NCBI RefSeq assembly: GCF_014378035.1
Contig: NZ_JACMOM010000029.1
Span: 1-64,000 of the forward strand
DNA: 64,000 bases
DNA from: Aeromicrobium sp.
GTDB taxonomy: Bacteria; Actinomycetota; Actinomycetes; Propionibacteriales; Nocardioidaceae
Direction: 5' to 3'
The notes under the pieces are model-generated. The model had not been told where the DNA came from. It ran no database searches and worked only from the letters and a program-made list of their open reading frames with translations. Below are positions 1 to 64,000 of this stretch, one piece after another. Position 1 is the stretch's first letter, and every line of letters starts with the position of its first letter. The translations under genes were made by a program, and so were the position numbers.

Positions 1-1
1 C

Positions 2-115
2 TATGTCGAGGCCGACAACGCCCCGGCGCTGAAGGTCTACCGCACCCTGGGCTTCACGGACCATGCACGAGACACCCTCTACTCCCCCACCCCCGCTCGC
101 GAGTCACTTTCCTAG
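2..115 (+). CDS. mshD: mycothiol synthase, C-terminal end (partial)
   Basis: Only the last 37 codons are inside the window, and the gene enters from the left edge. The reading frame starts YVEADNAPALKVYRTLGF and stops at a TAG at 113-115. This is the end of a GNAT acetyltransferase: the N-x-x-A-L-x-x-Y-x-x-L-G-F pattern is the acetyl-CoA-binding tail, and the YVEADN version is typical of MshD. MshD acetylates the cysteinyl amine of Cys-GlcN-Ins in the last step of mycothiol synthesis. The ORF track misses it because it has no start here. It converges on the esterase gene with an 8-base gap. Another GNAT enzyme cannot be excluded from so short a piece. Confidence 0.75.
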   Translation, partial: YVEADNAPALKVYRTLGFTDHARDTLYSPTPARESLS

Positions 116-123
116 GGCAGTGG

Positions 124-1167
124 TCAGGAGAGCCCTCGTTGCAGGGCGGCGGCGGCGCGGCGCATCGCCCGTGGTGCCGATCTGCCGAGAGACACCATGT
201 TGGCGAAGGAGTGGATCAGCCCCTCCTCGCACACGTACTCGACCTGCACCCCGGCATCGCGGAGCTTGTCGGCGTAGGCCTTGCCCTCGTCGATGAGGGG
301 GTCGAAGCCGGCTGTGACGACGTAGGCCGGGGCGACGCCGGCGACATCCTGGTGCAACGGCGACAGGCGCGCCTCGGACTTGTCCTCGTTGCCCAGCAGG
401 TAGTTCTCCTCGGCCAGATCCATGAACGCCTTGGAGAGGAAAAACCCCTCCGCGTAGGTCATGCGGCTCTCGCTCGTGTTGAGGAAGTCCGTCGCCGGAT
501 AGATCAGCAGCTGGAAGGCCGGCGCCGGGCCACCCTCGCGGACGGCCTGCTGCGCAACGATCGCCGCGAGGTTGCCACCGGCGCTGTCGCCTCCGACGGC
601 AAGGCGGTCGACGTCGATGCCGAGCCCCTGCGCATGGCTGGTGACCCACTTCCACGCTGCCCAGGAGTCGTCGAACCCGGCCGGGAACGGCGCTTCGGGG
701 GCAAGCCGGTAGTCGACGGCGACGACCCTGACCTGCGCCTCCTCGGCGAGGAAACGACACATGGCGTCGTGGCTCTCGAGGTCGCCGTAGATCCACCCCC
801 CGCCATGGAAGAACAGGAGCGCCGGGGCCGGGCCGGTGAGTCCGCGCGGCGTGTAGAAGCGCAGGGCGAGCGGGCCGCCGGGGCCGTCAATCGTCCGGTC
901 GGTGACAGCCCCGATGGGGGGCGAGCCGCCGACGACCTTGGAGCCGGCCACGATCTGCTTGCGACCTCGGCGGATGGCCAGGGTCTCGACGGCGGGGCCC
1001 TCGAGCTGCTGCAGCCTGAGCAGCAGCTGCATCTCGGGGTCGAGCGTCCGGCCGTTGATGACGACGGGCGCTCCGGCCAGCCGCGCGATGACGGGGCGGG
1101 GCAGCTTCATGAGCGTGCGGGCAGTGGTGCCGCGGACGGCACCGAGCAGCTGAGGTAGGAGAGCCAT
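124..1167 (-). CDS. alpha/beta hydrolase, hormone-sensitive-lipase-type esterase
   Basis: This is a 347-residue carboxylesterase of the HSL (family IV) group. The oxyanion-hole motif HGGGW is at residue 121, and the nucleophile is Ser195 in GGDSAGGN. The rest of the triad is probably Asp289 (FDPLIDEG) and His319 (LIHSF). There is no signal peptide, so it should be cytoplasmic and act on short- to medium-chain esters, with the natural substrate unknown. The ATG at 1167 is the natural start. It is divergent from ppk, and the 76-base gap holds a PHO-box-like repeat that could affect both genes. Confidence 0.85.
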   Translation of the reverse strand: MALLPQLLGAVRGTTARTLMKLPRPVIARLAGAPVVINGRTLDPEMQLLLRLQQLEGPAVETLAIRRGRKQIVAGSKVVGGSPPIGAVTDRTIDGPGGPLALRFYTPRGLTGPAPALLFFHGGGWIYGDLESHDAMCRFLAEEAQVRVVAVDYRLAPEAPFPAGFDDSWAAWKWVTSHAQGLGIDVDRLAVGGDSAGGNLAAIVAQQAVREGGPAPAFQLLIYPATDFLNTSESRMTYAEGFFLSKAFMDLAEENYLLGNEDKSEARLSPLHQDVAGVAPAYVVTAGFDPLIDEGKAYADKLRDAGVQVEYVCEEGLIHSFANMVSLGRSAPRAMRRAAAALQRGLS

Positions 1168-1204
1168 GCGGTCACGGTATCGCCTGGCCCCCGCGCTGAC
1201 GCGC

Positions 1205-1226
1205 GTTCAAACTCCATTCATGTTTG
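1205..1226 (+). promoter_or_regulatory. PHO-box-like direct repeat upstream of ppk
   Basis: Two adjacent 11-bp units, GTTCAAACTCC and ATTCATGTTTG, lie 17 bases before the ppk GTG start. They fit the G-T-T-C-A-start direct repeat bound by the response regulator PhoP in streptomycetes. ppk is a known PhoP target in that group. The second unit is degenerate, so this is weaker than the pstS site. Confidence 0.45.
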
Positions 1227-1243
1227 TCTGACACCCTGTACAC

Positions 1244-3379
1244 GTGGATACACACGACATGGCCGTCGCCGACATCGAGGACCCCGCCTCGCCCGATGAG
1301 TTCGACGTCGATCCGCCGTTCGACCCCGAGCAAGGTTCGCTGCCCACCGACCGTTTCCTGGATCGCGAGCTGTCGTGGATCGCCTTCAACTCCCGCGTGC
1401 TCGAGCTCGCGCAGGACGACGCCGTTCCGCTGCTCGAACGTGCGCGCTTCCTGGCCATCTTCGCGAGCAACCTCGATGAGTTCTTCATGGTGCGCATCGC
1501 CGGCCTCAAGCGCCGCATCGCGGCTGGCGTCGCCGTGCCGTCAGCGAGTGGCCTCAACCCCCGCGACGTGCTCTCACGCAGCCTCACCGCGAGCCTGGAC
1601 CTCATGGTCCAGCACTGCGCCACCTTCCACGACGAGATCATCCCGGCCCTGTACGCCGAGGGCATCGAGCTCCTGACCTGGGACAAGCTGAGCTCTGACG
1701 AGCAGGAGCGGGTCAGCTCGAGCTACCGCGACCGCGTATTCCCGGTGCTGACCCCGCTGGCGGTCGACCCCGCGCACCCGTTCCCGTACATATCGGGCCT
1801 CTCACTCAACCTGGCACTCGTGATGCGCAACCCCGACACCGGCAAGGATCACTTCGCCCGTGTCAAGGTGCCGCCAATCATCAACCGCTGGGTGGAGGCC
1901 GACCCGGGTCGCTTCGTGCCACTCGAGGAGGTCATCGCCGCGCATCTGGACCTGCTGTTCCCCGGCATGGAAGTCATCGCGCACCACACGTTCCGGGTCA
2001 CGCGCAACGAGGACCTCGAAGTCGAGGAGGATGACGCCGAGAACCTCTTGAAGGCTCTCGAGAAAGAGCTCCTGCGACGCAAGTTCGGGCCGCCCGTACG
2101 CCTCGAGGTCGACGAGACGATCGACGCCGGCGTGCTCGACCTGCTCGTCTCCGAGCTCGGCATCAGGCGCGAGGAGGTCGTCAAGCTGCAGGGTCCCCTC
2201 GACCTGCGCAGCCTCAACGAGATCGCCGACCTCGACCGACCTGAGCTTCGCTTCGAGCCATTCATCCCCGGCACCCACGAGCACCTCGCCGAGGTGGAGA
2301 CGTCGAACCCGGCCGACATGTTCAGCGCCCTTCGCAAGCGCGACGTGCTGGTGCACCACCCCTACGACTCGTTCGCGACGAGCGTGCAGCGCTTCATCGA
2401 GCAGGCCGCCGCAGACCCGCACGTGCTCGCAATCAAGCAGACCCTCTACCGCACCTCGGGCGACTCACCCATCATCGACTCCCTCGTCGATGCCGCCCGG
2501 GCAGGCAAGCAGGTGCTGGTGCTGGTCGAGCTCAAGGCCCGTTTCGATGAGCAGGCCAACATCCGCTGGGCCCGCAAGCTCGAGCGCGCCGGTTGCCACG
2601 TCGTCTACGGCCTCGTGGGCCTCAAGACGCACTGCAAGCTGGCGCTCGTGGTGCGCGACGAGCCCGACGGCCTGCGCCGCTACGCCCACATCGGCACCGG
2701 CAACTACAACCCCAAGACCGCCCGCCTCTACGAGGACTTCGGGCTGCTGACCGCCGACCTCGACATCGCGCACGACCTGACCGACCTCTTCAACAACCTC
2801 TCGGGCTTTGCGCAGGACTTCTCCTACCGTCGGCTGATGGTCGCCCCCGCCGGGCTGCGAGACGGCCTGGTGGAGCGCATCGATCGCGAGATCGAGCACC
2901 ATGGCGCGGGCAAGCCGTCCGGCATCCGCATCAAGGTCAACTCGTTGGTCGACGAGGCCATCATCGACAAGCTCTACGAGGCTTCGCGGGCAGGCGTCCA
3001 GGTCGACCTGATCATTCGCGGCATCTGCACACTCCGACCCGGGGTGCCGGGTCTCAGCGACAACATCCGCGTCCGCAGCGTCCTCGGGCGTTACCTCGAG
3101 CACAGCCGGGTCTACTGGTTCGCCGGGGGCGGCGAGGCGGAGGCGTGGATCGGCTCGGCCGACCTCATGCACCGCAACCTCGACCGACGCGTCGAGGTGC
3201 TCGTGCGCATCCCCACCCCGGGGCACATCACCTTCCTCGGTGAGCTGCTCGCGACGATCGGCTCCGACGACACCGCGTCGTGGCATCTCGAGGCCGATGG
3301 CTCCTGGACCCGGCACAAGGGCGCCAACATCCAGTCGGCACTCATCGAACGGGCGAAGTCGCGGCGGCACCGCACCTGA
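1244..3379 (+). CDS. ppk: polyphosphate kinase 1
   Basis: This 711-residue protein has normal PPK1 length and all PPK1 regions. The N-terminal part has [14 protein letters not shown] and [13 protein letters not shown]. The two PLD-like catalytic domains follow, with the phosphate-carrying histidine at about residue 482 in [10 protein letters not shown] and a second catalytic block around [26 protein letters not shown]. It reversibly builds inorganic polyphosphate from ATP. The GTG at 1244 is the track start, and an ATG at 1259 is possible. No clear ribosome binding site is seen for either. The Nudix/SixA fusion lies nearby, as mutT1 does next to ppk in mycobacteria. Confidence 0.96.
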
Positions 3380-3396
3380 GCAGCGCAGGCCGCGCC

Positions 3397-4473
3397 TCAG
3401 CTGCCGCAACCGGCGAACAGCAGGGGTCCGTCGCCGGTCATGTAGACCGCCGAGTCGGGGTCGTGGTCGAACCGCATCGTGAGGGTGCTGGAGTCGGCGT
3501 CCGTCCCGGTGAGGTCGAGGGAGTCCTCGACGCGGCCGGACCTGCCGATGAACGGACCCGTTGCGAGCGCTGTGCGCGCCCGCAGCTGTCCGGCGATGTC
3601 GACCGTCGGACCGAACGACATGACGAATCGCATGAGCTGGTTCGTCCGGGTGCCGTCGTCGATGCCGCGACCGGAGAAGGTCGGCTCCTCGAGGCCACCG
3701 GCGCGCGTCACTGCGGCCTTCGCCTGCGACACGATCTCCGGCCCCTGCTCCTTGACGCCCGTCGACTCACAGACCAGGGAGCTGCGCTGCATCAGGACCG
3801 AGTCGAGCCCCACCAGCCCGGCGGCCACGTCGGCGGCCGGACGGACGCTCAGCAGCGAGGGCTGGTGCCGGTCGACGACGCCCAGGACCGACGAGACGTA
3901 CGCCGGACGGTTCGAGGCGACGATGATGCGTTGGCGCGGCACCAGGGCCACCGACGCCAGCGTCGCCGCCAGGTCGGAGCCGACCTTGCCGGCGGTGCCG
4001 GGGCCGCCGTTCCACACGTCGCCGTCCTGCACGTAGCCCAACCGGCGCAGCCCGTCCCGCACGGTCGACATCGACAACGAGTCATCGAGCTTGGCCACCA
4101 TGACGGCGCCGTCGGGTGCCTGCCCATACGACTCCCAGTCGACATCGGCTGCCGACCACCCGTACACGCGGTGCATCTCCTGCACGAACTGCCCGATGAC
4201 CGACCGCGTCGAGAGGTCGCGCGTGAGCGCGTCGGCGGCGAGAGACTCCCGGGCGGACGCGGTCGAGACCGACCCGAGGTCGAGCGCGCGGCGGATCGAC
4301 GACCAGTCAGTGAACCCCGCCACCGCCGTGTCGGCCGGGAGGGAGTCGAGCGCGGACGTCAGCGACGAGCGGGTGTCGGCGGCCTTCCCGGACGCCCACC
4401 AACCGCCGGCAACCACAGCGACCACGACCAGCAAAGGGGCGAGCACCGAGGCGAGCGCGAACCGTAGACGCAT
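3397..4473 (-). CDS. membrane-anchored or secreted protein of unknown function
   Basis: The protein has 358 residues from an ATG at 4473, which has a perfect AAGGAGG ten bases upstream. The 524-codon track ORF runs on into antisense of the Nudix gene and should be cut here. One hydrophobic helix (residues about 5-27, LASVLAPLLVVVAVVAGGWW) is a signal anchor. The rest is extracytoplasmic, with a C-terminal GPLLFAGCGS and two cysteines. I recognise no enzyme motif. It converges on ppk with a 17-base gap and is divergent from the Nudix gene, so a link to polyphosphate or phosphate metabolism is possible by position only. Confidence 0.8.
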   Translation of the reverse strand: MRLRFALASVLAPLLVVVAVVAGGWWASGKAADTRSSLTSALDSLPADTAVAGFTDWSSIRRALDLGSVSTASARESLAADALTRDLSTRSVIGQFVQEMHRVYGWSAADVDWESYGQAPDGAVMVAKLDDSLSMSTVRDGLRRLGYVQDGDVWNGGPGTAGKVGSDLAATLASVALVPRQRIIVASNRPAYVSSVLGVVDRHQPSLLSVRPAADVAAGLVGLDSVLMQRSSLVCESTGVKEQGPEIVSQAKAAVTRAGGLEEPTFSGRGIDDGTRTNQLMRFVMSFGPTVDIAGQLRARTALATGPFIGRSGRVEDSLDLTGTDADSSTLTMRFDHDPDSAVYMTGDGPLLFAGCGS

Positions 4474-4527
4474 CCCGTCCACGCCTCCTTCAGCCGCCGG
4501 CAACTTCCTCAGGGGACAATACGCACC

Positions 4528-5418
4528 ATGGCAAGTGAACGGACCACGAATGCTGCGGGTGGAATCGTGTGGCGCAACCGCTCGGCCCGCGGCCGACCCG
4601 AGACGCGCCTGGAGGTCCTCGTCGTTCATCGGCCCTCCTACGACGACTGGACCTTCCCGAAGGGCAAGGTCGATCCGGGGGAGACGCTGCAGGAGACCGC
4701 CGTCCGGGAGATCGCCGAGGAGACCGGCACCCGTGTCCGGCTCGGCCATCCGCTGCCTCAGATCAGGTATCCGATCAGCGGCGGCACCAAGCGCGTCTCC
4801 TACTGGTGCGCGCGCTTGTCCACCGACGAGGTCGGCAAGCCGTTCCGTCCCAACAGGGAGGTCGACGAGATCCGGTGGGTCTCGGCCCGAGACGCCAGCA
4901 AGCTCCTCACGTACGTCCACGACGTCTCGCTGCTCGACGCCTTCGCTGCGCTGCGCGACAAGCAGGCCCACCGCTCACGGACCCTCATCGTGCTGAGGCA
5001 CGCGAAGGCCGTCGACCGCGCAGGTTTCGACGGCACCGACCTCGACCGACCGCTCACCACCGCAGGCACCGCCCGCGCCGCCTCGCTCGTGCCGCAACTG
5101 TCGGCCTACGGAATGCATCGCATCGTGAGCAGCCCCGCCATCCGGTGCGTGCAGACGGTCGATCCGTACGCGCACGCGATCAGCATGTTCCTGGAGGTCG
5201 ACGATCGTCTGGCCGAGGGCACCCACGCCGGTGAGGTGCGCAGATCTGTCATGGCGCTGCTCGATCGCAAGAAGCCCGTCGTCCTGTGCACTCACCGTCC
5301 GACGCTGCGGGCCGTCTTCGAGACGATCGGCATCCCGGTGCAAGACCTGGCACCGGGTGAGGGCGTCGTCGTGCATCATCGGAAGGGCATCGTGCTGGCC
5401 CTCGAGACGTTGGCGTGA
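4528..5418 (+). CDS. Nudix hydrolase fused to SixA-type histidine phosphatase (MutT1-like)
   Basis: This 296-residue protein has two domains. Residues 1-140 are Nudix, with the full box G46-x5-E52-x7-R60-E61-I-x-E64-E65-x-G67. Residues 150-296 are a histidine phosphatase, with R157-H158 in the LRHAKA motif and a second histidine at 256 (LCTHRP). The same fusion is mycobacterial MutT1, which hydrolyses 8-oxo-(d)GTP and diadenosine polyphosphates, and the phosphatase domain takes the product further. Here it would clean the nucleotide pool. A GACAAT -10 ends seven bases before the ATG, so the mRNA may be leaderless. Confidence 0.9.
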   Translation: MASERTTNAAGGIVWRNRSARGRPETRLEVLVVHRPSYDDWTFPKGKVDPGETLQETAVREIAEETGTRVRLGHPLPQIRYPISGGTKRVSYWCARLSTDEVGKPFRPNREVDEIRWVSARDASKLLTYVHDVSLLDAFAALRDKQAHRSRTLIVLRHAKAVDRAGFDGTDLDRPLTTAGTARAASLVPQLSAYGMHRIVSSPAIRCVQTVDPYAHAISMFLEVDDRLAEGTHAGEVRRSVMALLDRKKPVVLCTHRPTLRAVFETIGIPVQDLAPGEGVVVHHRKGIVLALETLA

Positions 5419-5461
5419 CACACGTCTCATTTCGCTGCAAGCACAGCCTCGCACGACCAGC

Positions 5462-5494
5462 GTTACATCACCGTTCACCTCCTGTTCACTCGCG
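5462..5494 (+). promoter_or_regulatory. PHO box: three 11-bp direct repeats upstream of pstS
   Basis: Three contiguous 11-mers, GTTACATCACC, GTTCACCTCCT and GTTCACTCGCG, are in exact register. They match the PhoP-binding repeat (GTTCACC type) of actinobacterial pst promoters. The last unit overlaps the likely -35, and a GATACA -10 candidate follows at 5505-5510, 17 bases after TGTTCA. This predicts PhoP activation of pstSCAB under phosphate limitation. Confidence 0.85.
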
Positions 5495-5566
5495 ACCCGA
5501 CGTCGATACACCTGCGACTCCTACCGTCGTCGAGGTAAGCAACTGAAATCCCAGAGAGGGAACCTC

Positions 5567-6676
5567 GTGAACCGCATTTCTCTGCGCACTGCCGCCCCGG
5601 CGGCCGCGCTCGCACTTGCACTCGGCCTCAGCGCCTGCGGTGCAGCGAACGAATCATCTTCCGACAACTCCGGGTCGGGCACCGGCGCCGGAGGCGCCAA
5701 GGTCTCCGGCACCCTCAACGCCGGTGGATCCAGTGCCCAGGAGGCGGCAGTCGCCGCCTGGAAGAAGGCCTTCCAGACCACCAATCCCGACGCCACGGTC
5801 AACTACGATCCGGTCGGCTCGGGTGGCGGGCGTGAGCAGTTCCTCAGCGGCGGCCTGGCCATTGCAGGCTCGGACGCCTACCTCGACGACAAAGAGCTCG
5901 CCAAGGCCAAGACTCTCTGCAAGAGCGACGTCGTGGAGGTTCCCACCTATGTGAGCCCCATCGCTGTCGTCTACAACCTCAAGGGTGTCGACGAGCTCAA
6001 CCTCACGCCGAAGACCATCGGTCAGATCTTCGAGGGCAAGATCACCACGTGGGACGACGCCGCGATCAAGGCTGACAACCCCGACGCCAAGCTGCCGAGC
6101 AGCAAGATCACGCCGGTGCACCGCTCCGACGACTCGGGCACCACCGAAAACTTCACCGACTACCTCGACCAGACGTCAGCCGGCGGCTGGAGCGGAGGAG
6201 CCATCCAGACCTGGCCGATCAAGGGCGGCGAGGCAGCCGAAGGCACCTCCGGCGTCGTTGCCGCGGTCAAGGGCGGCGAAGGCACCATCGGTTACGCCGA
6301 CGAGAGCCAGGCCGGCGACCTCGGACAGGCCAAGGTCCAGGTGGGCAAGGAGTTCACCGCTCCCACCCCCGAGGCTGCTGCCAAGGTCCTCGACAGCTCG
6401 GCCCCCGTCGCCGGCCGCACGCCGACTGACCTTGCGATCGACGTCGACCGCAAGTCGACCGAGCCCGGCGTCTACCCGATCGTGCTCGTGTCGTACCAGA
6501 TCGCCTGCCAGACCAACTCGGACAAGGCCCAGGCCGAGCTCGTCAAGGCATGGCTGACGTACGTGACCAGCACCGAGGGTCAGTCCACCGCAGCCAGCGG
6601 CGCCGGTTCGGCACCGCTCACCCCGGAGTTCGGCACCAAGGTCCAGGCCGCGATCGAGACGATCAAGGCAGCCTGA
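5567..6676 (+). CDS. pstS: phosphate ABC transporter, substrate-binding lipoprotein
   Basis: This 369-residue PstS binds phosphate outside the membrane and delivers it to PstCA. The GTG at 5567 follows AGAGAGGGAA. The 481-codon track ORF starts too early, inside the upstream gene and the PHO box. The signal peptide ends in a lipobox (LSAC), with the lipidated cysteine at residue 24. PstS motifs include LNAGGSSAQEAAVAAW, DPVGSGGGREQFLSGG, and HRSDDSGTTENFTDYL, which contacts phosphate. It is the first gene of pstSCAB, and a strong hairpin separates it from pstC. Confidence 0.97.
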   Translation: MNRISLRTAAPAAALALALGLSACGAANESSSDNSGSGTGAGGAKVSGTLNAGGSSAQEAAVAAWKKAFQTTNPDATVNYDPVGSGGGREQFLSGGLAIAGSDAYLDDKELAKAKTLCKSDVVEVPTYVSPIAVVYNLKGVDELNLTPKTIGQIFEGKITTWDDAAIKADNPDAKLPSSKITPVHRSDDSGTTENFTDYLDQTSAGGWSGGAIQTWPIKGGEAAEGTSGVVAAVKGGEGTIGYADESQAGDLGQAKVQVGKEFTAPTPEAAAKVLDSSAPVAGRTPTDLAIDVDRKSTEPGVYPIVLVSYQIACQTNSDKAQAELVKAWLTYVTSTEGQSTAASGAGSAPLTPEFGTKVQAAIETIKAA

Positions 6677-6683
6677 CCCCTGC

Positions 6684-6726
6684 TCCACGGGTCCTGGCGG
6701 GACGACCTCCCGCCGGGACCCGTGGA
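6684..6726 (+). terminator. long intercistronic hairpin between pstS and pstC
   Basis: An 18-bp stem (left arm 6684-6701, right arm 6709-6726) has a single G-U pair and a 7-base loop, eight bases after the pstS stop. No T-run follows. It could be a partial terminator or a 3' stabiliser of pstS mRNA, either of which would give more binding protein than permease. Confidence 0.7.
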
Positions 6727-6753
6727 CGCTCCACCTCTCGAAAGGCACCATCT

Positions 6754-7698
6754 GTGACCAGCACGCTGGCTCCCCGCAAGCGTCGGGTCGTCCGCCGCCG
6801 CGGCGACCGGATCTTTGCCGGTCTGTCGACCGGCGCAGGCCTGATCATCCTCCTGGTCCTCGCCGGAGTCGCTGCCTTCCTCACGATCGAGGGCATCCCC
6901 GGCATCCTCGCCCACCCCGACGAGGTCAAGAGCGGCAAGAGCTTCCTGCCGTATGTCTGGCCACTCGTCTACGGCACGCTGATCGCCGCCACCATCGCGC
7001 TGATCATCGCCGTTCCCGTCGCCATCGGCGTCGCGCTCTTCATCTCGCACTACGCGCCCCGCAAGATGGGCCAGACCCTCGGCTACCTGATCGACCTGCT
7101 CGCCGCAGTGCCGAGCGTCGTCTACGGCCTCTGGGGCATCCAGTTCCTCGCACCCCACCTCGTCCCCTTCTACGAGTGGCTCGCGAAGCACCTGAGCTTC
7201 ATCCCTTTCTTCGCGGGGCCCGCCTCCGCGACTGGCCGCACGATCATGACGGCCTGCATCGTGCTGGCGGTCATGATCCTGCCGATCATGACCGCCATCT
7301 GCCGGGAGATCTTCCTGCAGACACCCCGCCTGCACGAGGAGGCCGCCTTGGCCCTCGGTGCCACCCGGTGGGAGATGGCGCGGATGGCGATCTTCCCCTA
7401 CGCACGTTCGGGCATCGTGTCCGCCGCGATGCTCGGCCTGGGCCGCGCGCTCGGTGAGACCCTCGCCGTCGCCATGGTGCTCTCGGTCAGCGTCGGAGTA
7501 GTGACTGCCAATCTGATCAGCAGCACCAACCCGAGCACCATCGCGGCCAACATCGCCCTCAGCTTCAACGAGTCCAGCGGATTGTCGGTCAATGCGCTCA
7601 TCGCGAGCGGCTTGGTGCTGTTCGTGATCACCTTCCTCGTCAACTTCGCTGCGCGGGCCATCGTGGACCGTCGCAAGGAATTTTCCGGAGCCAACTGA
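6754..7698 (+). CDS. pstC: phosphate ABC transporter, permease subunit PstC
   Basis: The protein has 314 residues from a GTG at 6754 preceded by GAAAGG eight bases upstream. The 382-codon track ORF wrongly begins inside pstS. After a basic N-terminus (RKRRVVRRRGDR) come about six membrane helices. The permease-ATPase contact loop is EEAALALGATRWEMARMAIFPYARSG, the EAA motif that docks on PstB. It pairs with PstA to form the phosphate channel. Its TGA overlaps the pstA ATG in TGATG, so the two are translationally coupled. Confidence 0.96.
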   Translation: MTSTLAPRKRRVVRRRGDRIFAGLSTGAGLIILLVLAGVAAFLTIEGIPGILAHPDEVKSGKSFLPYVWPLVYGTLIAATIALIIAVPVAIGVALFISHYAPRKMGQTLGYLIDLLAAVPSVVYGLWGIQFLAPHLVPFYEWLAKHLSFIPFFAGPASATGRTIMTACIVLAVMILPIMTAICREIFLQTPRLHEEAALALGATRWEMARMAIFPYARSGIVSAAMLGLGRALGETLAVAMVLSVSVGVVTANLISSTNPSTIAANIALSFNESSGLSVNALIASGLVLFVITFLVNFAARAIVDRRKEFSGAN

Positions 7699-8759
7699 TG
7701 ACGACCACACTTGATCGACCCGTCGACATCCAGGACGAGCTCTACGGCGCCCAGCTGCCCAGCTGGGCCCCCCGGGGCCTCGTGCTCGCCGCCGTCGTCG
7801 CCGGTGCCGGTGCCTATGCGCTCGGCGCCGCCCCCCTGATCGCCATCCTGATCGGGTGGGCCATCTGCCTGTGCCTCCCCATCCTGTCGGTCTTCGTCGA
7901 GGGCAGGCGCAAGGCCACCGACCGCCTCGTCACGGTTCTGGTCACCTCGGCCTTCGGGCTGGCGCTGTTCCCGCTGGTGAGCATCCTCTACACGGTCATC
8001 AGCAAGGGCACCAAGGTGCTCGGCGTCGAGTTCTTCACCTTCTCGATGCGCAACGTCGTCGGTGAGGGCGGCGGCATCTACCAGGCGCTGGTCGGCACGC
8101 TCCTGATCACCGCGTCCGCGGCGGTCATCTCGATCCCGATCGGCATCTTCACTGCCATCTACCTCGTCGAGTACTCCGACGAGAACCGGCTCTCACGCTG
8201 GATCCGCTTCCTCGTCGACGTCATGACGGGCATCCCCTCCATCGTCGCCGGGCTGTTCGCCTACGCCCTCTTCGTCCTGTTCTTCGGCGAGGGCGTGCGG
8301 CTGGGCATTGGTGGAGCCGTTGCCCTCTCGGTATTGATGATTCCGATACTCGTGCGTTCTACTGAAGAGATGCTCAAGCTGGTGCCGAACGAGTTGCGCG
8401 AGGCGGCCTACGCCCTCGGTGTGCCGAAGTGGCGAACCGTGTCCAAGGTCGTGCTGCCGACGGCACTGGCCGGCATCGTCACCGGCATCACGTTGTCGGT
8501 GGCCCGCGTCATCGGCGAGACCGCTCCCCTGCTCATCATCGCCGGCACCACCGACTCGGTGAACTTCAACCTGCTCGACGGCCGCATGGCTTCGCTGCCG
8601 GTCTTCGCGTACGCATCGGTGCGCAGCCCCGGTGTGCCGCCTGAGTTCAGCATCGACCGGGCCTGGGGCGCCGCCCTCGTGCTGCTCATGATCGTCATGC
8701 TCCTCAACCTCATCGCCCGCCTCGTCTCCTACTTCTTCTCGCCCAAGGGCGAGCGTTAA
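7698..8759 (+). CDS. pstA: phosphate ABC transporter, permease subunit PstA
   Basis: This 353-residue protein is longer than most PstA proteins because of an extra N-terminal stretch with two or three hydrophobic segments before the core (which begins about [17 protein letters not shown]). The EAA loop is [24 protein letters not shown]. The PstA signatures [13 protein letters not shown] and [12 protein letters not shown] are present. The ATG overlaps the pstC stop by one base. It forms the inner-membrane channel with PstC. Confidence 0.96.
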
Positions 8760-8776
8760 ACCCGGAAGGACCTGAA

Positions 8777-9556
8777 ATGGCCAAGAGCATCGACGTCTCG
8801 GACCTCAACATCTACTACGGCGACTTCCTCGCAGTGGAAGACGTGACTATCCCGATCGCCGCGAAGTCGGTGACCGCGTTCATCGGGCCGTCCGGTTGCG
8901 GCAAGTCAACCTTCCTGAGGTCGCTGAACCGCATGCACGAGGTCATTCGTGGCGCGCGCGTCGAGGGCAAGGTCCTCATCGACGGCCAGGACCTCTACAG
9001 CGACGACGTGGACCCGGTCAACGTCCGCCGCATGATCGGCATGGTCTTCCAGCGACCCAACCCGTTTCCGACCATGTCGATCTACGACAACGTCCTCGCC
9101 GGGCAGAAGCTCAACAGCAAGCGCATGAAGAAGGCCGAGTCCGACGACACCTGTGAGCGGGCGCTGCGCAGCGCCGGCCTGTGGGCCGAGGTCAAGGACC
9201 GCCTCGACCGGCCCGGTTCGAGCCTCTCCGGTGGTCAGCAGCAGCGTCTGTGCATCGCTCGCGCCATCTCGGTCGAGCCAGAGATCTTGCTGATGGACGA
9301 GCCCTGCTCTGCGCTCGACCCGATCTCGACGAGCGTCATCGAGGACCTGATCCACGAGCTCAAGACGCAGTACACGATCGTCATCGTCACCCACAACATG
9401 CAGCAGGCCGCTCGCGTCTCCGACGAGACCGCGTTCTTCAACCTGTCGGGTGTCGGCAAGCCCGGCCGCCTCATCGAGGTCGGTCGCACCGAGGCCATCT
9501 TCTCCAACCCGCAGGACCCCGCCACCGAGGCCTACATCCAGGGCCGATTCGGATGA
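8777..9556 (+). CDS. pstB: phosphate ABC transporter, ATP-binding protein
   Basis: This 259-residue PstB has Walker [10 protein letters not shown] (residues 37-45), the Q-loop in VFQRPNPFP, the signature LSGGQQQR (150-157) and Walker [14 protein letters not shown]. The QRPNPFP and [10 protein letters not shown] stretches are diagnostic of PstB rather than other ABC ATPases. It hydrolyses ATP on the cytoplasmic face of PstCA. A GGAAGGA ribosome binding site lies in the 17-base gap after pstA. It is the last gene of the operon and converges on pit with only 18 bases between and no strong hairpin. Confidence 0.98.
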
Positions 9557-9574
9557 CGAGTCAGTTGCCGGGCC

Positions 9575-10588
9575 TCAGTTGCCGGGGATGACGACGCGCA
9601 GCACGAAGTAGACCGCCGCGCCCACCGCAGCCGCCGCGGGGATCGTCAGGATCCACGCCGTGATGATGCTGCGAGCCACTCCCCACCGCACGGCGCTGAA
9701 GCGCTTGGTGGCGCCGGCGCCCATCACGGCCGACGTCATGGTGTGCGTCGTGGAAACCGGCGCCTGCAGGCCGATGGCCATGCCGTAGAGGACGACTGCC
9801 GCTGTCGACTCCGCAGCGAACCCGCGCGGAGGGTCGAGGGCGATGATGCGCCGTCCCATCGTGCGCATGATGCGCATTCCGCCTGACATCGTGCCCAGCG
9901 AGATGGCACTCGCTGCGGCGACGATGACCCACAGCGGGATGTCGTCGCCGGTGTGCTCACCGCCGGCGATGAGCGCGAGGACGATGACGCCCATCGTCTT
10001 CTGAGCGTCCTGCAGCCCGTGACCGAGCGACAATGCTGCCGCCGACACCATCTGGGAGTGCCGAAAACGCCGGTTGACCGTGTGGGGGTTGGCCCGCCGG
10101 AAGATCCACATGATCGAGAGCATCAGCAGGAACGCGCCGCCGAACCCGAGGGCCGGGCTGAGCACCATCGGTATCGCGACCTTGTCGATGACCTTGTCCC
10201 AGTCGACCATCACGCCGGAGGCGAGTCCGACGCCGATGAGGCCGCCGATCAGTGCGTGCGAGGAGGACGACGGGATGCCGAAGTACCACGTGATGAGGTT
10301 CCAGACGATGGCCCCGACGAGGGCGCTGAGCACGACGGTGAGGGCATGGTTCGCCGACATGTCGTCAAAGCCGGTGAGGATGTCCTTGATGGTCTTCGCG
10401 ACGCCCACGCCGAGCAGCGCCCCGACGAAGTTCAGGACCGCCGCCATCGCCAGCGCGACACGGGGCGTCAGCGCCCGAGTCGACACCGATGTCGCGATGG
10501 CGTTGGCAGCGTCATGGAAGCCATTGGTGTAGTCGAAGAACAGGGCGATGGAGACAGTGGCGATCACCAGCGCCAGGGTGAGGTCCAC
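9575..10588 (-). CDS. pit: low-affinity inorganic phosphate transporter, PiT family
   Basis: This 337-residue membrane carrier of the PiT family exchanges metal-phosphate with protons. The two family repeats are seen as FDYTNGFHDAANAIATSVSTRAL near the N-terminus and GLQAPVSTTHTMTSAVMGAG near the C-terminus. The GIPSSSSHALIGG block is the classic PiT signature. About ten membrane helices are predicted. The start is a GTG three bases after the stop of the DUF47 gene, so the two are one transcription unit. The high-affinity pst operon faces it head to head, giving the cell two phosphate uptake routes at one locus. Confidence 0.93.
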   Translation of the reverse strand: MDLTLALVIATVSIALFFDYTNGFHDAANAIATSVSTRALTPRVALAMAAVLNFVGALLGVGVAKTIKDILTGFDDMSANHALTVVLSALVGAIVWNLITWYFGIPSSSSHALIGGLIGVGLASGVMVDWDKVIDKVAIPMVLSPALGFGGAFLLMLSIMWIFRRANPHTVNRRFRHSQMVSAAALSLGHGLQDAQKTMGVIVLALIAGGEHTGDDIPLWVIVAAASAISLGTMSGGMRIMRTMGRRIIALDPPRGFAAESTAAVVLYGMAIGLQAPVSTTHTMTSAVMGAGATKRFSAVRWGVARSIITAWILTIPAAAAVGAAVYFVLRVVIPGN

Positions 10589-10591
10589 CGC

Positions 10592-11209
10592 TCAGGACTC
10601 CTTGACGGCTATCTGCTCCACCGTGTTGGCGACCGACTCGAGAGCGTCGATGGCGTGCTCGAGCGAGTCGACGACGTCCTTGAGCTTCATCACCTCAAGT
10701 GACTTGTAGCTGCCGCTGAAGAGGTGGGCGACGATGCGCCGGTAGGAGCGGTCGCCCTGGTTCTCCAGACGGTTGATCTCGATCCAGTACTCGTCGAGAC
10801 CCTTCATGGTTCGCAACCGGGGCATTGCCTCTGCCGTCAGCTGGGTAGCGCGCTGGAGCACCTCGACCTGCGAGGCGAAGTCTGCCGGAAGGCCGCCGAG
10901 CTCGTACAGGCCGACGAGGTCGACGGCTTCCTCCATGAAGTCCATGACGTCGTCGAGGCTGCTCGCGAGCCGGTAGATGTCCTCGCGGTCGAAAGGGGTG
11001 ATGAACGTGCTGTTGGTGCGTCTGATGATGGCGTGCGTCGTCTCGTCGGCCTGGTGCTCAGCCTCACGCATCCGCTCACCGATGGCTTGCTTGTCTGTGT
11101 CGACATCGAGCATCTGCGCGAGCAGGTCGGCACCCTGGACCAGATGGTTCGCCATCTCTGCGAACAACTCGTAGAACGAGGTTTCAACCGGTCGTATGCG
11201 AAACCGCAC
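10592..11209 (-). CDS. DUF47 family PhoU-like protein
   Basis: This 205-residue all-helical protein of the DUF47/PhoU-like family commonly precedes pit genes. Typical stretches are VETSFYELFAEMANHLVQGA, EHQADETTHAIIRRTNSTFITPFDREDIYRLAS and LDDVMDFMEEAVDLV. The acidic E/D-x-x-x-D clusters of this family bind metal in related PhoU proteins. It probably regulates PiT activity or couples it to phosphate status. The GTG start has GGGAG seven bases upstream. Confidence 0.92.
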   Translation of the reverse strand: MRFRIRPVETSFYELFAEMANHLVQGADLLAQMLDVDTDKQAIGERMREAEHQADETTHAIIRRTNSTFITPFDREDIYRLASSLDDVMDFMEEAVDLVGLYELGGLPADFASQVEVLQRATQLTAEAMPRLRTMKGLDEYWIEINRLENQGDRSYRRIVAHLFSGSYKSLEVMKLKDVVDSLEHAIDALESVANTVEQIAVKES

Positions 11210-11240
11210 GTCATGCTCCCGTCGACGCTGAGTAGGCCAC

Positions 11241-11262
11241 GTTCATGTTAAGTCCACCTCGG
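11241..11262 (+). promoter_or_regulatory. possible PHO box near the DUF47-pit operon
   Basis: Two adjacent 11-mers, GTTCATGTTAA and GTCCACCTCGG, read on the + strand, opposite to the operon they precede. They look like a PhoP repeat. In this orientation PhoP might repress DUF47-pit instead of activating it. The second unit is imperfect. Confidence 0.35.
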
Positions 11263-11296
11263 CCATCGAGGTTCATCGCGGGGGGTCAGGCGACAG

Positions 11297-11449
11297 TCAG
11301 CCAGTGACAACGACGCCGAGGATCTCATCGACCTCGAGCTCGGTCAGGTGAACGTCCTGGGACGACGCGGCGATGATGAGCAGGCTGGTCAGCTCGATCT
11401 CGTCGAGTGCCTGGTCGTCGCGAAGGCGACTGTCCAAGGGTTCTGGCAT
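11297..11449 (-). CDS. small conserved acidic protein of unknown function (50 aa)
   Basis: The ATG at 11449 has GGGAG eight bases upstream and gives 50 residues. The 61-codon track ORF starts earlier without support. The sequence is acidic and ends in an LTELEVDEILGV segment. Small actinobacterial proteins ending in E-I-D-x-x-L-G-V are common and have no known role. It lies 87 bases upstream of the DUF47 gene on the same strand. It could be the first gene of that operon or stand alone, and the PHO-like repeat lies between them. Confidence 0.6.
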   Translation of the reverse strand: MPEPLDSRLRDDQALDEIELTSLLIIAASSQDVHLTELEVDEILGVVVTG

Positions 11450-11599
11450 CAAGGGGGCTCCCAGGTTTCTATGCGTCAACATGAAGTGTTCAACCTGGCG
11501 GCATGGACCGTTGGGTCCCAGCGCGTCAAGAATTCCCCTCTGCCTTCGAGGTTAGCCGCTCACGCCAAGGTGCGCAGCAACTCATGCGAACTGTAACGC

Positions 11600-13036
11600 T
11601 CACTCGTCGGTGCGGGCCCGACGCACGACATCGGCCAGCCCGAAGGCCAAGGCGATGAGAACGAAGCTGATCGTCACGTGCAAGCTGTACGACAGCGCGG
11701 CGGCGTAGTCGCCGCGACTCGAGGCCACCCGTTCGAAGAACAGCGCCAGGACGATCGCGACACCGATTGCTGACCCGACGCGCTGCGCTGTCTGGAGCAG
11801 ACCACCACCGGCACCGGCACGCGCCGGCTCGACCTCACTGAGCGCGAGGGTGATGTTGGGCGTGATCACCAGGCCGCCACCGAGCCCGGCGAGCAGGAAC
11901 AGCGGGGCCAGCTTGAGCCCGACATCGCCCTCCAACAGCGGCACGACGATGTCGATCAGGACCAGGGCCACGCTGATGAGCACGAGCCCGACGACCACGA
12001 GGCCGCGCCCGTACTTCTCCACCAGACGTCCACCCAGCCACGCCGACGTCGCCGATCCCACGGCGAACGGCAGCTGCGAGGCCCCCGCCTCGAGAGCGGT
12101 GTAGTCCAGGCCCTGCTGCAGGTAGAGCGTGAGGATGATGAAGATCGAGGTGAATCCGGCGAAGTAGAACGTGCCGAGCCCCAGACCCAGCATGTACGAC
12201 CGGACCTTCACGAGTGACAGGTCGACCAGCGTCTCGCGGCTCGTGGCCGCCCACCGTCGCTCCCACAGCACGAAGACGACCAGCAGTGCCGCAGAGATGC
12301 CGAGCATCCACCACGGGCGTTCGGAGAGTGACGAGCTCTGACCTCCGCGGACGAGCGGGAGCAGGACGAAGAGCATCGCTGTGCCGAACAGCACCACGCC
12401 GACGGGGTCGAGCGACTGCTTCGGCCCGCGGGCGGCCACGGGGAGGTAGCGGCGGGCGAGGAACAGCAGCAGGATACCGATCGGCACGTTGACGTAGAAC
12501 ACCAGGCGCCAGCCGTGCTCCGGCCCACCCAGCTGCACCAGCAGCCCGCCGAGCAGCGGGCCGACGGCGGTGGAGACGCCGATCGTGGCGCCGAAGAGGC
12601 CGAATGCCCGTCCGCGCTCCGGGCCTTTGAAGAGGTTCTGGATGAAGCCGGAGACCTGCGGGGTGATGAGCCCACCACCAAGACCCTGCACGACGCGGGC
12701 CACGCCGAGCCAGAACGGGTCTTGCGCTGCCCCGCAGCACGCGCTGGCGATGGTGAAGACCACGACACCCCACATGAAGACGGTGCGGCGGTTCCGGGCG
12801 TCACCGAGCCTTCCGGCCGGCACGAGCAGGATGCCGAAGGCCAGTCCGTAACCCGCGACGACCCACTGGATGGTGTCGTTGCCGGCATCAAGACCCTCGC
12901 GGATGGACGGCAGCGCGACATTGACGATGCTGACGTCGAGCAGGGTCATGGCGCCGGCGACGAGACACACCGCGAGGGCGCGCCACCGCATCGATCGCTC
13001 TTCTTCGGTGAGCTCGGGAACCTGCTGATCTGGCAC
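11600..13036 (-). CDS. MFS drug/solute exporter, DHA2 (EmrB/QacA) type
   Basis: This 478-residue permease has about 14 membrane helices. Motif A appears as GRLGDARNRR after helix 2. The N-terminal TLLDVSIVNVALPSI is the D1 motif of the 14-helix DHA2 antiporters, and GGLITPQVSGFIQN and GPLLGGLLVQL are further family blocks. It should export drugs or metabolites in exchange for protons. The start is a GTG at 13036, and an internal ATG at residue 16 is an alternative. No regulator gene adjoins it, so the substrate cannot be guessed. Confidence 0.92.
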   Translation of the reverse strand: MPDQQVPELTEEERSMRWRALAVCLVAGAMTLLDVSIVNVALPSIREGLDAGNDTIQWVVAGYGLAFGILLVPAGRLGDARNRRTVFMWGVVVFTIASACCGAAQDPFWLGVARVVQGLGGGLITPQVSGFIQNLFKGPERGRAFGLFGATIGVSTAVGPLLGGLLVQLGGPEHGWRLVFYVNVPIGILLLFLARRYLPVAARGPKQSLDPVGVVLFGTAMLFVLLPLVRGGQSSSLSERPWWMLGISAALLVVFVLWERRWAATSRETLVDLSLVKVRSYMLGLGLGTFYFAGFTSIFIILTLYLQQGLDYTALEAGASQLPFAVGSATSAWLGGRLVEKYGRGLVVVGLVLISVALVLIDIVVPLLEGDVGLKLAPLFLLAGLGGGLVITPNITLALSEVEPARAGAGGGLLQTAQRVGSAIGVAIVLALFFERVASSRGDYAAALSYSLHVTISFVLIALAFGLADVVRRARTDE

Positions 13037-13126
13037 GCGTCCACGCTAGGCGGCAGTGGGCTGGGACGCTCGGCGGAAGCCATGTCCACCCAGCGGCTCC
13101 GGGTCACAACCGGCAGACTCGAGCCC

Positions 13127-14137
13127 ATGTACTCCCGTCGACCGGCTCTGCTCGTCGCAACCCTCGCCTCGTGTATGGCCCTCGTTCTTGCCGCGTGCGG
13201 CGGGGGCTCCGATGCGCCTGCCGTCAGCGCGAAGAAGGCCGCGGAGCCCGGTCGGGCGCCTGCCACCGCGACGACGCCGGCCGGACGGACGTTCGACGTC
13301 GGCGCGTTGCCGCAGGGAATCGTCTACGACGCCAGGTCCACGCTGCTCGCTGTCGCGGTCCGCGACCCGTTCCGCCTCCTCCTGCTCGACCCGACGACCC
13401 TCGCCGTGCGCAAGTCCGTGCCCATGCCGGGCAAGATCCGCCACCTGCAGCTGGCCCGCCCCGGCGGCCCGGTGCTGGTGCCGTCGGAGAGCGCCAACCA
13501 GATCATCGAGGTGTCGCTGCCCAGCGGTGACACCCGCGCCACCGACGTCGAGAAGCAGCCCCACGATGCCGCCGGAGCTGCCAACGGAGACCTCGTCGTC
13601 GGCAACGAGTTCAGCGGGTCGATCTCTGTGGTGCGGGACGGCACCGTGATCAGGACGTTCGACGACCTGCTGCAGCCCGGCGGTGTCGTCACCGATGGCA
13701 ACGTCGCGGCCGTCATCGACGTGAAGGACTACACCGTCACGACGTACGACGTCGATGCCATGAGACGCACGGGGCGGGTAGCGGCGGGGAAGGGCCCGAC
13801 ACACGGTGTGCTGACACGTGACGGACGGCTTGCCGTGACCGACACCCGGGGTGGCGAGGTGCTGCTCTACGACCTCGACCCGCTCAGACAGGTGGCCGCG
13901 CTGCCCCTCGCCGGACGCCCGTACGGCATCACGAGCGACCCGGCCACCGACACCGTCTGGGTCACTCTGATCACCAAGAACGAGCTTGTCGGTATCGATG
14001 TCAGTGGCGAGACGCCCAAGGTCATCGCGACCTACGCGACGGTGCGCCAGGCCGACACCGTCGCTGTCGACCCCGGCAGCAAGACCCTGTGGGTCACCGG
14101 GACGAAGGACGGCACAGTGCAGCGCATCACCCGCTGA
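13127..14137 (+). CDS. beta-propeller lipoprotein (YVTN/NHL-like repeats)
   Basis: The protein has 336 residues from an ATG at 13127. The 540-codon track ORF begins antisense to the MFS gene. A type II signal peptide ends in LAACGGGS, so it is lipid-anchored outside the membrane. The rest is a run of about 40-residue repeats, each with a pattern such as GIVYDARSTLLAVAVRDP, GDLVVGNEFSGSISVVRDG and GITSDPATDTVWVTLITKN, as in YVTN-type propellers. These proteins often bind ligands or partners rather than catalyse. It converges on the APC permease. The gap 14138-14180 has a weak GGGCC/GGCCC hairpin. Confidence 0.85.
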   Translation: MYSRRPALLVATLASCMALVLAACGGGSDAPAVSAKKAAEPGRAPATATTPAGRTFDVGALPQGIVYDARSTLLAVAVRDPFRLLLLDPTTLAVRKSVPMPGKIRHLQLARPGGPVLVPSESANQIIEVSLPSGDTRATDVEKQPHDAAGAANGDLVVGNEFSGSISVVRDGTVIRTFDDLLQPGGVVTDGNVAAVIDVKDYTVTTYDVDAMRRTGRVAAGKGPTHGVLTRDGRLAVTDTRGGEVLLYDLDPLRQVAALPLAGRPYGITSDPATDTVWVTLITKNELVGIDVSGETPKVIATYATVRQADTVAVDPGSKTLWVTGTKDGTVQRITR

Positions 14138-14180
14138 CCCTGGAGGGCCAACCGCGGCCCGCCGTTCTTCTCGTGCGTGC

Positions 14181-16142
14181 TCACCCTCCCGCGTGCACCA
14201 CCGGCCGACGTGCCGGATCGGGTTCGGCGCGACGCAACACCTCGTGCGTCAGCGGCGGGATGTCGCCCTCCCCCGCGAACAGGAATCTCAGCGCGTTTCG
14301 CCCTGGTCCCTTTTCGCTCCACTCGAAGTAGACATGAGGTGGTTCTGGAACACGATCGCGGACGGCGAGGAGGACCGCTGCGAGCACGTTCGGAACGCTG
14401 GATCCGGTCGCACGCAGGACGTCGTGCCCGGCGACGCGCGCCGCGGTCACGATCACGGTGGTGGCGAAGTCACTGGCGTCGTCGATGGCCACTTCGAGAA
14501 AGAGTGCGTTGTCGCCGTCCCGTAGATGGTTGTCGAGCTTGACCTCCATCGATTTTTCCCTGTACTCGTCGTCATCGCCGGAGTCGAGCCTGTTCGCGAT
14601 GAAGCGCACGGGCTGTTGTTCATGAGCAGCGCGTTCGATGAACTCCTCAGCGGACTCGTCGAACTCGACGCGCTGCACACGTAGCTCGGTGCTGCGAGTG
14701 ATTCGAGAGACGACTGAGATGACGATGATGAGAGCAATGAATATCAAGGCGATCAGCAGGCCTTCGGGCCGGTCGACGATGGTCACCGCGAGGGTGTAGA
14801 TGAAGACAGCGGCGACGACGCCGAAGAACAGCGGTGCCGCGCGATGACCGGGTCGTGACTGCCTGAACTCCTTCAGGGTCACCGCGATCGCGGCCGACGT
14901 CATCAGCGCGAGAACTCCGGTGGCGTACGCACCAGCCTGCGCCTCGATATTGGCTTTGAACAAGATCGTCACGACGGCGGAGATCGCGATGAACACGACG
15001 ACCAGAGGGCGGGTGGCGCGAGCCCAGTCCGGCGCCATCCCGTATCGGGGAAGGAACCGCGGGACGATGTTCAGCAGTCCCGCCATGGCCGAGGCGCCGG
15101 CAAACCACAGGATGCCGATGGTGGCCGCGTCGTAGACCGTCCCAAAACCGTCGCCGAAGTTCTTGTGTGCCAGGTAGGCCAGAGCCCGTCCGTTTGCCGC
15201 ACCGCCGGGCTTGAACTCTTGCGCCGGAATGAGCAACGTCGTCACGATGGCCGACCCCATCAGCAGGACGCTCATGATCAACGCCGCCGTCGTGAGCAGC
15301 CTCTTGGCGTTCCTGATTCGGCCTCGCGGATTGGCCGGGGTGTCGTCGGGGTCGCCCTTGACCAGCGGCATCACCACCACGCCGGTCTCGAAGCCCGAGA
15401 GACCGAGTGCCAGGGCGGGGAAGATGAGCAGAGAGGCCCCGATCACTGCCAGTGGGGACGACTGAGCATCACTGACCGCCGAGGTCCAGCCCGAGAAGGT
15501 CGACGGGTTCGCGAAGATGTGCGCAAATCCATTGGCGACGACCACCGCGCTCAAGCCGATGTACAGCACGACCAGGCCCACCGCGATGCCGATGGCTTCT
15601 CCGAATCCTTTCAGGAACACCGCCGCCAGGAGCGCCAGCAGGACAAGCGTGATCGGCACTTCCTGACCGTGCAGGGCCTTGGTCAGGAACGGATTCTCGA
15701 CGAGGTGGGCGCTGGCATCTGCGGCCGACAACGTGATCGTGATGATGAAGCCGGTGGCGACGAATCCGATCAGCGCGAGCACCAGCAGCTTGCTCTGCCA
15801 GTACGACAGCAGTCGTTCGAGCATCGAGAGGCTGCCGTCGCCATGGGGGCTCTCCTCAGCGACTCGCCGGTACATCGGCAGCGCGCCGAACAGCGTGACG
15901 AGCACGAGCACCAGAGTCGCGAATGGGGCTAGAGCACCAGCGGCCAGCGCCGCGATGCCCGGCTGATATCCAAGGGTCGAGAAGTAGTCCACCCCGGTGA
16001 GGCACATGACTTTCCACCAGGGCTTGACGTGCTGATTGCTGCTGGCCTTCAGCTCATTCTCGTAGAACCCGGTTGGGTCAGGCTGCTGCTCCGCTTGGAG
16101 AAACCAGGAGCGGAATCGGCTGGACGTCTGAGCAGTTGTCAC
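14181..16142 (-). CDS. APC superfamily permease with C-terminal cytoplasmic domain
   Basis: This 653-residue protein starts at a GTG. Residues about 40-490 hold roughly 12 membrane helices beginning [23 protein letters not shown], an APC-type first helix with unwound glycines. The last 160 residues (from about [18 protein letters not shown]) are soluble and mixed alpha/beta, ending [26 protein letters not shown]. Such tails on APC or KUP-like carriers are often regulatory. The substrate is unknown, either an amino acid or a cation. The 400-base leader upstream has no gene I can support. Confidence 0.82.
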
Positions 16143-16545
16143 CGGGGAAGGTTACGTCAGGCACATTGCGCCCGCGTGGCGAACTTCGATCTGGGGCCAC
16201 TCGAGCGTCAGCCCGCCGGGCCGACGTGGTCGATCGCTGTAACAGGTTTGCGATGACTGGCCACGCACCCAGTGACGCCGTGCACGCCAGGTGGGACGCC
16301 ACTCATCCGCTCCGCGCCATGGGTCCAGTGGGGCAGAACGTCCCACGGCGACAGAGGGGAGTCGGCATCTGGCACACCGGCACCCGGGCCGACGCCGACC
16401 TCGCGCACCAACTCAAGCCGCAGGCCCGTCTCACCTGAGCGGGGAAACAACCAGGGCCATGAAGTGTCCCCTGGGTGTCTCGGCAGAGGAGGTGAGCGGC
16501 GCGGCAAACCGTCGGGCTTTCTAACTCCCTGAACAGGGTGGGACG
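16143..16545. other. 403-base gap without a supported gene
   Basis: The gap lies between the stop of the metalloprotease gene and the start of the APC permease, both on the minus strand. Track ORFs here have no start context. Short inverted repeats occur (CCAGGG/CCCTGG near 16451-16476, CCCT/AGGG near 16529-16538). It may be a long 5' leader of the permease mRNA, but I cannot assign it to a known riboswitch. Confidence 0.4.
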
Positions 16546-19500
16546 TCAACTCGTGGTCCCCGACACCCGGGTCGATGCCGGACCAGCCAGGCCGCCCTCG
16601 GAGTAGGCGACCACGGACACGTAGTACTTCTTGTGTCGTGACAGGCCAGACAACGTGTACGAGTTGAGTTTGACGTTCTTGTACCTCGCGTACCGCCCGT
16701 CGGAACGGGTGCCGTAGTAGAACCGGTACCTGTACGCGTACGAAGGCCTCGCCCAGTAGAACTTCAACGTCGAACCGGACCGAGACAGCAACCTCGGGGT
16801 TCCGGGCTTGCCCGGCCGGTGGTCCGCCACCGTCGTCATGCCGACCAGACTGGAGTAGCCGGACCTCTTCGCAGTCGCCGAGACAGCAACTACCCGCACG
16901 TAGTAGCGGGTGCCGGCTCGCAGACCGGTCAGCTTGTAGTAGGCGACGTTGCCGACCGTCTTGTACGCGGCGCTTGCCCCGTTGGATTTCGTGCCGTAGT
17001 AGACGATGTAGCTGGTCGCGTAGGCAGACTTCGACCACTGCGGGGTCATCGTGGTGACAGTGCGGGTCTTCATCTTCACACCGCCCGGCGCCGCTGGCAC
17101 CGGCGGAGGAGGCGGAGGCGTCAAGGTCGTTCCCGTCACCGTGGGCGACCGCGGTGACTCCTGGCCGTTTCCGACCGCTGACACGCTCACGACGTACGTG
17201 CTCGAGGGTGTCAGCCCGGTCAGGGACGTCCAGGACCCGTCGCCGACTGTGCGGACCGTGGTCACCCCAGCGCTGTTGTCGTACCGGATGACGTACCCGG
17301 ACGCGCCCGCAGACTTGGACCACGAAATGTTCATCGTGGTGGTGGTGGCGGCCGTGACCGAAACATTCGCCGGAGCCAACGGGGCCCGGGGAGCCTCCGC
17401 AACCTGCATCGAACTCGAGATGGTCTGCGACCGGGCCGAACCGGACTCCTTGGCGGTCACCTGCAGGCCAACAGCGCCGGACACCGACACCGGGCAGGTG
17501 ACCTGGGCGCTGGCGGAGGTCGGAGTCTGATAAACGTTCGAGACGACCACGACGCAGGACGCCGGGGTGGCCACCCAGCCGAACGTGGCAGGGGCCGAGG
17601 CGGAGACGGTGAACGTCCCCGGTTGGTTGTTTGCGACCACGCTGGTCGGGGCCATGGAGAACCTCGCCGTGAACGGCACCTCAGTGACCTGGACAGTGTG
17701 CGACCCGGTAGCGGTCTCCTGGCTCTGGCGATTGGTGGCGGTGACGGTTGGAGTCATCTGTCCGGAATAAGGGGCCGGACGGAGGAGGGGGAGAGGGGAG
17801 CCGGTGTTCGTGCTGGTCGCGCAGTCGGCAGCGAATGCTGCGCCGCTGAGCTTCCACTGATAGTCAGAACGCGCATAGAGGGGCCCACCGGACGGGGTCG
17901 CTGTGAACGTGACCGACGACCCGGAGGTGACCGACTCACGGCTGGCGGTGACGGCCACCGTGTACGCGGTCGTGGCGGTGTAGTCGCGGGTCGTCGTGAG
18001 AGTCTTCGGACTGCTCGTCGTCGAAACGGTGGCAGTCAATGTCAGGGTGCCCAGCCCGTCGGACGTCGGCTTGACGACGACGGTGTCCTGGTCGGCTCGG
18101 CTGATGATGGCGCCCTTGGAGTCCGTCCACGAGTAAGCAACAGTCTGGTCAGGCGGCGGGTCCTTGACGACGGCGGTGTACGTGTACTCGGTGCCGGTCT
18201 TGACACCGGTCGGGCCGACTATCGCCGCCGACGTCTGATACTGCTCCGTCACCGGGATTTGCAGGAGCACGCCCCCGTTCTGGTAGTCGGCAGACTCAGC
18301 CGTGACATTGATGGACAAGGTCTTGCCGGCCGACGCGTCAGGGCAGGTGATGGTCACCGAGGGGGTTTTCTGACCGGACAGGATGCAGGAGCCCCCATCG
18401 AAGGCGGTCCACGTCCAGGTGAGCGGGCCAACACCTGGGGCGGTGGCGGTGATGGTGGTGGGGACGTTCGCCCTGATTTCGGCCGGGGGAGTCACCACCG
18501 GGACAGGTCGGGCGCTGCGGTCCACTCGCACGTTCAGGGTGCGGCTCGTGGTCGGCAGAGTCGGGTTCGTCAGTGTGGCGACGACCGGGACCGTGCCGGT
18601 GGATGATGACGAGGGAAGCGCGAACACCGAGCAGTTCAGGACACCTCGGATTCCCCACGTGCTGGACCCGCCGTCCTTCAGGGTGCATCCGGTGTTCCTC
18701 TGCGACCAGGAGACGGTGGTGCCCTCGGGCGCCCCGGTGATCAGTACGGACGCGTCCACACCGGTCATCGCAGGGGACGGGTTGACACTCATCTGCGCCG
18801 ACGCCCACGGGTCACCGGGGTCGGCGACCGTCGTCAGGAACATCGAGTTCGCGGTGTTCCAGTTCGCTGCCAGGTATGAACCGGCTGGGGGTGCGACGTT
18901 GAAGTAGTCATCCTTGTTGCAGTCGAGCTGGAGTGCGGCACCGGTCTGCGAGCACACCGAACGCATCGGCATGCCGGATCCGTCGTCATAGCACATCGGG
19001 TCCCCAGCGTCGGTGCAGTGACCGTGAAGGGTGGCGTTCGGGGCGCCGCCCATGACACCGCCGAGTGTGTGGATGAGCTCGTGCGTCGTGACGGCTTGTG
19101 AGGAGTTGCTGAACCAGCAGATGGCGTCCACCCGCGCAACCGTCGGGATGTACCCGACGCCGCCGTTGTTGTAGTTGGAAGGCCCTGGGGTGACGTCTTG
19201 GTAGAAGTTGCCCAGACCGCACGTCCTGCCGCCCAGCCGGGTGCCTTCGGCGAATACGAGATACTTGTACAAGCCGTTGTTGTAGCCGGCAGACCTCAGC
19301 TGTTGCGACAAGGAGGCGTGGTCCGCGGACAGGCCGCCAGAGGCGAGGACGACCTCCTGGATGACCGGCTGGCAGGTGCTGTCGGAGTACCAGCGCACGC
19401 GCCGGCTCTGACCGGCCACCGCCGACCCATACGAAAACAGGTCGTCCACCTGGGCGACCTCGTTGAGGAACGACGCCCTCAGCTCCTCCATCCGCGACGT

Positions 19501-19902
19501 GTCGCCGGGCTCGCGTACGTACAGGACCTGAACCCTGCGCCCGTCTGTCCCGTCGCCCACACACGCTGGTGCCACATGGGCGGGGTACCCGGGGATGACG
19601 GAAGGTCCGGACGGAAAATATGACGATGACGACCGGGCGGTGGAGCTGGGCGGCGTCCCGTCCGTGGAGGTCTCCTCGGCGTCGATGCCGGACGCTTTGC
19701 GCAGGGAAGCCGTGTCGGTGGGGTCATCGGCGTGCACCCCGACCGGGAGGCCCTCCTCGTTGATCGTGACGAGTGCGGGTGCGCCGTCCCCGTCTGTAGC
19801 GGAGGTGGTGGCGGCGGATGCGGTGGCGGCCGGCAGAGCGGACACGAGTAGCAGGCTGGAGAGTGCGAGACCGAAAATGGTTCGAGCTGTTGCGGGCAAC
19901 AC
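16546..19902 (-). CDS. secreted zinc metalloprotease with Ig-like and three fibronectin type III domains
   Basis: The protein has 1118 residues from a GTG at 19902 that follows GAAAGGA. The track adds 39 unsupported codons. A signal peptide ends near ATASA (residue 30). The catalytic region holds HELIH at 274-278 (HExxH), followed by GGVMGGAPNATLHGHCTDAGDPMCYDD, which resembles a metzincin third-ligand and Met-turn region. After it come several Ig/PKD-like beta domains. Three FnIII repeats finish the protein, each with an S-x-T-x-Y-x-V-x-V pattern. The last ends at the C-terminus, with no sortase signal or anchor, so the enzyme is probably released. Its target is unknown. Confidence 0.88.
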   Translation of the reverse strand: MLPATARTIFGLALSSLLLVSALPAATASAATTSATDGDGAPALVTINEEGLPVGVHADDPTDTASLRKASGIDAEETSTDGTPPSSTARSSSSYFPSGPSVIPGYPAHVAPACVGDGTDGRRVQVLYVREPGDTSRMEELRASFLNEVAQVDDLFSYGSAVAGQSRRVRWYSDSTCQPVIQEVVLASGGLSADHASLSQQLRSAGYNNGLYKYLVFAEGTRLGGRTCGLGNFYQDVTPGPSNYNNGGVGYIPTVARVDAICWFSNSSQAVTTHELIHTLGGVMGGAPNATLHGHCTDAGDPMCYDDGSGMPMRSVCSQTGAALQLDCNKDDYFNVAPPAGSYLAANWNTANSMFLTTVADPGDPWASAQMSVNPSPAMTGVDASVLITGAPEGTTVSWSQRNTGCTLKDGGSSTWGIRGVLNCSVFALPSSSSTGTVPVVATLTNPTLPTTSRTLNVRVDRSARPVPVVTPPAEIRANVPTTITATAPGVGPLTWTWTAFDGGSCILSGQKTPSVTITCPDASAGKTLSINVTAESADYQNGGVLLQIPVTEQYQTSAAIVGPTGVKTGTEYTYTAVVKDPPPDQTVAYSWTDSKGAIISRADQDTVVVKPTSDGLGTLTLTATVSTTSSPKTLTTTRDYTATTAYTVAVTASRESVTSGSSVTFTATPSGGPLYARSDYQWKLSGAAFAADCATSTNTGSPLPLLRPAPYSGQMTPTVTATNRQSQETATGSHTVQVTEVPFTARFSMAPTSVVANNQPGTFTVSASAPATFGWVATPASCVVVVSNVYQTPTSASAQVTCPVSVSGAVGLQVTAKESGSARSQTISSSMQVAEAPRAPLAPANVSVTAATTTTMNISWSKSAGASGYVIRYDNSAGVTTVRTVGDGSWTSLTGLTPSSTYVVSVSAVGNGQESPRSPTVTGTTLTPPPPPPVPAAPGGVKMKTRTVTTMTPQWSKSAYATSYIVYYGTKSNGASAAYKTVGNVAYYKLTGLRAGTRYYVRVVAVSATAKRSGYSSLVGMTTVADHRPGKPGTPRLLSRSGSTLKFYWARPSYAYRYRFYYGTRSDGRYARYKNVKLNSYTLSGLSRHKKYYVSVVAYSEGGLAGPASTRVSGTTS

Positions 19903-20051
19903 GAGCGAAGGAATCCTTTCGGGACTTTCTTGAGGAAGGGGTGCCTGTGACTGTGCCCGCAGTCGGCCCCAGATCAGTGATGTGCTGTGAGTTGTGCTGC
20001 CGTGTTCGCGAACGCGCACCTAGGGTGACACGACAGCGGGTCACCGAGTAG

Positions 20052-20222
20052 CGGTTCGGGAGTACTGACCCCAACCAGGCGGATGTGCCTGCCCCAGCGC
20101 GCGGCGCCAGCACTGTCACAGTGGCGTTGTACTACGGCAGCGAGACCACCACCGACCCAGCCTCGTTCGACATCGACTCGGTCACTCGAAGGTGGTGGAG
20201 AACCACTTGCCTGTTGTCGTGA
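20052..20222 (+). pseudogene. possible gene remnant upstream of tRNA-Lys
   Basis: An open frame of 56 codons lies between TAG (20049-20051) and TGA. It reads protein-like (ASTVTVALYYGSETTT, DPASFDIDSVTRRWW) but has no convincing start or ribosome binding site. It may be the end of a decayed secreted-protein gene. The rest of the 429-base gap 19903-20331 shows no gene. Confidence 0.25.
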
Positions 20223-20331
20223 GGGTTCTCCGTGGGCACCGGCCCGCCGAGACCGCCCCTTCTGCGATACTCGCTCTCGGGCGTGGCGGAATTCTCCGGA
20301 AGGTTCTTCGGATCATTGTCGCTGTGTCCCG

Positions 20332-20404
20332 GGGCCCCTAGCTCAATTGGCAGAGCAGCGGACTTTTAATCCGCGGGTTGTCGGTTCGAGTCCGACGGGG
20401 CCCA
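20332..20404 (+). tRNA. tRNA-Lys (anticodon TTT)
   Basis: A 73-base cloverleaf can be folded by eye. Acceptor GGGCCCC pairs with GGGGCCC, with discriminator A404. The D arm is GCTC-AATTGGCAG-GAGC-like. The anticodon stem GCGGA/TCCGC encloses loop CTTTTAA (anticodon TTT). The T arm GTCGG/CCGAC encloses TTCGAGT. CCA is not encoded (CCC follows). tRNA ends are common integration sites, but I see no second copy of its 3' end in the window. Confidence 0.97.
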
Positions 20405-20482
20405 CCCGCAACCGCGACTGTTCCGATCTTGTCCGCGGCGTCACCGCTTGCAGCGGGGCCGCAGTTGTTGTCTGATTCCTGC

Positions 20483-20809
20483 ATGCCTCAGCCTCAGCCA
20501 GAAGACGTGACAGACGCCGAGCGATGGATGGTGATCGGCGCTCGCCGCTGGCGTCGCACCGACCCGAGCCTGCCGACGGAGCTCGTCGACGCATTGAAGT
20601 CCCACCTCGGCAGAGGTCGCTCCGGCGTCCGCTCAGCGAAGCTACGTGACGACGAGGGCGGGGTCGTGATGGCGCGACGGCGCGTCGACCTCGCGAAGCA
20701 TGGTCTCGGCGAACGGGGACCCGCGTGGTGGGACGACGATGGGGCAGCGCGTCTGCGTCGCGCGCATGAGGCCCTGACCAAGCCCGCCGACCTCGACGGG
20801 GAACGCTGA
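20483..20809 (+). CDS. small conserved actinobacterial protein, function unknown
   Basis: The protein has 108 residues from an ATG at 20483. The track ORF starts inside the tRNA. It is basic, tryptophan-rich and soluble, with AERWMVIGARRWRRTDPSLPTELVDAL near the start and RRVDLAKHGLGERGPAWWDDD near the end. The RRWR-TDP-(I/L)P and K-x-x-L-G-E-R-G-x-x-W-W pattern recurs in small proteins of actinobacteria and other phyla with no assigned role, as far as I recall. It ends before a strong hairpin terminator. Confidence 0.72.
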   Translation: MPQPQPEDVTDAERWMVIGARRWRRTDPSLPTELVDALKSHLGRGRSGVRSAKLRDDEGGVVMARRRVDLAKHGLGERGPAWWDDDGAARLRRAHEALTKPADLDGER

Positions 20810-20886
20810 TCCAAGCGGTCTTGACACCAGCCCTGGCTCACGGAACATCCGGTGATCGCGTGGAACGTCGTGCGGCCGACGGCATG

Positions 20887-20919
20887 GGCCGCACCGAGCA
20901 ATGGCTGCTCGGTGCGGCC
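20887..20919. terminator. bidirectional hairpin terminator
   Basis: A perfect 14-bp stem (GGCCGCACCGAGCA and its complement) has a 5-base loop. It lies between the convergent small-protein gene and the SSADH-like gene. There is no long T-run, which is normal for high-GC actinobacteria. Confidence 0.8.
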
Positions 20920-20929
20920 TGCAGCCTTC

Positions 20930-22318
20930 TCAGTCGGCGACGTAGAACATCCGCTTGTTGACGAACTCGTCCATGCCGAGCGGGCCGAGCTCGCGTCCGA
21001 AGCCCGAACGCTTGACGCCCCCGAAGGGCACCTCGGCACCTTCCCCAGCGGGTGTATTGACATTCGACATGCCGACGTCGAGCCGCTCGGCCATAGCCTT
21101 TGCGCGGGCCGGGTCTGTACTGAACACCGCACCGCCCAGTCCGTAGGTCGTGTCATTGGCCAGCGCAAGGGCCTCCTCGTCGCTCGAGACCGAATAGACC
21201 ACGGCGACCGGACCGAACAGCTCTTCTCTGTACGCCCGCATGTCCTTGGTGATGCCGCTCAGCACCGCGGGTGAGTAGTACGCGGCGGGGCCTTCGCCCA
21301 GCTCTCCGCCGGCATGGAGCGTGGCGCCCTTGCTCACGGCGTCGTCGACCTGCTCGGCAAGGCTCTCCGCCGCCCTGCGCGACGACATCGGCGCGAAGGT
21401 GCCCTCGGTGTCCTCGGCCGGGTTGCCCGGGCGCAGGCCACGAGCGTGCTCGGTGAGCTTGGCAACGAAGCCGTCGAAGATGTCGTCCATCACGATCATG
21501 CGCTTGTTGGAGTTGCACGCCTGGCCCGTGTTGCCGATACGGGTCTCCCACGCGGTGGCAGCAGACTCGTCGATGTCGTTGCTGTCGAGGATCACGTACG
21601 GGTCGGAACCGCCGAGCTCAAGGACGCACTTTTTCAGGTTCTTGCCCGCCAGTGACGCCACGACGGCGCCGGCGCGCTCGGACCCGGTGAGCGAGACACC
21701 CTGGATGCGAGGGTCGGAGATGATCTGCTCGATCTGTGGGTGCGAGGCAAAGATGTTGACGTAGGCGCCGTGCGGCAGCCCGGCATCCTCCATGATCTGC
21801 TGGATCGCCAGGGCTGAACGGGGCACCGACTCAGCGTGCTTGAGGATGATCGTGTTGCCCAGCATCAGGTTGGGCGCCGCGAACCGTGCCACCTGGTAGA
21901 AGGGATAGTTCCACGGCATGATGCCCAGCAGCGGGCCGACGGGCAGCTTCTGCACCACGGCAGTGCCACCGGAGAAGGTCTTGATCGGCTGATCGGCCGC
22001 GAGGGTCGGACCCTCCGTCGCGAAGTAGCCGAAGATCTCACCGCTGAACTCGGCCTCGCCGACGGCCTCTGCCAATGGCTTACCCATCTCCTCGGTGGCG
22101 ATCGCGCCAAGCTCGGCCGCGCGCTCGATGAACAAGGCGGACACGCGCTTGACGACCTCGGCGCGCTCGGCGATCGGCACGTCCTTCCAGATCGTGGAGG
22201 CCTCGTGCGCTGAGGTGATCGCCGCGTCGACTTCAGCGTCGGTCGCAGTGTCGAAGGTCTCGACCACCTCGCCTGTCGCGGGATTGACAACCTGGTAGGT
22301 CGGACTCGTGCTCGTCAT
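20930..22318 (-). CDS. gabD: NAD(P)-dependent succinate-semialdehyde dehydrogenase family aldehyde dehydrogenase
   Basis: This 462-residue ALDH has its catalytic cysteine at residue 268 in NTGQACNSNKRM and the general-base glutamate in LELGGSDPYVIL. The short length and the SN-K-R pattern after the cysteine match the SSADH-I subgroup that oxidises succinate semialdehyde to succinate. The ATG at 22318 has AAGGAG seven bases upstream. No GABA transaminase lies next to it. It might also finish the amine pathway at 32-42 kb if that yields GABA or succinate semialdehyde, but this is only a possibility. Confidence 0.85.
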   Translation of the reverse strand: MTSTSPTYQVVNPATGEVVETFDTATDAEVDAAITSAHEASTIWKDVPIAERAEVVKRVSALFIERAAELGAIATEEMGKPLAEAVGEAEFSGEIFGYFATEGPTLAADQPIKTFSGGTAVVQKLPVGPLLGIMPWNYPFYQVARFAAPNLMLGNTIILKHAESVPRSALAIQQIMEDAGLPHGAYVNIFASHPQIEQIISDPRIQGVSLTGSERAGAVVASLAGKNLKKCVLELGGSDPYVILDSNDIDESAATAWETRIGNTGQACNSNKRMIVMDDIFDGFVAKLTEHARGLRPGNPAEDTEGTFAPMSSRRAAESLAEQVDDAVSKGATLHAGGELGEGPAAYYSPAVLSGITKDMRAYREELFGPVAVVYSVSSDEEALALANDTTYGLGGAVFSTDPARAKAMAERLDVGMSNVNTPAGEGAEVPFGGVKRSGFGRELGPLGMDEFVNKRMFYVAD

Positions 22319-22351
22319 CGCATTGCTCCTTCGGAAGGGTTCACGAAGAAG

Positions 22352-24031
22352 TCAAGCATGCGGCGGGGGCTTTGGCGTGTGCAGCCCGACGATCGCTTCG
22401 TCGACCGAGGCGAACAGATGGTCTTCACCGATGCGCTGCAGCAAGCCGCTGCGTTCGAGGCTGCCGCGGACGTGGTCGCCGGTCCTGGCCATCGCGAAGG
22501 TGATGCCGCGATGCTCGAGGTGGTCGAGCACCTGCCGCAGCGCACGACTGCCGGTGTAGTCAAGGTCGCTCATCCCGATGACGTCGAGCACGACGAGGTC
22601 GAGGGGTGCGTCGGCACGGTCGATCCCGGCGATCATCTCGGTGCGGAAGCGGATCGCGTTGGCGTACCAGAGAGGTGTCGCGAACAGGACCACGAGCACG
22701 CCTGGAGTGGGTGCCGCGCGATCGGCATCGTTGACCGGCGCCCAGCTCGTCGTCGCCGGTATACGACCCAGGACGTGCAGCTGCGGGCGTGCACTGAGGC
22801 GGGTCCGGTCGAGGATGGCCAGGGCGACGGCGACGCCGATGCCCTGCTCGACGCCGACGAGGGCGACGGTGAGCAGCGTGACCAGTGCGAGGGCGAGTTC
22901 GATGCGGTCGAACCGGGCGATGTCGATGATGTCCCCGACCCGGAACATGCGGAAGGCGACGATGATCAGGACCGCGGCGAGCGTTGCCAGAGGCAGGTTC
23001 TGGAGCAGACCGGCCGCCGGGATGAGCAGCACCACCGCAGCAGCAGCGGCGAGGCCGGCCACCTGTGAACGTCCCGACGCAAGGGCAACGGCCGCCGTCC
23101 GCGGCGGGCTCGCATTGACCGGGAACGCGCCGAGGAGACCCGCCAGCACGTTGCCGAACCCGACGCCGACGAAGTCACGGTTGACGTCGGCCTCGTGCCC
23201 TCCCCCACCGGCGAAGGCGCGCGTCGTCGCTGCGGTCTGGCTGACCACGACGAGCGCCACGACCACGGCCACCGGGATGACACTGCGCAGCGTCGACCAC
23301 GACACGCCCGTCACTCCGATGTCGGGCGCACCGTGTGCCAGCGGGCCTAGCACCGTGACCCCGTGGCGCTCCAGGCCCAGGATGCCCACCCCGACCGTCG
23401 TCACGACGAGTCCTATCAACGCGCCCGGTATGCGGCGGTCGAGGCGTTCGGCGACGAACACGATCGCCAGCATTCCCACACCGATGCCCACCGCCGCGCC
23501 GCTGACCTCGTCGATGTGGCCGGCGACGAAGCGGAGCCGGTGCAAGGTGCTCCCGTTGACACCGGGAAGTCCGAGCAGGTCGGGCAGCTGGCGCACGACG
23601 ATGATCACCGCGACCCCGGCGAGGAAGCCGCTGATGATCGGGGCGGACAGGAACTCCGCGATCCACCCGAGGCGCATGAGCCCCACGAGCGCCACGATGA
23701 CCCCGACAGCGACGGCGAGGATGCCCACCAGCGCGATGTAGGACGACGAGCCCGCCACGGCCAGGCTGCCGATGCCGACCGCAAAGAGCGGGGCGATCGT
23801 CGAGTCGGCGCCGACCGACAGCTGTGGGCTGGACCCCAGCATCGCGAAGACCACCGTGGCGGCGATGAAGGCGTAGAGCCCGGTGACCGGTGGCATGCCA
23901 GCGAGCCGCGCCGTGGCCAGCTGTTCGGGCACGGCGATCACGAGAAGCGCGGCCGCAGCACCCAGATCGGCGACTGCCCACGAGCGTCGGTAGCCCCTCA
24001 TCGACGTGAAGAGTGCGGGTGAGGGGCTCAC
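22352..24031 (-). CDS. SulP family anion permease with STAS domain
   Basis: This 559-residue SLC26/SulP carrier has about 12-14 helices, starting LGAAAALLVIAVPEQLATARLAGMPPVTGLYA, a typical SulP first-helix region. The last 120 residues form a STAS domain with the DLVVLDVIGMSDLDYTGSRALRQVLDHLEHRGITFA phosphoserine-type loop. The transported anion (sulfate, bicarbonate or a dicarboxylate) cannot be told from sequence alone. The GTG start at 24031 is the track choice, and the ATG of MRGYRRSW at residue 11 is plausible. Confidence 0.92.
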   Translation of the reverse strand: MSPSPALFTSMRGYRRSWAVADLGAAAALLVIAVPEQLATARLAGMPPVTGLYAFIAATVVFAMLGSSPQLSVGADSTIAPLFAVGIGSLAVAGSSSYIALVGILAVAVGVIVALVGLMRLGWIAEFLSAPIISGFLAGVAVIIVVRQLPDLLGLPGVNGSTLHRLRFVAGHIDEVSGAAVGIGVGMLAIVFVAERLDRRIPGALIGLVVTTVGVGILGLERHGVTVLGPLAHGAPDIGVTGVSWSTLRSVIPVAVVVALVVVSQTAATTRAFAGGGGHEADVNRDFVGVGFGNVLAGLLGAFPVNASPPRTAAVALASGRSQVAGLAAAAAVVLLIPAAGLLQNLPLATLAAVLIIVAFRMFRVGDIIDIARFDRIELALALVTLLTVALVGVEQGIGVAVALAILDRTRLSARPQLHVLGRIPATTSWAPVNDADRAAPTPGVLVVLFATPLWYANAIRFRTEMIAGIDRADAPLDLVVLDVIGMSDLDYTGSRALRQVLDHLEHRGITFAMARTGDHVRGSLERSGLLQRIGEDHLFASVDEAIVGLHTPKPPPHA

Positions 24032-24038
24032 CGGCCCA

Positions 24039-24152
24039 TCATCGCTGCTGCGTCAACCCGCCAACGCCGATCGGCCGCGGTCCCCCTTTCGACGCCAGCA
24101 TCGTCAGCCATGTCGCCTGCTCCTCGTCCGACAACCAGCTCTCATCCAGCAT
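24039..24152 (-). pseudogene. remnant of a MarR-type regulator N-terminus
   Basis: An ATG-started frame of 37 codons reads MLDESWLSDEEQATWLTML and then turns into unrelated sequence. W-L-(S/D)-D-E-E-Q-x-x-W-x-x-x-L is the usual opening of MarR-family regulators. It has no clear ribosome binding site and stops after less than a quarter of a MarR protein. It is probably a deletion scar between the amidohydrolase and SulP genes. It is too short for the ORF track. Confidence 0.35.
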
Positions 24153-24198
24153 CAGGGCACGGACACGTGCGCGTCCGCTCCAAGGTCGATCGAGCTGT

Positions 24199-25851
24199 TC
24201 AGTTGCGGTCGAACACCTTCACGCCATCGACCCACGTCTGCGCGACCCGCGCCGACGCGATCTGGCTGCTGTCCATCGCGAGGATGTCGGCGTCGATCAC
24301 GGCGAGGTCAGCAGCCTTGCCCACCGCGATGGTGCCCGTGGTCGTGTCGCGACGGCTGACCCACGCGCTACCGGACGTGTAGGCGTCAATGGCCTCGACC
24401 ACGGTCAGCCCCTGCTCCGCCAGCAGCGGCTCGTACGTCCCTCCCGGCTCGGTCCGGTTGACCGCCACGTGGATGCCGAGCAGGGGGTCAGGCGACGAGA
24501 CCGGCCAGTCGCTACCGAACGCGAGCCGTCCGCCCGAGCGCAGCAGCGACCCGAAGACGTACTGCTGCCCGCGGGCAGGCCCGCTGAGGAACGGCAGGGT
24601 CAGCCCCACCATCTGCTCGTCGTGACACGCCCACAACGGCTGCGCGTTGGCGGTGACGTCGAGCTCGGCGAACCGCGAGACGTCGTCCGGGTGCACGATC
24701 TGGATGTGCGCGAGGTGGTGCCGGTTGCCGCGCCTGCCGTTGACGGTGATCGCGTGCTCCACCGCATCGAGGCTGTCGCGGACCGCCCGATCGCCCAGCG
24801 CGTGCACGTGCACCTGGAAGTCGTGGGCGTCGAGCAGCTGGACGTAGCGGGCAAGATCGCCGGCCTCGATGAAGCTGAGGCCGTGGTTGTCGGTCGGTTC
24901 GCCGTGTCGGTCGAGGTACGCGTCGATGACCGACGCCGTGCACGTCTCGCAGACACCGTCCTGCATGATCTTGACGCTGCCGGCGTCGAACCCTGCCGAC
25001 GCCGCCCGGGTGCGCCGCTCGAGCAGCTCCTCGATCTGTTCAGCCCCCCGTGCACGGTCCCACCACAGCGCTCCCACGACCTTGGCGGTCAGGCGTTCGC
25101 TCCCCTTCACCGACAGGTAGGTGTCGAGCGAGTCGGCCAGCCCGAGCCCCTCGCCCACGAGTGCGTCCTGCCAGCCGGTGATGCCGAAGGCGTGCAGGCG
25201 CGCCTGCGCCGTCAGCAGCGCGCTCTCGAGCTGGGCCGGCAGCGAGTCGGGGATCAGTGAACGTACGAGCTCCATCGCGCCCTCGTGCAGCGCGCCGGTC
25301 GGCTCGCCGTCGACGTCCCTCTCGATGCGTCCGTCGGCCGGGTCGGCCGTGGAGGCCGAGATGCCGGCGAGGCGGAGCGCGGCGGTACTGACCCACGCGC
25401 TGTGGTGGTCGCGGTTGGGCAGGAACACGAGCCGGTCACCCACCACCCGGTCAAGGGCGGCCGCCGTGGGCAGCCCACGGGGGAACGCCTCCATCGACCA
25501 TCCGCCGCCGAGGATCCATGCATCATCGGGGTTGGCCAGCGAGTACGTCTCGATGATGTCGAGGTAGTCGGCAGCCCTCTCGCCACCCGACAGGTCGCAC
25601 GAGCTCACCTCCAGACCGGCCTGCACCGGGTGGACGTGCGCATCGTGGAATCCGGGCAGCACCCATCGCCCGCCCAGGTCCACCGTCTGTGCCGACGCGT
25701 CAATGAGGTCGCTCATGCGCGACACGGGTCCCAGACCGGCGATGACACCCCCGCGCACCGCCATCGATTCGACACCGGCGGCCCCACGCCCATCGACATA
25801 GAAGTGCGCATTGGTCAGCAAGAGGTCCGACGACGAAATCCGAAGACTCAT
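24199..25851 (-). CDS. YtcJ-like amidohydrolase (amidohydrolase_3)
   Basis: The protein has 550 residues from an ATG at 25851. The track start at 25941 would run into the promoter of the divergent GGDEF gene. The metal-binding HDAHVHPVQAG lies near residue 65, a conserved HVHALGDRAVRDSLD block follows in the middle, and FGSDWPVSSPDPLLGIHVAVNR near the C-terminus holds the last metal aspartate. The family hydrolyses exocyclic amide or carbamate bonds with one or two metals, but most members have no known substrate. A CACATT -10 six bases before the ATG suggests a leaderless message. Confidence 0.88.
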   Translation of the reverse strand: MSLRISSSDLLLTNAHFYVDGRGAAGVESMAVRGGVIAGLGPVSRMSDLIDASAQTVDLGGRWVLPGFHDAHVHPVQAGLEVSSCDLSGGERAADYLDIIETYSLANPDDAWILGGGWSMEAFPRGLPTAAALDRVVGDRLVFLPNRDHHSAWVSTAALRLAGISASTADPADGRIERDVDGEPTGALHEGAMELVRSLIPDSLPAQLESALLTAQARLHAFGITGWQDALVGEGLGLADSLDTYLSVKGSERLTAKVVGALWWDRARGAEQIEELLERRTRAASAGFDAGSVKIMQDGVCETCTASVIDAYLDRHGEPTDNHGLSFIEAGDLARYVQLLDAHDFQVHVHALGDRAVRDSLDAVEHAITVNGRRGNRHHLAHIQIVHPDDVSRFAELDVTANAQPLWACHDEQMVGLTLPFLSGPARGQQYVFGSLLRSGGRLAFGSDWPVSSPDPLLGIHVAVNRTEPGGTYEPLLAEQGLTVVEAIDAYTSGSAWVSRRDTTTGTIAVGKAADLAVIDADILAMDSSQIASARVAQTWVDGVKVFDRN

Positions 25852-25945
25852 GCGCCCAATGTGACAGATTCCGTGGTCATACCCGTGGTCATCGTGAGAA
25901 TCTGCTGAAAACCCTGCCAAAACCGACTCCATCCGCAACACTTAT

Positions 25946-26890
25946 ATGGTGATGAAACGTACGGAGGTCGACGGTGCAGAGCACTTCACGGCCTCTGCGC
26001 GCAAGGTCGTCGACTATCTCAATGCGCACATGCCGATCTTGGACTGGTCGGTGTCGCGCGTCGCCGGTGGTGAGCAGGTTCGTGTCCACCTGCATCGCGC
26101 CGAGATCACCGACATCGGCAATCGCCGTCCTTGGCACGACACCTTCTGCAGGCGCATGGTCAACGGGGCCGCGCGCGTGCTGGTCGACTCGCAGGCCGAT
26201 CCGGACTACGCCGATCTGCCCGACGCCCAGGCCTTCCGCTCCTACGTGGGCTCGCCCATCACCGATGACGACGGCTCCGTCTTCGGGGTCCTGTGCGGGG
26301 TCGGCCGCGATGTCCTTGCCGGTCCTGATGCTGTCGATCTGGACCTCGTCGACCTGATGGGCGGCCTCCTCTCGTCGCAGCTCGCGATGGCGCGAGGTGC
26401 CGATCGCGAACGTCGTAACGCGCAGATGGCGGAAGCGCTCGCGCAGACTGACTCACTGACCGGGCTGACCAACCGGCGTGGCTGGGACCTGCTGGTGGCC
26501 GACGCGCAAGAACGTGTCGACGCCTACGGCGACCTTGTCGCGGTGGCCGTGATCGACCTCGACGGGTTGAAGGCGGTCAACGACGCCGAGGGGCACGGGG
26601 CCGGCGATGACGTGCTTCGCCGGGCTGGCAGCGCTTTGCGCTCCGTGGAGCAGCCTTCCGACCGGACCGCTCGCTACGGCGGCGACGAGTTCGCGATCCT
26701 CTCCAACAACGTCGCCAAGGCCGATCTCGACGCCCATTTCGCCGTCTTCATGCAGGCGCTCGCCGACCATGGTGTCAGCGCATCCATTGGCTACGCGTCG
26801 GTTGGCTCCGGCGTCATCGACCTGACCGACGCCTTCGCCAAGGCCGACGCCGTCATGTACGAGGCGAAGCACGAACGAAAGGCAAGCTGA
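25946..26890 (+). CDS. GAF-domain diguanylate cyclase
   Basis: This 314-residue soluble protein has an N-terminal GAF sensor (residues about 20-145, with DTFCRRMVNGAARVLVDSQADP and YVGSPITDDDGSVFGVLCG). A GGDEF domain follows with an intact GGDEF at 245-249 in ARYGGDEFAIL. It should make c-di-GMP from GTP. The upstream inhibitory I-site (RxxD) reads QPSD, so product inhibition is probably lost. Three in-frame starts (ATG, GTG, ATG) occur at 25946-25954. It is divergent from the amidohydrolase. Confidence 0.9.
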   Translation: MVMKRTEVDGAEHFTASARKVVDYLNAHMPILDWSVSRVAGGEQVRVHLHRAEITDIGNRRPWHDTFCRRMVNGAARVLVDSQADPDYADLPDAQAFRSYVGSPITDDDGSVFGVLCGVGRDVLAGPDAVDLDLVDLMGGLLSSQLAMARGADRERRNAQMAEALAQTDSLTGLTNRRGWDLLVADAQERVDAYGDLVAVAVIDLDGLKAVNDAEGHGAGDDVLRRAGSALRSVEQPSDRTARYGGDEFAILSNNVAKADLDAHFAVFMQALADHGVSASIGYASVGSGVIDLTDAFAKADAVMYEAKHERKAS

Positions 26891-26980
26891 CCACGGTCGC
26901 TCACTCCCGAGCGCACGGACCTGTGGCCCCGTAACCTCGGGTGGTGCTCAACTCGGAGCGCCGTTGTGGGAGGTGAGTCG

Positions 26981-28291
26981 ATGGACGCCGGTCTGGTCTA
27001 CCTCCTGGGCGGTGCAGCGCTGCTCCTGGCGGTCGTTCTTCCCTACGCGTTGCGAACGGCTGCGCTCTCGGCGCCCATCGTCCTGCTGGGAGTGGGGGCT
27101 CTCGTGGGTCTGCTGCCGTCGACGGAAGGCGTCAACTTCTCGCCCTTGGCACATCGCGCATTCACCGAGCACCTCACCGAGTTCACTGTGATCATCGCCC
27201 TGATGGGTGTGGGCCTCGCGCTCGACCGTCCGCTCAGTCTGCGGTCGTTCACGTCATGGCGGCGGTGGGGAGCCACCTGGCGCCTGATCATCGTGGCCAT
27301 GCCGCTGTCGATCGCCGGGGTCGCGCTCCTCGGGTGGTGGTTCATGGGACTCGCCCCCGCGGGGGCCCTCCTGCTGGGTGCGGTGCTCGCACCGACCGAC
27401 CCGGTGCTCGCGTCCGACGTGCAGGTCGAGGGTCCGACGACCGCCGCGGACGACGTCGAAAAGATCGATGAGACCGACGAGGTGCGGTTCGCGCTCACCT
27501 CGGAGGCCGGACTCAACGACGGCATGTCGTTCCCCTTTGTGCAGGCAGCAATCCTCATCGCCGGCACGGGGACGGTTGCCGAGTGGGGGCCCACCTGGCT
27601 GGCATGGGATCTGGTCGGCAAGGTCGTCGTGGGCAGCGCCCTCGGCATCGCCATCGGCTGGATCCTGGCCAAGACGGCGTTCGGGTCGAGCCGGCCGTCG
27701 CTGCGCACCTCTGAGTCCGGCGAGCCCCTGCTCGCGCTCGCTGCGGTCCTGCTCTCGTACGGGGTGACAGAGGTTGCGCACGGCTACGGCTTCCTCGCGG
27801 TCTTCGCCTGCGCCATGACCCTTCGCTCGGCCGAGCGTGGCAGCGATTACCACGCGCTGATGCATGAGGTCATTGAGCGGCTCGAGCGGCTGCTGACCCT
27901 CGTCGTCCTGCTGCTGCTCGGCGTCGCCCTCACCAACGGGCTTCTCAGCGGCCTGACGGTGCCAGCAATCGCGGTGTCCGTGCTCCTCGTCCTGGTCGTG
28001 CGCCCTGCGTCGGGCCTCCTTGCGCTCACGATCGGGCCGCGACGGGTGAAGGACCGCGTCGGACAAAGCACCCTCGGCCCGCGTGAACGTGCTGCGACCG
28101 CCTTCTTCGGCGTGCGCGGCATCGGCTCGATCTATTACCTGGCCTACGCGGCGGGGCACGCCGACTTCGACCAGCTGCCACTCCTGTGGTCGACCGTCGC
28201 GTTCACCATCACGCTGTCGGTCGTGCTGCACGGCATCACCGCCACGCCGGCGATGCGTTGGCTGGACGCCAAGCGCGACTCCCTGCACTGA
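26981..28291 (+). CDS. Na+/H+ (monovalent cation/proton) antiporter, CPA1 type
   Basis: The protein has 436 residues from an ATG at 26981 with GGGAGG seven bases upstream, five codons inside the track start. About 12 membrane helices are present. The ion-binding region reads LAPTDPVLASDVQV, and the paired SEAGLNDGMSFPFVQ holds the N-D pair of CPA1/NhaP exchangers. It exports Na+ or K+ against protons for pH and salt balance. The C-terminal RERAATAFFGVRGIGSIYYLAYA is another family block. Confidence 0.92.
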   Translation: MDAGLVYLLGGAALLLAVVLPYALRTAALSAPIVLLGVGALVGLLPSTEGVNFSPLAHRAFTEHLTEFTVIIALMGVGLALDRPLSLRSFTSWRRWGATWRLIIVAMPLSIAGVALLGWWFMGLAPAGALLLGAVLAPTDPVLASDVQVEGPTTAADDVEKIDETDEVRFALTSEAGLNDGMSFPFVQAAILIAGTGTVAEWGPTWLAWDLVGKVVVGSALGIAIGWILAKTAFGSSRPSLRTSESGEPLLALAAVLLSYGVTEVAHGYGFLAVFACAMTLRSAERGSDYHALMHEVIERLERLLTLVVLLLLGVALTNGLLSGLTVPAIAVSVLLVLVVRPASGLLALTIGPRRVKDRVGQSTLGPRERAATAFFGVRGIGSIYYLAYAAGHADFDQLPLLWSTVAFTITLSVVLHGITATPAMRWLDAKRDSLH

Positions 28292-28370
28292 CCCCCCGGC
28301 TTGAGATGTTCCGCTCACCGGGGCGGCACAGGTACGTTCAAACCCCACATCTGGGACCCGGGGTGGGCGG

Positions 28371-28382
28371 TACCGTGCTCAC
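28371..28382 (+). promoter_or_regulatory. leaderless promoter -10 for the lysoplasmalogenase gene
   Basis: TACCGT (TANNNT) lies exactly six bases before the ATG at 28383 and no ribosome binding site is seen. This is the usual geometry of a leaderless actinobacterial transcript. Confidence 0.5.
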
Positions 28383-29090
28383 ATGTCAGCCCTGCGGAGC
28401 CCCTGGCTCATGGCCTTCGGAACGGTCTCGGTCATCCACCTGGTGCTCAACGGTGCCGATGCCTCGCCGTGGGACAGCATCACCAAGTGCCTCATCGCCC
28501 CGCTGCTGGCGGCGTGGGTCGTCGAGCAGCACGGACCTCGGCTGCTGGTCGTCGCACTGGGCTTCTGCTTCCTCGGTGACCTCTTCCTCGAGCTCGGCGA
28601 CCTGTTCATCGTCGGGATGGCCTCCTTCGCCGCCGCGCACGTCTGCTTCATCACCTTCTTCGTACGACGCGGCGCCCTCGACCAGCTGAGACGCAGACCG
28701 TGGATCCTGGCCGTGTACGTCATTGCCGCGATCGGGCTCGTCGCCTGGTGCTGGGGCGGCCTCGAGAACGGTCTCAAGGCGCCGATCCCCGTCTACGCGG
28801 CACTGCTCGTCGGCACTGCGGCCACGTCGCTCGCCACCGACGTGCGGGCCGGCGTCGGAGGGATGCTCTTCCTGCTCTCGGACGGCACCATCGCGCTCGC
28901 GGAGGCCGACCGCATCGACAAGGAAGCCACGACCACCGGGCTGGCGATCATGGGCCTCTACATTCTTGCGATCTTCCTTCTCACGACCGGCATCCTCAAC
29001 CGCGAGAAGGCGACCATCGCGGCCGGGCCGGGCTTCGACCCGACCAGGCGCACCGACTGCTGGCCGAAGCTCCCAGCACACCTCGCGTAG
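28383..29090 (+). CDS. lysoplasmalogenase family membrane protein (YhhN/TMEM86)
   Basis: This 235-residue polytopic protein has about eight helices. It has the YhhN pattern: a K-x-L-x-x-P segment (ITKCLIAPLLAAW), GFCFLGDLFLELGD with two acidic residues, and MASFAAAHVCFITFF. Members hydrolyse the vinyl-ether bond of lysoplasmalogens or act as lysophospholipid hydrolases. The neighbouring PlsC acyltransferase suggests a phospholipid-remodelling pair. The stop overlaps the -10 of the next gene. Confidence 0.85.
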   Translation: MSALRSPWLMAFGTVSVIHLVLNGADASPWDSITKCLIAPLLAAWVVEQHGPRLLVVALGFCFLGDLFLELGDLFIVGMASFAAAHVCFITFFVRRGALDQLRRRPWILAVYVIAAIGLVAWCWGGLENGLKAPIPVYAALLVGTAATSLATDVRAGVGGMLFLLSDGTIALAEADRIDKEATTTGLAIMGLYILAIFLLTTGILNREKATIAAGPGFDPTRRTDCWPKLPAHLA

Positions 29091-29100
29091 CCTGAACGAC

Positions 29101-29862
29101 GTGCCGAAATCTGATCGCCCGTACCGGACGGTGGTGCGGATCTTCGGGATGTTGTTCCGCCTGATGGGCTACCGCTTCGACGTGCGCGGCATCGAGAACC
29201 TTCCCACCAGCGGGCCCGCCGTCGTCGCGGGCAACCACATCGGGTTCCTCGACTTCACCTTCATCGGCTACGCGGCGCGGCCCCGCAAACGTCTGATCCG
29301 GTTCATGGCCAAACGCGCCGTCTTCGACCTCCCGGTCGTCAGCTGGCTCATGCGGGCAATGGGACACATCCCGGTCGACCGCACGTCGGGCTCGCGCGCT
29401 TACCGGCAGGGGCTTCGGCTGCTCGACGAGGGGCAGCTCGTCGGAGTCTTTCCCGAGGCGACGATCAGTCGGTCGTGGCTGCTCAAGCCGTTCAAGCGGG
29501 GGGCGGCCGGGCTCGCCGCCAACCGCGGGGTGCCGCTGGTCCCCGTCGTCGTGTGGGGCGGTCACCGCATCTACACCGTCGACGGACACCGCACGCTGCG
29601 TCGTCGCATGCCGGTGACGATCGCCGTCGGCGAGGCTCTTCTTCCGGCGGACGGCGAAGGGGTGGACGAGCTGTCGGCCCGGCTGCACCTGCGCATGGAG
29701 GCGCTGCTCGACGAGGCCATCACCGCTTACCCCGACACCCCGCGGGACGACGACGACCGGTGGTGGCTCCCGCACGACCGCGGTGGCACCGCACCCGACC
29801 CCGAGACGGCGGCGGTGCTCGACCGCGAGGCCGTCGCACGCATCGGCGACAGCTTCGAGTGA
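29101..29862 (+). CDS. 1-acyl-sn-glycerol-3-phosphate acyltransferase (PlsC-like)
   Basis: The protein has 253 residues from a GTG at 29101. The 379-codon track ORF starts inside the previous gene. The catalytic H-x4-D is H46-D51 in NHIGFLD, and the second acyltransferase motif is VFPEATISRS. It transfers an acyl group to lysophosphatidic acid to make phosphatidic acid at the membrane face. TAGCCT ends seven bases before the GTG and contains the stop codon of the preceding gene, so it may have its own leaderless promoter as well as operon readthrough. Confidence 0.9.
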   Translation: MPKSDRPYRTVVRIFGMLFRLMGYRFDVRGIENLPTSGPAVVAGNHIGFLDFTFIGYAARPRKRLIRFMAKRAVFDLPVVSWLMRAMGHIPVDRTSGSRAYRQGLRLLDEGQLVGVFPEATISRSWLLKPFKRGAAGLAANRGVPLVPVVVWGGHRIYTVDGHRTLRRRMPVTIAVGEALLPADGEGVDELSARLHLRMEALLDEAITAYPDTPRDDDDRWWLPHDRGGTAPDPETAAVLDREAVARIGDSFE

Positions 29863-29905
29863 GCCGACCCCGTCCCAGTCCTGTCCGCCAATCTCAGGAG
29901 CCCGC

Positions 29906-30745
29906 ATGACGTACCACCGGACGACACCCGTGACCGCGGGCGACCTCATCTTCGACGTGCGCCAAACCGGCCCTGACGACGGCGAACCCGTCCTGCTGCT
30001 GCACGGATTCCCCGAGACGTCGCTGTCGTGGTCGGCCGTCGCACCCCTGCTCACCGACGCTGGGTTGCGCGTCTTCGCGCCCGACCAGCGGGGCTACTCG
30101 CCCGGGGCCCGGCCCACCGAGGTGTCGGACTACGCCCCCGACGTCCTCGCCGGTGACGTCGTCGCCCTCGCCGACTCGCTGGGCCTCGACACGTTCCACC
30201 TCGTGGGGCACGACTGGGGCGCAGCCGTCGCCTGGTGCGTGGCCGCCCAGCACCCCGGCCGACTGCGGAGCCTGACAGCGGTGTCGGTGCCGCACCTCGC
30301 GGCGTACGGCGCTGCGTTGCAGAGCGATCCCGACCAGCAGCAGCGTGCGTCGTACATCGGGCTGCTCCGTCAGGTCGGCAAGGCCGAGGAGCTCCTGCTC
30401 GCCGACGACGGTCGCCGGCTCATCGCGATGTACGGCGACGATGTACCGACCCAGCAGGTCGCTGCATACGTCGCCCACCTGTCGGAGCCGGGTGCCCTCA
30501 CCGCTGCCCTCAACTGGTATCGCGCCATGACCAATGACCTGTCGTCACTGCCGACGGTGCAGGTGCCGACGACCTTCGTGTGGAGCGACGAGGACATGGC
30601 GATCGGCCGCCTCCCGGCCGAGCAGTGCGGTGACTTCGTCGACGCGGACTACCGTTTCGTCGAGCTCTCGGGCATCAGCCACTGGATCCCGGAGCAGGCA
30701 CCCGCCGCCTTGGCAGAAGCCATCATCGCCCGCACGAGGGACTAG
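29906..30745 (+). CDS. alpha/beta hydrolase, epoxide-hydrolase-like
   Basis: The protein has 279 residues from an ATG at 29906 with CAGGAG upstream. HGFPETSLSW (residues 33-42) is the oxyanion loop of soluble epoxide hydrolases. The nucleophile is Asp103 in VGHDWGAAVAW, not serine, and the base is His in ISHWIPEQAP near the C-terminus. An aspartate nucleophile fits epoxide hydrolases or haloalkane and fluoroacetate dehalogenases, and the W in the HDWG motif favours an epoxide hydrolase. No signal peptide. Confidence 0.85.
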   Translation: MTYHRTTPVTAGDLIFDVRQTGPDDGEPVLLLHGFPETSLSWSAVAPLLTDAGLRVFAPDQRGYSPGARPTEVSDYAPDVLAGDVVALADSLGLDTFHLVGHDWGAAVAWCVAAQHPGRLRSLTAVSVPHLAAYGAALQSDPDQQQRASYIGLLRQVGKAEELLLADDGRRLIAMYGDDVPTQQVAAYVAHLSEPGALTAALNWYRAMTNDLSSLPTVQVPTTFVWSDEDMAIGRLPAEQCGDFVDADYRFVELSGISHWIPEQAPAALAEAIIARTRD

Positions 30746-30781
30746 CCCCACCGGGTGGGACTGGAGAAAGTGGTGGGTCGG

Positions 30782-31609
30782 TCAGTGGACGAGCACTGAC
30801 GCCAAGGGCCAGCCGTGCCGGTCGTCGAGGGTGCGGCCGACCGTGCGCGCGTAGGTGTTCCAGTCGTCGGCGCGCGCGGCATACCACTCACGCTGGCGCT
30901 GCATCAGCTCGGCGAGGCTGCTGAGCGCGACACCGGGGTGACGGGCACCGATCTCGTTGGCGATCTGCCGCGCCGCGCGGGCATCGGCAGTCGCCTCGTG
31001 GGCGTTGTCGAGCGACACCGTGTAGTAGGCGGCGACGTCGACGAGCCGGCGTGGGCCGAGACCGCCCCGTTCGATGCCCCAGTCGATGACGTAGGGGTCG
31101 ACGACGAGCAGCCGGTCCCAGTCGGGCTGTGGCAGGCCCCAGCGGGTGGCCTCGGCGTGGAGCATCGTGAGGTCGTAGGCGGCGTTGTAGACGACGAGGC
31201 CGACGCCGCGGTCGATGAGGGACTGGACCCAGTCGATCACGATGCCGACACCGACAACAGGGCTCGGCGCGGCGGCCAGGATGGCGTCGGTGAGGCCGTG
31301 GACCTCCGCCGAGGAGGGCGGGACCGGGATGCCGGGGTTGACCAGCCCGGCGATCTCGCCGCCGTCATCACCCAGCAGGGCATAACTGAGCACGCGGTCG
31401 GTGATCGGGTCGACGCCGGTGGTCTCGAAGTCGAGCGACGCCAAGGCCACCTGGTGCCAGCCGGCATGGGCGCCACGCGCCGGTGGGGTCGGGGAGCATG
31501 GAAGGCAGATCGTGCGCCAGGTGCCGGGAACACCGATCAGCTGGCCTTTGCCGACCGCGACGGGTGTGCCGCACTCGCTGCACCCGCCTGCGTACTTGTT
31601 GAGTCTCAC
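30782..31609 (-). CDS. DEDDh 3'-5' exonuclease with N-terminal zinc-ribbon-like segment
   Basis: The protein has 275 residues from a GTG at 31609 with AGGAGG six bases upstream. The track ORF extends 123 codons too far. The Exo I motif is SLDFETTG, Exo II is VVYNAAYDLTML and Exo III is NAHEATADARAA, giving the D-E-D-D-H set of DnaQ-type exonucleases. Before the domain sits a 60-residue segment with four cysteines (CSECGT and ICLPC), a probable zinc knuckle. It degrades or proofreads DNA or RNA 3' ends. It converges on the epoxide hydrolase gene with a small CCCAC/GTGGG hairpin between them. Confidence 0.88.
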   Translation of the reverse strand: MRLNKYAGGCSECGTPVAVGKGQLIGVPGTWRTICLPCSPTPPARGAHAGWHQVALASLDFETTGVDPITDRVLSYALLGDDGGEIAGLVNPGIPVPPSSAEVHGLTDAILAAAPSPVVGVGIVIDWVQSLIDRGVGLVVYNAAYDLTMLHAEATRWGLPQPDWDRLLVVDPYVIDWGIERGGLGPRRLVDVAAYYTVSLDNAHEATADARAARQIANEIGARHPGVALSSLAELMQRQREWYAARADDWNTYARTVGRTLDDRHGWPLASVLVH

Positions 31610-31794
31610 GACGTACCTCCTGGACGTCACGGTAGCCGCCGGTCCGGACAGACAAGCGACGCGATGCACGAGCGGTGGAGACGTGTCCACGACTCCCCTG
31701 CCAGCACTGGCGGGACTACCGCGAGATCGACCGACCGGAGCCGAACCGTGCCCTGTCGGCTTCAGCGGCGCGGAACGCCCGGGTAGACCATCAT

Positions 31795-32499
31795 CTAGTG
31801 GCGCGCCCCCGCCACCAGCGCGCGGAACAGGCCAGCATCGTCCTGCGTCTCGGGATGCCATTGCACGGCCAGCCAGAACGACCTCGACGGATCCTCGACG
31901 GCCTCGATGGTGCCGTCGAGGGCGTGGGCCGACTCGACGAGACCCGGATGCTCGCGCACCGACTGGTGATGGTGGCAACGCACCGTCGCCTTGTCTCCCA
32001 CCGCGCGAGCCACCGAGGTTCCGGGCACGACGTCAACCTCGACGGTGCCGAAGAGGTCTTTGCCCGGGGAGTGCAGCTCGCTGCCGACGACATCGGGTGT
32101 GTGCTGGTCGAGCGTGCCGCCGGCGTGCACCGCCATGACCTGCATGCCGCGGCAGATGCCGAGCACCGGCAGATCGGCAGCCGCCGCAGCATCGAGCAGG
32201 GCAAACTCCCACGAGTCGCGGTCCTCGCGCCAACCGGTCGTGCTCTCGTGCGCCTCGTCGGCGTAGCGGTGCGGGTCGACGTCCGCTCCGCCAGCGATGA
32301 TGAGCCCGTCGAGGCGCCCGATCACCGATGCCGCGGCGGACAGGTCGCCCGGGGGAAGCAGCCCCGCCACGCCGCCGGCCGCCTGCACAGAACGCGCATA
32401 GACGACATGCAGCAGGTCGGCGGGCTCGTCCCACACCCCCCACCGCGCCCGCTCGCGGTAGGTGGTCACACCAATGACAGGCCGAACAGCTGCACTCAC
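31795..32499 (-). CDS. class I glutamine amidotransferase, gamma-glutamyl-GABA hydrolase-like (PuuD)
   Basis: This 234-residue peptidase C26 has its nucleophile Cys116 in LGICRGMQ and the His-Glu pair in LAVQWHPE. PuuD removes the gamma-glutamyl group after the amine has been oxidised, and the location at the end of a cluster with a PuuA-like ligase supports the same role here. The GTG start overlaps the SDR stop in GTGA, so the two are coupled. It is the last gene of the leftward amine cluster. A general gamma-glutamyl hydrolase role for other amides is possible. Confidence 0.87.
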   Translation of the reverse strand: MSAAVRPVIGVTTYRERARWGVWDEPADLLHVVYARSVQAAGGVAGLLPPGDLSAAASVIGRLDGLIIAGGADVDPHRYADEAHESTTGWREDRDSWEFALLDAAAAADLPVLGICRGMQVMAVHAGGTLDQHTPDVVGSELHSPGKDLFGTVEVDVVPGTSVARAVGDKATVRCHHHQSVREHPGLVESAHALDGTIEAVEDPSRSFWLAVQWHPETQDDAGLFRALVAGARH

Positions 32500-33263
32500 A
32501 GCGGTGTCACGTAGGCCCCGGAGATACCGCCGTCCACGAGGAACGTCGAGGCGGTGATGAAGCTCGACTCGTCCGAGGCGAGGAACAGCACCGCGTTGGC
32601 CATCTCGACCGGTTCGGCGAAGCGGCCGACCGGCACATGGATGAGCCTGCGTGCAGCCTTCTCCGGATCAGTGGCGAAGAGCTCCTGCAGCAGGGGTGTG
32701 TTGACCGGTCCCGGACACAGGGCGTTGACCCGCACGCCCTCGCGGGCGAACTGCACACCGAGCTCACGCGACATCGACAGCACGCCACCCTTGGAGGCCG
32801 AGTACGAGATCTGCGACGTCGCGGCACCCATCACCGCGACGAACGACGCGGTGTTGATGATCGAGCCCTTCTTCTGTTCCAGCATGTAGGGCAGTGCCGC
32901 CTTGCAGCACAGGTAGACGCTGGTCAGGTTGACGTCCTGCACACGCTTCCACGCCTCAAGATCGGTGTTCAGGATCGAGTCGTCCTCCGGCGGGGAGATG
33001 CCGGCGTTGTTGAACGCGACGTCGACCGAGCCGTAGGTGTCCTTCGCCGTCCTGAACAGTGCGTCGACCTCATCTTTGTCGGTGACGTCGACGTGGACGT
33101 AGGTGCCGCCGACCTCCTTCGCGATGTCGGGACCCTTGGAGTCGTCGAGGTCGCCGATGACGATCTTGGCGCCCTCCTCGGCGAACCGTCGCACCGTCGC
33201 GAGACCGATGCCCGAACATCCGCCGGTGATGACGGCGGTCTTGCCTGCGAGGCGTCCAGCCAT
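32496..33263 (-). CDS. short-chain dehydrogenase/reductase
   Basis: This 255-residue classical SDR has the NAD(P)-binding TGGCSGIG at 13-20 and NNAGIS at 85-90. The catalytic Tyr154 and Lys158 are in SYSASKGG. GDLDD after the second strand has an acidic residue that favours NAD+ over NADP+. In this cluster it may oxidise a hydroxyl of the amine or an intermediate, an inference from context only. An AGGA lies four bases before the ATG at 33263. The gap to the ALDH gene (33264-33342) holds no obvious promoter. Confidence 0.9.
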   Translation of the reverse strand: MAGRLAGKTAVITGGCSGIGLATVRRFAEEGAKIVIGDLDDSKGPDIAKEVGGTYVHVDVTDKDEVDALFRTAKDTYGSVDVAFNNAGISPPEDDSILNTDLEAWKRVQDVNLTSVYLCCKAALPYMLEQKKGSIINTASFVAVMGAATSQISYSASKGGVLSMSRELGVQFAREGVRVNALCPGPVNTPLLQELFATDPEKAARRLIHVPVGRFAEPVEMANAVLFLASDESSFITASTFLVDGGISGAYVTPL

Positions 33264-33342
33264 GATTCCTGCTTTCCGTGATGGTGATCTCGATACACCC
33301 GCTCGTTCTTCACGGGCGCTCGATCAGCGAGTACGTGGGGGT

Positions 33343-34704
33343 CTAGTCGTGGGAGATGAAGATGTTCTTGACGTCGGTGAACGAGTGCGGTGCGTCGGGT
33401 CCGAGCTCACGTCCGAGCCCCGACTGCTTGAACCCTCCGAACGGGGTCCAGTAGCGCACCGAGGCGTGCGAGTTGACGCTGAGATTGCCTGCCTCGACGG
33501 CGCGAGAGACGCGCAACGCACGCCCGACGTCGCGGGTGTAGATCGACCCCGAGAGGCCGAACTCCGTGTCGTTGGCGAGCTGGACGGCCTGGGCCTCGTC
33601 GTCGAAGGGCATCACCGCGACGACCGGCCCGAAGATCTCCTCTCGCCAGACGGGCTGCTGCGGGTCGTCGGCCAGGACGACGGTGGGGGCGAACCAGAAT
33701 CCCGGTCCGTTCGGCGCAGAACCGCTGAACGCGACCTCGGTGCCCTCGACGTAGCCCTGCACCGTCGACCTCTGCGTTGCCGAGATGAGTGGGCCCATCT
33801 CGCTGGAACGGTCGGCGGGGTCGAGCACCCTGACGCCCTTGACGGCGGGCTCCAGCAGCGACACGAACTCGTCGTACGCCGAGCGCTCGACCAGGATGCG
33901 CGACCGCGCGCAGCAATCCTGACCGGCGTTGTCGAACACCGCGCCCGGCGCGGCAGCAGCGGCCTTCGCGATGTCGGCGTCGGCGAAGACGATGTTGGCG
34001 CTCTTGCCACCGAGCTCGAGGGTCACCCGCTTCACCTGCTCGGCGCAGCCGGCCATGATCTTCTTGCCCACGTCGGTCGAGCCGGTGAAGCACACCTTGC
34101 GGACGGCCGGGTGCGTCACGAAGCGCTCGCCCACGATCGAGCCCTTGCCGGGGATGACGGTGAGCACACCCTCGGGCAGCCCGGCTTCAAGCCCCAGCTC
34201 GCCGAGGCGGATCGCAGTCAACGGTGTCAGCTCGGCCGGCTTGAGGACGACGGTGTTGCCCGCCGCGAGCGCGGGTGCGAAACCCCAGCCGGCGATCGGC
34301 ATCGGGAAGTTCCACGGCACGATGATGCCCACGACACCGAGCGGCTCGTGGAACGTCATGTTGATGCCCCCGGCGACCGGGATCTGGTGGCCCGTGAGCC
34401 GTTCGGGCGCTGCAGAGTAGTAGTGCAGCACGTCGCGGACGTTGCCCGCCTCCCACGTCGCATTGCCCCACGTGTGCCCGGAGTTGCGCACCTCCAGCTC
34501 GGCGAGCTCCTCGATGTGCTCGTCGACGACCGCGGCGAAGCGTCGCAGCAGCCGGGCCCGCTCACCGGGCGCGACGTCACGCCATGCCGGGTAGGCGTCG
34601 GCGGCCTTCGCGATGAGGGCATCCGTCATGGCGAGGTCGGACATCTCGACCTCGGTGACGTCTTCTTCGGTCGCCGGGTTGACGACGGTGTAGCTGCTGC
34701 TCAC
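33343..34704 (-). CDS. aldehyde dehydrogenase of the amine-catabolism cluster
   Basis: This 453-residue NAD(P)-dependent ALDH has its catalytic cysteine at residue 264 (NAGQDCCARSR) and its glutamate in LELGGKSANIVF. PWNFPMPIAGWG and GFKQSGLGRELG are standard ALDH blocks. By position it oxidises the aldehyde formed from the gamma-glutamylated amine to the acid, like PuuC. The GTG start has GAGGAG five bases upstream. Directly upstream lies a perfect 21-bp inverted repeat, which may control readthrough from the ligase gene. Confidence 0.9.
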   Translation of the reverse strand: MSSSYTVVNPATEEDVTEVEMSDLAMTDALIAKAADAYPAWRDVAPGERARLLRRFAAVVDEHIEELAELEVRNSGHTWGNATWEAGNVRDVLHYYSAAPERLTGHQIPVAGGINMTFHEPLGVVGIIVPWNFPMPIAGWGFAPALAAGNTVVLKPAELTPLTAIRLGELGLEAGLPEGVLTVIPGKGSIVGERFVTHPAVRKVCFTGSTDVGKKIMAGCAEQVKRVTLELGGKSANIVFADADIAKAAAAAPGAVFDNAGQDCCARSRILVERSAYDEFVSLLEPAVKGVRVLDPADRSSEMGPLISATQRSTVQGYVEGTEVAFSGSAPNGPGFWFAPTVVLADDPQQPVWREEIFGPVVAVMPFDDEAQAVQLANDTEFGLSGSIYTRDVGRALRVSRAVEAGNLSVNSHASVRYWTPFGGFKQSGLGRELGPDAPHSFTDVKNIFISHD

Positions 34705-34725
34705 GTGATCTCCTCGTCGCGCCCC

Positions 34726-34788
34726 CGCTGGGAGTGACGCTCTTGTGGTCTTGACCGGCGTGTCGCAACAAGAGCGTCACTCCCAGCG
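34726..34788. repeat. perfect 21-bp inverted repeat with 21-base loop
   Basis: The left arm (34726-34746, starting CGCTGGGAGTGACGCTC) and right arm (34768-34788) are exact reverse complements. It sits between the ligase stop and the ALDH start in one operon. There is no T-run. Such a clean hairpin looks like a REP-type or MITE-like palindrome, and it could act as an attenuator or mRNA stabiliser. Confidence 0.85.
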
Positions 34789-34816
34789 CGGACGGGACAG
34801 GTTGGCGTGGGTCTGG

Positions 34817-36202
34817 TCACAGGCGCTCGAACCCCCGCCGCCGCTCCCAGTCGGTCACGGCTGCGTCGTAGGCGGCGAGCTCGACGTCGGCCATGTTGGT
34901 GTAGTGGTCGACGACCTCCTCGCCGAAGACCGCCCTCGCCAGCGCCGAGCCGGCCCACGCCTCGCGGGCCTCGCGCAAGGTGGTGGGCACCTTGGCCTTG
35001 TCGGACGTGTAGGCGTTGCCGGTCTGCTCCGGCTCGAGCTCCAGCGCGTTGGCGACGCCGTGCATGCCACCGCCCAGCATCGCGGCGAGGGCGAGGTAGG
35101 GGTTGGCGTCACCGCCGGGCACACGGTTCTCGAGCCGGGCGCTGGGTCCGTGACCCACGAGACGCACGGCGCACGTGCGGTTGTCGAGCCCCCACGCGAT
35201 CGCGGTCGGCGCGAACGAGCCGCCGGCAAATCGCTTGTACGAGTTGATGTTGGGCGCGTAGAGCAGCGTGAAGTCGCGCATCGTCGCCAGGATGCCGGCG
35301 ATGAACTGGTCGTAGACCGGCGTCCGTCCGCCCCGCCCCTCATCGAGCCCGTCGTCCCAGAACACGACCCCACCGTCGGCACCCCTCAACGACAGGTGGA
35401 TGTGGCAGGAGTTGCCCTCACGCTCGTTGTACTTGGCCATGAACGTCAGTGCCTTGCCGTGAGCCGAGGCGATCTCCTTGGCCACGGTCTTGTAGACGGC
35501 GTGGTTGTCTGCGGTCACCACGACGTCGTCGTAGAGGAACCCGATCTCGTGCTGCCCGAAGTTGCACTCGCCCTTGGCGCCCTCGACGTTCATGCCGGCC
35601 GCATACATCGTGTTGCGGATGTCGCGCAGCAGCGGCTCCACCCGGGTCGTGCCGACGATCGAGTAGTCGACGTTGTACTGGTTGGAGGCGGGCAGGTCCT
35701 GATAGTTGGCGCTCCACGCCTCCTCAAAGGTCGTGTCGAACAGGATGAATTCGAGCTCGGTGCCCGCCAAGGCGACGAATCCGGCATCGGCGGCCTTGTC
35801 GACCTGCGCCTTCAGGATCGTGCGCGGCGACTGCGACACCGGCGTGTGGTCGAGCCAGACGAGGTCGCACTGCACCATGGCCGTGGCAGGCAGGTGGGTC
35901 AGCAGCCGGATCGTGTCGAAGTCCATCGCGAACTCCATGTCGCCATAGCCCTTTTCCCACGACGACATCGCGTAGCCGTCGACCGTGTTCATGTCGACGT
36001 CGACGCTCAGGAGGTAGTTGCAGCCCTCGGTGCCCTGCTCGACGACGACGTCGAGGAAGTAGCGCGCATGCAGACGTTTGCCCTGCAGCCGACCCTGCAT
36101 GTCGGTGAACGCGACGATGACGGTGTCGACGTGCCCCTCGGTGATGTGGACCCGGAGCTGCTCGAGGCTCAGCAGCCGTGAATTGCGCGCCTTGTCAGTC
36201 AT
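34817..36202 (-). CDS. glutamine synthetase-like gamma-glutamylamine ligase (PuuA/GlnA-type III)
   Basis: The protein has 461 residues from the ATG at 36202, with AGAGG six bases upstream. An ATG at 36208 and the track start at 36244 are alternatives. GS-fold blocks are present: GECNFGQHEIGF, GNSCHIHLSL (ATP and metal site) and ARLENRVPGGDANPYLALA. I see no adenylylation tyrosine motif. It lies among amine-oxidising genes, so it should use ATP to join glutamate to an amine such as a polyamine or ethanolamine rather than make glutamine. It overlaps the preceding dehydrogenase gene by 8 bases, so the two are translationally coupled. Confidence 0.88.
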   Translation of the reverse strand: MTDKARNSRLLSLEQLRVHITEGHVDTVIVAFTDMQGRLQGKRLHARYFLDVVVEQGTEGCNYLLSVDVDMNTVDGYAMSSWEKGYGDMEFAMDFDTIRLLTHLPATAMVQCDLVWLDHTPVSQSPRTILKAQVDKAADAGFVALAGTELEFILFDTTFEEAWSANYQDLPASNQYNVDYSIVGTTRVEPLLRDIRNTMYAAGMNVEGAKGECNFGQHEIGFLYDDVVVTADNHAVYKTVAKEIASAHGKALTFMAKYNEREGNSCHIHLSLRGADGGVVFWDDGLDEGRGGRTPVYDQFIAGILATMRDFTLLYAPNINSYKRFAGGSFAPTAIAWGLDNRTCAVRLVGHGPSARLENRVPGGDANPYLALAAMLGGGMHGVANALELEPEQTGNAYTSDKAKVPTTLREAREAWAGSALARAVFGEEVVDHYTNMADVELAAYDAAVTDWERRRGFERL

Positions 36203-38681
36203 AGACATCCTCTGCTGGACGGAGCTTCTCTCCCGACGGATCATAGAGCGACCCCAGCGTCACCCGGGCGGAAACGCGGCGGCCACCGACGTCGAGCGTG
36301 TAGTCGCCCGACCGGACGTACGCAGCATCGGCCGTCACACCATCAGGTGCGTTGACCCAGGCAAGGCCGACACCGGCGCCGATCGTGGCACCCCAGGCGC
36401 CTGACGTCGCCTGCCCCACGGCGACCCCGTCGCGCACGAGCAGCTCGCCTCCCCACACCATGACGTCTGCGTCGTCCGAACTGTCCGGGACGATGGCGAA
36501 CGAGACCAAACGACGCGAGGGGCCCGCTGTCTTGGCCTTCTCGACCGCATGGCGCCCGAGGAAGTCGATGGGGGTCGAGAGCTTGCAGGCGAAGCTGAGC
36601 CCCGCCTCGACCGGATCGACCTCTGGCGTCAGCTCGCGACCGAACGCGCGGTAACCCTTCTCGAGCCGCATCGCCTCGATCGCGTAGTAGCCGGCGTCGA
36701 CGATCCCCAGGTCTGCACCGGCCACCTTCAGCGCGTCGTACACCGCGAGGGCGTTGTCATTCAGGACGTAGAGCTCCCAGCCGAGCTCACCGACGTAGGT
36801 GATGCGGGTGGCTCGAACCGTGGCGCCGGCCAGCTCGACCTCATGGCTGGCACCGAACGGGAAGGCATCGTCGCCGAGGTCGGCGTCCGTCACCCGTGAG
36901 AGCAGCTCGCGCGAACGGGGCCCCATGAGGCCGAAGACCGACATCGTCGAGGTGACGTCCCTGATCTGCGCGTCAAGGCCCGCCGGCAGGTGGCGGCGAA
37001 TCCAGTCCTGGTCGCGCTCGGTGGTCGCAGAGCTCGCGACGAGGAAGTACTGGTCCGCTGAGATGCGGGTGACCGTGAGGTCCGACTCGTAGCCGCCTCG
37101 CTCGTTGAGCAGGGCTGTGTAGACGGTCTCGTCGTTCGCCACGGCGACGTCGTTGCTGCAGATCCATTGCAGTGCAGCTTCGGCATCGACACCGTGCACG
37201 ACGTACTTGGAGAAGGACGTCTGGTCGAAGATCGCGACGTCCTTGCGGCACGCCCGCTGCTCGGCGGCCGACCAGGGCATCCAGTTCTGCCGCCCCCATG
37301 CGTACTCGATCGCGGGGTCCTGCCCGGCCGGAGCGAAGAAGTTGGCGCGTTCCCATCCCATCTTGCTGCCGAACCCGGCATTGGCCTGCGCCAGACGGTC
37401 GTGGACCGGCGACTGCCGCAGCGGTCGGGCCGTGTCGTACTCGCGGTTGGGCCACGGCACCGCGTAGTGCAGGCCGAGCACCTCCGTGACCCGCTCGCGG
37501 AGGTAGCTGACGTCATTCTGGAACGGCGCGAACCGGCGGATGTCGACCGCCAGCAGGTCGATCGTCGGCTCCCCCTCGAGAATCCACTCGGCGAGCGCAC
37601 GACCCGCGCCGCCCGCCGACGCGATACCCACGGAGTTGAAGCCTGCGCCGACGAAGAAGCCCCGCACCGCGGGTGCCTCGCCGAGGATGAACTGGTTGTC
37701 GGGCGTGAAGCTCTCGGGCCCGTTGTAGAACTTGCGGATGCCCACCTCACGCAAGGCGGGTATGCGCTCGAGCGCGCTGTCCATCAGGATCGCGAAATGG
37801 TCCCAGTCCTCGCCGAGCAGCTGGAACTCGAACGGGTAGGGGATCTGGTCGGGCGACACCCACGGCTTGGCCTCGGGCTCGAAGCCGCCGACCACGAGCC
37901 CGCCGACCTCCTCCTTGAAGTAGGTGTAGCCGTCGGGGTCACGCAGGATCGGCAGGTCAGGTCGGACGCCCTCGATCTGGTCGGTGACGACATAGAAGTG
38001 CTCGGCGGAGTGCAGCGGGACGGCCACACCGATCTTTGCGGCGAGGTGGTGTGCCCACTGGCCGGCACAGTTGACCACGATGTCGGCCTCGATGTCGCCG
38101 CGGTCGGTGCGCACGCCCGTCACGGCACCTCCCGCCACGAGGATGTCTGTGACCCGCACGTGCTCCGCGACCTTGGCGCCGCGCATCCGGGCGCCGCGGG
38201 CGAGGGCCTGGGTGAGGTCGGTCGGGTTCGCCGTGCCGTCGCCGGGCAGCCAGATGCCGCCGACGAGGTCGTCGATCTCCAACAGCGGGTAGTGGTCGCG
38301 GGCTTGCTCAGGAGTCAGCAGCTGACACTCGAGGTCGTACGCCTGCGCGGTGGCGGCGGTGCGTCGAAGCTGCTCCATGCGGTCGGCGGTGCGAGCCACC
38401 GTGACACCTCCGCACCGCTTGAAGCCCGAGCTCAGGCCGACCTCGTCCTCGAGCTGCTCGTACAGGGAGGCGCTGTACTGCACCAGCGTCGTGCCACTCT
38501 GCGTGGCGCGGAGCTGACCGACCAGACCGGCCGCGTGCCATGTCGTGCCGCACGAGAGCTCACCCTGCTCGAGCAGGACGACGTCGGCCTCACCGCCACG
38601 GGTCAGGTGATAGGCAACGCTCGTGCCGACGACACCGCCGCCGATGATGACGATGCGCGCCCGTGCGGGAAGCGTCGTCAT
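36195..38681 (-). CDS. FAD-dependent dimethylglycine/sarcosine dehydrogenase-like protein fused to GcvT domain
   Basis: The protein has 828 residues from an ATG at 38681. The 993-codon track ORF runs too far. Residues 1-370 are a DAO-type oxidoreductase with IIGGGVVGTSVAYHL and the covalent-flavin histidine H49 in TTWHAAGL. Residues about 430-828 are a GcvT/aminomethyltransferase domain (THF-binding) with YVGELGWELY and a C-terminal barrel. The pair oxidatively removes an N-methyl group and passes the one-carbon unit to tetrahydrofolate. The substrate could be dimethylglycine, sarcosine or another methylated amine. It overlaps the choline-kinase-like gene in ATGA. Confidence 0.9.
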   Translation of the reverse strand: MTTLPARARIVIIGGGVVGTSVAYHLTRGGEADVVLLEQGELSCGTTWHAAGLVGQLRATQSGTTLVQYSASLYEQLEDEVGLSSGFKRCGGVTVARTADRMEQLRRTAATAQAYDLECQLLTPEQARDHYPLLEIDDLVGGIWLPGDGTANPTDLTQALARGARMRGAKVAEHVRVTDILVAGGAVTGVRTDRGDIEADIVVNCAGQWAHHLAAKIGVAVPLHSAEHFYVVTDQIEGVRPDLPILRDPDGYTYFKEEVGGLVVGGFEPEAKPWVSPDQIPYPFEFQLLGEDWDHFAILMDSALERIPALREVGIRKFYNGPESFTPDNQFILGEAPAVRGFFVGAGFNSVGIASAGGAGRALAEWILEGEPTIDLLAVDIRRFAPFQNDVSYLRERVTEVLGLHYAVPWPNREYDTARPLRQSPVHDRLAQANAGFGSKMGWERANFFAPAGQDPAIEYAWGRQNWMPWSAAEQRACRKDVAIFDQTSFSKYVVHGVDAEAALQWICSNDVAVANDETVYTALLNERGGYESDLTVTRISADQYFLVASSATTERDQDWIRRHLPAGLDAQIRDVTSTMSVFGLMGPRSRELLSRVTDADLGDDAFPFGASHEVELAGATVRATRITYVGELGWELYVLNDNALAVYDALKVAGADLGIVDAGYYAIEAMRLEKGYRAFGRELTPEVDPVEAGLSFACKLSTPIDFLGRHAVEKAKTAGPSRRLVSFAIVPDSSDDADVMVWGGELLVRDGVAVGQATSGAWGATIGAGVGLAWVNAPDGVTADAAYVRSGDYTLDVGGRRVSARVTLGSLYDPSGEKLRPAEDVYD

Positions 38682-39595
38682 CGCCCGCCACCCGTCGTGC
38701 CCGCCGCCGTCGACAACCAGGTATCGAAGTGTGGCGACCGGAAGTCGGCGACAGCCATGTCGAAGCGTTCCTGGCCCCACCCCCGGAAGTCGAAGTCGTC
38801 GTCGAGGGTGGCGGCCTGGATGAAGCCCCACAGCGACCAGCCGTAACGCGACGTCACCGCGCCGAGCCTCGCCCGCGCGAGCAGGACCGGCGACTCGTGA
38901 CCCACGTACGACGTCACGAGCTCGGCAAGGTGGTCGTCGTCGAGGCCGCACTCGGTCCAGATGTTGCCGAGCTCGAAGAACGGGTCGTTGTTGCCCGAAT
39001 ACTCGTAGTCGATCAACCAGAGCTTGTCGCCGTCGTCGACGAAGTTGCCGGCGAGCAGGTCGTTGTTGCACGGCACGGTCGGCACGGGGCTGACGGCGAG
39101 CGCCGCCTCGATACGGGCGAAGTCGGCGCCGAACATCCCGAAGTCGGGTGGGAAGGGGAATCCTCGCTCGACGCACGTCCGGAGGTAGAAGCCCTGCCGC
39201 GCGAACATGTCGAAGTCATTGGCGAAGCGGGGTCCGGAATGGAGGGCGCGACAAGCTTCGGCAACACGCGGCAGAGTGCCGGGCTCGCGCAGATCGGCGT
39301 CGACGAACGTGCGACCGTCGATGTAGCCGATGATGAGCACGCCCAGCTCGGGACGGAACTCCACGAACGGCGCACCGACACCGGCCAGTTCGGCGGCCCT
39401 GGTGTTGAACGACTCCGCCTCACGGTCGATGCCCAGCAGCCTCGTGTCGCTGCGGTTGCACCTCACGACGAAGACTCCGTCAGGGGTGGTCACCTTGACG
39501 TTGCGGTTGGTGAGACCACCGGGGAGCTCCTCGACCGAACGCGGGCGACCGGCGAGGCTGGGGATCCGGTTTAGCACCGCGTCGACGTCAGCCAT
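38678..39595 (-). CDS. choline/ethanolamine kinase-like phosphotransferase (APH fold)
   Basis: This 305-residue protein has the kinase Brenner-type loop PCNNDLLAGNF, the metal-binding LIDYEYSGNNDPFFELGN and an N-terminal GGLTNRNVKV nucleotide loop. The LIDYEYSG-N-(D/P) pattern fits LicA/choline kinase more than aminoglycoside kinases. It may phosphorylate an amino alcohol in this cluster. It is preceded by a probable leaderless promoter (TAGGCT, six bases before the ATG at 39595) and by a GntR operator, so it should be the first gene of the regulated operon that runs to the PuuD-like gene. Confidence 0.85.
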   Translation of the reverse strand: MADVDAVLNRIPSLAGRPRSVEELPGGLTNRNVKVTTPDGVFVVRCNRSDTRLLGIDREAESFNTRAAELAGVGAPFVEFRPELGVLIIGYIDGRTFVDADLREPGTLPRVAEACRALHSGPRFANDFDMFARQGFYLRTCVERGFPFPPDFGMFGADFARIEAALAVSPVPTVPCNNDLLAGNFVDDGDKLWLIDYEYSGNNDPFFELGNIWTECGLDDDHLAELVTSYVGHESPVLLARARLGAVTSRYGWSLWGFIQAATLDDDFDFRGWGQERFDMAVADFRSPHFDTWLSTAAGTTGGGR

Positions 39596-39601
39596 GGGAG
39601 G

Positions 39602-39607
39602 AGCCTA
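39602..39607 (-). promoter_or_regulatory. leaderless promoter -10 of the amine-catabolism operon
   Basis: On the minus strand TAGGCT is followed by six bases and the ATG of the kinase-like gene. No ribosome binding site is needed in this geometry. The operator lies 19 bases upstream, over the -35 position. Confidence 0.55.
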
Positions 39608-39623
39608 GCCGCGTCAACGACTT

Positions 39624-39636
39624 AAGGTCTAGACTC
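39624..39636 (-). promoter_or_regulatory. predicted GntR operator 1 (kinase-like gene promoter)
   Basis: On the minus strand the site reads AGTCTAGACCTT, with a perfect GTCTAGAC core. HutC/DasR-type GntR proteins bind GTCTAGAC-like palindromes, and the encoded regulator is of that type. Its right half matches the ideal AAGGTCTAGACCTT palindrome exactly. A second site is upstream of the permease. Confidence 0.65.
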
Positions 39637-39659
39637 TACCGCGCGAAACAGTCTGTGCC

Positions 39660-40481
39660 TCAGTCCGCGGGCTCGATCGAGAGCCCCGTCGCCATGTGCG
39701 GGTCGAGCCCGGTCTTCAGGCTGATGCGCGTGCGGTCGGAGCGGTAGCGATCGTGGGCGAACTCGACCGGCACCCCCGACACGGTCGATGCCTTCCGCGT
39801 CACGAGCATGACTGCCGCGCCGGCTTCGATGCCGAGCAGCTCGGCGTGGTCTGCCGAGCAGATCTCGGGCTCGAGCCACTCCTGCGCATGGTGAGGGGCC
39901 AGGTCGTAGTGCTGTCGCATCAGGCCGTAGAGCGAACCCGTGAGCCGCCGATCGAGCAGGCCTGGAAACAGGTGAGCCGGCAGGTAGGTCTCCTCCAGCG
40001 CCAGTGGCTGACGGCGAGCCGACCGCACGCGTACGACCTCGAACACGTCTTTTCTGCTGCCGAGCTCGAGCGCCTCGGTGATGTCGGCCGACGCCTCGAC
40101 AAGTCCGGCGCGGATGATGCGCGCGCCGGCGCGGACGTTGGCCCGGCGCATCTGCTCGGTGAAGCCAGGCAGCCCCGACAGGTCGACCGCGACCTTGGGC
40201 TCACGGATGAAGTTGCCACCTGACCGTCCGCGCTTGCGCTCGATCCACCCCTGCGCCTCGAGGGAGCCCAGAGCCTGCCGCAGGGTCATGCGGCTCACAC
40301 CGATCGAGGCGGCCAGCTCTTCCTCGGGTGGCAGCTTGTCGTCGGTGTGGATCTTGCCGACGCCGATGCGATCAAGGAGCCAGGCGCTGATCCGGGCGTG
40401 CGACGGGTCGTCGGTCGACGACGAGAGGTCGGGCTTGTCGCCCAACGCCTCGCCGTCGACCTCGAGATTTCTCACGCGCAT
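39660..40481 (-). CDS. GntR/HutC-type transcriptional regulator
   Basis: The protein has 273 residues from an ATG at 40481. The track also allows a TTG at 40493, which has its Shine-Dalgarno-like GAGG too close. The N-terminal winged helix-turn-helix reads KLPPEEELAASIGVSRMTLRQALGSLEAQGWIERKRGRSG. The C-terminal UTRA-type ligand domain follows. It lies between the permease and the operon that starts with the kinase-like gene. The two operators and this layout predict a local repressor released by an amine or its intermediate. Confidence 0.92.
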   Translation of the reverse strand: MRVRNLEVDGEALGDKPDLSSSTDDPSHARISAWLLDRIGVGKIHTDDKLPPEEELAASIGVSRMTLRQALGSLEAQGWIERKRGRSGGNFIREPKVAVDLSGLPGFTEQMRRANVRAGARIIRAGLVEASADITEALELGSRKDVFEVVRVRSARRQPLALEETYLPAHLFPGLLDRRLTGSLYGLMRQHYDLAPHHAQEWLEPEICSADHAELLGIEAGAAVMLVTRKASTVSGVPVEFAHDRYRSDRTRISLKTGLDPHMATGLSIEPAD

Positions 40482-40503
40482 GACCGTATCCAACGCCTCA
40501 CCG

Positions 40504-42063
40504 TTAGTCGTCGAACGCCTCCATGACGGCCTTGTCGATCGTGTGCTTCGGCCCCGTGAACCAGTTGCGGGCCGACGCGAACCACCAGATCGTCAGGACG
40601 AGGAGCGTCCCGCCGGTGAGGATCGGTGCATAGTTGACGAACTTCCACGAGAAGTCCGCGTTGCCCGGAACGGCTGCCGGCGTGAACGGAAGGATGAAGT
40701 AGATCGAGATGATGATGATCTCGGCGCAGGCCACCAGGTTCATCCACTTGTACTTCTTGCCGTTGTTCCACGTGCCGGGCACGAAGGCATCGCCCATCCT
40801 CCAACGCAGGAAGATCGGGATGAGGAAGGCCAGGTAGAGGCCGATGACCGCGACCGAGACGACCGCGTAGAAGGCGATCGGCACGGGAGCCCCACCGATG
40901 TCGACCTGGATCAGCGCCGGCAGGGTGATGATCACGCCGATGATGGCCACCAGGACGACCGCGTTCGCCGGAACCTTGGACGCCGTCACCTTGCACCACA
41001 GGTGCGAGGCGGGGATGGCGCCGTCGCGACTGAAGGCGAAGGTCATGCGTGAGGCGCTGGTGAGGCAGGCGACCAGGCAGAAGAACTGTCCGGCCACAGA
41101 GATGGCGAGCACGATGACGTGCCAGCCCTGTCCGAGCGCCTGCCCGAAGATCAGGTCCACGCCGCCTCCGCCCTTCGTGACCGCGTCCTTGTCCTGGACC
41201 GCGAACAGGAAGGCGAGCAGCAACACCCAGCCGCCGATGGCCGAGTAGGCGATCGAGCGCCAGATTCCCTTCGCCGCAGCCTCTGACGCTCCGTGGGTCT
41301 CCTCGGAGAGATGCGCGGACGCATCGAACCCCGTGATCGTGTACTGCGTCAGCAGGAACCCGAGCGGGAGGACGAGGAACCAGTAGGTGCCGTTGTTCAT
41401 GGCACCCTCGGCGTAGCCGGAGTTGTTGACCTTGCCGCCGAACACCTCACTGATCGCCATGTGCGTCTTCGGGACGAAGGCCAGGATCAGCACGATGACC
41501 GCGACGCCACCGACGTGCCACCACACCGAGATGTTGTTGATCACGGCAAGGAGGTGTCCGCTGAAGATGTTCAGGCCCGCCGCCACGATCAGAATGATCA
41601 CGAAGAGCACGAAGACCGTCCCGAGCCCGGAGCCGTCCGCCCACGAGGCGCTCACGGTGTCGAGCGTCAGGTCGAGGAAGGTCGCGCAGCCGTAGGCCAC
41701 CGACGCCGTCACCGCGAGCAGGCCGATCAGGTTGAGCCAACCGGTGAAGAAACCTGCCGCCGGGCCGCCCATCTTGGAGGCCCACCAGTAGATGCCACCG
41801 GAGGTTGGATATGCCGAGACGAGCTCGGCCATCGTGAAGCCGATGATCAGGATGAAGATCGAGATGATCGGCCAACCCCAGGAGATCGCGACCGGCCCAC
41901 CGTTGTTCCACGCCTGACCGAAGGTCGTGAAGCATCCCGCCAGGATCGAGATGATCGAGAACGAGATGGCGAAGTTCGAGAAGCTCGACCACGATCGGTT
42001 GAGCTCCTGCTTGTAGCCGAGCGACGCAAGGTGCTGCTCGTCAGCGCTGAGTTTTTCTGTCAT
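40504..42063 (-). CDS. APC family amino acid/amine permease
   Basis: The protein has 519 residues from an ATG at 42063, four codons inside the track start. About 12 helices are present, with the first APC region FSNFAISFSIISILAGCFTTFGQAWNNGGPVAISWGWP and TAYPTSGGIYWWA-like VSAYPTSGGIYWWASKMGGP. It is the upstream gene of the leftward cluster, 22 bases before the GntR gene, and its promoter carries GntR operator 2. It should bring in the amine or amino acid degraded by the following genes. The substrate is not identified. Confidence 0.92.
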   Translation of the reverse strand: MTEKLSADEQHLASLGYKQELNRSWSSFSNFAISFSIISILAGCFTTFGQAWNNGGPVAISWGWPIISIFILIIGFTMAELVSAYPTSGGIYWWASKMGGPAAGFFTGWLNLIGLLAVTASVAYGCATFLDLTLDTVSASWADGSGLGTVFVLFVIILIVAAGLNIFSGHLLAVINNISVWWHVGGVAVIVLILAFVPKTHMAISEVFGGKVNNSGYAEGAMNNGTYWFLVLPLGFLLTQYTITGFDASAHLSEETHGASEAAAKGIWRSIAYSAIGGWVLLLAFLFAVQDKDAVTKGGGGVDLIFGQALGQGWHVIVLAISVAGQFFCLVACLTSASRMTFAFSRDGAIPASHLWCKVTASKVPANAVVLVAIIGVIITLPALIQVDIGGAPVPIAFYAVVSVAVIGLYLAFLIPIFLRWRMGDAFVPGTWNNGKKYKWMNLVACAEIIIISIYFILPFTPAAVPGNADFSWKFVNYAPILTGGTLLVLTIWWFASARNWFTGPKHTIDKAVMEAFDD

Positions 42064-42119
42064 GAAGTGACCCAACTCTCAGAAGAAGTTGGTGCATGCT
42101 AGCGCGCCACGCCGCATGC

Positions 42120-42130
42120 ATCTAGACCTT
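42120..42130 (-). promoter_or_regulatory. predicted GntR operator 2 (permease promoter)
   Basis: On the minus strand the site reads AAGGTCTAGAT, whose left half is exact for AAGGTCTAGACCTT. A TAGCAT -10 lies 19 bases downstream of the TCTAGA core, against 20 at operator 1, so both sites overlap the -35. The site is 57 bases from the permease ATG. Confidence 0.6.
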
Positions 42131-42277
42131 TGAAGCAATCGTCTCGATGAGTTCACACCCCCGAAACCGCAGCACCCCCCGGCAGACCCAGCTCGATTCG
42201 TCGTTGCTCTGGTGCGGCCGCTCCAGCTCGTCGCGCTCCCCGCGGAGCTTCTTGACCTGGTTTTTGCGATGCTTCAT
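42122..42277 (-). pseudogene. 51-codon frame, possible remnant of a coiled-coil protein N-terminus
   Basis: It reads MKHRKNQVKKLRGERDELER and then decays into rare-looking sequence. The first 29 codons have G or C in nearly every third position, like real genes here. No ribosome binding site is seen. It fills much of the 302-base gap before the next gene and may be the N-terminus of a lost surface-polymer gene. It overlaps operator 2. Confidence 0.25.
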
Positions 42278-42353
42278 CGCGATGTGTCAGGCCGTCGTCC
42301 CGCTTGCTCGAGGTGTCTTTCTCGGAGCACCGTTGGGTCACATTCTGGTCGTG

Positions 42354-42359
42354 TAGGTT
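42354..42359 (+). promoter_or_regulatory. leaderless promoter -10 for the polytopic membrane protein
   Basis: TAGGTT is followed by six bases and the GTG at 42366, with no ribosome binding site. The -35 is not clear. Confidence 0.45.
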
Positions 42360-42365
42360 CGCCGT

Positions 42366-44045
42366 GTGCTTTTCACGTCCCTCCGGCAGACACGTGACCG
42401 ACTCGCCGCTTCGACAACGACGTGGACGCTCATGCTGCTCGCCTATGTCGCTGTGGTCGTGATCCTGCTGGCCCCCGTGTTGTTGACCTCCGTAGGCGTC
42501 GATGACCGGAACTGGATCCTGGAGCGGGGCCCGATGAACGACGGCTCCGCCTGGGAAGCGGTTTGGCGGCCCTTGACGAGAGCACTCGACTTCGAGAGAA
42601 GTCCTCGCGGCACGGCTCTTGCGATCTCTGACCGCTCCGTCGTGGCTCTCCTCACGATGAAGATCGCGATCACGTTCTCGATCCCACCGATGATCGTGTG
42701 GGCCGCGCTCAAGCTGACCCTGTTCGCGCTCAGCATCGTCGCCGTGTGGGCCTTTCTGCGTCAGGTCACCTTCCGGGACGACGCCGGCGACGTCCGAGGC
42801 CTTGCTCCCCGCAGCATCGCGTTCATCACGATCGCCCTTCCCGTAACCATCGCGATCGGCGCCAAGTCGCAGAACCTTTCCAGCCTCAACGGGTGGAACC
42901 ACTACCCCACGCTGACGTGGGGGACGTTCGCGGGCTATTTCCTGTTTGCCGCCTTGGTCCTCAAGCTGTCGCACCTCCTGCAACGAAACTTCCGGGTCTG
43001 GATCGTCGTCCCTGTCGCGCTCCTGATGGTCATCAGTGGAATCGCGATCAACCTTTCGTACGAGATGGTCGCTCTCACGATCCCGATCAGCGTGCTGGTG
43101 CTCCTGCTGCAGCCGTTGGCGGCAGGCAAGACCTGGTGGCACCGGTGGCGGGCCAAGATCATCGTCCTCGCGCCGCTTCTCGTGAGCTTCACGTCCCTGT
43201 TCATCTGGATCCGCTACCTCATGAGCCAGCGCGAATGCCTCGCGACGACGTCCTGCTACACGGGCACCGTTCTCGAGATCAGGCCGCGCACCGTGTTCTA
43301 CAACTTCGTCGGGGCCATGCCCGGGAACAACGCCGACCTGGTGCACCGACAGGCGGCCCGCATCGGCCGACCGTTCCCCGATCCCGGCCCCACCAGCGTC
43401 GTGCTGGCGATCGTCGCGGTGCTGCTCATGTGGGCATTGTGGGCCTCATGGAAGGCCCGTGAGCGCGTTCCCGTCCGGACGCCGGGGTCAGCGTCTGGTC
43501 CCGCTGGCGGTGACACGCGCGGTCTGCTCGGCGTCATCCTCCTGGCGTTGTGCATCGCTGCCGGTTCATCCGTCCTCACCGGCATCACCGAGCGCGCGGT
43601 CGAGAAGATCCAGACGCCGTTGATCTCGTACCGCAGCTCCGTGGTGACGTGGTCTGCATTGGCGCTCGCCGCCCTCGTCATTGTTCTGCTCTTGTTGCGC
43701 TCCAGGGTGCGACCGCTCGCCTGGGTCTCCGCCGCTGTGCTGACCATCGTCATCACGGTCGCGATCGCGATGTACTTCCCGCGGAACGTCATGAGTGCCC
43801 AGGTCAACCGTCAGTCACCGGCGACCCGTTACGCCGACACCTTGCAGCTCGAGCTTGCGCTGGGCGGCACCTCGACGACCGCCGACGAGCGGCGGTGTCG
43901 CGAGATCAGCGCCGAGCTCGAACGCCGCGGCCTCCCACCGACTGCCCCCTCGGGGCGGACCACTGACTCGGCTTACCGCGCGTTCGAGTTCTACCACGGT
44001 CAGCCCTACTGCTCGACCGGCGCCGGCAAGTCCGCCACGCCCTAG
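42366..44045 (+). CDS. polytopic membrane protein, possibly a GT-C or polymer-ligase type enzyme
   Basis: This 559-residue protein starts at a GTG and has about 11-12 hydrophobic segments. A longer periplasmic stretch (about residues 295-325, YLMSQRECLATTSCYTG) holds two cysteines, and the last 90 residues are soluble. GPMNDGSAW and AVWRPLTRALDFE after helix 1 recall the first external loop of GT-C glycosyltransferases (PMT/ArnT-like or O-antigen ligases), where acidic residues act. No catalytic D-E pair could be fixed, so the function stays open. It is at the edge of the surface-polymer locus and flanked by remnants. Confidence 0.72.
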   Translation: MLFTSLRQTRDRLAASTTTWTLMLLAYVAVVVILLAPVLLTSVGVDDRNWILERGPMNDGSAWEAVWRPLTRALDFERSPRGTALAISDRSVVALLTMKIAITFSIPPMIVWAALKLTLFALSIVAVWAFLRQVTFRDDAGDVRGLAPRSIAFITIALPVTIAIGAKSQNLSSLNGWNHYPTLTWGTFAGYFLFAALVLKLSHLLQRNFRVWIVVPVALLMVISGIAINLSYEMVALTIPISVLVLLLQPLAAGKTWWHRWRAKIIVLAPLLVSFTSLFIWIRYLMSQRECLATTSCYTGTVLEIRPRTVFYNFVGAMPGNNADLVHRQAARIGRPFPDPGPTSVVLAIVAVLLMWALWASWKARERVPVRTPGSASGPAGGDTRGLLGVILLALCIAAGSSVLTGITERAVEKIQTPLISYRSSVVTWSALALAALVIVLLLLRSRVRPLAWVSAAVLTIVITVAIAMYFPRNVMSAQVNRQSPATRYADTLQLELALGGTSTTADERRCREISAELERRGLPPTAPSGRTTDSAYRAFEFYHGQPYCSTGAGKSATP

Positions 44046-44060
44046 TCAGCCTGGCCCTAG

Positions 44061-44165
44061 TCAGCCGGCGAACACCGTGCCGCGCTCCACCTCGAAGCCC
44101 GCTGCGGTGAGCTTGATGCGCAGCTCTCTGGCGGTGGCGACACTGATGACGAGCGGGCCAAGCAT
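44061..44165 (-). pseudogene. 34-codon remnant of a protein C-terminus
   Basis: It reads VISVATARELRIKLTAAGFE, GTVFAG and then a TGA stop, with a coding-like third position. It starts at an ATG without a ribosome binding site. It looks like the tail of a lost minus-strand gene. The rest of 44046-44339 has no supported gene. Confidence 0.25.
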
Positions 44166-44327
44166 TCAACGAGCTTCGTGCTGTCTCTCGGGCGTTGGGC
44201 CGCTCACCCCGGCACGACGGCGGCACGTGCGCACTCCGAACCATCCTCCGGTTAACGAGGCTTCGGCAACGAGCCACCCGGCTGCTTGCACCATGACGCC
44301 GCGGTCGGCCAGTGGGCGCGTTCACGA

Positions 44328-44333
44328 TAGATT
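44328..44333 (+). promoter_or_regulatory. leaderless promoter -10 for exonuclease III
   Basis: TAGATT is followed by six bases and the GTG at 44340. No ribosome binding site precedes the start. Confidence 0.55.
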
Positions 44334-44339
44334 CATCGT

Positions 44340-45125
44340 GTGCGTATCGCGACCTGGAACGTCAACTCGATCCGAAGCCGCATCGACCGGGTGGTCAGCT
44401 GGCTCGAGCGCAACGACATCGACGTGCTCGCGATCCAGGAGACCAAATGTCGCGAGGACCAGTTCCCCGGGCTCGAGCTCTCGTCGATGGGCTACGAGTT
44501 CGCCCACGTGGGCATCAACCAGTGGAACGGTGTCGCCCTCATCTCACGGGTCGGTCTCGACGACATCGCGACATCGTTCGCCGACGACCAGCCCATGTTC
44601 GGCGATCCCGCCCTGCTTGAGCCGCGGGCAATCGGCGCGACGTGCGGCGGTGTGCGCGTATGGAGCTTCTACGTCCCCAACGGGCGCGAGCTCGACAACC
44701 CGCACTACGCCTACAAGCTCGCGTGGCTCGAGCGTCTCCGGCAGGTCGGGGCCGACTGGCTCGCCGCCGACCCCGACGCCCAGATCGCGCTGACGGGCGA
44801 CTGGAACGTCGCGCCCCTGGACGAAGACGTCTGGGACATGTCGGTCTTCGAGGGTCGAACGCACGTCTCAGCACCGGAGCGAGCCGCTTTCCAGGCGATG
44901 ATCGACACGGGATATGCCGACGTCGTCCGGCCGCACACGCCGGGGCAGTACACGTACTGGGACTACCAGCAGCTGGCATTCCCCAAGAAGCGTGGGCTGC
45001 GAATCGACTTCATCCTCGCCTCCCAGGCCCTCGCGTCACGGGTCGACACTGCCTGGATCGACCGTGAGGAGCGCAAGGGCAAAGGTGCGAGTGACCACGC
45101 ACCCGTCGTGATCGAGATCAGCTGA
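44340..45125 (+). CDS. xth: exodeoxyribonuclease III
   Basis: This 261-residue EEP-fold nuclease has N7 in WNVNSIRSR, the metal glutamate in LAIQETKC, the Y and N-x-D region in YVPNGRELDNP and LTGDWNVAPLDEDVWD, and the terminal catalytic DH pair in GASDHAPVV. It cuts abasic sites and removes 3' nucleotides in base-excision repair. The message is probably leaderless. The order of exo III upstream of surface-polymer genes looks accidental. Confidence 0.95.
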   Translation: MRIATWNVNSIRSRIDRVVSWLERNDIDVLAIQETKCREDQFPGLELSSMGYEFAHVGINQWNGVALISRVGLDDIATSFADDQPMFGDPALLEPRAIGATCGGVRVWSFYVPNGRELDNPHYAYKLAWLERLRQVGADWLAADPDAQIALTGDWNVAPLDEDVWDMSVFEGRTHVSAPERAAFQAMIDTGYADVVRPHTPGQYTYWDYQQLAFPKKRGLRIDFILASQALASRVDTAWIDREERKGKGASDHAPVVIEIS

Positions 45126-45233
45126 CCGCATGGCCGACTCATCGCCCCGTCAAGCGCATCTCATCCTGCTGACCTGCTGCCTCGAGACCTTCGAGGACCG
45201 CCTCACCCCGACCCGTCCCTCACGGTGGCCATG

Positions 45234-47801
45234 ATGACTGCTCCCCTGTCCGGCCTCGACGGCTCTCGTCTCCTGGTGCTCCTCATCGACGAGGCCGTCG
45301 ACCCACCTCCCCTCCGAGGTCTCGGCCACACCGAGATCGTCATCGTCCGCCGGGGTTCCGACGGCGAGCTGGACGCGCGGGTGCGCGGACCGTTCGAGCG
45401 GGCGATCATCGTGGGCGGCGGCGCCCACGTCGACGCCCTGCAACGTGCGCACGCCTACGTCATCGAGCATCTCGCCCCCGGCGATCCTGTCTGGTTCGTC
45501 GACCCGGCGGCGGGGACGACGGTCACCCTCCGTGCCGTCGAAGCCGCGTTTCCGCGGCTCGTGCCCTCGGTGCGGGTCATGCCACCCCCGTTCGACATGT
45601 CCGTCGTCGAGGTGTCTGCTGGTGCGTCGCGGCGAGGCATCGACAAGCTGCGGCGGCGCCTGCTGAGCACGTCGCGGCTCACCCGGACGCTGACGAGCAC
45701 CACCGAGGTGCGCTCGCGCATCGAGCAGCTGTTGTTGCCGGATCAGCCCACCGGCGACGATGGCCACGACATCGAGCTCGGCGCATGGCTCGACGCTGAG
45801 CAAGGTCGCCGCTCGTTGTTCACCGCTGAGCTCACCGATGCCGTGGGGTCGGCCCCCTCCGGCGAGGCGTTCAGCCGCGTCGAGACGATCCTGCGCAGCA
45901 TCGGTGAAAACGCCAGGCTCGACGTGTGGCGGGCGGAGGTCAAGGAGCATCGACCCGACCTGCTGATGCCGTGGCTCGCCGACATCGAGGCGCTCCTGAC
46001 CGTGCACCGGCCGGGGCGGCTGCGTGCGCTTCTTGAGCGAGCCCTCGAGTGCGACGACGCCAGGGGCGCCGACCTCGACCTGCTGACCGAGGGCTTCTTC
46101 AACATCCTCAACCCATGGTTGTTCGGCCAGCTCGTGGCCTACGTCGACCTGCACGTCGGCGAGGTCGTCGCGACGGACACGTCGCGGTTCCCGCGGCTCC
46201 GCGCACTCGTCGACGTGCTGGACGAGCTGCCGGACGGTTGGCAGGATCGCCTCGACGAGTTGACCGGGTCACCCGACGACGACCTCTGGGCACTCAAGGT
46301 CGCGATGTCCATCAAGGTCGAGGAGGCCGTCGGGCTGTTGTTCCCGCGCGTCGATCGCTCGCGGCTCACCGAGCAGCAGATATCGCGCATCGCGGTGCAG
46401 GCGTGGCGCGGCGGGTTCAACGATCTCGGGCTTGAGCTCGCCCGGTCCGTGACAACAGAGGGCTCCGCGACCCAGCGTGTGCAGTCCGTCCTCGGCGAGC
46501 ACGAGTCATTCGACATGCAGGCCTCCGGCTGGACCCCGCCCCCGCTCCGCGCCGCGCCCGCCTACGACGTCGTTCCCACATCGGTGGTTCACGTGCTGCA
46601 GAACTCGTTGCCCTACCGCCAGACCGGGTCGGCCAACCGGTCGCAGGGGCTCCTGGCCGGGCTCGTCGCCGAAGGCTTCTCCAGCACCGCCGTGACCCGG
46701 CCCGGATTCCCCTTCGCTGACGTGGAGAAGGCACAGCAGGCCGACATCGAGGTGCGCCACGAGATTCAGGGCGTCGTCTATCACCATCTGCTCAACGGTG
46801 GCGTCGTCCTGCCACGGTTCCCGGTTCAGCGGTTCATCGCGTCGTTCTCCGCCGAGATCGAGGCCCTTGCCCGGGCCGAGAGCGCGGCCCTGATCCACGC
46901 GGCCAGCAACGCCTACAACGCGCTCGCCGGTATCGTCGCTGCGCGCACGCTGGGTATTCCTGCGATCTACGAGGTGCGTGCGCTCTACGAAGAGGGTCGC
47001 CGGTCCAGGAACGAGGCGTTCACCGCGACACCCCAGTACCAGTTCGCACTCCACCTCGAGACCCTTGCCGCGCAGGAGGCCGACCGGGTCATTGCGATCA
47101 CCGGCGGCCTGAGAGACACCCTGGTCGAGCGGGGGGTGCCCGCCGACAAGATCCGCGTCGTCCCCAACGGGGTCGACACCGAGCGGTTCGTGCCGCGGGC
47201 CAGGGACGAAGCGCTGGCGGCCCACTACGGCCTGCAGGACACCGTCGTGATCGGCTACGTCGGCTCGTTCAACTGGTACGAGGGCCACGAGCTCCTCTTC
47301 GAGGCGTTCGCCCGGCTGCATGCTCGGCATCCCCACACCCGCCTGCTGATGGTCGGCGGCGGCGAGCAGGCCGACATCCTGCAACGGCTGCGCACTGAGA
47401 TGCGGCTCGAGGACGCAATCCTGATGCCGGGAAGCGTGCCGTTCGAGCAGGTCGAGGCGCACTACTCACTCATCGACATCGCGCCCATCACCCGGCTGTC
47501 GACCGTCGTCACCGAGACCGTCTCACCACTCAAGCCCTTCGAGGCCATGGCGATGGCCAAGACCGTGGTGTCGTCCGACGTCGCGGTCATGACCGAGATC
47601 ATCGACGACGGTCGCAACGGGCTGCTGTTCGCGAAGGGCGACAGCACGTCGCTGGAGAACGTCCTCGACCGGCTGACCGTCGACGCCGACCTGCGAACCA
47701 GGCTGGGTGCACAAGCCCGCGAGTGGGTCGTGGCCGAACGTGACTGGAAGATCTTGGCGCGTCAGATGGCCAAGGTCTACCGCGAGCTCGGCGTCGGCTG
47801 A
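45234..47801 (+). CDS. large glycosyltransferase with novel N-terminal region and GT4 domain
   Basis: The protein has 855 residues from an ATG at 45234 (GGTGG five bases upstream; starts at 45225 and 45231 are possible). Residues 12-127 resemble the N-terminus of the neighbouring 326-residue protein. Residues about 180-430 are mainly helical and unknown. From about 448 to the end is a GT-B/GT4 glycosyltransferase with VPNGVDTERFVP, GYVGSFNWYEGHELLFEAF and the E-x7-E-like KPFEAMAMAKTVV. It should add a sugar to a cell-surface polymer in the cytoplasm. It has no signal peptide and ends overlapping the next convergent gene by 25 bases. Confidence 0.85.
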   Translation: MTAPLSGLDGSRLLVLLIDEAVDPPPLRGLGHTEIVIVRRGSDGELDARVRGPFERAIIVGGGAHVDALQRAHAYVIEHLAPGDPVWFVDPAAGTTVTLRAVEAAFPRLVPSVRVMPPPFDMSVVEVSAGASRRGIDKLRRRLLSTSRLTRTLTSTTEVRSRIEQLLLPDQPTGDDGHDIELGAWLDAEQGRRSLFTAELTDAVGSAPSGEAFSRVETILRSIGENARLDVWRAEVKEHRPDLLMPWLADIEALLTVHRPGRLRALLERALECDDARGADLDLLTEGFFNILNPWLFGQLVAYVDLHVGEVVATDTSRFPRLRALVDVLDELPDGWQDRLDELTGSPDDDLWALKVAMSIKVEEAVGLLFPRVDRSRLTEQQISRIAVQAWRGGFNDLGLELARSVTTEGSATQRVQSVLGEHESFDMQASGWTPPPLRAAPAYDVVPTSVVHVLQNSLPYRQTGSANRSQGLLAGLVAEGFSSTAVTRPGFPFADVEKAQQADIEVRHEIQGVVYHHLLNGGVVLPRFPVQRFIASFSAEIEALARAESAALIHAASNAYNALAGIVAARTLGIPAIYEVRALYEEGRRSRNEAFTATPQYQFALHLETLAAQEADRVIAITGGLRDTLVERGVPADKIRVVPNGVDTERFVPRARDEALAAHYGLQDTVVIGYVGSFNWYEGHELLFEAFARLHARHPHTRLLMVGGGEQADILQRLRTEMRLEDAILMPGSVPFEQVEAHYSLIDIAPITRLSTVVTETVSPLKPFEAMAMAKTVVSSDVAVMTEIIDDGRNGLLFAKGDSTSLENVLDRLTVDADLRTRLGAQAREWVVAERDWKILARQMAKVYRELGVG

Positions 47802-48757
47802 TCCTGGTCGCGGGTCTGCAAGGCGTGGAGCACCTTGGCGGCGTCGACGATGGCGAGCTGGTTGACGCCCACCACCTTGAGAATCGCCGAGATGTCCTTG
47901 CGCTGCTCGCGGACCTCGTCGAGGAGGACCGCCGGACGCAGCTTGGAGCGAAGCCCCTTGACGCCGTCGCCGGAGCTCGTGACCCGGCTGAGCTGCCGCT
48001 GGACCTGGCGGTTGCGCTGCTCCAGACGGACCGCGACCGCGACCATGACCATCAGTGTCAGGGTGCTCAGCATGGCAAGGAAGTACTCGCCGAGCAGGGC
48101 GACCAGCCCGATGCTCACCGCGAGCGCGAGCACGGCCACGATGCCTGCGGCGACCAGCGGCCTGCGGTGCCGCGCGACGGCCGCGGCGAGCTGATCGCGC
48201 ATCGAGAGCGGGCCGGGAGACTTGGCCTTGCCGGGCCCTGACATGTCGGCCGGGCGGCTCCGCTCCGCATGTGCGGCTGCGGTCGCACCGGCGGCGGCTG
48301 TGGCGCTGGCCGAGGCGGCCCGAAGATCGGGACGCGGGTCGCTGGCACCGGGCACGGAGAGCGCGCCAAGGATGTAGGCGCCGGTGTCGGACCCGGCCCC
48401 GGGTGCAACCTCGACCGAGGGGAACGAGCCCCTGTCGATCGTGACAACCTGCACACGGTCGAAGGCACGCGTCCACGGCGTGACGTCTGTCGCCAGCTGC
48501 CCGGCGGCACCGCCGACGAGCACTCGTCCACCCGCGGTGACGATGTCGAAGGCGTGGTCGACGACCGAGCGCAGCACGGCCGGTGCGCTGGTGAAGCCCA
48601 CCACGACGACCCGATCGTAGTGGCCCGTGACGTCGACCGAACCGTCGTCGCCCGCCAGGACGATCGTGACCTCGGACGCGTCTTGGGTTGCGTAGCGGTA
48701 GGCCGCCTCGGTGCTCTCGGCGATCACGAGCGCCGTGGACGGGGTGGCTGCAGCCAT
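47777..48757 (-). CDS. two-helix membrane protein sharing a domain with the adjacent glycosyltransferase
   Basis: This 326-residue protein has three parts. Residues 8-117 are a soluble alpha/beta domain with HYDRVVVVG and GGRVLVGGAAGQL, which aligns by eye with residues 12-127 of the 855-residue glycosyltransferase. A proline/alanine-rich linker follows. Two membrane helices lie at 200-222 and 224-244, then a basic coiled-coil-like tail (RLEQRNRQVQRQLSRV). Its 3' end overlaps the glycosyltransferase gene. It may anchor or regulate that enzyme. Nothing identifies a catalytic function. Confidence 0.78.
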   Translation of the reverse strand: MAAATPSTALVIAESTEAAYRYATQDASEVTIVLAGDDGSVDVTGHYDRVVVVGFTSAPAVLRSVVDHAFDIVTAGGRVLVGGAAGQLATDVTPWTRAFDRVQVVTIDRGSFPSVEVAPGAGSDTGAYILGALSVPGASDPRPDLRAASASATAAAGATAAAHAERSRPADMSGPGKAKSPGPLSMRDQLAAAVARHRRPLVAAGIVAVLALAVSIGLVALLGEYFLAMLSTLTLMVMVAVAVRLEQRNRQVQRQLSRVTSSGDGVKGLRSKLRPAVLLDEVREQRKDISAILKVVGVNQLAIVDAAKVLHALQTRDQDQPTPSSR

Positions 48758-48857
48758 GTGTCTGGGTCCTCTGCGGTGGGGATCAGGGCGTGCTCAGACT
48801 ACAGTCCACCTCGTCTAGGCTTGGCGTCGCCGAAGCCTGTGAAACTGGGAGCATCCA

Positions 48858-50963
48858 TTGACCGCGACTATGCCCGACGACCTCACCGCGGGCGTCACCG
48901 TCCTGGTGCGCACCTACCAGGGTGTCGACCGCATCGAGAGGACGCTCGACTCCATCCGCGCCCAGACGCTCGACAAACATCTGTATGAAGTGCTGGTCGT
49001 GCCCAACGGCCCGGCAGACGGCACCATCGACGTCCTGCGGCGCTACCGCGAGACCCACCCGGACCTCGAGCTCCGGGTCGTCACAGCACCGGCCAAAGGC
49101 ATCGGCCTGAGCATGAACGTCGGCCTTGCGGCGGCCCGACGTGAGTACCTCACCGTGGTCGACGACGACGATCAGATCTCCGAGGAGTTCCTGGAGGCGC
49201 TCTTCGAACGGGCCGCCCCTGAACACATCGCCCACGCCTATCTCGCCAATGTCGAGGCCGACGGCACCGGATTCGCCGACTACGACACGTACATCAACCG
49301 CTCGCTCGCCAAGGCGATCGGTAGAACCGACCACCCCATCGCGGCGCCGGCCTCGATGATGTTCAACGTCTCGAAGCTCGTCTGGACCCCGTACGGGCGA
49401 GCCGTGCGGGCTCGCGAGAACCTTCGCTTCGCGACCGACGTCCTGTACTGGCACGAGCTGGTCAACACGTTCGAGCTCGAGATCTCCGTGCTGCCGACCG
49501 ACGCCCACGCGACGTACTACCGATCGCTCCGCACCGGGTCGCACTCCCGTCCTGCCGAGCTGCCGTGGGAGCCCGCGATCGAGGCGCGACCCGACGCCGT
49601 GGAGGCACTGCTACCGATCGCGAACGACCCGACCCAGTACCTCCACGAGGTCGCCCAGCGGTCGATCAAGTCGCAGGCGGTGTCGATGGGCCGGTACCTC
49701 GCGGAGCACCCGGACGAGCACCGGCGGGTGGTTCAGGCCATGGCCGCACGCGGCATCGACACATGGGTCCTCGAGCCGCTCAACCGCGGACGCGCCCGCG
49801 ATCTCGTCACCTGCTACGCCTTCCCGCCGAGCAACAACACCAGCGCGCTGGTGGCCGCACGTCGCGTCCACGCGCGAGGCGTGTGCGTCGACGTGGTCTC
49901 GCACAACATGGATGGCGTCCACGGTCGCGATGCGGCGGCCGCCGTCATCGTCGAGCCGTTCCTCGGCTCCCGCAAGTCGATCAAGGGATCGCCGAAGTTC
50001 TCCAACTGGGCCGGCGTCGTCGACTACTGCGACATCGGCATCGAGGCCATCGAGCGCTGGGAAACGATCCGCCAGACCACCTACCGATCCGTCTACAGCC
50101 GTGCCATGTGGCCGTCGTCCCACGTCCTCGCAGCGCTCTACAAGGTCCGCCACCCTGAGACGAGCTGGATCGCGGAGTTCTCCGACCCGCTGTCAGAGAA
50201 CATCCAGGGCGGACCACGCAAGGCCGGCAAGCGCGATGACGACGACCTGAGCCGTGAGATCGAGAAGGGGCTCGAAGCAGCCGGACATCCGCTGCCCAAG
50301 GATCTGGGCCTGCTGCAGTGGATTGAGCACATCGCCTACGCACTCGCCGACGAGATCGTGTTCACCAACGAGCTTCAGCAGCAGACGATGCTCACCGGCA
50401 TCGTCGACGATGCGCTCCGCGAGCGGGTCGTTGCACACACCCTGATCTCCCCACACCCGACGCTGCCGCCGGAGTTCTACCAGATCAGCACCGTCGAGTA
50501 CGCGCTCGAGCCGGGCTTCGTCCACCTCGCCTACTTCGGCGCGTTCTACCCGACCCGCGGGCTCACCGAGGTCACCGACGCGATCCGCGCGCTGCCACAG
50601 GAGTCGCGCGCGAAGCTCAAGGTGCACGTCTTCACCAAGGACCCCGACGACCTGCGGACCGAGCTACGCAAGGCCGGCATGGACAACACTGTCGTCGCCA
50701 ACCACTACGTGCCTTACCTCGACTTCCTGCACCTCACGACACTGTTCGACTGCCTGCTCGTCAATGACGCCAGGACCGCCGACACGCATCCGGTCAACCC
50801 CTACCTGCCTTCGAAGATCAGCGACTACGCCGGGTCGGGCAAGCCCGTCTGGGCGGTGGTCGAGCCGGGCAGCAGCCTCAGCCGGCTCGACGTCGCGCAC
50901 TCATCGAACCTGGGTGACGTCGACGGCGCCATCGCAGTGCTGAAGGCTCTCATCGCGTCGTAG
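48858..50963 (+). CDS. bifunctional glycosyltransferase (GT2 plus GT-B domain)
   Basis: This 701-residue protein starts at a TTG with GGGAG seven bases upstream. Residues about 10-235 are a GT2 domain (VTVLVRTYQGVDRIERTLDSI, EVLVVPNGPADGT, YLTVVDDDDQ as the metal DXD). From about 310 a GT-B/GT4-like domain follows with VTCYAFPPSNNTSALVAARR, AYFGAFYPTRGLTEV and LPSKISDYAGSGKPVWA. Two domains in one chain suggest it adds two sugars, or one domain is degenerate. It is divergent from the 326-residue membrane protein, with 100 bases between them. Confidence 0.88.
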   Translation: MTATMPDDLTAGVTVLVRTYQGVDRIERTLDSIRAQTLDKHLYEVLVVPNGPADGTIDVLRRYRETHPDLELRVVTAPAKGIGLSMNVGLAAARREYLTVVDDDDQISEEFLEALFERAAPEHIAHAYLANVEADGTGFADYDTYINRSLAKAIGRTDHPIAAPASMMFNVSKLVWTPYGRAVRARENLRFATDVLYWHELVNTFELEISVLPTDAHATYYRSLRTGSHSRPAELPWEPAIEARPDAVEALLPIANDPTQYLHEVAQRSIKSQAVSMGRYLAEHPDEHRRVVQAMAARGIDTWVLEPLNRGRARDLVTCYAFPPSNNTSALVAARRVHARGVCVDVVSHNMDGVHGRDAAAAVIVEPFLGSRKSIKGSPKFSNWAGVVDYCDIGIEAIERWETIRQTTYRSVYSRAMWPSSHVLAALYKVRHPETSWIAEFSDPLSENIQGGPRKAGKRDDDDLSREIEKGLEAAGHPLPKDLGLLQWIEHIAYALADEIVFTNELQQQTMLTGIVDDALRERVVAHTLISPHPTLPPEFYQISTVEYALEPGFVHLAYFGAFYPTRGLTEVTDAIRALPQESRAKLKVHVFTKDPDDLRTELRKAGMDNTVVANHYVPYLDFLHLTTLFDCLLVNDARTADTHPVNPYLPSKISDYAGSGKPVWAVVEPGSSLSRLDVAHSSNLGDVDGAIAVLKALIAS

Positions 50964-51038
50964 GCTCGACGCTCCCTGAGCCTGACCACGTGTGGTGCTC
51001 GTTGCTGGCGTGCGCTCGACCGTGACGTTGAAGGGACG

Positions 51039-51854
51039 TCAGGACTCGCCCATCACCAGCCCCTCGATCGTGTGCTTCTGGGTGATCGGGGTGAGCTCGT
51101 CGACGATCGGGCAGGCCAGATGGTCCCGGACGTTGGCCGGGAGGCTGTCCCAGAACTGTCGGGTCACCGCGAGGTCGTGGTGCTCGGAGTTGCCAGCGGT
51201 CGGGCCGTCCACGCCAAGAACCAGGACGGGTCGGGACTTGTGCGAGTGATTGGTCGTGCCGCGGTGAATCGTCAGGGCAGACCGGGCTGAGATGTCCCCC
51301 ATGCGGGGATACTTGCGGGCCGCCCGGGTCTCATAGCGTTCGTACATCTCCTTGGGTGGGAACATGCCGCTGGCGAACCGCGGGTCATCGTCCCACTGCG
51401 TGCCGGGCGCGATCTCGAACGGACCCATGTCGTCGTCGGTGTCGACGGTGGTCACGTTGAAGGCCAGCGAGGTCAGCCGTCGCTCGGCACGCGTCTCCTC
51501 GGGCATCGGAAAGTCGCGATGCCACGGCTGGTTGACCGCCCCGGCCAGGGGCACATCGAATCCGACCTCGACGACCGTCCACCCGGGTCCGAGAATCGTC
51601 TCGCTGACTTCCTGGACCCACGGATGCGCCACCAGCTCGGTGAATCCGCGCAGAGCCTCAGGGTGGATCTCGACGTAGTAGCGGTGCGGTCCGCGGCCGA
51701 CGGCGCCGCCCTCTCGACCCCGCGCCTCGAGGAAGGCTGCGTCGACGTCCTCCGCCAGGTGCTCCACCCACGCCCGGCTGAATGCGCCCCTTCGGCCGAT
51801 GATGCCGTCGGTACAGATGGTGTGCGAGATCTCTGCCGTGTCAATGGCGTCCAT
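51039..51854 (-). CDS. phytanoyl-CoA dioxygenase (PhyH) family protein
   Basis: The protein has 271 residues from an ATG at 51854 with AGAGG seven bases upstream. The metal His and Asp are in QPWHRDFPMP, and the 2-oxoglutarate-binding end is THRGTTNHSHKSRPVLV, giving an H-x-D...H facial triad. It hydroxylates a small organic substrate using Fe(II) and 2-oxoglutarate. A divergent LacI regulator shares its promoter region, which carries a perfect LacI palindrome, so the gene should be repressed until a sugar-like or related ligand is present. Its place in a polymer locus is odd. Confidence 0.85.
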   Translation of the reverse strand: MDAIDTAEISHTICTDGIIGRRGAFSRAWVEHLAEDVDAAFLEARGREGGAVGRGPHRYYVEIHPEALRGFTELVAHPWVQEVSETILGPGWTVVEVGFDVPLAGAVNQPWHRDFPMPEETRAERRLTSLAFNVTTVDTDDDMGPFEIAPGTQWDDDPRFASGMFPPKEMYERYETRAARKYPRMGDISARSALTIHRGTTNHSHKSRPVLVLGVDGPTAGNSEHHDLAVTRQFWDSLPANVRDHLACPIVDELTPITQKHTIEGLVMGES

Positions 51855-51889
51855 GTCATACCTCTTTCGATGAGTTCGACCTATCATGA

Positions 51890-51907
51890 GTTTGCAACGT
51901 TGCAAAC
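51890..51907. promoter_or_regulatory. perfect 18-bp LacI-family operator
   Basis: GTTTGCAACGTTGCAAAC is a perfect palindrome with the central CG of LacI/GalR operators. It lies 36 bases from each of the two divergent starts, so one bound repressor could block both genes, including its own. Confidence 0.88.
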
Positions 51908-51943
51908 TGGAACGCAACCCTCCGTCGACGGAGGAGAAGGCGG

Positions 51944-52969
51944 GTGGGACCCATCAGCGTCAATCTCCGTACGGTGGCCGAGCACGCTGGCGTCTCCGTG
52001 CGCACGGTCTCGAACGTGGTCAACGGGTACGCGCACGTCTCACCGACGATGCGCGAACGCGTTCAGCGGTCGATCGACGACCTCGGCTACCGCCCCAACC
52101 TGGCTGCACGAACGCTGCGGAGCGGGCGGACGGGGGTGATCGGCCTGGTCATCCCGGAGGTTCACTCCCCCTACTTCAGCGAGCTGGCCTCGGCGATCGT
52201 CCGTCTGGCCGCGGAGCGTGGCTGGATGGTGCACATCGACCAGACCGAAGGTGACGCCGCACGCGAACGACGCCTGGTCGAGGGGTCCACCAGCCAGCTG
52301 GTCGACGGGATGATCGTGAGTCCGTGGGCTCTCACGGCGGCCGACCTGTCGGCACGGGCTCCCGGCGCGGTACCGATGGTGATGCTGGGCGAGCGGGAGT
52401 CCGACGGCCTCATCGATCATGTCGCCATCGACAACGTGGGTGCGGCACGGCAGGCGACCGAGCACCTGATATCGACCGGGCGCACGCGCATCGCCGCCGT
52501 CGGCCTGCAACCCCATCTGGCCAACGGCACGGCGCAACAGCGGTTCGACGGCTTCAGCCGAGCCATGGACGAGGCGGGTCTGTCGGCGCACGCGGGGGTG
52601 GCGGTCCGGGCACTGCACCGAGCGGACGGTGCGGCTGCCGTGGCACAGCTCTTCGACGATCGTTCGAACCCCCCGGACGCGCTGTTCTGCTTCACCGACG
52701 AGCTGGCGCTCGGCGTCCTGCGAGCCGTGGCCGACCGGGGACTGGCCGTGCCCCGAGACTTGGCGCTCGTGGGTTTCGACGACATCGAGGACGGGCGCTA
52801 CGCGGTCCCGTCCTTGACCACAGTCTCCCCGTCAAAGGACGCACTCGCAGCGTCGTGCCTGCAGTGTCTGGACGACCGCCTCACCGAGCCCCATCGTGCC
52901 GTGCGCAACGTCGTCGTGGCGCACACGCTCGAGATCCGCGAAAGCAGCCGGTCGTCACCACTGCCGTAG
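51944..52969 (+). CDS. LacI family transcriptional repressor
   Basis: The protein has 341 residues from a GTG at 51944 with a purine-rich GGAGGAGAAGG upstream. Residues 7-60 are the LacI DNA-binding part (LRTVAEHAGVSVRTVSNVVNGYAHVSPTMRERV), with the hinge helix NLAARTLRSG. A periplasmic-binding-protein-like ligand domain follows (GVIGLVIPEVHSPYFSELASAIV, PDALFCFTDELALGVLRA). It probably controls the divergent dioxygenase and itself through the palindrome between them. The ligand is unknown. Confidence 0.93.
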   Translation: MGPISVNLRTVAEHAGVSVRTVSNVVNGYAHVSPTMRERVQRSIDDLGYRPNLAARTLRSGRTGVIGLVIPEVHSPYFSELASAIVRLAAERGWMVHIDQTEGDAARERRLVEGSTSQLVDGMIVSPWALTAADLSARAPGAVPMVMLGERESDGLIDHVAIDNVGAARQATEHLISTGRTRIAAVGLQPHLANGTAQQRFDGFSRAMDEAGLSAHAGVAVRALHRADGAAAVAQLFDDRSNPPDALFCFTDELALGVLRAVADRGLAVPRDLALVGFDDIEDGRYAVPSLTTVSPSKDALAASCLQCLDDRLTEPHRAVRNVVVAHTLEIRESSRSSPLP

Positions 52970-52995
52970 CCACCGGCTCGCCCCGCGAGTGCCTC

Positions 52996-54090
52996 TCAGC
53001 GCGCGAGAAACGCGGCTATCACGGTGGCGATGCGCTCGCCGGCATGGCCGTCCCACAGCGGGGGCGTCGTGCCGTCGCCGCTGCCGTGACCGTCGATGAC
53101 GGGCTGCAGTCGCTCGAGCAGGTTGTCAACCGTCACCAGCTGGTTGGTGCCGTGGGTGATCGTCACCGGACGTTCGGTGTTGGGGCGCAACGTCAGGCAC
53201 GGGATGCCGAGCATCGTCGTCTCCTCCTGCACGCCGCCCGAGTCGGTCACGACCGCGACACTGCCGCGCACCAGGCCGATGAACTCGACGTAGCCGAGCG
53301 GCTCGATGACCGTGACGCCCGGGTGGTCCATCAGGCCCGCGGCAGCGAAGCTCGCGCGGCCGCGGGGGTGCAACGGGATGACGACGCGGGTCGTGTCGGC
53401 AGCGGCGTGCAACGCCCTGACGATCGACGCCGCGGTGCCCGGGTCGTCGACGTTGGCCGGGCGGTGCAGCGTGGCAACGAGGTAGGGACCTTCGAGCGAC
53501 AGCTGCTGGCGAACGGCATCGGCGTCGAACGAGTCGAGGTTCGAGAGCAGGGTGTCGATCATGGGGTTGCCGACGAAGTGGATCCTGTCGGCCGCGATGC
53601 CCTCGGTGCCGAGGTGCACATTGGCGTCGGGGCTGGTGGTGAACAGCAGGTTGGCGAGGGCATCGGTCACGACCCGGTTGACCTCCTCGGGCATCGTCCG
53701 GTCGGAGCTGCGCAGACCGGCCTCGACGTGAGCCACCGGGATCAGCAGCTTTGCGGCAACCAACGTGGCGGCGACTGTGGAGTTGACGTCGCCGTACACC
53801 ACGACGAGAGCAGGCGGCTCAGCGACGAACATGTCCTCCAGCGCCATCATGACCTTGGCGGTCTGGTGCGCGTGGGTGCCCGATCCGACGCCGAGGTTGA
53901 CGTCGGGCTCGGGCAGGCCGAGCTGTTGGAAGAACACCTCCGACATCACCGGGTCGTAGTGCTGGCCGGTGTGCACCAGCACCTGGCGGATGCCATGGGC
54001 GGCCAGCGCCTTGATGACCGGCGCCGCCTTGGGAAAGTTCGGACGGGCACCCGTCACGTGGACGACGTGTGCCGCGGAGGTCTCGCTCAT
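52996..54090 (-). CDS. wecB: UDP-N-acetylglucosamine 2-epimerase (non-hydrolysing)
   Basis: This 364-residue protein turns UDP-GlcNAc into UDP-ManNAc. Family blocks are TGARPNFPKAAPVIKAL, VHTGQHYDPVMSEVFF, VYGDVNSTVAATLVA, LATLHRPANVDD and VTDSGGVQEETTMLGIPCLTLR with the catalytic acidic and His residues. The N-terminal MSETSA and the ATG at 54090 are well placed. Together with the dehydrogenase at the right edge it gives UDP-ManNAcA. It is divergent from the 817-residue glycosyltransferase. Confidence 0.94.
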   Translation of the reverse strand: MSETSAAHVVHVTGARPNFPKAAPVIKALAAHGIRQVLVHTGQHYDPVMSEVFFQQLGLPEPDVNLGVGSGTHAHQTAKVMMALEDMFVAEPPALVVVYGDVNSTVAATLVAAKLLIPVAHVEAGLRSSDRTMPEEVNRVVTDALANLLFTTSPDANVHLGTEGIAADRIHFVGNPMIDTLLSNLDSFDADAVRQQLSLEGPYLVATLHRPANVDDPGTAASIVRALHAAADTTRVVIPLHPRGRASFAAAGLMDHPGVTVIEPLGYVEFIGLVRGSVAVVTDSGGVQEETTMLGIPCLTLRPNTERPVTITHGTNQLVTVDNLLERLQPVIDGHGSGDGTTPPLWDGHAGERIATVIAAFLAR

Positions 54091-54257
54091 GTGCTTCTTC
54101 CCGTCGGGTCTGCGGTGCGGTGAGGCGATCGCCCCGCAAGGTTATCGCCGAAGCGTCGGCGCTCCGGCCAGGGTGCGGCGCGGGTCCGGTAAAGTCCGCA
54201 TCGATCGGCTCCTTCGGGAACAACGGGCCGGGAAACGGGCTGGGAGTGGATTCAACG

Positions 54258-56711
54258 GTGCTGAGCACGACGGCCGCGGCGCTTCCCCCGACCCTGGTAC
54301 CGCTGGCAACATCGGGCATCGTCTCCCCCGCAGCCATCGTCAAGACGCTGCTCCGCTTTGAGTACGCCGGCGGCGAGGACCTCATCGCCCACATGGCATC
54401 AGGCGGCACCCAGACATTCGCCGACATCCAGCAGGCGGCCCGGTCGTTCGCAGCAGGCGACACCGCCGACGTCAAGTCCCTGAGCTCGCCGGGCCTCTAC
54501 GCGTTGGCCTTCCTCACCGCCGGGCTCGACACCGGTGACGCCGCCCTCGCCCGCGCCGCCGACCTCTTCGCGCTGGCCCGCCGCGTGGCCCGTCGCCACG
54601 GCACCCCCACCGAGCACGCCGACCTCGACCTCCAGACCAACCTGCGGGCCGGCCGCCTTCACTACGTGCGGCGCCACCTCACCACCCGTGGTCTTGGTCC
54701 GTGGGTCAGATGGGCGATCTCAGCCGACCTGGCCAACCCGTTCGCACCCTCCGCCCAGCGCGACCACGGTGGTAAGGCGACAGACGACTGGCAGATGATC
54801 TTCGACGAGCCTTTCCTGAGGCACGGCATCGCGCCGGTGCGCATCGCCGACCCGGCTGCACCATTCGACAGCGTGCACGCCGTGGGGGCCGAAGACCGCC
54901 GCGCGACGGTCGACGGGCCGCTCGTCAGCATCGTGATGCCGATCTATTCGCCCTCCGCCAGCTTGGTCACCGCTGTCCGCTCGCTCGTCACCCAGTCGTG
55001 GAAGAACCTGCAGGTCATCATGGTCGACGACGCCAGCCCCGAGGAGTTCGCACCGGTGTTCGCCGAGGCCTGCGCGCTCGACGACCGCGTCGAGTACGTG
55101 CGGATGCCTACCAACGGCGGTGCCTACCGCGCCCGCAACCACGGCGTATCACTGGCCCGCGGTGAATTCGTCGGCTTCCAGGACGCCGACGACTGGTCGC
55201 ACCCCGAACGCGTCGAGCGGCAGATGCAGATGTTCGACCGCGACCCTGCCCTCGTGGCCACCCTGTCCAAGGCAATCCGGCTGTACCCAGACCTGCGCAT
55301 CACCAAGGTCGGCTCACAGCCGTTCGAGAAGAACGCGCCCTCGCTGATCTTCCGTCGCCAGCTCGTGGTCGACAGGCTCGGACGCTACGACGACATGCGC
55401 AAGGCCGCCGACACCGAGTTCATCGAGCGCCTCGCCGCGGTGTTCGGTGCCGCGAGCGTCGTCACGCTCGAGGAGCCCCTTGCCCTCTACCAGCTCACTG
55501 ACGGCTCACTGTCCCGTGCAGATTTCCGCATCGGCTGGCACCGCGACGCGCGGGTGTCGTATCACGCGGGCTTCCGGCACTGGCACCGCCAGATCATCAG
55601 GAGGGGCGCAGACCCTGTCGTGGAGTCGCCCGCTGGGCGCGCCTTCCCTGCTCCCCCGGAGTTCGAGGGGGTGCCCTATCCCGACGAGCGGCCCGACGTC
55701 GTCGTTCTCGCCGACACCCGCGCGGGCCTCGTGGACGTCAGCGGCCTGCCCGTCGCGATCGAGGCTCTTGCCAACGCCGGGCTCCGGGTCGGCCTCGCCC
55801 GCGGGGAGGCCTTGCGGCACGCCGCAGTGAAGCGCACCTACCCGCGAGCCGCGATCCTCGACGTCCTCGCCGCCGGCCACGCCTCGTGGGCGCCACTCGG
55901 CGCCTCCCTCACCCCCCGTGCTCTGCTGGTGAGCGACCCGCACCTGTTGGCTCTGACGCGGGTCGAGGGCGCGGTGAACATGCGTCCCGGCCGGGTGATC
56001 GTGGTCGCCGGGCCCGCAGTGTCCTACGATCCCGTCGCGGTCGAGCGGGTCGTGCGCGAGCTGTTCGATCGCAACGTCGAGTGGCTGCCCGCCTCGCGCG
56101 ACGTGACCGAGGCCCTCCGGTCGGCCGGGATCACGGGGCACCTTCACCAGCCGCTGCTTGCCGAGGCCGTCCGGGTCAGCCATTTCACCTCACGGCTGCA
56201 CACCGACCGCCCGGTGATAGGAACCTCGGACTCCTCGCGGTTCGCTGCCGACCGGGCCGACCGCCGTGGCCTGCTCGACCTCCTGCCGCAAGGCGACCGC
56301 CACGACGTACGCCTGCTCGAGTCGACCGACCGGTCCGCCACCTATGGCGGACGCAGCTGGCTGGGTTTTCCCCCCGAGATGCTCTCCACCACGGAGTTCC
56401 TCGACCAGTGCGACTTCTACGTCGGCCTGCCGCCACGACATGCCGGCGCCAGCCTGCTGCGCCCCGTTCTCGAGGCGATGTCGCGGGGATGCGTGCCGAT
56501 CGTTCACGAAGGCCTACGACCGGTGCTCGGCAATGCCGCGACCTACTACGGCGAGCGGTCGGTGGCGTCGATCGTCGACGAGGTGTGGGGCGACCCGGCA
56601 GCATTCACCTCGCGGCAGGGAACCGCACTCGCGTTCTGTCACAATGAAATTTCCGGTGAGGCGTTCGCCTCGGCCGTCGCCCACCTCCTGACTGCGGACC
56701 GATCGTCATGA
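54258..56711 (+). CDS. large glycosyltransferase with GT2 and C-terminal GT-B domains
   Basis: The protein has 817 residues from a GTG at 54258. A GTG at 54246 is equally possible, and the track start antisense to wecB is not. Residues 1-220 are helical and unknown. A GT2 domain starts near 223 (SIVMPIYSPSASLVTAVRSL), with the metal motif FVGFQDADD near 310. From about 480 a GT-B-like part follows with LGFPPEMLSTTEFLDQCDFYVGLPP and EAMSRGCVPIVHEG. It should add sugars to the wall polymer. Its ATGA overlaps the next small membrane gene. Confidence 0.87.
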   Translation: MLSTTAAALPPTLVPLATSGIVSPAAIVKTLLRFEYAGGEDLIAHMASGGTQTFADIQQAARSFAAGDTADVKSLSSPGLYALAFLTAGLDTGDAALARAADLFALARRVARRHGTPTEHADLDLQTNLRAGRLHYVRRHLTTRGLGPWVRWAISADLANPFAPSAQRDHGGKATDDWQMIFDEPFLRHGIAPVRIADPAAPFDSVHAVGAEDRRATVDGPLVSIVMPIYSPSASLVTAVRSLVTQSWKNLQVIMVDDASPEEFAPVFAEACALDDRVEYVRMPTNGGAYRARNHGVSLARGEFVGFQDADDWSHPERVERQMQMFDRDPALVATLSKAIRLYPDLRITKVGSQPFEKNAPSLIFRRQLVVDRLGRYDDMRKAADTEFIERLAAVFGAASVVTLEEPLALYQLTDGSLSRADFRIGWHRDARVSYHAGFRHWHRQIIRRGADPVVESPAGRAFPAPPEFEGVPYPDERPDVVVLADTRAGLVDVSGLPVAIEALANAGLRVGLARGEALRHAAVKRTYPRAAILDVLAAGHASWAPLGASLTPRALLVSDPHLLALTRVEGAVNMRPGRVIVVAGPAVSYDPVAVERVVRELFDRNVEWLPASRDVTEALRSAGITGHLHQPLLAEAVRVSHFTSRLHTDRPVIGTSDSSRFAADRADRRGLLDLLPQGDRHDVRLLESTDRSATYGGRSWLGFPPEMLSTTEFLDQCDFYVGLPPRHAGASLLRPVLEAMSRGCVPIVHEGLRPVLGNAATYYGERSVASIVDEVWGDPAAFTSRQGTALAFCHNEISGEAFASAVAHLLTADRSS

Positions 56712-57064
56712 CTTCTTCTTCCCCCCAGGCCCGCGTGCGCACCATCCTGTCGAGACTGGGCTTGTCGAGGCTGGGCTTGTCGAGGCTGAGCCTCACCCGA
56801 CTCGTGGTGCCGGCGACGGTCATCCTCGTCGTGGTCGGCCTCATCGCTGTCATGACCGACCACACCCGCTGGGCCGTTGCCGCGGTGCTGCTGCTGCAAG
56901 CCGTGGTGGTGCTCGCTGTGCTCGACCAGCGTGGTGCCGTCCCTGAGTCCGAACGCCGCATCGCCCAACGCGTCGACCAGGCATCGGCCCGCACCCTCGC
57001 CGATCTCAGCAGGGTGCGCCAGCAGCTGCTCGCTGCTCTCGACGAGACCCGCACGAAGGACTGA
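56708..57064 (+). CDS. small two-helix coiled-coil membrane protein
   Basis: This 118-residue protein overlaps the glycosyltransferase stop in ATGA. Three tandem 15-bp units encode SRLGL-SRLGL-SRLSL near the N-terminus. Two hydrophobic helices follow (residues about 32-50 and 56-72), then a charged helical tail (ESERRIAQRVDQASARTLADL). The topology matches the C-terminal half of the 326-residue protein near 48 kb. It is probably a membrane anchor for the neighbouring glycosyltransferase or TagF-like enzyme. Confidence 0.75.
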   Translation: MTSSSPQARVRTILSRLGLSRLGLSRLSLTRLVVPATVILVVVGLIAVMTDHTRWAVAAVLLLQAVVVLAVLDQRGAVPESERRIAQRVDQASARTLADLSRVRQQLLAALDETRTKD

Positions 57065-57068
57065 ACGG

Positions 57069-59030
57069 GTGCAGATCACCGGCGACCTGACCATCGCGGC
57101 GGTCACCCCCGGCGACGTCGCCGGGTCGGTCACCAGGCAGCTCGACCTCACGACCACCCGTTACGTGACATTCACCGACGACGGCGTCGATGAGCCCGGG
57201 CTGTCGAAGTTCCTCGCCCACGCGCGCCGGACCGCCGAGCTGTGCGATCTCGTCGATCCGGCCGTGCCCCTGCTCGTGCTGAGTGGTCCCCACGACCACG
57301 CCGTCGTGGTGGCCTACCGGACATGGCTGGCGGGTCGCGAGGCAGTGACCGACGTCGATGCCTACCTCGCGCTGCTCCCGTTCCGCAGCATCGGCGCCAG
57401 CCTCCACGGTGTCGATGTTGTCGACGGCGGAGACACTGTTCGCCTGACCGGCACCTGTCGCAGAGACGGTGTCGAGGGACAGGTGCGCCCCGACGATGTC
57501 ATCGACCTCAGGGTCATCGATCGCGCCGGCGCGGTCCGCCTGTCGGTGCACACAGAGCCCCGCCTGCGGTACGAGGACAGCTCTGTGCGCTGGACCGGCT
57601 TCACGGCGGACCTCCCGGTCGATCAGCTTCCCACCGGGACCCTGCGACTCGAGCTCGACGCTCCCGTGCCCGGCAATCACGTCGTGCGGCGACCACTGGC
57701 ATGCGCTGACGGTGCGCTGGCGTCCTCCCGCCCGGTCACGATGAGCGGCAAGCGGTTGCAGCTCGTCCCGGCCCGAGGCACCGAGGAGGCCGAGCTCGTC
57801 GTGGCTACGTCCTCGCGCCTGCGGTGGGGCCTGTCAATGGCGCTGCGCGACCTGCGTGTGATGCACCGCCGGCGGTCGTTCTGGTGGGTGCGGTCGGCGC
57901 GCCTGCTGACCCGGCCTGTCTACGGTTGTCGCCGCGGGCCGATCTGGCTCGTCGGGGAGCGGTCCGACACTGCGCGCGACAACGGATTCCACCTCTTCAG
58001 CCACCTCCGTAGAGAACATCCCGACATTCGCGCCTACTACGTCATCGACAAGGACAGCGACCAGCTGGAACGCGTGTCCGGGCTGGGCAGGGTCGTCGCG
58101 CACTCGTCGTGGCGTCACCGGCTGCTGATGCTGCATGCTGTCGTGCTGGCGAACGCCTACTCGATCAAGCACATGGCACCGCGGCAGTGGGACGCCAGCG
58201 CCTACATGCGCCAGTTCGCCTGGCGGGTGGGGTCGCACCGCGTCTACCTCAAGCACGGCATCAACCTCAACACCCTTGCCCTGCGGCGTCGCATCGGCGG
58301 CTACGACCTGTACCTCACGGCCAGCGAGGCAGAGACCGTCGCCGCCCGGGCGACCTCGGGTTACGACCAACAGGTCGCCCTCACCGGCCTCCCTCGCTAC
58401 GACGCCCTCGTGCCCACACCGCGGAGCCGCACGATCATGTTCATGCCGACGTGGCGGATGTACCTCACCGCGGGGCTCTTCAGCAACGAGACCGCCAAGG
58501 TGCCGTTCGAGGGCTCCCTCTACCAACGGTTCATGCTCGACTTCGTGTCGAGCCAGCGCCTCGCCCACATGCTCGAGCGTCACGACCACCGCCTGCAGCT
58601 CATGCCTCACTACAACCTGCGCGAGCACCTCGGCGGGCTCGACACGGGCAGCGATCGCATCACCGTCCTCAATGGCGCTGCGGCCGACATCCAGGACCTG
58701 ATGCGCGAGTGCGACCTGTTCGTCACCGACCACTCGTCGGTGCACTTCGACCTCGCCTACCTCGGCACGCCCGTCGTCTACTCGCACTTCGACGCCGAGG
58801 ACTACCGCCGCGGCCACGCCGACTCCAGCTGGTTCGACCACGAGCGCGACGGCTTCGGGCCGGTGACCTACGATCTCGACAGCACCCTCGACGCCGTCGA
58901 GCACTACCTCGCCAACGGCTGCGAGCGCGAGCCGGAGTACGACCGTCGCGCCCAGCAGGCATTCGCCTTCCACGACCGCGACAACTCCCGACGCGCCGTC
59001 GCAGCAATCGAGGCTCTGCTGCGCTTCTGA
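57069..59030 (+). CDS. CDP-glycerol glycerophosphotransferase family protein (TagB/TagF-like)
   Basis: The protein has 653 residues from a GTG at 57069, five bases after the previous stop, with AAGGA upstream. Residues 1-285 are beta-rich and without a clear family. From about 290 the TagF fold appears: GPIWLVGERSDTARDNGFHLF, YVIDKDS, YLKHGINLNTL (matching the catalytic WHG histidine region), GLPRYDALV and VTDHSSVHFDLAYLGTPVVY. These enzymes transfer glycerol- or ribitol-phosphate to build teichoic-type polymers. It is the last gene of this rightward operon and converges on the acyltransferase. Confidence 0.9.
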   Translation: MQITGDLTIAAVTPGDVAGSVTRQLDLTTTRYVTFTDDGVDEPGLSKFLAHARRTAELCDLVDPAVPLLVLSGPHDHAVVVAYRTWLAGREAVTDVDAYLALLPFRSIGASLHGVDVVDGGDTVRLTGTCRRDGVEGQVRPDDVIDLRVIDRAGAVRLSVHTEPRLRYEDSSVRWTGFTADLPVDQLPTGTLRLELDAPVPGNHVVRRPLACADGALASSRPVTMSGKRLQLVPARGTEEAELVVATSSRLRWGLSMALRDLRVMHRRRSFWWVRSARLLTRPVYGCRRGPIWLVGERSDTARDNGFHLFSHLRREHPDIRAYYVIDKDSDQLERVSGLGRVVAHSSWRHRLLMLHAVVLANAYSIKHMAPRQWDASAYMRQFAWRVGSHRVYLKHGINLNTLALRRRIGGYDLYLTASEAETVAARATSGYDQQVALTGLPRYDALVPTPRSRTIMFMPTWRMYLTAGLFSNETAKVPFEGSLYQRFMLDFVSSQRLAHMLERHDHRLQLMPHYNLREHLGGLDTGSDRITVLNGAAADIQDLMRECDLFVTDHSSVHFDLAYLGTPVVYSHFDAEDYRRGHADSSWFDHERDGFGPVTYDLDSTLDAVEHYLANGCEREPEYDRRAQQAFAFHDRDNSRRAVAAIEALLRF

Positions 59031-59074
59031 TCTCGCGAGGTCAGCAGAATCTCAGGGTCAGCATCAACTCAGGG

Positions 59075-61210
59075 TCAGTGCGACGAGGCGCCGAACGTGC
59101 CCTTCGTGAGCTTGTCGAGCCTCACCGCAAGCTGTGGCTCCATGCTGTCGATGAAGGTCTTGGTGAGGTGCGACCCCTGGCGGAACACCAGGACATTGCC
59201 GATGACCGGGGCGCAACGGGTGGCGTCGGGGCAGACGACATCGGTCATGTCGATGATCGACACCCCGGGCATCCCCTTGGCGGCCTTCCGCTCCGGCACC
59301 GCCGCTGACGCCTCGATGCCCGCAGCCTTGCTGAAGGTGCAGCGCGTCAGATCCTTCTCATGGCGTGCGACGCACTCGTAGTTCGACTCTCCGCTGTCAG
59401 GAGGGGCCGGGTTGTCCAAGAGAGCCGCCACAGGAATTCCCGCGTCGGCGATCTGACCCCAGTAGGACCGCAACCCCACGATCAGCGCTTCCGCCGTCTG
59501 GTCCGCGGGGTCCGTAGAGCCCGCCGGCAGTGCCTTTCCTGAACGCCCTGAAGTGACCACGAGGTCGGGCTTGATCCGCAGGATGTCCTTGAACGCCAGC
59601 CGGCCCCACGTCCGACACTCGGACCTGAACTTGTCCGGGCGCGAGAATGCGGCGTCGGTGAAGCCGCACGCGGACTTGGTGATCTGGATGACCTTGAAGC
59701 CCTCGCTGCTGCCCATCTTGGACAACACCGTCTGCCACTGGGCCATCTTGGAGTCGCCAACGATGACCATGGTCTTCTTGGCATTCTTGTCACCCGATAT
59801 GCACAGCTTGGGCTTGGAGATGCCCTTCGGCAGCTGACACCCGGAGCCATCGTTGTAGAAGGCCGGCAGGTCAGACGTCGCCGCGGTGGGCAGGGGTTTC
59901 AGCCGGTTGACGCTCTTCACGTCGCTCCAGACCTTGCCGGCATTGGCCTTGTCGAGCAGCGCGCGAGCCCCGATGGCATCGTTCGACGACGCCCGCTGCA
60001 CGACCCCACCGATGCTCGCCGAGGCGTTGAGGCCGACGCCGACGCCCACGCCGAGCGCCGTCAGCGCGGCGCCCATCGCGAGCGCGCGGCCCGTCGGCCT
60101 GAACGACGCACCGAACCGCACGGGATTTTCGATGTACTTGTGGCACAGCCACGACGGGATGATTGCGAGCACCACCAGCAGGACCATCCAGCGCAGCCGG
60201 AGGTCGGGGTACTTCGCCTGGGCAGCGATCAGGATCGGCCAGTGCCAGAGGTAGAGCGAGTACGACAGTCCGCCGATCCACACCATCGGCTTGACACTGA
60301 GCATCCGTTGAGGCGACCCGGGGGTCGGCGCGATACCGCTCGCGATCATCAGGGCCGCACCCAGCACGGGCACCAGCGTGGCGGTGCCGGGCCACGTCGT
60401 CGAGCCGTCGAAAGTCGTCGCGGCGTACAGGATCGCGGCGAGGCCCACCCATCCACCGACAGCGCGCAGGACCACTGGAAGCCGGCCGACATGCGCCGCC
60501 GACAGCGCGAGCAGCGCACCGACCCCGAGCTCCCAGATGCGGGTCGTCGACACGAAGAACGCCGTCTCGGGACTGCTGTGCGACTGCGCCACGGCATAGC
60601 CGAACGACGTCACGGTGACCAGTCCCAGCGCGCCGAAGGCGCCGAGGCGCCACCTCTTGGCGGCGAAGATCGCGACCGCAAGCATCAGCAGCGGCCAGAT
60701 CAGGTAGAACTGCTCCTCGACCGAGAGCGACCAGTAGTGCTGCACGGGCGACGCGCCGACATCCTCGGCGAGGTAGTCCACCGACCTGCCCGCAAGGCGC
60801 CAGTTGACGGTGTAGAGAGCGGCCGAGACGATGTCGCCGCCAAATGACGCCCGCTGGGTGATCGGCAGGTAGAAGTACGTCACGAGCGCTGAGAACACCA
60901 GGACCGTCGCGCTCGCCGGGAGCAGTCGCTTGACCCGGCGCGCCCAGAAGTGCGCGATGCGCACCCGGCCCGTGCGCGACACCTCACGCGCGAGCAGGCC
61001 GGTGACCAGGAAACCCGACAGGACGAAGAACATGTCGACACCGACAAAGCCGCCCGCGAAGAACGGCAGGCCCGCGTGGAACGCGAGGACCGACCCGACG
61101 GCGATGGCCCGCATGCCCTCGATGTCCAGACGCAGGATGCGACCGTGGTCAGGCTTGGTCACCGCGGACTCGCCGCTCGAGCGGTCGAGGACGTGAGACA
61201 TGTGCGGCAT
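59075..61210 (-). CDS. OafA/YrhL-type acyltransferase with C-terminal SGNH domain
   Basis: The protein has 711 residues from an ATG at 61210 with CAGGAT upstream (MSHVL at 61201 is also possible). The 1214-codon track ORF runs antisense through the next gene. Ten or so helices form an acyltransferase-3 domain, with RLDIEGMRAIAVGSVLAFHAG, FVGVDMFFVLSGFLVT and SLSVEEQFYLIWP. The last 230 residues are extracytoplasmic and SGNH-like, with VIVGDSKMAQW and GSHLTKTFIDSM holding the Ser and the Asp/His pair. It O-acetylates a surface glycan. Two 11-bp direct repeats (CTCAGGGTCAG) lie at 59051-59078. Confidence 0.92.
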   Translation of the reverse strand: MPHMSHVLDRSSGESAVTKPDHGRILRLDIEGMRAIAVGSVLAFHAGLPFFAGGFVGVDMFFVLSGFLVTGLLAREVSRTGRVRIAHFWARRVKRLLPASATVLVFSALVTYFYLPITQRASFGGDIVSAALYTVNWRLAGRSVDYLAEDVGASPVQHYWSLSVEEQFYLIWPLLMLAVAIFAAKRWRLGAFGALGLVTVTSFGYAVAQSHSSPETAFFVSTTRIWELGVGALLALSAAHVGRLPVVLRAVGGWVGLAAILYAATTFDGSTTWPGTATLVPVLGAALMIASGIAPTPGSPQRMLSVKPMVWIGGLSYSLYLWHWPILIAAQAKYPDLRLRWMVLLVVLAIIPSWLCHKYIENPVRFGASFRPTGRALAMGAALTALGVGVGVGLNASASIGGVVQRASSNDAIGARALLDKANAGKVWSDVKSVNRLKPLPTAATSDLPAFYNDGSGCQLPKGISKPKLCISGDKNAKKTMVIVGDSKMAQWQTVLSKMGSSEGFKVIQITKSACGFTDAAFSRPDKFRSECRTWGRLAFKDILRIKPDLVVTSGRSGKALPAGSTDPADQTAEALIVGLRSYWGQIADAGIPVAALLDNPAPPDSGESNYECVARHEKDLTRCTFSKAAGIEASAAVPERKAAKGMPGVSIIDMTDVVCPDATRCAPVIGNVLVFRQGSHLTKTFIDSMEPQLAVRLDKLTKGTFGASSH

Positions 61211-61360
61211 CCAATCCTGGGCGGGCCGGGCGAGGGTCAGGCTCTGCGACAGCGGCAAAACAACCTCGGTCAGGCTACCCGACAACCCCCAGTGCAAGCG
61301 CCCACCCGCGCGATGACGGTGACCATCGTCACGGCGGTCAGACAGCGACACCGCGATTGA

Positions 61361-61366
61361 TAACCT
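61361..61366 (+). promoter_or_regulatory. leaderless promoter -10 for the UDP-glucose dehydrogenase gene
   Basis: TAACCT is followed by six bases and the GTG at 61373. No ribosome binding site precedes it. Confidence 0.55.
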
Positions 61367-61372
61367 CAGACT

Positions 61373-62692
61373 GTGCATATTTCTGTGATCGGTTGTGGCT
61401 ACCTCGGCGCTGTCCACGCAGCGTGCATGGCCAAGCTCGGTCACGAGGTGAGCGGCTTCGACGTCGACGGTGACAAGATCGCCGCGCTCCAGCGAGCCGA
61501 GGCGCCGTTCTTCGAACCCGGCCTGCCCGGACTGCTCGCCGACGCCATGGCAACCGGCCGCCTCTCGTTCTCGACCGACCCCGCCTCCGTCGTCGGCAGC
61601 ACCGTGCACTTCGTCTGCGTGGGCACCCCGCAGAGGGCCAGCAGCAATGCCGCGGACATGGTCTACGTCGATGCCGCGATCACGACGCTCATCCCCCACC
61701 TGGCCGACGGAGACCTGGTGGTCGGCAAGTCCACCGTGCCCGTCGGCACCGCCGAACGTCTGGCCGAGCAGATCTCGCAAGCCCAGCCGGGTGCGACGCT
61801 CGTCTGGAACCCCGAGTTCCTGCGCGAGGGGTTCGCTGTCAAGGACACGCTGCACCCCGACCGCCTCGTCTACGGCGTCCCCGACGGCCCGGCCGGCGAG
61901 CGGGCCACTGCGATCCTCGACGAGGTCTACGCAACCCCCATGGGTGAAGGCACCCCTCGCATCATCACCGACTACGCAACGGCACAGCTCGTCAAGGTCG
62001 CGGCGAACTCGTTCCTCGCGACGAAGATCTCGTTCATCAACGCCATGGCCGAGCTGTGCGAGGCCACCGGCGCCGACGTCACCCAGCTCGCCGACGCCAT
62101 CGGGCACGACGTGCGCATCGGGCGTCGCTTCCTCAACGCCGGGCTCGGCTTCGGCGGAGGGTGCCTGCCCAAGGACATCCGGGCGTTCATGGCCCGCGCC
62201 GACGAGCTCGGCGTCGACCAGGCGCTCAGTTTTCTGCGCGAGGTCGACGCCATCAACCTGCGCCGTCGCGAGCGCATGGTCACCCTGGCCCGCGAAGAGC
62301 TCGGTGGCGACCTCAGCGGACGCCGGGTCGCGGTGCTGGGCGCCTCCTTCAAGCCCAACAGCGACGACGTCCGCGACTCCCCCGCACTCGATGTCGCCGC
62401 CCAGCTCGGCGAGGCGGGCGCCCTCGTGATCGTCACCGACCCCGAGGCCAACGCCAACGCCAAGGCCAAGCAGCCGCAGCTCGACTTCGTCGGATCCGCC
62501 GAGGAGGCGGTCGCCGGCGCAGAGCTCGTGCTGCTCCTCACCGAGTGGGACGACTTCCTCACCCTCGACCCCGTCGCCCTCGCGACGCTCGTCGACTCCC
62601 CGCGCATCCTCGATGGCCGCAACGCCCTCGACCCCCAGGTCTGGCGCGACGCCGGTTGGACCTACCGCGCCCTCGGCCGCGGGAAGCACTGA
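61373..62692 (+). CDS. ugd: UDP-glucose 6-dehydrogenase
   Basis: This 439-residue protein has the NAD-binding GCGYLGAVHAACMAKLGH, substrate loops around STVPVGTAERLAEQ and NPEFLREGFAVKDTLHPDR, and the catalytic Cys264 in GFGGGCLPKD. The middle LGASFKPNSDDVRDSPALDVA links to the C-terminal Rossmann domain. It oxidises UDP-glucose to UDP-glucuronate with two NAD+. In this locus the product would be a donor for an acidic polymer. The start is a GTG with a leaderless-type -10. Confidence 0.93.
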   Translation: MHISVIGCGYLGAVHAACMAKLGHEVSGFDVDGDKIAALQRAEAPFFEPGLPGLLADAMATGRLSFSTDPASVVGSTVHFVCVGTPQRASSNAADMVYVDAAITTLIPHLADGDLVVGKSTVPVGTAERLAEQISQAQPGATLVWNPEFLREGFAVKDTLHPDRLVYGVPDGPAGERATAILDEVYATPMGEGTPRIITDYATAQLVKVAANSFLATKISFINAMAELCEATGADVTQLADAIGHDVRIGRRFLNAGLGFGGGCLPKDIRAFMARADELGVDQALSFLREVDAINLRRRERMVTLAREELGGDLSGRRVAVLGASFKPNSDDVRDSPALDVAAQLGEAGALVIVTDPEANANAKAKQPQLDFVGSAEEAVAGAELVLLLTEWDDFLTLDPVALATLVDSPRILDGRNALDPQVWRDAGWTYRALGRGKH

Positions 62693-62773
62693 CCTGCACG
62701 AGCGCTGATCTGACGGCACAGCCGTTGCGGTAATCTCGCCATGCTGACCTGCACTCCAGACTAAGGAAAAACG

Positions 62774-64000
62774 TTGTCCATCGACATGGCAATCATCGGC
62801 CTCGGCTACGTGGGCCTCCCGCTGGCCCAGCAGGCATCACGATCCGGTCTCAGCGTCGCGGGATTCGACGTCAACGCCGGCATGGTCGCGTCCCTCAACG
62901 GCGGCACGAGCCACATCGACGACCTCACCGACGGCGACATCTCCGAGATGCTCTCGCTCGGGTTCTCGGCCTCGACCGACGAGTCCGTCCTTGCTGATGC
63001 CGATGCCATCGTCATCTGCGTCCCGACGCCGCTCTCGGTCGACGGCGAGCCCGACCTCGGCGCCGTCATCGCCGCCACCACGACCATCGCGCGCCAGCTG
63101 CGCAAGGGCCATCTCATCGTGCTCGAGTCGACGACCTACCCCGGCACCACCGACGAGGTGGTGCGCCCGATCCTCGAGAAGGGCGGCCTCGTCGCCGGCA
63201 CCGACTTCCACCTCGCATTCAGCCCCGAGCGGGTCGATCCGGGCAACCCCGTCTACGGCATCGCCAACACCCCCAAGGTCGTCGGCGGACACACTCCGTC
63301 GTGCACCAAGGTCGCGACGGACTTCTACGGTCGTTTCATCGAGTCCGTGGTCCCCTCGAAGGGCACCCGTGAGGCCGAGATGACCAAGCTGCTGGAGAAC
63401 ACCTACCGGCACATCAACATCGCGCTGGTCAACGAGATGGCGCAGTTCTGCCACGAGATGGACATCGACCTCTGGGAAGTCATCCGCAACGCGGCGACCA
63501 AGCCATTCGGCTTTCAGGCGTTCTACCCCGGCCCCGGGGTCGGGGGCCACTGCATCCCGATCGATCCCAACTACTTGTCGTACAAGGTGCGCGCGACGCT
63601 TGGCAGGCCGTTCCAGTTCGTCGAGCTGGCCCAGGCGATCAACCTGCAGATGCCGGCCTACGTCGTCGACCGGGTCGCGGACCTCCTCAACGACGAGGGC
63701 AAGGCGTTGCGCGGTTCGACGATCCTGCTCCTCGGCGTGACCTACAAGCCCAACATCGCCGATCAGCGTGAGTCACCCGCCACGCCGCTGGCCCAGCTGC
63801 TCCTCGACAAGGGCGCAACGCTGCTCTTCCACGATCCGCACGTCGAGGCGTGGTCCCCCAACGGGGTCACCGTCACGCCTGCACATGACCTCGATGAGTC
63901 GCTGCGCACGGCCGACGTCTCGGTGCTGCTGCAGAATCACAAGGACTACGACCTGACGGCCATCGCCGCCACCGCCAAGTGCCTCTTCGACACCAAGGGT
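62774..64000 (+). CDS. wecC: UDP-N-acetyl-mannosamine (or UDP-GlcNAc) C6-dehydrogenase, cut by window end
   Basis: The ORF track lacks this gene because it runs off the right edge. A TTG at 62774 with AAGGA six bases upstream opens 409 codons to the end (ATG at 62786 is the alternative). IIGLGYVGLPLAQQAS binds NAD+, and Cys260 is catalytic in GPGVGGHCIPIDP. LLGVTYKPNIADQRESPA marks the C-terminal domain. The GGHCIPIDP form fits the WecC/WbpA group acting on UDP-HexNAc rather than UDP-glucose. With wecB in the window it should give UDP-ManNAcA. A TAATCT -10 lies at 62731-62736. Confidence 0.9.
   Translation, partial: MSIDMAIIGLGYVGLPLAQQASRSGLSVAGFDVNAGMVASLNGGTSHIDDLTDGDISEMLSLGFSASTDESVLADADAIVICVPTPLSVDGEPDLGAVIAATTTIARQLRKGHLIVLESTTYPGTTDEVVRPILEKGGLVAGTDFHLAFSPERVDPGNPVYGIANTPKVVGGHTPSCTKVATDFYGRFIESVVPSKGTREAEMTKLLENTYRHINIALVNEMAQFCHEMDIDLWEVIRNAATKPFGFQAFYPGPGVGGHCIPIDPNYLSYKVRATLGRPFQFVELAQAINLQMPAYVVDRVADLLNDEGKALRGSTILLLGVTYKPNIADQRESPATPLAQLLLDKGATLLFHDPHVEAWSPNGVTVTPAHDLDESLRTADVSVLLQNHKDYDLTAIAATAKCLFDTKG

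Follow-up and report, generated by a model that had tools for sequence, protein, structure and literature searches.

A predicted GntR/HutC-subfamily regulator and its operator pair at an amine gene cluster of Aeromicrobium

What controls an amine gene cluster whose two promoters carry the same short motif in opposite orientations, with a GntR-type regulator gene between them? We addressed this question computationally in a 64,000-nucleotide stretch of Aeromicrobium sp. DNA (contig NZ_JACMOM010000029.1, positions 1 to 64,000; hereafter the window). The genes of the cluster are all encoded on the minus strand:

31795-32499, minus: class-I glutamine amidotransferase / peptidase C26, PuuD-like (PF07722)
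32496-33263, minus: short-chain dehydrogenase, SDR (PF13561; above the cut-off of NF004713)
33343-34704, minus: aldehyde dehydrogenase (PF00171)
34817-36202, minus: glutamine-synthetase (GS)-like ligase, GlnA4-type by gene context (PF00120)
36195-38717, minus: FAD oxidoreductase with GCV_T folate domains, dimethylglycine-dehydrogenase-like (PDB 5l46, 2.3e-146)
38678-39595, minus: choline/ethanolamine-kinase-family phosphotransferase (PF01633, 2.2e-17; PDB 3dxq, 2.3e-35)
39660-40493, minus: gntR, GntR/HutC-subfamily regulator with an N-terminal GntR winged helix-turn-helix (HTH; PF00392, 1.4e-16) and a C-terminal UTRA domain (PF07702, 6.1e-36)
40504-42063, minus: amino acid/amine permease, AA_permease_2 (PF13520, 2.1e-53)

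The 10-mer AAGGTCTAGA occurs exactly at 39624-39633 on the plus strand and at 42121-42130 on the minus strand of the window. A first-pass annotation of this DNA had described two mutually inverted sites at 39625-39635 and 42120-42130; the pair and its inversion stand, and the positions were off by one base. Its further statements, that each site holds one exact half of the palindrome AAGGTCTAGACCTT (AAGGTCTAGACTCT at the kinase, AAGGTCTAGATGCA at the permease) and that gntR lies between the two promoters, agree with our data. O1 precedes the permease-gntR pair and O2 precedes the kinase gene. The strong half of O2, which reads CCTT on the coding strand, points toward the -10 element of the kinase promoter, while that of O1 is on the upstream side and is its single good half, GGTCTAGAT. 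The GT-N4-AC spacing of palindromic HutC-subfamily sites (PMC4494728) is present as GTCTAGAC at the kinase site and in most relatives, and the permease site retains one half of this form, GTCTAGAT. The elements of the two promoters are as follows:

39593-39595, minus: kinase ATG, 6 bases after the -10; a distance of 6-7 bases recurs in many relatives
39602-39607, minus: -10 element of the kinase promoter, TAGGCT (TANNNT 19-20 bases past TCTAGA in 35/36 kinase sites)
39624-39637, minus: predicted operator O2, kinase promoter (AAGGTCTAGACTCT on the plus strand; exact match, kept in Nocardioidaceae and Mycobacteriaceae relatives)
39626-39631, minus: probable -35 of the kinase promoter, TAGACC (4/6 to TTGACA), within O2, with an 18-base spacer of conserved length
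42096-42101, minus: -10 element of the permease promoter, TAGCAT (TANNNT 19-20 bases past TCTAGA in 14/14 permease sites)
42117-42130, minus: predicted operator O1, permease-gntR promoter (AAGGTCTAGATGCA; exact match, 14 permease sites aligned)
42119-42124, minus: probable -35 of the permease promoter, TAGATG, within O1, with a 17-base spacer

Frequent occurrence of the motif elsewhere in the genome would speak against a local operator. The assembly (4.23 Mb, 90.5% complete, 400 contigs) contains only two exact copies of AAGGTCTAGA, both at this locus, compared with 13 occurrences of its reversed control pattern, which is an inexact null because CTAG-containing words are scarce in this genome (10 occurrences of RGTCTAGAY vs 92 of its reversed control). 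When one mismatch was allowed, the window held six matches against 0.69 expected, a number reached in none of 100 shuffles. No amine genes were found beside the other RGTCTAGAY sites of the genome. We regard conservation in relatives as the main, and strong, evidence against a chance origin of the pair.

This comparison spanned more than 150 related genomes. Homologs of the regulator (42-76% identity) were found at 34 loci from Aeromicrobium, Nocardioides, other Nocardioidaceae, Mycobacterium/Mycolicibacterium, and a few others, and the site is present at all 34. Thirty loci have the exact core (GGTCTAGA or GTCTAGAC), nearly always just 5' of a kinase or permease homolog, and at two loci (L009 and L011) the site precedes such a homolog although the regulator is encoded at another place in the locus. 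At the remaining four (L010, L012, L024, and L030), the sites are 10-11/12 matches and lie 5' of the kinase gene or of a second FAD oxidoreductase gene (AAAAGACTAGAC). Aligned, the sites read AAAGG-TCTAGA-C with little preference outside; the TCTAGA core partly served to select them, so its 100% conservation is not evidence in itself.

The presence of the site depends on the regulator gene. In a genus sample of 37 genomes, a site pair about 2.5 kb apart surrounds the regulator in all seven genomes with a gntR ortholog, whereas the 30 genomes without it have no pair and only five stray single sites (7/7 vs 0/30; Fisher 1e-7, a significance inflated by the relatedness of the genomes). For the kinase operon, we scored the best upstream 12-mer at 30 family loci, 14 from genomes with the regulator and 16 from genomes without. 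An 11-12/12 match was found in 12 of the 14, and the 16 never exceeded 9/12, no better than shuffles (12/14 vs 0/16; Fisher 1e-6, with genome kinship overstating independence). The site therefore goes with the regulator and not with the kinase operon. Of the two exceptions among the 14, G005 has the site ahead of a permease-kinase operon instead (L107). In G041, the regulator gene lies next to the kinase gene, and the region directly 5' of the kinase gave no site.

Third exact sites in the genus relatives G110, G113, G116, and G137 were considered as further targets and rejected, and we claim no extra regulon member. In G116, the third site sits where a transposase-like gene ends, within an inverted repeat flanking that gene, and that of G137 is upstream of a valyl-tRNA-synthetase-like gene in surroundings resembling a sequence in the gntR-less G069. 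Those of G110 and G113 have a short sequence in common and no pathway gene.

It could be argued that the sites belong to the DasR-like regulator of this genome, which would place the amine cluster in a global regulon under GlcNAc control. In S. coelicolor, DasR recognizes sites much like these, e.g., taaggtctagacctgc at SCO6344-45 (PMC4398421), and one of the six UTRA proteins of our genome is DasR-like (41% identical, contig C136). However, both sites and the local gntR are present in G104 and G137, where the search at E<=1e-30 found no DasR-like gene, indicating that DasR is not needed; genomes without the local gntR lack the site pair, and the palindromic GGTCTAGACC was not found in the genome. 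While the core is of the GGTCTAGACC type and some DasR sites differ little from those in the window, DasR has a consensus of A(G/C)TGGTCTAGACCA(G/C)T and about 200 predicted sites genome-wide (PMC4398421), compared with two exact copies here, both local. In place of the outer T and G/C of the dre site TGGTCTAGACCA, the aligned sites have A at -6 (37/38) and at -7 (36/38). The first-pass annotation had likened the core to HutC/DasR-type sites; this holds for the HutC spacing (GT-N4-AC with a 6-base spacer) but not for the outer bases or the base-reading residues, which differ from DasR and NagR. Although DasR may cross-bind at these sites, we consider its control of the cluster very unlikely. 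A literature search on the motif letters returned the DasR paper as the only relevant result.

The position of the sites within the promoters bears on the direction of control. TANNNT starts 19 or 20 bases 3' of TCTAGA in 49 of 50 sites (36 kinase and 14 permease), and the distances in the window are 19 (permease) and 20 (kinase), exactly as first annotated. At this spacing the operator covers the -35, as originally proposed, and contains it; at the permease promoters, the -35 hexamer inside the operator is TAGATG or TAGACG. Orientation is also fixed: the AAAGG half lies on the upstream side in nearly all permease promoters and on the downstream side in those of the kinase. Judged from this geometry, regulator binding and polymerase entry should be mutually exclusive at the operators. 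The short distance between the -10 and the ATG implies that the kinase transcript is probably leaderless, which lends independent support to the kinase -10.

A start codon 6-7 bases past the -10 (39593-39607 in the window) is common to many Nocardioidaceae and mycobacterial relatives. Directly 3' of the permease -10, at 42072-42092, lies an inverted repeat, CCAACTT-loop-AGTTGG, that is kept in genus relatives; no ribosome-binding site was seen in the usual place in this leader, and the folding energy of the hairpin is not significant (z -1.2).

An activator or dual-role regulator, with the site as an upstream activating element, would fit the poor -35 hexamers (3-4 of 6 matches) and the dual roles of a few GntR proteins. 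This is highly unlikely, as the distance to the -10 is constant at 19-20 bases in 49/50 cases and places the site over the -35, where an occluding operator would lie. Scarcely credible is the suggestion that TCTAGA is conserved as an unusual -35 of the promoter itself with no cognate repressor: TAGACC does lie within the site at -35 spacing, but the same kinase operon occurs without the site in 16 gntR-less genomes, and the AAAGG beyond the -35 is kept in either orientation of the site. Finally, ten-mers do recur by chance, but the probability that a rare one simply occurs twice here is negligible given the conservation in relatives, the shuffles, the genome count, and the promoter spacing.

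O1 and O2 are thus very probably operators of an autoregulated GntR/HutC-subfamily repressor encoded between them, which would control the permease-gntR and kinase-demethylase operons. The computed support comes from the conservation of the sites, their dependence on the regulator gene, the spacing within the promoters, and the retention of DNA-contact and ligand residues. The comparative data bear out the single local repressor of the first-pass annotation, in that the sites track gntR, keep a fixed spacing to the -10, and persist in G104 and G137. We propose that a regulator dimer binds the imperfect palindrome AAAGG-TCTAGA-C over the -35 hexamer and would thereby keep RNA polymerase off both promoters, acting by repression rather than activation. 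One of these, P1, would transcribe permease and gntR; gntR starts 10 bases after the permease gene and is therefore probably autoregulated. The other, P2, would transcribe the kinase, the FAD demethylase, and then the GS-like ligase, aldehyde dehydrogenase, SDR, and amidotransferase, an extent that is presumptive because the gaps of 112 bases before the aldehyde dehydrogenase and 79 before the SDR could hold further promoters. A small amine-pathway ligand, perhaps the phospho-amine product of the kinase or an N-methylated ethanolamine, would bind the UTRA domain and release the regulator. A single local switch thus probably governs the cluster, and the control itself appears, on good support, to be ordinary local repression of a kind fairly common in bacteria.

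Both domains expected of this subfamily, the N-terminal winged HTH and the C-terminal UTRA domain, are present in the regulator. Against the HutC histidine utilisation repressor model TIGR02018, it scored 97.7 bits, below the curated cut-off of 220. Among solved structures, NagR/YvoA (1.7e-34) and DasR come closest to the regulator. In NagR of Bacillus subtilis, Arg38 reads G-5, Arg48 reads G-4, and Gly69 contacts the minor groove, and natural sites are as a rule asymmetric, with GG in one half only and a 6-base spacer (PMC4333415). The system in the window resembles NagR and its dre sites (PMC4333415) in the GntR HTH and UTRA domains, the GG-TCTAGA-C core, the spacer, and the one-sided GG. 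The DNA-contact residues Ser47, Arg48, and Gly69 (NagR numbering) are kept in 35/35 regulators, as are Met49 and Thr50. In contrast, the outer bases are AAA and not GT, the Arg38 that contacts G-5 in NagR (PMC4333415) is absent in 35/35 (replaced by Glu, Val, Ala, Ser, Gln, Ile, or Met), the wing is two residues longer (RGRxGG), and the cluster has no amino-sugar genes. The sequences suggest that this regulator is related to NagR and DasR yet distinct in its outer bases, Arg38 loss, and wing insertion.

The NagR ligand residues Thr90, Arg133, Arg135, Glu145, Ser165, and Tyr167 are also kept in 35/35, all but Glu145 being phosphate contacts, and the position of NagR Ser226 is Asp in 35/35. No Asp was seen there in those UTRA paralogs of the genome that align at this position. 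The kept pocket residues and the Asp might suit a phosphorylated amine ligand, e.g., the kinase product; this is a weak pointer, because UTRA pockets also bind carboxylates. It is possible, though doubtful, that a separate HutC-subfamily branch reads AAAGG without Arg38 via the enlarged wing (RGRxGG) and is induced by a phosphorylated amine from the operon's own kinase. If true, that branch would carry the phospho-ligand logic of NagR/DasR beyond amino sugars and into the amine catabolism of Nocardioidaceae and mycobacteria. The predicted pair is of the GntR/HutC regulator-operator kind and differs from DasR/NagR in its outer bases and at Arg38. The NagR contact between Arg38 and G has been lost here in nature although the G persists, which makes the pair informative about the DNA-recognition code of GntR proteins.

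The predicted pair would serve an amine cluster that is widespread among actinobacteria, and it links the kinase and demethylase with that cluster. The ethanolamine cluster around GlnA4 in Streptomyces comprises an SDR, aldehyde dehydrogenase, GS-like ligase, permease, and glutamine amidotransferase (PMC6529630), and all five gene types are present in the window. Unlike the S. coelicolor GlnA4/EpuRI cluster (PMC6529630), the window adds the kinase, the dimethylglycine-dehydrogenase-like enzyme, and the UTRA regulator; the FCD-type GntR of genus relatives is missing from it. The GS-like protein fell below the cut-off for all NCBIfam subtypes listed. A literature search on the gene combination of the cluster found no description. 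We would guess that N-methylated ethanolamines or related amines enter the gamma-glutamyl route by way of the kinase and the FAD enzyme.

In genus relatives, another GntR-family regulator is encoded between the genes of the FAD enzyme and the GS-like protein, and in L093 it is of the FCD type (PF07729; L093:11224-11949). In the window, these two genes overlap directly (36195-36202) with no second GntR between, and the closest homolog of that regulator elsewhere in the genome shows just 32% identity. The variant AAAAGACTAGAC lies 5' of a second FAD/GCV_T oxidoreductase at four loci (L010:7020, L012:7572, L024:8988, and L030:5118), perhaps as a further target of the same regulator family. Two genus relatives have CAAGCAAAGGTCTAGATGATT in common (L096:4995-5010 and L097:4995-5010), near TetR-family genes and away from the amine cluster.
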